Both the position numbers and the translations under genes were made by a program. From a virus: a stretch of DNA of 21,726 nt. The stretch lies in IMG/VR virus record IMGVR_UViG_3300025789_000175, positions 1 to 21,726 of that record; one strand, given 5' to 3'. Positions within the stretch are counted from its first letter, which is position 1; each line of letters opens with the position of its first letter. Positions 1-21,726 of the stretch are shown here, one piece after another. A model generated the notes under the pieces. That model made no database searches and had not been told where the DNA came from. It worked only from the letters and a program-made list of their open reading frames with translations.

Positions 1-651
1 TTTGTAGAATAAATTCATACCATTTGGTGTAGATACAATCAAAATCTTTGTTTTTGTACCAGCAGTAATCACAGGATAAACTGAGGTAAAGAAGTCATAA
101 GCAATATTGGATGGTACGAAAGCAAACTCGTCTAAGAATACAATGTTAAAAGAACCAGAACGAGCCGCTGAACTTGATGTAGAGTCGGCAATAATAACTG
201 AATGATTTTCTAATTCAATACGACCCTTATTCCATTCGACCACACCTTGTTGGAGCCACATAGGAAGATTCTCATACGCTAACTGTAACTTACTAAGAAT
301 CTTACGAGCAGTGTCGCCACGGTTGGCCAAAACTGCGATGGTTTGAGAATCTTGAAAGAGTACGGTCCAAAGTAAATAAGCAATAGCTGTAGTAGTTTTA
401 CCAACCTGACGGGGACATTTTACGATGACAAAACGGTTATCATGAAACTTTTTAATCATATCCTCTTGAAAATCATACATCTCAAAAGGAACAATACCAT
501 CATCTAAAGTGATAATTTTGATGTATTTGGCAAAATAGATAGGATCCTGCCGACACTTGATATATTCATCAAGTTGTTCTTTGGTGTAATTAACCTGAAC
601 GCCTACTCTTTTGAGTAGGGGATTATCACGGTACGATTCTTTAGTAGCCAT
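1..651 (-). CDS. 17: Terminase large subunit (T4 gp17-like), N-terminal part, cut by window edge
   Basis: This is the packaging motor ATPase and nuclease that pumps DNA into the prohead. I translated 217 codons from the ATG at 651 to the window edge without a stop; the C-terminal nuclease domain is outside. Visible ATPase motifs are a Walker A (CPRQVGKTT, residues 79-87), a Walker B (NIVFLDEF, about 169-176, with the Asp-Glu pair) and the coupling motif STPNG (207-211), in the order expected for gp17. Walker A lies about 80 residues nearer the N-terminus than in T4 gp17, so the N-terminal extension is shorter. The start overlaps the end of the upstream gene by 11 bases, suggesting translational coupling. 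Family assignment is firm; full length is unknown. Confidence 0.95.
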   Translation of the reverse strand, partial: MATKESYRDNPLLKRVGVQVNYTKEQLDEYIKCRQDPIYFAKYIKIITLDDGIVPFEMYDFQEDMIKKFHDNRFVIVKCPRQVGKTTTAIAYLLWTVLFQDSQTIAVLANRGDTARKILSKLQLAYENLPMWLQQGVVEWNKGRIELENHSVIIADSTSSSAARSGSFNIVFLDEFAFVPSNIAYDFFTSVYPVITAGTKTKILIVSTPNGMNLFYK

Positions 652-1378
652 TTAATAATGTTTCTATCTTTATTTTTGAGTGTGGTGAATTTGGATTTGT
701 AACATAATTATTAGTTAGGTGAGGTATCCAAGAATCTGAAAAATTATCTACAGGTATTAAAACTTTATGTTCAAAACCTTGAGGCACATTAACATAGGTA
801 CTACCTAAATTAGCCGATTCTCTAATACCATACCAACCTTTTTGACCCAAATGAAAATAATCCGAATTAATATGTTCTTGTACTAAGTTTCTATCCATAA
901 TAAACATACCTTGATATGGTTCACCTAATGAAATAAATTTTTTACCTTCAACAGAAATTACTGGTCTATTTGTTGGATGTCTTGTACAATCTAAAGAAAA
1001 TACATTGCCTTCTGTATCATTTTCTGTTCTGTGTAACCCAGGCACAAAGTTTAAATTATTTCTTAAAAATAAACTCCTAGTTTGTTCCCAATAAACTAAA
1101 TTTTTTTCAGTTACTTCAACATTACCTTCCATGTAAACATAATGTGTATAATCGGAATCTAAAAATGCTGGCATATATTTTTTATGTTCCCATGTTAAAT
1201 GGTATGGGTCATTCAATAATGATACATCAATTCTTAAACTCTCATCAAAATTGGTATTTGAATTAACAATAATTTTTGTTTTTTCTGTGGTAATACTTTG
1301 AAGGCTTTTGATAATTCTTTTAAAGTTTTCGCATCTTTCAGGCATATAATAAAAACAAACATTCACCCACAATTTCAT
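641..1378 (-). CDS. Putative glycosyltransferase-like protein between genes 16 and 17
   Basis: This 245-residue protein has no T4 counterpart at this position. From memory of the family, the region HLTWEHKKYMPAFLDSDYTH (about 60-80), followed by YVYMEGNVEV, resembles bacterial GT-A-like glycosyltransferases in which a Tyr-Thr-His-Phe stretch precedes a metal-binding acidic motif. Here the expected Asp-Asp is Gly-Asn, so the enzyme may be altered or inactive. The C-terminal half (PYQGMFIMDR, GWYGIRESANLG, NVPQGF, HLTNNY) looks like the rest of that family. The ATG overlaps the stop of gene 16 by four bases (ATGA), and its end overlaps gene 17, so it is co-translated with the terminase genes. 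Function is inferred, not shown. It could be a catalytically dead or sugar-binding relative. Confidence 0.5.
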   Translation of the reverse strand: MKLWVNVCFYYMPERCENFKRIIKSLQSITTEKTKIIVNSNTNFDESLRIDVSLLNDPYHLTWEHKKYMPAFLDSDYTHYVYMEGNVEVTEKNLVYWEQTRSLFLRNNLNFVPGLHRTENDTEGNVFSLDCTRHPTNRPVISVEGKKFISLGEPYQGMFIMDRNLVQEHINSDYFHLGQKGWYGIRESANLGSTYVNVPQGFEHKVLIPVDNFSDSWIPHLTNNYVTNPNSPHSKIKIETLLNGY

Positions 1379-1794
1379 TTTTCTTTTCCTTGATTTTTCA
1401 AAAAGGCAGCCAGTTCATTTGTAGAACCAACAAATATTGCTTTATCTATATTTGTGTTATTAACTTCTTTTTTCTTATCCATTTCACGCATTTGTTTCTG
1501 AATATTTAAAAGTTCTTTATTGGCATCTACCATATTTTTTAATATAGTACCATAAACTTCAAATGCTCTTGGATGTTGACCTATCTTAGCTATATTTAAT
1601 ATTTCTTCCATGGCTTCTTTGCCTTGGTCTAAAATACTCTGAAGATTTTCTTTTGATTGTTGGTAAGCATCATTTAAATCTTCTTCAATGTCAGATTTAT
1701 TGTAGTGTGTTGGTAAAGTTTCTTTTTTTGGTTCTGGTTCACCAATTGGATTCACATCAAAGATGTTACTTAATGATTTATCAATATTGCTCAT
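1375..1794 (-). CDS. 16: Terminase small subunit (T4 gp16-like)
   Basis: This protein recognises viral DNA and stimulates the gp17 ATPase at the start of packaging. It is 139 residues, against about 164 in T4. The central block HPRAFEVYGTILKNMVDANK (about 73-92) aligns with the conserved T4 gp16 block [20 protein letters not shown], followed by a helical KxxxxMREM stretch. The C-terminal KAIFVGSTNELAAFL matches T4 ATVFMGSPTELMDEI. It lies directly after gene 15, one base downstream of that stop, and overlaps the next gene by four bases. The ribosome-binding site before the ATG is poor (GAAAG), which fits coupling to gene 15. The assignment rests on both sequence and position. Confidence 0.9.
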   Translation of the reverse strand: MSNIDKSLSNIFDVNPIGEPEPKKETLPTHYNKSDIEEDLNDAYQQSKENLQSILDQGKEAMEEILNIAKIGQHPRAFEVYGTILKNMVDANKELLNIQKQMREMDKKKEVNNTNIDKAIFVGSTNELAAFLKNQGKEK

Positions 1795-1795
1795 A

Positions 1796-2806
1796 TTAAA
1801 CTTTCGGGTATGTATTTGCTATATTTGGTGTTTCTGTTATAGTGGTTGTATATGTATAATGACCATTGGAGTTTGATGTGGGTGGGTTTGGCACAACAAT
1901 TATTTGTGAATAATCGATAGAAGATACACTATAAGAAGTGAAAGCATAATTTGAATTAGTAATTGAACCAATAATAGGTTGATTAGATACAAAATTGCCA
2001 TTAACATTTGTCAGAGTAATTTGATTATTACTAGGATTAAATACAACCACTTTTGCTGTTGCTGTGGCCGAGTTAAGTGAATAACCTTGATACACAATTT
2101 CACCTGTTTTATATGTTCCAATACCTGTATTCGCTACGTTAAAAATTACAGATTGACTATCAGTAATATCGTTGAGAATATTTGTAATAGAAGTTTTAAT
2201 TAATCCAGCAGAAGATGTAGGACCAAATACATAACCTTTGACAGTAAAATTTAATGTCCAAATAATCATACGAGGGTCAGAATCTCTAGTTCCTTCATAA
2301 GTTATTTCATGACTTGTATTATTTAATACAACAGGTATTTCTTTTACAATACCCATTTCAGGAATTAAATTGAGTTTAATTGTATAATCTGGTGTAAAAT
2401 AAGGTAATATATGTTCAATAATTTGTGAACCATCTTCAATATTTCTTACATAAATGTATAAATTAAAATCAAAATTATAAGGTACAGGATTATATTGAGC
2501 AAGAACACCAGAACTTGTTTGATTAAATGTTTTAAAATTGGTGTTTTGTTTTCTTGTGGCATCGTAATTTAAACCTACCATTTCAAATGACATACGAGGT
2601 AAAGTCATTTGAACTTTTTTATCTAAGTTTGCATCACCTTCAATACGTTGAACATATAATTCTTTTGCTGCATAGGCAATAGGAACGATAAATCTTTCAG
2701 CTTCAGTTTCGTCTGGATTATAACGAACCAATGTAATATTATCAAATAAATTACCAAAACCTACAGTAAGTTTACGAATAATACGATTATAGAATATATT
2801 GGCCAT
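1796..2806 (-). CDS. 15: Tail sheath stabiliser / tail terminator (T4 gp15-like) with C-terminal extension
   Basis: This protein caps the contracted-tail sheath and connects the tail to the neck. It has 336 residues, against 272 in T4. The N-terminus (IFYNRIIRKLTVGFGNLFDNI), VPIAYAAKE (41-49), LPRMSFEMV (69-77), QYNPVPY (104-110), the block around IIEHILPYFTPDY (129-141) and the region near IIWTLNFTVKGYVF (181-194) follow T4 gp15 in order. The added C-terminal part, about 230-295, contains a small beta domain (GEIVYQ ... TNVNGNFV ... IIG) that also occurs in gp14 next door. The ATG overlaps the gp14 stop by one base (TAATG). The core assignment is secure; the role of the extra domain is unknown. 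Confidence 0.93.
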   Translation of the reverse strand: MANIFYNRIIRKLTVGFGNLFDNITLVRYNPDETEAERFIVPIAYAAKELYVQRIEGDANLDKKVQMTLPRMSFEMVGLNYDATRKQNTNFKTFNQTSSGVLAQYNPVPYNFDFNLYIYVRNIEDGSQIIEHILPYFTPDYTIKLNLIPEMGIVKEIPVVLNNTSHEITYEGTRDSDPRMIIWTLNFTVKGYVFGPTSSAGLIKTSITNILNDITDSQSVIFNVANTGIGTYKTGEIVYQGYSLNSATATAKVVVFNPSNNQITLTNVNGNFVSNQPIIGSITNSNYAFTSYSVSSIDYSQIIVVPNPPTSNSNGHYTYTTTITETPNIANTYPKV

Positions 2807-3693
2807 TATATTTTACCAAAAGTATTTGTTTCAGAAGTATTTGTTATAGCAGCTGCATTATTTAAAATGAGTTCGTTATCATAGTTTTCTTTATTTGCTG
2901 GAGAATTCAATGGGTCAAATGTAGATAATACATATTGAGCATTACTTGTTGCACCATAAATTATTTGACCATCAACAAATTCACCAGCAATATTGGTAAC
3001 CGATAGAGTATTAGATGATGGTATCCAAGATTGTACCACGGCAATGGTTGTAGCATTAGCTTGAGTTCCATCTGCCGATTGATATGCAACTTCTTGTATA
3101 TTGTAATTAATATGATTACCTGCGCCAGTATTTAAATGTAATGTGTATGCTGAATCTGTAACAACTGTGTCAATATCAGAAATTCCAGTAGCAATAACTT
3201 CTTGTGAGTATTTGAATTTCTCCATTTCCAACTCATAGAAATAAGGAACTTTTCTTCCCAACATAAAGAAATCTTTAGTTTGATTAGTGAATTTAATTTC
3301 AAACAACTCACCTGTACCATTTAAGAAAGGAATATAAATTAAATCACCTTCATTAGGCCTAGTTAAATTGGCATTATTAGGTATTCTTTGGGTGAAAGTT
3401 CTCTTGGATACAATAACTTTTACATTATTTTTAATTTCTAAACCAAATTTAGAAAAGAATTCTTTTTCACCTTCGTATTCCATTGAACTAGAAAGGTATA
3501 ATTCCAACTGAAAAGCCGATTCAAATTTACGAACAGGATCTTCACCATAGAGAAGGTCTCTGGCTTGATTGTTATTATTAGGAAGATAGTAGGCATCGAA
3601 TCCTTGAATTTTTATGGATTCCACAATTAAATCTTCAATAACTCTTTGTTCAGCTAAGCTGTTGTAATTATTAAAATATTGGCTAACTGCCAT
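2806..3693 (-). CDS. 14: Neck protein (T4 gp14-like) with extra C-terminal domain
   Basis: This head-completion and neck protein joins head to tail with gp13. It has 295 residues (T4: 256). Matches to T4 gp14 include VESIKIQGFDAYYLP (24-38), LLYGEDPVRKF (47-57), ELYLSSSMEYEGEKEFFSKFGLEI in part (64-87), GDLIYIPF (116-123) and a C-terminal part of the core, EKFKYSQEVI (158-167). Residues about 199-262 hold a small domain (EVAYQ ... VTNIAGEFV ... IIYGATSNAQY) shared with gp15. The ATG lies one base after the stop of the homing endonuclease; the likely ribosome-binding site AGGA sits inside the end of that endonuclease gene, about eight bases before the start. Downstream, its stop overlaps the start of gene 15. 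Confidence 0.93.
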   Translation of the reverse strand: MAVSQYFNNYNSLAEQRVIEDLIVESIKIQGFDAYYLPNNNNQARDLLYGEDPVRKFESAFQLELYLSSSMEYEGEKEFFSKFGLEIKNNVKVIVSKRTFTQRIPNNANLTRPNEGDLIYIPFLNGTGELFEIKFTNQTKDFFMLGRKVPYFYELEMEKFKYSQEVIATGISDIDTVVTDSAYTLHLNTGAGNHINYNIQEVAYQSADGTQANATTIAVVQSWIPSSNTLSVTNIAGEFVDGQIIYGATSNAQYVLSTFDPLNSPANKENYDNELILNNAAAITNTSETNTFGKI

Positions 3694-3694
3694 G

Positions 3695-4408
3695 TTAATG
3701 TCCTAACTTTTGGCACAAATGGCCTTTATGATGATTCTTTTTTCCTTTGGCAACATTAGACATTGCACCTTGGTCTAAATTATGTTCTCTACAAAATTTG
3801 TTCATATTTTTTATAATTTCTTTTTTACCGTTTGGAAAAGTTATTAACCAATTAACACTCTTAGCATCAGCAACATTTTTTTTAGATTCTTCGGATAAAG
3901 TCCAAGTTTTACCTTTTGATGCTGTTTTGTATCCTAACTCTCTTATTTCTAAGAATTGTTTTTTTCTTTTATCTTTTTCTTCTTCAGTTAAATTATTCCA
4001 AAATTCTTTTGTTTTATTTGCCAAATGTTTTTTGGAATCTGGATTATTTAAATAGTATTCTTTTAATCTTTTACTATTTTCTTTTCGTTGTTCTTCTGTT
4101 GGTTTCCATCCAAAAGTACCTTCACCACCATCTGTTTCATTGTAACCATTATTTTTAGAATCTAATTTTTTAATCCATTCTTTTTCTTTTTCAAATAATT
4201 CTTCTTTAGTTTCTGCACGATCCAATTCATACACTATAAAATTTTCTACGCCATATAAAGCCATTGCATTGTGTATATGACTTTTATTTGAACTATTTTT
4301 TGTTTTAGTAATAGTTTTATGTTGTTTAAACCTTCTTTCAATTTCTCCTCTAGTTACACCAACATATTTTTTACCATCCAATTTATTTTCTATACAATAA
4401 ACTTTCAT
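3695..4408 (-). CDS. Free-standing GIY-YIG homing endonuclease (Seg-like)
   Basis: This is a selfish mobile gene that cuts DNA at a target near its own locus and spreads by repair. Residues 1-90 form a GIY-YIG nuclease. VYCI with Tyr4 stands for GIY, YVG with Tyr15 for YIG, then Arg26 (followed by Phe27), His30, an acidic residue near Glu75 in EKEKEWI, and NGYN at 87-90, lining up with I-TevI. Residues about 100-190 carry lysine-rich NUMOD3-like DNA-binding motifs (SKGKTWTLSEESKKNVADAK). The C-terminal FCREHNLDQGAMSNVAKGK looks like a NUMOD/helix-turn-helix recognition segment. The glycine of GIY is replaced by Val-Tyr-Cys-Ile context, but all key residues are kept, so it looks intact. It interrupts the normal 13-14 adjacency and carries its own late promoter, AAGGAG site and leader hairpin. 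Confidence 0.92.
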   Translation of the reverse strand: MKVYCIENKLDGKKYVGVTRGEIERRFKQHKTITKTKNSSNKSHIHNAMALYGVENFIVYELDRAETKEELFEKEKEWIKKLDSKNNGYNETDGGEGTFGWKPTEEQRKENSKRLKEYYLNNPDSKKHLANKTKEFWNNLTEEEKDKRKKQFLEIRELGYKTASKGKTWTLSEESKKNVADAKSVNWLITFPNGKKEIIKNMNKFCREHNLDQGAMSNVAKGKKNHHKGHLCQKLGH

Positions 4409-4414
4409 ATTATC

Positions 4415-4445
4415 TCCTTATTATATCTTATTTATACAACAAGGA
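4415..4445 (-). promoter_or_regulatory. RNA hairpin hiding the endonuclease ribosome-binding site, with late promoter inside
   Basis: In minus-strand RNA the segment TCCTTGTTGTAT (4445-4434) can pair with ATATAATAAGGA (4426-4415). This gives a continuous 12-bp stem with two G-U wobbles and a seven-base loop (AAATAAG). The 3' arm contains most of the AAGGAG ribosome-binding site of the homing endonuclease (ATG at 4408). The TATAAATA late promoter overlaps the 5' arm and loop, so late transcripts would begin after the 5' arm and leave the site free. Pairing is read directly from sequence; repression is inferred from the T4 I-TevI, e, soc and 49 precedents. Confidence 0.7.
4429..4436 (-). promoter_or_regulatory. 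T4-type late promoter box TATAAATA before the homing endonuclease
   Basis: An exact TATAAATA on the minus strand, 21 bases before the endonuclease ATG. This is the consensus box recognised by the T4 late sigma factor gp55 with gp33 and gp45. Expected transcription start is about six bases beyond the box, near 4423. It lies in the 55-base gap after gene 13. Confidence 0.65.
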
Positions 4446-4463
4446 CATTTGAGCGCCACTAGA

Positions 4464-5237
4464 TTAATTCATAAACCACTCCAAAGGACTTCCGTAATTC
4501 ATTTCCATCTCTTTTTCTAATCTTTCAATTTCATCGGTAGCTTCTTTTTGAATTGTTTTACCATCTAAAGTAACTCCACCTGGTAATTGTAAACCGGCAA
4601 ACTTAGAAAGGTTATTACCCCAACTTCTTTTAATTAAAGCAGAAGCATATTCTTTTAACCAACGGTCATTCCATACCAAATTGTAGGTGTCTGGATTAAT
4701 CAGAGCATAAGCTTCTGATACTACCACTTGGCCAACCGGCGCTTCATAGTTGCCCCATGCCCAATCAATATACAATCTTTGCATATGTCTTTGGAATCGA
4801 ATAGGAACTTCACCAGTGAATTGAATTTCTAGTGAACGTAAGTGTTGCTGTGTTAGATTATAATTGATGTATGATGCGGAGGTGAAGTCGTATAACTCAT
4901 TTAAACGTAATTGATAACGCAGGTCAAACATATTAATCGTTGCTTGTGAATCTGAAAGTGGAAATATACGAGTAATACCGGCAAGTTCAATAGCATTACC
5001 ATCTTGGTCTAACGCTTTTGTAGCATCCAAATATTGGTTATTAATATCGTCTTGTGTTATATAATGAATCCAATAGACTTTTTGAAGTCCATCAAAGTGA
5101 TAATCTTGCCAATATTGAAGTGCGTCATCAATACGGTCTTGAACTTGGTCAGGATCCACGTTAATTTCGATAACAGGAAAGCCTAACCTACGTAGGCAGT
5201 ATGTTGTGAAATCTTGTCTGGATGTAATTGTTGCCAT
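4464..5237 (-). CDS. 13: Neck protein (T4 gp13-like)
   Basis: This head-completion protein closes the filled head and forms the neck with gp14. It has 257 residues (T4: 309). The N-terminal CLRRLGFPVIEINVDPDQVQ (about 14-33) and DDALQYWQDYHFDGL match T4 gp13 (ILRRLGAPIINVELTPDQI, RALELYGEYHFDGL). Near the C-terminus, WNDRWLKEYASALIKRSWG and LQLPGGVTLDGKTI match NNRWVKDYATALAKELNG and MMLPGGVTIDGQRL. The middle of the protein is shorter than in T4. The ATG at 5237 follows a strong AGGAGG site and a perfect late promoter; the site can be masked by a hairpin. The gene to its right is a fibre-tip protein, matching T4 where fibre and whisker genes precede gene 13. Confidence 0.94.
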   Translation of the reverse strand: MATITSRQDFTTYCLRRLGFPVIEINVDPDQVQDRIDDALQYWQDYHFDGLQKVYWIHYITQDDINNQYLDATKALDQDGNAIELAGITRIFPLSDSQATINMFDLRYQLRLNELYDFTSASYINYNLTQQHLRSLEIQFTGEVPIRFQRHMQRLYIDWAWGNYEAPVGQVVVSEAYALINPDTYNLVWNDRWLKEYASALIKRSWGNNLSKFAGLQLPGGVTLDGKTIQKEATDEIERLEKEMEMNYGSPLEWFMN

Positions 5238-5242
5238 GAAAT

Positions 5243-5258
5243 CCTCCTAATATGGAGG
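5243..5258 (-). promoter_or_regulatory. Short hairpin masking the gene 13 ribosome-binding site
   Basis: In minus-strand RNA, CCUCC (5258-5254) is perfectly complementary to GGAGG (5247-5243) across a six-base loop. The 3' arm is the ribosome-binding site of gene 13. The 5' arm directly abuts the late box at 5259-5266, so it falls upstream of the expected late start site (about 5253). It would be present only in read-through RNA from upstream. Five bp is short, but four are G-C. Confidence 0.6.
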
Positions 5259-5266
5259 TATTTATA
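5259..5266 (-). promoter_or_regulatory. T4-type late promoter box TATAAATA before gene 13
   Basis: An exact TATAAATA on the minus strand, 22 bases before the gene 13 ATG, followed by CC. Spacing to the start is almost the same as for the endonuclease promoter. It lies in the gap between the C1q-like fibre gene and gene 13. Confidence 0.7.
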
Positions 5267-5277
5267 ACTTGTCTATA

Positions 5278-5898
5278 TCACCTTACAAAGTATATTTGTA
5301 AGAATGTTCCGGAACTTAAACCATTCGTTATTGTACCTGGTACTATTTGTTGTCCTGTTGCATTAGTATATGCCGTTAATCCTATGGCATCAGTCGAACC
5401 ATTACAATAAACTAAAGTTGAATGTGTTGTTGTTAATCCTGTGGTTGTTGTTATATTGACATTATTGGCTTGGTTGATTGATGCAGTACTAGCATTTTTT
5501 TGAACTTGTGAATTTATTTGTCCTGTATTATTATTACTACTATTCCACCAAACCTGAGCAGAAACATGGTACCAACCAGCAACACCAGGAATAGCAGTAT
5601 TACTTGTTGTTTTCCACCAACCATTTGGGTCATATTGAGAAACTAAAGGTACAACTGTATTAACTCCTGATGGTACAGTATTATTTGATGGTAATCCAGC
5701 ACACATAATTAAAGACGTTGTATTTGTGGTTAACGTTCCAGAAACAACTAAGTTACCCGAAATACCAACGCCTCCACCAACCACTAGAGAGCCTGTAGTG
5801 TTACTAGTAGATGCAACAGGATTAACGACACCAACAGTTAACGATGTGTCGATACTTGCTGTTCCATAAACTCTTGTGTTTGATAATAATTTTGCCAT
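5278..5898 (-). CDS. Fibre-tip protein with C1q/TNF-like jelly-roll domain
   Basis: This 206-residue structural protein has two parts. Residues about 25-60 carry the fibre module ASTSNTTGSLVVGGGVGISG, also present in the 996-residue fibre. Residues about 70-206 look like a C1q/TNF-type beta jelly roll: VPLVSQYDPNGWWKTTSN, then VAGWYHVSAQVWWNS, a QKN turn, and a final beta strand FLQIYFVR. Domains of this type often form trimeric receptor-binding tips, so a role in attachment is inferred. The ATG at 5898 has no good ribosome-binding site. It follows the LamG protein after a 22-base gap. In T4 the whisker and short-fibre genes hold this position. Fold assignment is by pattern only. Confidence 0.6.
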   Translation of the reverse strand: MAKLLSNTRVYGTASIDTSLTVGVVNPVASTSNTTGSLVVGGGVGISGNLVVSGTLTTNTTSLIMCAGLPSNNTVPSGVNTVVPLVSQYDPNGWWKTTSNTAIPGVAGWYHVSAQVWWNSSNNNTGQINSQVQKNASTASINQANNVNITTTTGLTTTHSTLVYCNGSTDAIGLTAYTNATGQQIVPGTITNGLSSGTFLQIYFVR

Positions 5899-5920
5899 AG
5901 TGTTTTATTTATTCGTTTAA

Positions 5921-8140
5921 TTAAAGACCGAAAGGATTTATTGTATTTGATGTTACACCACCATTGATTGTAATTGTGTAATTATTACTGCTTGAATCTG
6001 AAAAAGGATTTTGGTAATAAGATGTGTTTAATAATAAAACAGTATTTGCTATAGCGGTTAATGGAGAAGTTGGTGGTGTAAAATTGCCTGAATATAATGC
6101 AGTACCTTTTAAAATTCTCAAATTAGAAATGTTACCTGTTTGATAGGCGTTATAATAAGCACCAATTTGAAGTGGATATGTAGCACTAGATTGTGGTGTT
6201 CCACTAATCGCTGTTGTTGTTCCAGCAATTCCGTTGACAAATACGGTAATTCCACTATTTGTTTTTGTCATAGCAATATGTGACCATTGATTAAGTGGGG
6301 CGTTTGTTGAAGATGTTACTGCAATGTTTGTGCCATTGTAATAATAAAAAGCAACTTGTCCTGAACTATTATAAATTCCAAATGACCAGTAATTAATATT
6401 AGACCTATTCATATTACCAACAGTAGTAGGACCTACTAATCCGGATGAAGTCCAACCAGTATATGTTGTTGGATAAATCCAGCACTCAATTGTATAATTT
6501 ACTCCTGATGTGTACCAATCAAAGTTTGTAGTTGAATAGGGGATAGTTAAGTAACCGTTAGTTCCATTAAACTGCAAGCTACCTAAAGCAGGATTTACTT
6601 CAGCAAACTGTCCGTTAACAAGCATTGTGCCTGTATTAGAAATACTTAATAAAGGATTTACAACTATTGGTGTTGATGTACTTGATGTCACTCCAGTATT
6701 TGTAAATGTTAAATTATAACTACTGGAATCCACAAAAGGTTGTTGTGTGTATGCGTCTAATAACAATACTGTGTTTGCTGTTGGTACTATTGATGTTGTT
6801 GGTGGCGCAAAGTTTGCCGTATACATTGCAGTACCATTCACCACACGAATATTTGTCATTAAACCATTGAAGTTATATGTAGTTCCACTTGTTCTATATG
6901 CACCAATCAAAGGAGCCGCAGCACTTAAATTGGTTGAATCTGTTGCTGTTCCTTGAATTGAACCATTAATAAAAAGTTTTACGTTTGTTCCTTGTCTTGT
7001 TGCAGCAACATGATACCAAGTATTTGTTGTTATAGTGTTTGCTGTTACAATTTGACTATCTGAACCAGCATAACCTAAAGCAACTTGATTAGAACCATTG
7101 AAAGCAAGATGTACTTGATTTCCAGTACCTCCAGAACCACGACCTTCATACATATTAGAAGCCGGTGTTGTATAAGGATACATCCAAAATTCAACGGTAT
7201 AATCATTTGTACTAAAACCAAAAATAGAACTATTTGATGGCGTTAGTGTAGTATTTGAGCCATTAAAATATAAACTACCCGGAATAAGAATTTGTTGATT
7301 AGTAACTTCATCAAATCCGTTTGTTACCATTACAACACCACTACTTGTTATACTACTAACAATATTTGTGTTACTTCCTATGTTAGGAGTATTATTAGTG
7401 TTTGCAAGATATAACGAGGTATTTCCTGGATAATAAAATGGTCCAATTGTATTAAATACTGGAGAATTATTTGGTGTTACTGTATTAATACCACTAGAAT
7501 CACCAAATGGGTTTTGTGGATTTGCAGTTAATAATAATACTGTATTTGCTGGAGGTGTTGTTAGTGGTGTTAGTGGACCTGAACTAGGAATAAAATTAGA
7601 TGTATATAATGCAACACCACTAACCCATCGCATATTTGAAATGTAACCACTAAAATATGAGCCTAAACTTCCCTGAACTGCCGCAGCAATATATAATGTG
7701 TTTGCATTATTGATGGCACCGGATTGAGTTGCTGTACCTGATGAAACTCCGTCCAAAAAAGTACTAACAACTCCAGACTTTCTACAAATTGCAAAATGGT
7801 GCCAGTTTCCGTCTACAAAAGATTTTGATGTGTTGTAACTAGTATAAGAACCATTAATATGTATGTTAAATTGGGTAGAACTACTAACTTCCATTTGAAA
7901 GTTGCCGGCAGTGCCATATTGTCCTAAAGCAAATACTCTCATACCTGTATTTTTTATGATAGCCAAAAACTCTACGGTAAAATCTGATGTTCCTAATTGT
8001 AGAAAGGTATTGTTTGGTATTGTTAAATAGTTTGAACTTCCATTAAATAAGATACTTCCTGAGCTCAGGCTCACTTCATCAAACATTGTTAATGCTTGAT
8101 ATGTTCCATTAGAAAGTAATCGGGATACTGTATTTGCCAT
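5921..8140 (-). CDS. Triple LamG-domain fibre protein
   Basis: This 739-residue protein is built from three concanavalin-A-like (LamG, Laminin_G_3 type) jelly rolls at about 20-230, 276-490 and 511-738. Each begins with F-D/A-EV then GS(I/L)xFNGSxxxL, continues with (Y/F)T(V/I)E(F/C)W-type strands, W(H/Y)H(V/F)A, and FxxGxxxGT. Each closes with ISN(M/L)R, (A/T)xY(T/S)xNF, PxTANTVLLL and PFxDSSxxxxT. There is no obvious trimerisation stalk or enzyme motif. Such domains usually bind carbohydrate, so glycan recognition on the host surface is inferred. The ATG lies three bases after the stop of the upstream fibre that carries a fourth, related LamG domain, with only a weak GGA ribosome-binding site, suggesting coupled translation. 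Confidence 0.8.
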   Translation of the reverse strand: MANTVSRLLSNGTYQALTMFDEVSLSSGSILFNGSSNYLTIPNNTFLQLGTSDFTVEFLAIIKNTGMRVFALGQYGTAGNFQMEVSSSTQFNIHINGSYTSYNTSKSFVDGNWHHFAICRKSGVVSTFLDGVSSGTATQSGAINNANTLYIAAAVQGSLGSYFSGYISNMRWVSGVALYTSNFIPSSGPLTPLTTPPANTVLLLTANPQNPFGDSSGINTVTPNNSPVFNTIGPFYYPGNTSLYLANTNNTPNIGSNTNIVSSITSSGVVMVTNGFDEVTNQQILIPGSLYFNGSNTTLTPSNSSIFGFSTNDYTVEFWMYPYTTPASNMYEGRGSGGTGNQVHLAFNGSNQVALGYAGSDSQIVTANTITTNTWYHVAATRQGTNVKLFINGSIQGTATDSTNLSAAAPLIGAYRTSGTTYNFNGLMTNIRVVNGTAMYTANFAPPTTSIVPTANTVLLLDAYTQQPFVDSSSYNLTFTNTGVTSSTSTPIVVNPLLSISNTGTMLVNGQFAEVNPALGSLQFNGTNGYLTIPYSTTNFDWYTSGVNYTIECWIYPTTYTGWTSSGLVGPTTVGNMNRSNINYWSFGIYNSSGQVAFYYYNGTNIAVTSSTNAPLNQWSHIAMTKTNSGITVFVNGIAGTTTAISGTPQSSATYPLQIGAYYNAYQTGNISNLRILKGTALYSGNFTPPTSPLTAIANTVLLLNTSYYQNPFSDSSSNNYTITINGGVTSNTINPFGL

Positions 8141-8143
8141 TCA

Positions 8144-11134
8144 TTATCCAAAAATTGTGTCAAGAGAATTTGTTAGTGGGTTGTATACCTGATAGACTAC
8201 TGAAATTTTATTGTTTGCAAAACCAACACGACCAGAAACATAGATACTATTTGATACAGTATTTCCTGATGTGCCTACTGATATAGCATTTGCAACAATA
8301 AGTGTATTGTTTGAAGAATAAAATAATAAATTTGATGTGTTAGAAAGATAACCTGTTGAGTTGGCCACAATAACAGAGTTAGCAAGATATCCTGAAGCAG
8401 TAATACCTCCACCACCAGAACCTAATGACCAAGGAGTACCGTTAGCTGCATATCGTAAATTATCAGTATAAATTGCACCGGTTGATGTTGTCGCATATAG
8501 TGAATTTGCATTTACATAACCGGTTGTTACAATACTCTCTGTTGTGTTTACAGAAATATTTGTAATATTTACGTTTTCAATTGTAGTATTACCAAGAACA
8601 ACCAATGAACCACCAACATAAAGACTACCTTTAATCCCTACACCACCAGCAACAGTCAAGGCACCAGTGGTGTTTGATGTTGAAGCTATAGTTGATTGTA
8701 TATTAACTGAACCAACACTTGTAATAGTACCTAATGTATTAACGCCACCACTTGATACCCAATTACCTACACCATCATATGTCCATGTTAGATATGTTCC
8801 TGAGTATCCTGAAAAACTAGTAATTGCAGATGATACTGTTACCCCACTATTATTTGTTAAAGTCCAAGCATATGGACTATTATCAACAATTGTAGCGTTC
8901 TGACAAGTTAAAGCTAATGTTCCGGCAACAGCAGTTAAATTTCCTTTAGGTGGTATAAAGTTTGATGTGTATATTCCAGTACCTTTAATAATTCTAAAGT
9001 TTGAAATACTTCCGGTATATGCTGTGTCACCACCATCACCACCAATATAAAATGCTGAGGCACTGGTAATACCACCGTTTTGTGTGGCTGAACCAATACT
9101 TACACCATTGAAATATACCGTTACTGTTCCTGATATGCGAACTACCGCAATGTGGTTCCAAGCATTTAATACTAAACCATTTGGGTTTGTATATGTTGTA
9201 AAACTACCATTAATATGCACGTTAATGTAGTTTGAAATGTTGCCTGGCATTTCAAGTTCAAAATTACCTGAGGTAGCATATGTACCCATACCCCATGCTC
9301 TTTGGTTAATACCTGAACTTGTTTGATAAAACCAACCTTCAACTGTAAAGTCACTTGTTCCTATTTGGAAAGTCGTATTTGCTGGATAACTTAATGTACT
9401 ACTTCCATTAAATGTATTGTAGTATACTGGTGTAAATACTTGATTATTTAATACAATACCACTATTCGCCAAAGGACTTGTAAATGTTAAGTTTGCGCCA
9501 TTTGAAGTAATATTATTAGCAACATATAAATTGTTATTTGACGAGAAGAATTGTAAGTTACTTGTATTACTTAAATACCCTGTTGAGTTAGCAATAATAA
9601 TCGAATTTGCTAAGTAACCTGAAGCAGTAACTCCGCCGCCACCCGTTGTTGTTATTGCTGTGTTAGTAATAGAAATTACACGACCGTTGGCCGCTAAAGT
9701 AATTACTGGAACAATTGTTGAGTTACCGTATACTCCTGCAGGTGATGTTAATGTTGTATAGTCAGTATTGGCTAATGTTTGTAATGAAATAATATTAGCA
9801 TTGGCACTATTTACATAAGAAAATAATAAAGTTGAATTAGCATTGGCGGTTAATAAACCTCCTGCGGTTACATTTGCTTGATTATATGCAGCTTGACTAT
9901 AAACTTGATTAGCAGATATCCATGAGTTTTGTGTAACATCAACACCTTGTGTAACTAAAATAGAATTGTAGTTAGAACTTATCCAACTATTCTGTGTAAC
10001 ATCTACACCTTGAATAATACCAATATTAGTGTTAGCATATGAACTAATAGCATTTGCCTGATTATACGATGCTTGGGTATAACTACCTAATTCAATACCG
10101 TTAATTGTTGCAGTTGGTGAAAATATTCCACCTGTAGTAATTGCATCATATTTTATATTTGATTCTGCAAAATTAACGGTCGAAGAAGGCTCAGTAGAAA
10201 CGTTACTGAAAAATGTCCAATTGCCAGTTAAATGATTACGAACTACACCAGTATGTTGATAATTATTATATTGACCACCAATGAAGTGCCCGACAATACC
10301 TAGGTCAACTACGTTGGCTGAATTATTGGATGCCAAATAGATAATAGGATCCTGAACACTAACACTATTGGATGAGTATGTTACAAGACTTCCTGCTACA
10401 TTAACATTACCTGAAACATTTAAACCACCAGAAATTGTTACAGTACCACCAACGGTACCCCCGGTATTAACAAAAGTATTACCTACGTTAGCCGTATTAA
10501 AAACGGACTGTATATAAGAATTTTGTGCTAAATCTACACCTTGTATAACTTGAATTTGATTGTTTTGTGCTAAATCTACACCTTGTATAACTTGAATTTG
10601 ATTGTTTTGTGCTAAATCTACACCTTGTATAACTTGAATTTGATTGTTTTGTGCTAAATCTACACCTTGTATAACTTGAATTTGATTGTTTTGTGCTAAA
10701 TCTACACCTTGTATAACTTGAATTTGATTGTTTTGTGCTAAATCTACACCTTGACTATAATTTATATTAGTATTGGCTGTATTTAATGCATTTTGTAAAT
10801 AAACCGTATTTGCGCTAGCACTATTTGATTGACTAAATGCCGCACTAATATTAGCATTTTGACTTGATTCAATACCAAATAATATAGAAATGTTAGCATT
10901 CGCTGTATTTAATCCAGATTGAATATAGAAAGAATTAGCATTGGCGGTTATTAAACCACCTGCCGTTACGTTTGCCTGATTATAAGCTGCTTGAGTAAAC
11001 GCTTGATTGGAAGATATCCATGAGTTTTGGGTTGAATCTATACCTTGTGTGTAGATTGTGTTTGATTGTATTGAATTAATTGTATTGGTTACAGAATTCG
11101 CTAATCCCTGAAATACAATTCTAGTTAAAGACAT
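8144..11134 (-). CDS. Large tail-fibre protein with 14-residue repeats and one LamG domain
   Basis: This 996-residue mosaic fibre has: N-terminal coiled-coil-like repeats with AYNQAN and QGVDxxQN motifs (1-230); a tandem array of GVDLAQNNQIQVIQ (about 128-205); a module centred on DPIIYLASNNSANVVDLG and GHFIG (about 245-335), also found in the 561-residue fibre; more QGVDVTQNSW repeats; a VPVITLAANGR module; one LamG domain (about 570-770); an ASTSNTTGALTVAGGVGIKG module; and a C-terminus ending NPLTNSLDTIFG. A segment of about 45 residues (GGGGxTASGYLANS onward) occurs twice, on both sides of the LamG domain. The AAGGG ribosome-binding site lies six bases before the ATG at 11134. Presumed structural and receptor-facing. 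Confidence 0.8.
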   Translation of the reverse strand: MSLTRIVFQGLANSVTNTINSIQSNTIYTQGIDSTQNSWISSNQAFTQAAYNQANVTAGGLITANANSFYIQSGLNTANANISILFGIESSQNANISAAFSQSNSASANTVYLQNALNTANTNINYSQGVDLAQNNQIQVIQGVDLAQNNQIQVIQGVDLAQNNQIQVIQGVDLAQNNQIQVIQGVDLAQNNQIQVIQGVDLAQNSYIQSVFNTANVGNTFVNTGGTVGGTVTISGGLNVSGNVNVAGSLVTYSSNSVSVQDPIIYLASNNSANVVDLGIVGHFIGGQYNNYQHTGVVRNHLTGNWTFFSNVSTEPSSTVNFAESNIKYDAITTGGIFSPTATINGIELGSYTQASYNQANAISSYANTNIGIIQGVDVTQNSWISSNYNSILVTQGVDVTQNSWISANQVYSQAAYNQANVTAGGLLTANANSTLLFSYVNSANANIISLQTLANTDYTTLTSPAGVYGNSTIVPVITLAANGRVISITNTAITTTGGGGVTASGYLANSIIIANSTGYLSNTSNLQFFSSNNNLYVANNITSNGANLTFTSPLANSGIVLNNQVFTPVYYNTFNGSSTLSYPANTTFQIGTSDFTVEGWFYQTSSGINQRAWGMGTYATSGNFELEMPGNISNYINVHINGSFTTYTNPNGLVLNAWNHIAVVRISGTVTVYFNGVSIGSATQNGGITSASAFYIGGDGGDTAYTGSISNFRIIKGTGIYTSNFIPPKGNLTAVAGTLALTCQNATIVDNSPYAWTLTNNSGVTVSSAITSFSGYSGTYLTWTYDGVGNWVSSGGVNTLGTITSVGSVNIQSTIASTSNTTGALTVAGGVGIKGSLYVGGSLVVLGNTTIENVNITNISVNTTESIVTTGYVNANSLYATTSTGAIYTDNLRYAANGTPWSLGSGGGGITASGYLANSVIVANSTGYLSNTSNLLFYSSNNTLIVANAISVGTSGNTVSNSIYVSGRVGFANNKISVVYQVYNPLTNSLDTIFG
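10521..10752 (-). repeat. Perfect 42-bp tandem repeat, about 5.5 copies, in the 996-residue fibre gene
   Basis: Units start at 10521, 10563, 10605, 10647, 10689 and 10731; the last is partial. The copies are identical at every base I compared, including synonymous positions. Each encodes 14 residues (GVDLAQNNQIQVIQ), two heptads, with no frame change. This is consistent with recent expansion by slippage or unequal recombination within a coiled-coil stalk. Confidence 0.95.
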
Positions 11135-11167
11135 TATACACCCTTATTATTTTAATAGTTTCTATGG

Positions 11168-11175
11168 TATTTATT
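11168..11175 (-). promoter_or_regulatory. Candidate late promoter (AATAAATA) before the 996-residue fibre gene
   Basis: AATAAATA followed by CC on the minus strand, 34 bases before the ATG at 11134, differing from the T4 late box at one base. It sits in the 56-base gap after the GT9-like gene, the longest gap in the window. Its tail ATACC could pair with GGTGT at the ribosome-binding site (11142-11138), but that stem is weak. Confidence 0.4.
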
Positions 11176-11190
11176 CTCAACCAATTACTA

Positions 11191-12120
11191 TTATTTTGTT
11201 TTCTTTTCTATGTCATCGAATATACTTTTACAGATTTTATCAAGTTCATCTGTTGTAAAAGTCATAGTTCCTTCATTAATTCGGTTTGATAAAGCAGTAT
11301 CTAATCCGGATATACGAATTGGGCTATACTTCTTTTGACTTAATTTTTCAATAATATTAAAATACTTAGGATAAGATGTGTTTATTGGAAAAGTAGAACC
11401 AAAAATTACTGTTCCTGGTGTGTTCAATGCTCTGGCCATATGTTGACCTACTGAATCACAACCAACAAAATAATCACATTCTGAAACCAAAGCCATCCAT
11501 TGGCGTAAATCACAAGTAAATTTACTTGTAAATACATCTTCTTTTATTTGGTGAGTTGGTTCACCAAAGAAAATTAAATTATACCTTTTAGATAATTTTT
11601 CAACAATATACAAATAATCTTTTTGACTTAAACTTCTTGATTCTTCATCATAAATTGTGGTGTTATCTACTTTTGCGCCACGACCAAAAGGTTGAATTAT
11701 TACCGTTTTTTGTTTATTCGATTTCTCTTTAATTGTTTTAATACTATTTGTTGCTGCTAATTTTTCCAAATTACTTAACTTTAAAATTGGTGGAGTTAAA
11801 TCTGTATGGTCTTTTGTAATATTAATTTGTTCATCGAATGCTTCAACCATTGAAATTTCTTGCCTAAAATAAGCTGGAACACGATATGGTTCAGGCGTAA
11901 CAACTTCATCAGCATTTCTAACAATATTATCAAAAAGACCTTTAGTGTCTAATCCATAAACCCTATCTTGCAATTCTGGTATTCCCCACAAAAGAAAATC
12001 CCATCCTGCTACTAAAACTGCCCAATCTACCGTTGGATTTAATTTATTAAACTTTAGTAATGCTGGTATTGCTGCAATGATTCTTCCTGCTCCACCATCA
12101 ATAAAAAATATCTTCTTCAT
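11191..12120 (-). CDS. GT9 (heptosyltransferase-like) glycosyltransferase
   Basis: This 309-residue protein resembles ADP-heptose:LPS heptosyltransferases, GT-B enzymes. The N-terminus KIFFIDGGAGRIIAAIPAL (3-21) fits the acceptor-side glycine loop seen in GT9. VIIQPFGRG (140-148) matches the start of the nucleotide-sugar domain. DYFVGCDSVGQHMARAL then TPGTVIFGST (216-243) matches the hallmark D-x-F-(I/V)-G-x-D-S-x-x-x-H block. Length is a little under the family norm. It lies between the tail-chaperone gene and a fibre gene, with a strong GGAGG ribosome-binding site seven bases before the ATG at 12120. In this position it may glycosylate virion fibres or change host surface sugar; both are inference. 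Donor and acceptor cannot be read from sequence. Confidence 0.72.
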   Translation of the reverse strand: MKKIFFIDGGAGRIIAAIPALLKFNKLNPTVDWAVLVAGWDFLLWGIPELQDRVYGLDTKGLFDNIVRNADEVVTPEPYRVPAYFRQEISMVEAFDEQINITKDHTDLTPPILKLSNLEKLAATNSIKTIKEKSNKQKTVIIQPFGRGAKVDNTTIYDEESRSLSQKDYLYIVEKLSKRYNLIFFGEPTHQIKEDVFTSKFTCDLRQWMALVSECDYFVGCDSVGQHMARALNTPGTVIFGSTFPINTSYPKYFNIIEKLSQKKYSPIRISGLDTALSNRINEGTMTFTTDELDKICKSIFDDIEKKTK

Positions 12121-12149
12121 ACTACCTCCATATTAAATTCAAATTGTTA

Positions 12150-12647
12150 TCATGTATTTGCTGTGTTAGCCGAAAAATCTGGTATTGGATATGTTATCAT
12201 CCATGGAAAATTATTCTGTGAAGGAATATCTAACCAAGCTTGGCAAAACGCATCTAATTTATTTATATCTTCTTTTGGGGTCAAACCTAGTCTGACTTCT
12301 CTGTTATATTTGTCGTATTTCCATTGAATTGAATTGATGGTTTCAAATCTAGCACGATTAAAAGTTGCTCTCGTTACGTTTAATTTTATTATCTTTTGTT
12401 CGTCGGTTAGAGGAGTTAAATTATATTGGTAAATATCTCCTGTTTCCGTACTAACTACAGCAACATTAGCAATATTATCAAAAGTAAAATCTAAAGGTAC
12501 AGTAATGTGTGTATTACTATTTGAAGAAGGTACAAAATAAGCATCTACAAAAGATACATCATAATCACGCTCAACAAATTCGGATATTACCTGAATATTT
12601 GCATTAGGATATTGTTTTGAAAGAATTATAAGGTTTGTGCTGGCCAT
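12150..12647 (-). CDS. Probable tail-fibre assembly chaperone
   Basis: This is a 165-residue protein without repeats, unlike its neighbours. The C-terminal half resembles phage tail assembly chaperones (Phage_tail_APC / Tfa type). It has a stretch RARFETINSIQWKYDKYNRE, then LDAFCQAWLDIPSQNNFPW (about 131-149) and an ITYPIPDF ending, comparable to the family pattern of YRQALRDIPxQxxFPW. Such proteins help a fibre tip fold and trimerise. It begins 12 bases after the stop of the cysteine-rich fibre gene, the usual place for a fibre-specific chaperone, and is followed by the GT9-like gene. AGGAT before the ATG at 12647 serves as ribosome-binding site. The N-terminal half is unrecognised. Confidence 0.5.
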   Translation of the reverse strand: MASTNLIILSKQYPNANIQVISEFVERDYDVSFVDAYFVPSSNSNTHITVPLDFTFDNIANVAVVSTETGDIYQYNLTPLTDEQKIIKLNVTRATFNRARFETINSIQWKYDKYNREVRLGLTPKEDINKLDAFCQAWLDIPSQNNFPWMITYPIPDFSANTANT

Positions 12648-12659
12648 TTTTATCCTATA

Positions 12660-14270
12660 TTAAAATGAGATTGGTAGAGTGCCCCAACAAGCATTACCAC
12701 TAAAGGTATTGCCAAAATAAAAATCATTACAACCTGAACTATAAAAAAATCCATTGTAAGAACAAGCAAAAAAACCAAACCCGTTACCGCACATTGTAAA
12801 ACTTGCCATGGCGACTGGGGGAAAAGAACACGTCACATAACTCGTTGAATCCCATACACACATACAAATAACACATTGTCCACAAAGATAACCACTAGGT
12901 GTAAAACCCCCTGTGCTGCAAAATGATAAGTTGCTTACCATTGGAGAGCAACATATCATAGTTGGAGATGTAGAATACCCCCATACACAATTTCCAAAAT
13001 TGTCTTGTAATTCAATAAAACTATTACAAACAAAACTTCCACCACCTCCACCACCACTTGGTGCAGCACCCCACGTTATTTCATTAGTTGAACAGTTATA
13101 ATATAATACACTACAACAAGTTATTTTACATCTAATAGGATTTACGTAAAAACCACAACACATTATAGGAAATCCATATGGTGAAGCGTTTAAAACAACA
13201 CTACATGGACACTGGCAAGAACATCCAGCAGAATAACCTATAGCGATAGAATAACAACCTTGATTACCACAACCAGCATTAACACCAATAGCTATAGAAC
13301 ATCCATTTTGATTATTTTGTCCTGCATTACACCCAATGGCAAGTGATCCGGATTGCTGATAATATTGTCCAGCATTAGAACCAATTGCGATAGAATCATT
13401 ACATTGGGTATTATATCCTGCTTGACAACCCACAGCAACTGATTGAGAACCTTGACAACAATAACCAGTATAACAACCAATGGCAATCGCTGCGGAATGT
13501 TGTTGGCGTCCTCCTGCACAAGATCCAATTGCAACAGAATCATTCAGTTGAGCAATACAACCTGCACCAACACCAATAGATACTGATTGAGAACCTTGGT
13601 CTAAACAACCAGCATTAACACCAATAGCAATAGCACAATCTCCACCGTTTCCTTGTGAAATTTGTCCAGCATTTTCACCTATAGCAATAGATGTTATTGA
13701 TTGACTGGTGAAACCTGAGCATTGGCCAATTGCAATATTTGTTGGACCAAGATTATTATTGATATTACAGATTGTAGACCAGCAAGTTGAAGCTCCACCA
13801 CCGCCTGTATTTGCTTTATTGTATGCACTTTGTGCTAAATTATTGGCCGCATTAGCTTGATTATATGAACTTTGGGCTAAATTGTTGGCTGAATTAGCTT
13901 GATTATATGAATTTTGGGCTAAATTGTTGGCTGAATTAGCTTGATTATATGAACTTTGGGCTAAATTATTTGCTGCGTTTGCTTGATTATATGAACTTTG
14001 CGCTAAATTATTTGCTGCGTTTGCTTGATTATATGAACTTTGCGCTAAATTATTTGCTGCGTTTGCTTGGTTGTACCCACTTTGCGCTAAATTATTTGCT
14101 GCGTTTGCTTGGTTGTACGCAATAGAGATTGTACTAATTAAATTAGAACCCGATACAATTAAAGTATTAGCGGTAACTATATTTAAACTGGCATTAGCAT
14201 TTCCATCAATGACTTGTTGACCATTGATACTTAAACCGTTTTTGACTTGAAAATTTTTAGTAATTGACAA
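12660..14270 (-). CDS. Cysteine-rich beta-solenoid tail fibre (TTG start)
   Basis: This is a 536-residue fibre. Residues 1-50 hold an N-terminal module (ITKNFQVKNGLSINGQQVI) typical of phage fibres. Residues 51-155 are eight copies of a 14-residue YNQANAANNLAQSS stalk repeat. Residues 177-360 are about eleven copies of a 16-residue SxAIGxxAGxxxQxxx repeat, like YadA-head or left-handed beta-solenoid repeats. A GFYVNPIR/VLYYN segment, a Gly6 linker and a C-terminal tip follow. I count 40 cysteines, all from residue 163 onward, none in the stalk; in the solenoid they fall at variable positions only. The start is TTG at 14270, eight bases after AGGGGAG. The nearby ATG at 14277 is out of frame and stops after six codons. 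The probable chaperone follows directly. Confidence 0.85.
   Translation of the reverse strand: MSITKNFQVKNGLSINGQQVIDGNANASLNIVTANTLIVSGSNLISTISIAYNQANAANNLAQSGYNQANAANNLAQSSYNQANAANNLAQSSYNQANAANNLAQSSYNQANSANNLAQNSYNQANSANNLAQSSYNQANAANNLAQSAYNKANTGGGGASTCWSTICNINNNLGPTNIAIGQCSGFTSQSITSIAIGENAGQISQGNGGDCAIAIGVNAGCLDQGSQSVSIGVGAGCIAQLNDSVAIGSCAGGRQQHSAAIAIGCYTGYCCQGSQSVAVGCQAGYNTQCNDSIAIGSNAGQYYQQSGSLAIGCNAGQNNQNGCSIAIGVNAGCGNQGCYSIAIGYSAGCSCQCPCSVVLNASPYGFPIMCCGFYVNPIRCKITCCSVLYYNCSTNEITWGAAPSGGGGGGSFVCNSFIELQDNFGNCVWGYSTSPTMICCSPMVSNLSFCSTGGFTPSGYLCGQCVICMCVWDSTSYVTCSFPPVAMASFTMCGNGFGFFACSYNGFFYSSGCNDFYFGNTFSGNACWGTLPISF
13809..14117 (-). repeat. 42-bp tandem repeat, 7+ copies, encoding the YNQAN stalk
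   Basis: Tyrosine codons recur every 42 bases from 14117 to 13821, giving seven full units and the start of an eighth. Units encode YNQANAANNLAQSS with small changes (Ser for Ala, Asn for Ser, a final YNKAN). Unlike the 10521 array the copies are not identical: units at the gene's 5' side use TTTGCTGC-type sequence (plus strand ttatttgctgcgtttgc), whereas those towards the solenoid use ttggc forms. This suggests an older array with local homogenisation. Confidence 0.92.
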
Positions 14271-14300
14271 GGTTCATTCTCCCCTCGTTGAAATTTGGTA

Positions 14301-14308
14301 TATTTAGT
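14301..14308 (-). promoter_or_regulatory. Very weak late-promoter-like box before the cysteine-rich fibre
   Basis: ACTAAATA on the minus strand matches six of eight late-box bases, 31 bases before the TTG start, in the 41-base gap after the poly-glycine fibre gene. It is included only because of its similar placement to the other candidate boxes. Confidence 0.2.
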
Positions 14309-14311
14309 AGA

Positions 14312-15325
14312 TTATAATATTAATGCAGTTCTAATAAATTTAATATCGGTACCAGAATTTACCGGTGATGCTAATAGACTAAAAGTTCCCCCAGCTACCG
14401 AAGCATCAAATGTGGCCAAAGAACTGTTTGTATAATATTCACCATATTGAGTTAAGTAAGCATTTGTTCCGTCTTGCAATGCTCTAATTTCTAAAACATG
14501 ATAACTTGTTCCAGAAGTAATTTGTAATTCATACTTAGCACTTCTGTATGTTGACGTAGAAAAAGTATCAATTGCTGTTTGTGCTGTTCCTGAGAGAGCA
14601 ATATCACTAGAAATAATATATGCGTTAGTATTAACAGTTAAAGAATTCACTACATTTGAAGAACTACTAGTTGCACTAATAGTTACTACTCCCACACCAG
14701 TAGAAGGACTAACTGTTATATTTGTTCCTGCAACAATTTGAGTAACATTACCACCACCGCCACCTCCGCCGCCCCCAGAACCACCACCACTCAATAAAGA
14801 AGAAATTTGAATAATTGCAATGTTTGCGCCGGCATAAGGAGGCTCAGTGAAGGATAAAGTACTTCCTGAAATAGTATAAGCATTTTGTAATTGAATAATA
14901 CCATCAATATTAATCAATGTTGAATTAGCACTTGTTACTGCATTGGGTATTGTAAATACTGTTGTTGTGCCATCACCCCTTATTAAATCGGAGTATGAAT
15001 TTGCTGTAGTGGTTGTTGGTGCCAAAGCATTGATTGTGATTGTCTTTGACGTAGTACAAGCACTAATTGTAATATTATTGCCAGGAGATATGCTTAAAAT
15101 ATCTGTTGGAGATGTAGCAAGAATTAATGATGAATTGGCATTAATTGTTGCAAAAGAATATGTTGGAGTTCCACTTGATATTGAAGCAATAGAACCATTG
15201 GCATTTAAATAATACAACTTACCATCAGCATAGTTGATAGCCAACTCACCATTAGCCAATGCTGAAGGAGCATGACCTGATGATGCTGATTTTTTTAATA
15301 GTACAGTTGTATTTGCGATTGTCAT
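14312..15325 (-). CDS. Tail-fibre protein with poly-glycine linker
   Basis: This 337-residue fibre begins with the phage-fibre N-terminal module TVLLKKSASSGHAPS..LANGELAINYADGKLYYLN (8-42), which attaches fibres in many marine and enteric phages. A middle region (about 100-175) includes a DLIRGDGTTTVFTIPNA strand and a YAGANIAI strand like tail-fibre beta domains. SGGGSGGGGGGGGG (about 178-191) is a flexible linker. The C-terminal domain (about 245-337), with YRSAKYELQITSG, LEIRALQDGTNAYLTQYGEYY and IKFIRTALIL, resembles a tip domain common in T4-like phages of aquatic bacteria. The ATG at 15325 lies four bases after the upstream stop, and its likely ribosome-binding site GGTGGAAG is part of the codons for the upstream protein's DGGSF tail. 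Role in host attachment is inferred. Confidence 0.72.
   Translation of the reverse strand: MTIANTTVLLKKSASSGHAPSALANGELAINYADGKLYYLNANGSIASISSGTPTYSFATINANSSLILATSPTDILSISPGNNITISACTTSKTITINALAPTTTTANSYSDLIRGDGTTTVFTIPNAVTSANSTLINIDGIIQLQNAYTISGSTLSFTEPPYAGANIAIIQISSLLSGGGSGGGGGGGGGNVTQIVAGTNITVSPSTGVGVVTISATSSSSNVVNSLTVNTNAYIISSDIALSGTAQTAIDTFSTSTYRSAKYELQITSGTSYHVLEIRALQDGTNAYLTQYGEYYTNSSLATFDASVAGGTFSLLASPVNSGTDIKFIRTALIL
14751..14790 (-). repeat. GGN codon tract encoding poly-glycine
   Basis: A run of glycine codons, almost all GGN on the minus strand with two serine interruptions. It is strikingly G-rich on the coding strand against an AT-rich background. Similar shorter tracts occur at about 13037-13055 and 20509-20528 in other fibre genes. 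Such tracts can change length by slippage in whole codons. Confidence 0.85.
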
Positions 15326-15329
15326 TTAC

Positions 15330-15827
15330 TTAAAAACTTCCACCATCCTTGGTTATCATTGAACTTGCTTCTTGAAACGTATCCACCTTTTTTGTTTCAA
15401 TTTTTGTTACTTTTGCATCATCAATTTTTTTTTGCTTGGTAGGAGTTAATTGTAAAAAATCAATCTTTTCATTTAATTGTTTAATAATAGATTCATAATT
15501 ATCACAAGTTATTTTGTGTTCTTCACGTTCTTTTATCAATTCATTTCGGAATAAATCTAAATGATTGACTTGGTGTTTAATATTTTCATATTCTTTCATT
15601 TTACTATGATAATTTTTTAGTTGTTCTTTCAAAGTATCAATAGTATTTTCTTTTTCATTTAAATTAGCAATCATTACTTGTAATCTTGTAATTTCTTCAG
15701 ATTGCTCTTTAATAATATCTTCAGAAATTTTAGCATTTGCTTGCAACGATACATTTTTAATAATTGCATCTTGCATTACATTAGTCAAAACATCTACATA
15801 AGCATTAATATATTTTTCATTGCTCAT
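15330..15827 (-). CDS. Coiled-coil protein of unknown function with DGGSF tail
   Basis: I do not recognise this 165-residue protein. It is charged and helical, with a long predicted coiled coil (about 35-125; leucine/isoleucine heptads around EEITRLQVMIANLNEKENTI and ESIIKQLNEKIDFLQL), a basic stretch (about 127-147) and a C-terminus ending KDGGSF. Its Lys/Glu-rich composition differs sharply from the Ser/Thr/Asn-rich fibres on both sides. The tail matches those of the fibres at 15862 (MDGGTF) and 17590 (VDGGRF). It starts 34 bases after a fibre stop, with AGGAG before the ATG at 15827. A scaffold, linker or assembly factor for neighbouring fibres is possible, but nothing shows it directly. 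Confidence 0.6.
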   Translation of the reverse strand: MSNEKYINAYVDVLTNVMQDAIIKNVSLQANAKISEDIIKEQSEEITRLQVMIANLNEKENTIDTLKEQLKNYHSKMKEYENIKHQVNHLDLFRNELIKEREEHKITCDNYESIIKQLNEKIDFLQLTPTKQKKIDDAKVTKIETKKVDTFQEASSMITKDGGSF

Positions 15828-15858
15828 TTCAAACTCCTATTATAAAATAATTACAAGG

Positions 15859-15866
15859 TATTTAGA
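15859..15866 (-). promoter_or_regulatory. Weak late-promoter-like box before the coiled-coil gene
   Basis: TCTAAATA followed by CC on the minus strand, 32 bases before the ATG at 15827 and overlapping the upstream stop codon. It matches six of eight bases of the late box, with the same TAAATACC core seen at 5259 and 11168. Confidence 0.25.
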
Positions 15867-17547
15867 ATGTTCCTCCATCCATTGTTGTAGCCCAAACCGG
15901 AACACCAGCATTAGTTACGGTTAAGATTTGATTTGACCATGTTTGATCCGAAGTTCCTGCAGCAGCGGTAACTTGAAGTGGTCCTGTTCCGTTACCGTAT
16001 GTAATACCATTTGTAGTAAATGATGATACACCAGTACCACCTTGACCAACGGTTAAACCAGAAATTGCTGAACCAGAAATATTGGTCGTTCTACCATAAA
16101 CATCAACAGAAATTGAAGTGATTGTTGTGTTTGCTGTCTGTGTGAAATTGATTGCACCAGTGTTTGCTAATTGGGCTAAACCACTTGTTCCCGAACCAAC
16201 AATAATCTGGCCTGAAGTAAACGAAGATTGACCTGTACCACCTTGTGAAACAGTCAGACCTGAAATTGGTTGCCATGAAGCAGCAGTTGTTCTACCAAAT
16301 CCATCAACAGTTAAACCTGCAAGTGTTGTATTAGTACCGTATGTACCTGTATTTGAATATGTTGAATTAGCTAACGAAACAATACTAGTACCGTTAAAAT
16401 ATGTTATCTGATTATTTGTAAACGAAGAACCGTTTGTACCACCTGAAGAAATTCCTAAAGGAGTGGTTAATGATAACGAACCAGCAGAAATTGAACTAAC
16501 TGAAGTAATAGTACCATTAGAAGCATCCACACCACCAACTTTGATTACATCATATACTGTATTCGCTTCAGCAAAATTGACTGTTGTGGTAGGTTCAGTA
16601 GATACGTTAGAAAATAATTTCCATTTATTGTCATTGTAATCACGAACAAAACCAGTATGTTGATAGTGTGTTGTGTCACCTGAGTGACCAGCACCAATAA
16701 AGTGTCCAACTAAACCAATATCAACTAAGTTACCTGTATTATTTGCAGCTAAGTAGATAATTGGGTCAGCAACGTTTAATGTTGAGGTTGAATTATATTG
16801 TATAACATTACCAGAAACATTTAAGTTTGTAACACTTAATGTTCCACCAATAGACATATTGTTTGTTGGTAGATTGATATCAGTATTAAATACTTGTGCG
16901 CCAATATTTGATGTATTAGTACGAGCGACTGTCGTATCAGTACCAATAGTTACAGTATTTGCTGAAACTGTTGTGGTAATACCTTTACTACCATAATGGT
17001 TAAATGTTGTACCACCAGGAATAACGGCACTATTTGTACCATCAGAAATATTAAATGAAGTTGCAATTGTTGATGTTGTAACAGAAGTAATACGACCATT
17101 TGCGGTAACTGTAATTACTGGAACAGCTGTCGTGGATCCAAATGTACCTACGTTAGGGTTGATTGTATTTAAAGAAGAACTTAATGCAACAGGTGAACTA
17201 CCATTAAATGATACGGCGGAAGCAAGAACATCACCAGTGATTGAGAAATTTTGTGGATTAACTAATGTATAGGCATTGGTAGAAGTACCAATTAAATTAC
17301 CAGAAAAACTTCCAGTAGTATCACGTTTTACTAATGTGGATGCTATGTTTGCAGAAGTTGCTGCATCTAATGTGCTTGTGTAATATGAACCACCAATATT
17401 AACAACAGCATTTCCACCAGAAGTACCTAAAAATAAAGTATTTGAAACATAAGAATAAGCAATTTCACCAGATTTTAATGTACCACCTGATGGCACGCCT
17501 GTGGTACTTGAACGTCTTACGAGGATACTGGTATTTGAAATGGACAT
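15862..17547 (-). CDS. Tail-fibre protein, multi-module, DGGTF tail
   Basis: This 561-residue fibre begins with SILVRRSSTTGVPS..LKSGEIAYSYVSNTLFLG (6-41), the same N-terminal attachment module as the poly-glycine fibre. Then follow TSTLDAATSANIASTLVKRDTTGSF (about 58-80), a VPVITVTANGRITSV module, and a block around ADPIIYLAANNTGNLVDIG (about 242-340) paralogous to one in the 996-residue fibre. The C-terminal third has GGTG repeats (TVSQGGTGQSSF, TVGQGGTGVSSF). It ends VWATTMDGGTF. The ATG at 17547 follows AAAAGG with seven-base spacing, and a TAACC/GGTTA stem may mask this site. Virion role inferred; very likely structural. Confidence 0.78.
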   Translation of the reverse strand: MSISNTSILVRRSSTTGVPSGGTLKSGEIAYSYVSNTLFLGTSGGNAVVNIGGSYYTSTLDAATSANIASTLVKRDTTGSFSGNLIGTSTNAYTLVNPQNFSITGDVLASAVSFNGSSPVALSSSLNTINPNVGTFGSTTAVPVITVTANGRITSVTTSTIATSFNISDGTNSAVIPGGTTFNHYGSKGITTTVSANTVTIGTDTTVARTNTSNIGAQVFNTDINLPTNNMSIGGTLSVTNLNVSGNVIQYNSTSTLNVADPIIYLAANNTGNLVDIGLVGHFIGAGHSGDTTHYQHTGFVRDYNDNKWKLFSNVSTEPTTTVNFAEANTVYDVIKVGGVDASNGTITSVSSISAGSLSLTTPLGISSGGTNGSSFTNNQITYFNGTSIVSLANSTYSNTGTYGTNTTLAGLTVDGFGRTTAASWQPISGLTVSQGGTGQSSFTSGQIIVGSGTSGLAQLANTGAINFTQTANTTITSISVDVYGRTTNISGSAISGLTVGQGGTGVSSFTTNGITYGNGTGPLQVTAAAGTSDQTWSNQILTVTNAGVPVWATTMDGGTF

Positions 17548-17579
17548 TTGTTAACCTTTTATTTTTTTATGGTTATTAT

Positions 17580-17591
17580 TATTTATTTATT
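17580..17591 (-). promoter_or_regulatory. Candidate late promoter (overlapping AATAAATA boxes) before the 561-residue fibre
   Basis: AATAAATA occurs twice, overlapping, on the minus strand at 17587-17580 and 17591-17584, each one base off the T4 late box and 33-37 bases before the ATG at 17547. An AT-rich stretch makes chance matches more likely here than at 11168. Downstream, TAACC (17575-17571) can pair with GGTTA (17556-17552) over the ribosome-binding site. Confidence 0.35.
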
Positions 17592-17901
17592 AAAATCTAC
17601 CACCGTCAACCGTGGCAGTAAATGTTTGATCCACAATAAGATTTCCTGTTATTTCTCCACCTGTAATAGGTAATGAATTGGCAGCCAGAGCATATGCTAT
17701 GTTAGCTTCATTGTATACAGTATTAATTTGAATTAAAGCGGTGTTAGCTTCGTTATAAGCAGCTTGAGCAAGAATAAGTGCTTGTTGTGCTTCTTGAACA
17801 GAAGCTCCAGTAAAAACACTAGTTCCAGAAACTCTTGGTTGTGTACTAGAACCCACACGAACATTGATGACTGACGGTGGATTAACAATTACTTTAGGCA
17901 T
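17590..17901 (-). CDS. Small fibre-associated protein with DGGRF tail
   Basis: This 103-residue protein starts PKVIVNPPSVINVRVGSSTQPRV (2-24), a short beta-like segment found at the start of some phage structural proteins. It then has a helical, probably coiled-coil region with AQAAYNEANTALIQINTVYNEANIAYALA (about 45-75), whose YNEAN unit is related to the YNQAN stalk repeat of the cysteine-rich fibre. It ends with GGEITGNLIVDQTFTATVDGGRF; the GNLIV segment is a common fibre strand. Size and content suggest a minor trimeric connector or an adaptor between baseplate and fibre, which is inference. The ATG at 17901 has AAGGAT upstream and lies nine bases after the previous stop. Confidence 0.65.
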   Translation of the reverse strand: MPKVIVNPPSVINVRVGSSTQPRVSGTSVFTGASVQEAQQALILAQAAYNEANTALIQINTVYNEANIAYALAANSLPITGGEITGNLIVDQTFTATVDGGRF

Positions 17902-17910
17902 TGTTATCCT

Positions 17911-18264
17911 TTAAAAATGTGTAATTGTAGTAACAGCTTTGTCTATAAAGACTCTTCCTTCTAAAACTCTTGTAATATTATTTGAAGAATCTTTTAAAAG
18001 AACATCATAAAGTAATGTGGTAGGGGGTGTAATAATATTAGAAGTAACAGCAGAATTAGCCGACAAAGTAATTATACCATTATTAGCATCGGTAACTGCA
18101 GCAACAAAAGTAATCGTTGCATTTGCTGAATAATAAGAAGCTTTTGCTTGACTTGCTACCAAAAATCCATTTAAATTATATGGATTTCCATAAGAATCAT
18201 TAAGTGTTATTGTTTCATAATAAGTTGAACCTTGTTCAATGAAAAGGTCTTGATATCCGGACAT
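17911..18264 (-). CDS. Small Ig/BppU-like baseplate or fibre adaptor protein
   Basis: This 117-residue protein begins SGYQDLFIEQGSTYYETITLNDSYGNPYNLNGFLVASQAKASY. That pattern (F-x-x-x-x-G-x-T/S-Y then hydrophobic-T-L-x-D-x-x-G-x-P-x-x-L-x-G-(F/Y)) is typical of small beta-sandwich proteins related to BppU N-terminal domains in tailed phages. The rest alternates beta strands (ITFVAAVTDANNGIITLSA, LLYDVLLKDSSNNITRVLEGRVFI). No cysteine, no repeats. It starts three bases after the giant fibre stop, with AAAGGA as ribosome-binding site inside that gene's end. The position suggests a small structural partner of the fibres. Family placement rests on pattern recognition. Confidence 0.6.
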   Translation of the reverse strand: MSGYQDLFIEQGSTYYETITLNDSYGNPYNLNGFLVASQAKASYYSANATITFVAAVTDANNGIITLSANSAVTSNIITPPTTLLYDVLLKDSSNNITRVLEGRVFIDKAVTTITHF

Positions 18265-18267
18265 TAC

Positions 18268-21200
18268 TTATTTCCTTTTTAATATATTTATCTCGGCCTT
18301 GAGTTCATTTACTTGTGCAGTTAATTCTTTCACAGATTCAATTAATAAAGCGGTAATGTGTTCATAACGAACTGCTTTACTAGTTTCTTTTGTTTCTATA
18401 TCTTTAAATTCGTAAACTAATTCTGGTGCTACTTTTTCAACTTCTTGAGCAACAACACCCATCAATCTATCTATTTTACCAATATAGTTATAGGTATAAC
18501 CATTTAATGTATTTACTTTTGCAAGAGCATTTGGTATTTTAATAAGATTTTCTTTTAATTTGATATCAGAAGGAGAACCATAAGCGGTGATGTTGCCGGC
18601 AGTAGTCCAATTACCAGTAGAATCCAAAGCAGCTTTTACGGATCCTACATCATAAGGTGAATTTGTAGTAGAAAAATTAAATGTATAAGAACCATTATCC
18701 ATGACCATAGTATAATTGTATACGCCGTTTTCAGGATCTTTTACGTCATAGAATGAAATTTTGCCTGCTGAAGAACCACGCATTGCAAACTGAGGAGCTG
18801 AACCTGTATCAACATACACTTGAACTTGTCCTGTGTTTATATTAGGAGTTCCAGTTAAATTATTAGCAGTATTGACAGTACCAGAAGAAGTAATATAACC
18901 ATTTGGATTAGTTGCTGGATAAGCACCGAGATTTGTCAATGCTTGTGATGCTGTCGTAGCACCGGTACCACCATAAGCAACACCAACTGCTGAACCATTC
19001 CAAGTTCCTGATGAAATTGTACCTACTGAAGTTAGACTAGAACCTGTAACACCAGAGGCAAGAGAACTACCTGTTAGAGAACCAGCAGGAGCTGAACCTG
19101 CTGAAGCAGCAGTACCAGAAGAAGTAATATAACCATTTGGATTACTTGCTGGATAAGCACCGAGATTTGCTAAAGCTTGTGATGCTGTTGTAGCACCAGT
19201 ACCACCATAAGCAACACCAACTGTTGAACCATTCCAAATTCCTGATGAAATTGTTCCGACAGAGGTTAAACTAGAAGCCGTAACACCAGAAGCGAGGGTA
19301 GAACCTGTTAGAGAACCAGCAGGAGCTGAATTTGCTGAAGCAGCAGTACCAGAAGAAGTAATATAACCATTTGGATTACTAGAATTATATGGCGTATAAC
19401 CAAGAGCCGTTGTTACTTGAGAACTTGTAATACCGGTTATATAACCATTTGGATTAGTTGCTGGATAAGCACCGAGATTTGTCAATGCTTGTGATGCTGT
19501 CGTAGCACCGGTACCACCATAAGCAACACCAACTGTTGAACCATTCCAAATTCCTGATGAAATTGTTCCGACAGAGGTTAAACTAGAAGCCGTAACGTTA
19601 GCAGAAAGAGAACTACCTGTTAGAGAACCAGCAGGAGCTGAACCACCAATAGATAAGTTAGTTACAGGAGTTAATGAAGCTACTGTAAATGGTGCTGTTC
19701 CTGTTGATACTGTTGATGTTATAACACCTGAAGCACTTACAGTACCTACAGAAATATTAGGAGTTCCAGTTAAATTATTAGCAGTATTGACAGTACCAGA
19801 AGAAGTAATATAATTACTTGGATTATTTGCTGGATAAGCACCGAGATTTGCTAAAGCTTGTGATGCTGTTGTAGCACCAGTACCACCATAAGCAACACCA
19901 ACTGTTGAACCATTCCAAGTTCCTGTTGTAATTGTACCTACTGAAGTTAGACTAGAACCTGTAATACCAGAGGCAAGAGAACTACCTGTTAGAGAACCGG
20001 CAGGAGCTGAACCAGTAATACTAGAAGATAGTGTAAAGTTTGAATTAGCAAAAGTACTTACAAAAGATGTTGTTGCCAACATAGTGTTTGCTGTACCAAC
20101 AGGTGCAGTAGGACCAAAAACAGCACCAGTAAATGTTGTGCCAGATTTTAATGCAGCAATTGATGTTAATCCGTCAACGGCTAACTGAATTGTATTTGCT
20201 GTTGCCCCGATTGTTCCGTTAACTGTATATGCAATGTTGTTTGCGTAGTATGGATTAGAAATATATCCATCGACCTCAAGTATTACGTTAGCAGTTGATG
20301 GAGGTGAAGAAATAAACGTAACAATACCTACACCACCAGTATTACCACTAGTTTCATTGTAATCAACAGTTCTAATTTTTCTACTACCATTGACATAAAC
20401 CTTAAGTTGGTCAGCACCTGGAACATATACAGGTGAAGAATAAGAAAGTCCTGTACCATTTGCAACATAAGTTGTCAATGAAGAACTAATTGTTGTACCT
20501 GGTGTAGCACCGCCGCCTCCGCCACCAGTACCTCCTGCTGCCCAATAGTATGAACCTACACCACCTGTAACCAAAACGTAACCAGCTTGTTCTCCAGTTG
20601 GCAATAAATTAGTTAATGCTTGTGTAGAAGTTGTGGCACCCGTACCACCTTGAGTAATTGGTAAGGCAGTTGACAATGTTAAACTAGAAAAAGTTGGGCT
20701 AGCAGTTGTTCTTAAATCTTGTGGTGTAGCGATTGATAAACTGCTACCTGAACCTGTAACTGTTACACCGTTTGTGCTACTAAAAGAAATTATACCTGAA
20801 GTTGGAGTTGCTGTACCTGTTGTTCCTGTGAAAGCATTTGCTGACGTATTAGCACGATTATAAGATGATTGTGTAAATGCATTAACGTTTGCCACATTTG
20901 AACTAATACTTGCATTTATTGAAACTACGTTACTATTAATACTTGAACTTAAATTATTTACTGAAGTAGTAATAAAATTATTTAAAGCATTTGCTGTGTT
21001 TGCAGAAGCAACAGATGTTGTGCTTGTGGATAAAGCATTATCTACTATATACTCATTAGTTAATATTCTATAATAATTTGAATTATTAACATCTAGGATA
21101 TCCCAATATTGATTTGATTCACTCCAACGAATTGCAGCGTTAGGACCAGGACTTCTATAAGCTCCAAACGATACAGGCCCAGCACTTTGAACAGGTGTAC

Positions 21201-21726
21201 TAGCACTTAAAACAAATGTTGTTGAATTATAGACAGTTGAACCGTTAATTGTAAAATTACCACCAACACTCACACCACTACCAAAGATTGCTGATCCGGC
21301 TTTTATAACACCATCAGGTGTCCATGTATTTGATCCGGATGTTCCTGATATAGAAAGATTACCTGTTATAGTATTACTTGCTGTTATCGAATTATTCGAA
21401 ATAATATAACTAGCAATTGCTGCACCAGTAGTAATTGTGTTTGCTGCACTAATACTATTGTTTGATTTTATATTACTACCAATAATATATGATGCTGCAA
21501 CAACTGAAGAAGCATTAACAGAAACAGTATTAATACTTGCATTTGCTTGTAATGTATTAGTATATGATGTTCCAGTAACACTTAAAGTTGCCGTATTAAC
21601 ACTTGTATTAGCTTGTACTGCACCAGAATATGCTGTGTTTGTAACAAAAGATACAGAAGTATTTGTGTAAGAATTAGCTTGTAAATTATTTACATAAGCT
21701 GGTCCTGTTACAGTTAATGTTGCTGT
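18268..21726 (-). CDS. Giant tail fibre with C-terminal S74 self-cleaving chaperone; 5' end outside window
   Basis: The frame is open from the window edge to the stop at 18268, 1152 codons. The GTG at 21273 is only an internal valine: the reading upstream (ITGNLSISGTSG, TPDGVIKAGSAIFG) is typical fibre sequence and no ribosome-binding site precedes it. The edge-proximal part carries repeats of the type TATLTVTGxxYxNxLQAN. Next come an AYNQAN-like helix, a GGTGGGGGG linker, and four copies of a GVAYGGTGATTASQAL module with a fifth, divergent copy. The last 100 residues form an S74 intramolecular chaperone: PSDIKLKENL holds the Ser-Lys dyad (Ser at 18570-18568, Lys five residues on), followed by NGYTYNYIG, GVVAQEVEKVAPELV and a final coiled coil. 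Such domains help trimers fold, then cut themselves off. Confidence 0.9.
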   Translation of the reverse strand, partial: TATLTVTGPAYVNNLQANSYTNTSVSFVTNTAYSGAVQANTSVNTATLSVTGTSYTNTLQANASINTVSVNASSVVAASYIIGSNIKSNNSISAANTITTGAAIASYIISNNSITASNTITGNLSISGTSGSNTWTPDGVIKAGSAIFGSGVSVGGNFTINGSTVYNSTTFVLSASTPVQSAGPVSFGAYRSPGPNAAIRWSESNQYWDILDVNNSNYYRILTNEYIVDNALSTSTTSVASANTANALNNFITTSVNNLSSSINSNVVSINASISSNVANVNAFTQSSYNRANTSANAFTGTTGTATPTSGIISFSSTNGVTVTGSGSSLSIATPQDLRTTASPTFSSLTLSTALPITQGGTGATTSTQALTNLLPTGEQAGYVLVTGGVGSYYWAAGGTGGGGGGATPGTTISSSLTTYVANGTGLSYSSPVYVPGADQLKVYVNGSRKIRTVDYNETSGNTGGVGIVTFISSPPSTANVILEVDGYISNPYYANNIAYTVNGTIGATANTIQLAVDGLTSIAALKSGTTFTGAVFGPTAPVGTANTMLATTSFVSTFANSNFTLSSSITGSAPAGSLTGSSLASGITGSSLTSVGTITTGTWNGSTVGVAYGGTGATTASQALANLGAYPANNPSNYITSSGTVNTANNLTGTPNISVGTVSASGVITSTVSTGTAPFTVASLTPVTNLSIGGSAPAGSLTGSSLSANVTASSLTSVGTISSGIWNGSTVGVAYGGTGATTASQALTNLGAYPATNPNGYITGITSSQVTTALGYTPYNSSNPNGYITSSGTAASANSAPAGSLTGSTLASGVTASSLTSVGTISSGIWNGSTVGVAYGGTGATTASQALANLGAYPASNPNGYITSSGTAASAGSAPAGSLTGSSLASGVTGSSLTSVGTISSGTWNGSAVGVAYGGTGATTASQALTNLGAYPATNPNGYITSSGTVNTANNLTGTPNINTGQVQVYVDTGSAPQFAMRGSSAGKISFYDVKDPENGVYNYTMVMDNGSYTFNFSTTNSPYDVGSVKAALDSTGNWTTAGNITAYGSPSDIKLKENLIKIPNALAKVNTLNGYTYNYIGKIDRLMGVVAQEVEKVAPELVYEFKDIETKETSKAVRYEHITALLIESVKELTAQVNELKAEINILKRK
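18835..20015 (-). repeat. Imperfect long repeats (GGTGATT modules) in the giant fibre gene
   Basis: The invariant core accaccataagcaacaccaa (plus strand) begins at 18967, 19201, 19513 and 19882, each within a longer repeat of about 200 bases. Stretches of many tens of bases are identical between non-adjacent copies. A separate block with the plus-strand sequence ttaaattattagcagtattg occurs near 18855 and 19769. Spacings differ (234, 312 and 369 bases) because other segments lie between copies. The array encodes PAGSLTGSSL, TSVGTI, WNGS and GVAYGGTGATTASQAL units. Confidence 0.9.

Follow-up and report, generated by a model that had tools for sequence, protein, structure and literature searches.

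Phage virion proteins are usually poor in cysteine. Why, then, should a single tail fibre have 40 of them? The fibre is encoded on an IMG/VR contig of 21,726 nucleotides (the window; Table 1). Judging by its genes, the window is a fragment of an uncultured T4-like phage: its tail sheath stabilizer and gp14 are 35-45% identical to cyanophage and pelagiphage Mosig counterparts, and its fibre gene cluster adjoins the neck genes gp13/gp14, as in T4-like host-recognition fibres. Pelagimyophages and cyanomyophages have a host recognition cluster of fibre genes, with a glycosyltransferase, adjoining gp14 (PMC7029224), and the window's fibre block and glycosyltransferase beside gp14 resemble this arrangement. 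The paper that describes the cluster mentions neither cysteine nor 2OG-Fe oxygenases (PMC7029224). The cysteine-rich gene is best read as encoding a host-recognition tail fibre, with an attachment part, a stalk of 14-residue repeats, an 11-coil beta-roll, a shoulder, and a tip.

Table 1. Features of the window (window coordinates).
Feature	Position	Strand	Details
Cys-rich tail fibre / adhesin ORF	12660..14270	(-)	536 aa, 40 Cys; T4-like phage window
N-terminal domain and stalk, residues 1-162	13785..14270	(-)	14-aa repeats SSYNQANAANNLAQ, 42-nt DNA period, no Cys
Solenoid, residues 178-356	13203..13739	(-)	11 x 16-aa repeats, 18 Cys, predicted YadA-head-like beta-roll
Shoulder module, residues 357-405	13056..13202	(-)	SVVLNA...FYVNPIR...LYYN.STNEITW, 6 Cys
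Distal tip, residues 406-536 and stop	12660..13055	(-)	14 Cys
165-aa ORF directly downstream of the fibre	12150..12647	(-)	possible tail-fibre assembly chaperone; Phage_tail_APC PF16778, E 0.003, below cut-off
Glycosyltransferase family 9-like protein, next gene	11191..12120	(-)	PF01075 27.1 bits (cut-off 22); phrog_8954 E 1e-81
T4-like tail sheath stabilizer (phrog_227), head closure Hc2 (gp14), and Ad2 (gp13) genes	1796..5237	(-)	context markers

Cysteine content of the fibre

The open reading frame starts with TTG and has GGGGAG upstream. It has weak matches to the PHROG tail-fibre families phrog_13481 and phrog_4242, which cover the stalk only, and it matched no family in a search of Pfam. 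All 40 cysteines lie within residues 163-528, and residues 1-162 have none. As the sequence-only reading had stated, about one residue in nine is cysteine from residue 163 onwards; this residue corresponds to base 13784, which is where that reading ended its feature. The density across residues 163-536 is 40 of 374 (10.7%), as compared to 19 of 6,208 residues (0.31%) in the window's 17 other ORFs. Just 1.1 cysteines would be expected in this part of the fibre, and the binomial P value is ~1e-47 (4e-28 against a 1% background). They are spread over the linker (2), the solenoid (18), the shoulder (6), and the tip (14), and they include adjacent pairs at 271-272 in the solenoid and at 371, 385, and 440 after it. 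Their codons are mostly TGT (34, with 6 TGC). The neighbouring fibres are almost free of cysteine, as had also been claimed: the window's other fibre-like ORFs contain 0-0.3%, except for a 206-aa ORF with 1.0%. T4 proteins overall contain 0.9% cysteine (PMC10811340).

An artefact of sequencing, which the sequence-only reading had named as a possible refutation, or of assembly is ruled out by three independently assembled contigs that encode the same fibre. All 536 amino acids are identical (100%) in the two sister contigs (IMGVR 3300006116_000089 and 3300006071_000192), and the shared region is 99.7-100% identical to the window at the DNA level. Searches with peptide patterns from the whole fibre, the solenoid, or the tip matched these sister contigs only. 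No homologue of the distal tip was found beyond them.

Solenoid fold and recurrence in other phages

The solenoid within the phage fibre is predicted to be a YadA-head-like beta-roll. AlphaFold2 (single chain, 23 homologues) gave a pLDDT of mostly 72-93 for the solenoid, with strands at a periodicity of 16 residues, and ~25-39 for the tip (residues 406-536). The top Foldseek hit of the solenoid model was YadA (1p9h; probability 1.00, E 0.013). VIA-align ranked it with the heads of CbpF (9gh5; Z 17.9), BpaC (7o23; 17.7), YadA (16.5), BoaA (3s6l; 15.2), and AtaA (3wp8; 13.9), followed by left-handed beta-helix acyltransferases (GlmU, for example) with Z of at most 13.4. The ranking by these two methods is the basis for our assignment; EibD is also a sequence match to the fibre (E 0.004). 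The YadA-like heads share the SxAIG repeat strand, the beta-roll, and an adhesin role with the fibre, but their coils have ~14 residues instead of 16 with a conserved Gln13, and they do not bear cysteine on the outer turns or belong to a phage fibre. The earlier description of the distal part as a solenoid and a tip is thus borne out, with 11 repeats followed by a shoulder, which is conserved and is also found in Cys-poor homologues (by alignment), and then the tip. The fibre is not a trimeric autotransporter adhesin, since Pfam finds no C-terminal YadA anchor; the C-terminus is the cysteine-rich tip.

Within the 11 repeats, cysteine is found at positions 6 (3), 7 (2), 10 (4), 11 (1), 12 (2), 14 (2), 15 (1), and 16 (2), and never at positions 1-5, 8, 9, or 13. 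Since only the AIG core was used to find these repeats, the absence of cysteine from positions 1, 2, 8, 9, and 13 is an observation and not an effect of the search. This agrees with the sequence-only reading, which had confined cysteine to variable, loop-side positions. It had also described a rise to four cysteines in the last repeat. The last repeat does have four, but the rise is not smooth (1, 0, 1, 1, 1, 3, 2, 0, 2, 2, and 4 per repeat, in order), and two repeats have none.

To gather other solenoids, we used DNA patterns of the repeat core. The non-redundant set comprises 53 phage solenoids with 16-mer repeats: 23 have 4.5-9.7% cysteine in their repeats and 30 have 0-2.1%, with none between (cysteine was favoured by three of the four scans, and the neutral scan gave 3 rich to 24 poor). 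The window's solenoid has the highest value of the 53 (9.7%). Given the 30 homologous Cys-poor solenoids, the fold does not need cysteine. The sequence-only reading had named homologues of this kind as the finding that would count against it; they do so as regards the fold, but a functional role still stands, given the 23 solenoids at 4.5-9.7%.

Across the 481 repeats of the 23 Cys-rich solenoids, cysteine is most frequent at positions 11 (31%), 12 (25%), 15 (13%), 7 (12%), and 16 (12%), while in the Cys-poor class the same columns contain at most ~1%. (In these 481 repeats, the absence of cysteine from positions 3-5, 9, and 13 was forced by the search expression, but its absence from 1, 2, and 8 was not.) Relative to the Cys-poor class, cysteine is up 28-fold, and asparagine (0.57-fold) and threonine (0.43-fold) are reduced, consistent with the claim that related solenoids use Asn or Thr where the window has cysteine. 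The cysteines of the fibre are not part of its structural core: they occupy the outer turns and the tip, at sites that hold Asn or Thr in relatives. Histidine (4.3-fold), arginine (2.3-fold), and tyrosine (1.6-fold) also increase in the Cys-rich class. The codons for Cys, His, Tyr, and Arg share the form YRY, but simple codon or nucleotide bias is ruled out: the additional arginine is encoded by AGA as well as by CGT, and the increase in tryptophan is not significant. This indicates that selection acts on the residues.

The idea that cysteines form a ladder from coil to coil found no support. Cysteines that share a column in adjacent coils are at the chance level (105, as compared to 106.3 expected; or 89 versus 78.4, z = 1.8, without two very long arrays). 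An apparent pairing of position 7 with position 12 of neighbouring repeats dropped from z = 3.7 to z = 2.0 on removal of two long duplicated arrays.

Some of these fibres are very long. The single fibres at L263 6142-12366 and L304 622-5886 have at least 71 16-mer repeats and 74-76 cysteines, and the alternation of CRQR-type repeats with others looks like the product of tandem duplication of multi-repeat units. There are also very long fibres with 17-mer repeats (NIAIGxxAGxxLTTG), for instance L060 1450-11427 and L068 3301-13128, with others in L075, L088, L026, L146, and Marine virus AG-345-L05 (L562 5704-13176). These 17-mer fibres contain ~2.5-6% cysteine, some exceed 3,000 amino acids, and several are kyanovirus-like.

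An oxygenase cassette near cysteine-rich fibres

Near Cys-rich solenoids, we found a recurrent gene order: the fibre, a small protein, a 2OG-Fe(II) oxygenase that we will call B, and a protein of ~80 amino acids that we will call C. The small protein belongs to DUF7936 (PF25590) in L259, and elsewhere it is chaperone-like or a 71-aa ORF. B belongs to PF13759 and phrog_81 (E 3.5e-16 and 8.6e-12). C has 16 invariant columns among 41 sequences, and a comparison to the PDB gave no fold match. B and C occur together at 81 loci (B was detected at 86 and C at 98). In some relatives, gene maps show the B/C cassette filling the stretch between the fibre and gp13.

When whole records are compared, 23 of 25 Cys-rich contigs (a set that leaves out the window's sisters) carry B, as against 0 of 26 Cys-poor contigs (Fisher P = 1.5e-12, uncorrected for kinship). 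The Cys-rich set spans T4-like contigs (phrog_227 in G004, G005, G006, G009, G011, G016, and G018) as well as contigs of up to 137 kb without phrog_227, and B is missing from one T4-like contig of the Cys-poor set (G052). Since Cys-poor contigs do have other PF13759 proteins, outside the B subgroup, the association is specific to this subgroup, which differs from other phrog_81 and PF13759 oxygenases in its link with C and with virion proteins rich in cysteine. The association also extends beyond solenoids. At 59 non-redundant loci, the nearest ORF of at least 200 aa upstream of B has a median of 2.3% cysteine, and the corresponding figure is 0.5% in the 273 other ORFs (Mann-Whitney P ~1e-17); many of these Cys-enriched proteins are Gly-rich and adhesin-like instead. 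By a stricter count, an ORF reaching 5 cysteines per 100 aa is found at 27 of 43 B loci and at 3 of 26 controls.

B is not required for cysteine enrichment, since two contigs (L219 and L258) and the 17-mer fibres are Cys-rich without it (among 11 contigs of the 17-mer group, B is missing from all but one weak case). B is strongly associated with one Cys-rich class. The window (a 21.7-kb fragment) and both sister contigs have neither B nor C, but all of these are short fragments and the phage may encode them elsewhere. B may also be relevant to the window's own fibre.

Among 50,697 phage records, C was found in one and B relatives in six, and a scan of genome contigs gave no locus with a solenoid of at least three repeats and no ORF resembling B or C. 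Cultured phages hardly ever carry the cassette, and this may explain why it has gone undescribed: in the open-access literature, we found no account of Cys-rich phage fibres or of the B/C cassette. The only public phage record with both B and C is MW202545.1, which also has two Cys-rich ORFs, while its own solenoid has 0.4% cysteine. These ORFs (both on the minus strand of this record, L554) lie at 18835-20073, with 33 cysteines in 413 aa, a CSCCCSCCC poly-Cys/Ser run, and an automatic annotation as "coronavirus S2 glycoprotein", and at 20077-22008, with 36 cysteines in 644 aa. Also, the pelagiphages HTVC023P (L555 7348-9231) and HTVC033P (L556 7292-9406) have paired 2OG-Fe(II) oxygenases, one of them B-like (27-32% identity), adjoining a putative ferrochelatase and with no Cys-rich fibre nearby.

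The recurrence across viruses and the association with an oxygenase go beyond what the sequence-only reading could see. Cys-rich fibres turn up in many uncultured phages, with B as their usual neighbour, and this points to undescribed thiol chemistry at the end of the fibre that presumably touches the host. Recurrent tips with ~5-11% cysteine, tied to one oxygenase subgroup, suggest covalent hardening, metal use, or enzymatic modification there.

Chemistry of the cysteine-rich tip

The evidence supports selection for surface thiols on receptor-binding tips, and in its favor, Gly-rich adhesin-like proteins encoded at the same place in the genome are likewise enriched in cysteine. As to their chemistry, we propose that disulfides harden the receptor-binding tip after release, which we consider the most likely reading, with a probability of roughly 0.38. 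The fibre would fold in reduced form in the host cytoplasm; after lysis, its exposed thiols would oxidise to disulfides within and between protomers, and these would harden the tip. There is a precedent in Agrobacterium phage Milano, whose tail parts, including the tail spike and the short tail fibre, are enriched in cysteine and cross-linked by disulfides (PMC10811340). Milano has 2.1% cysteine across its structural proteins and a mapped disulfide network in its tail (PMC10811340), whereas in the window one distal fibre reaches 10.7% and the rest has ~0, and its disulfides are a proposal. Against disulfides, adjacent coils show no in-register excess of cysteine, glutaredoxin shows no clear excess in Cys-rich contigs (5 of 21) over Cys-poor ones (2 of 17), and the enrichment of His, Arg, and Tyr is not predicted. 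(A search of the contigs for Evr1/Alr has no bearing either way, since its controls were empty.) The association with the oxygenase also suggests chemistry beyond spontaneous oxidation. B, assisted by C, may oxidise or hydroxylate fibre residues, the simplest target being cysteine; in the window's phage, B would then lie beyond the sequenced fragment, or another modifier would act, such as the neighbouring glycosyltransferase. The near-perfect split of B between Cys-rich and Cys-poor contigs, the co-occurrence of B and C, the cysteine content upstream of B even where the fold is different, and the two very Cys-rich ORFs of MW202545.1 despite its Cys-poor solenoid all favor such modification. 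We still regard it as somewhat unlikely, because the window and its sisters lack both genes, other Cys-rich fibres (L219, L258, and the long 17-mers) lack B, a strongly Cys-rich ORF is missing upstream of B at 16 of 43 loci, and we found no PF13759 substrate in the literature. The association could reflect cassette linkage. We are more doubtful of the general form of this idea, in which there is a class of phages whose Cys-rich tips are matured by a dedicated 2OG-Fe(II) oxygenase and its conserved partner acting on the fibre; phages would thereby encode a thiol or oxidation chemistry that acts after translation on receptor-binding proteins with several unrelated folds.

Surface Cys and His could instead bind Fe, Cu, or Zn, either for structure or to engage a host metal-uptake receptor (Ferrojan-like). 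Histidine does increase together with cysteine at the variable positions of the Cys-rich class, and iron is bound by HxH motifs in T4 gp37 and related fibres, including that of alterophage R22Y (PMC11705849), trimeric fibres with which the window's fibre would share possible metal ligands. But the translation of the window's fibre is nearly free of histidine and has no HxH motif, with cysteine in place of paired His; its cysteine positions differ from repeat to repeat, with no fixed ligand geometry; and Arg and Tyr are enriched as well, so metal binding seems unlikely to us. It is improbable that the exposed cysteines swap disulfides with a thiol or disulfide protein on the host surface, giving covalent adsorption. 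The high cysteine density of all distal parts, and the several unrelated Cys-rich tip types in the same slot, would fit this, but 40 cysteines are not needed for it, and the link to the oxygenase is left unexplained. Least probable is neutral drift or compositional bias in a fast-evolving fibre. Fibre regions are hypervariable, but the excess over Cys-poor homologues, the split into two classes, the avoidance of core positions, and the low cysteine content of nearly all of the window's other fibre-like ORFs argue against it.

Two other features of the window deserve mention. The ORF between gp14 and gp13 (3695-4408, minus strand) begins with MKVYCIENKLDGKKYVGVTRGEIERRFKQH, which by eye resembles a GIY-YIG homing endonuclease. 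Within the ORF at 8144-11134 (minus strand), positions 10521-10753 are 42-nt tandem repeats that encode VIQGVDLAQNNQIQ. The sister contigs (L002 and L003) are 84 nt shorter here, which corresponds to two fewer copies, so fibre length differs among strains.
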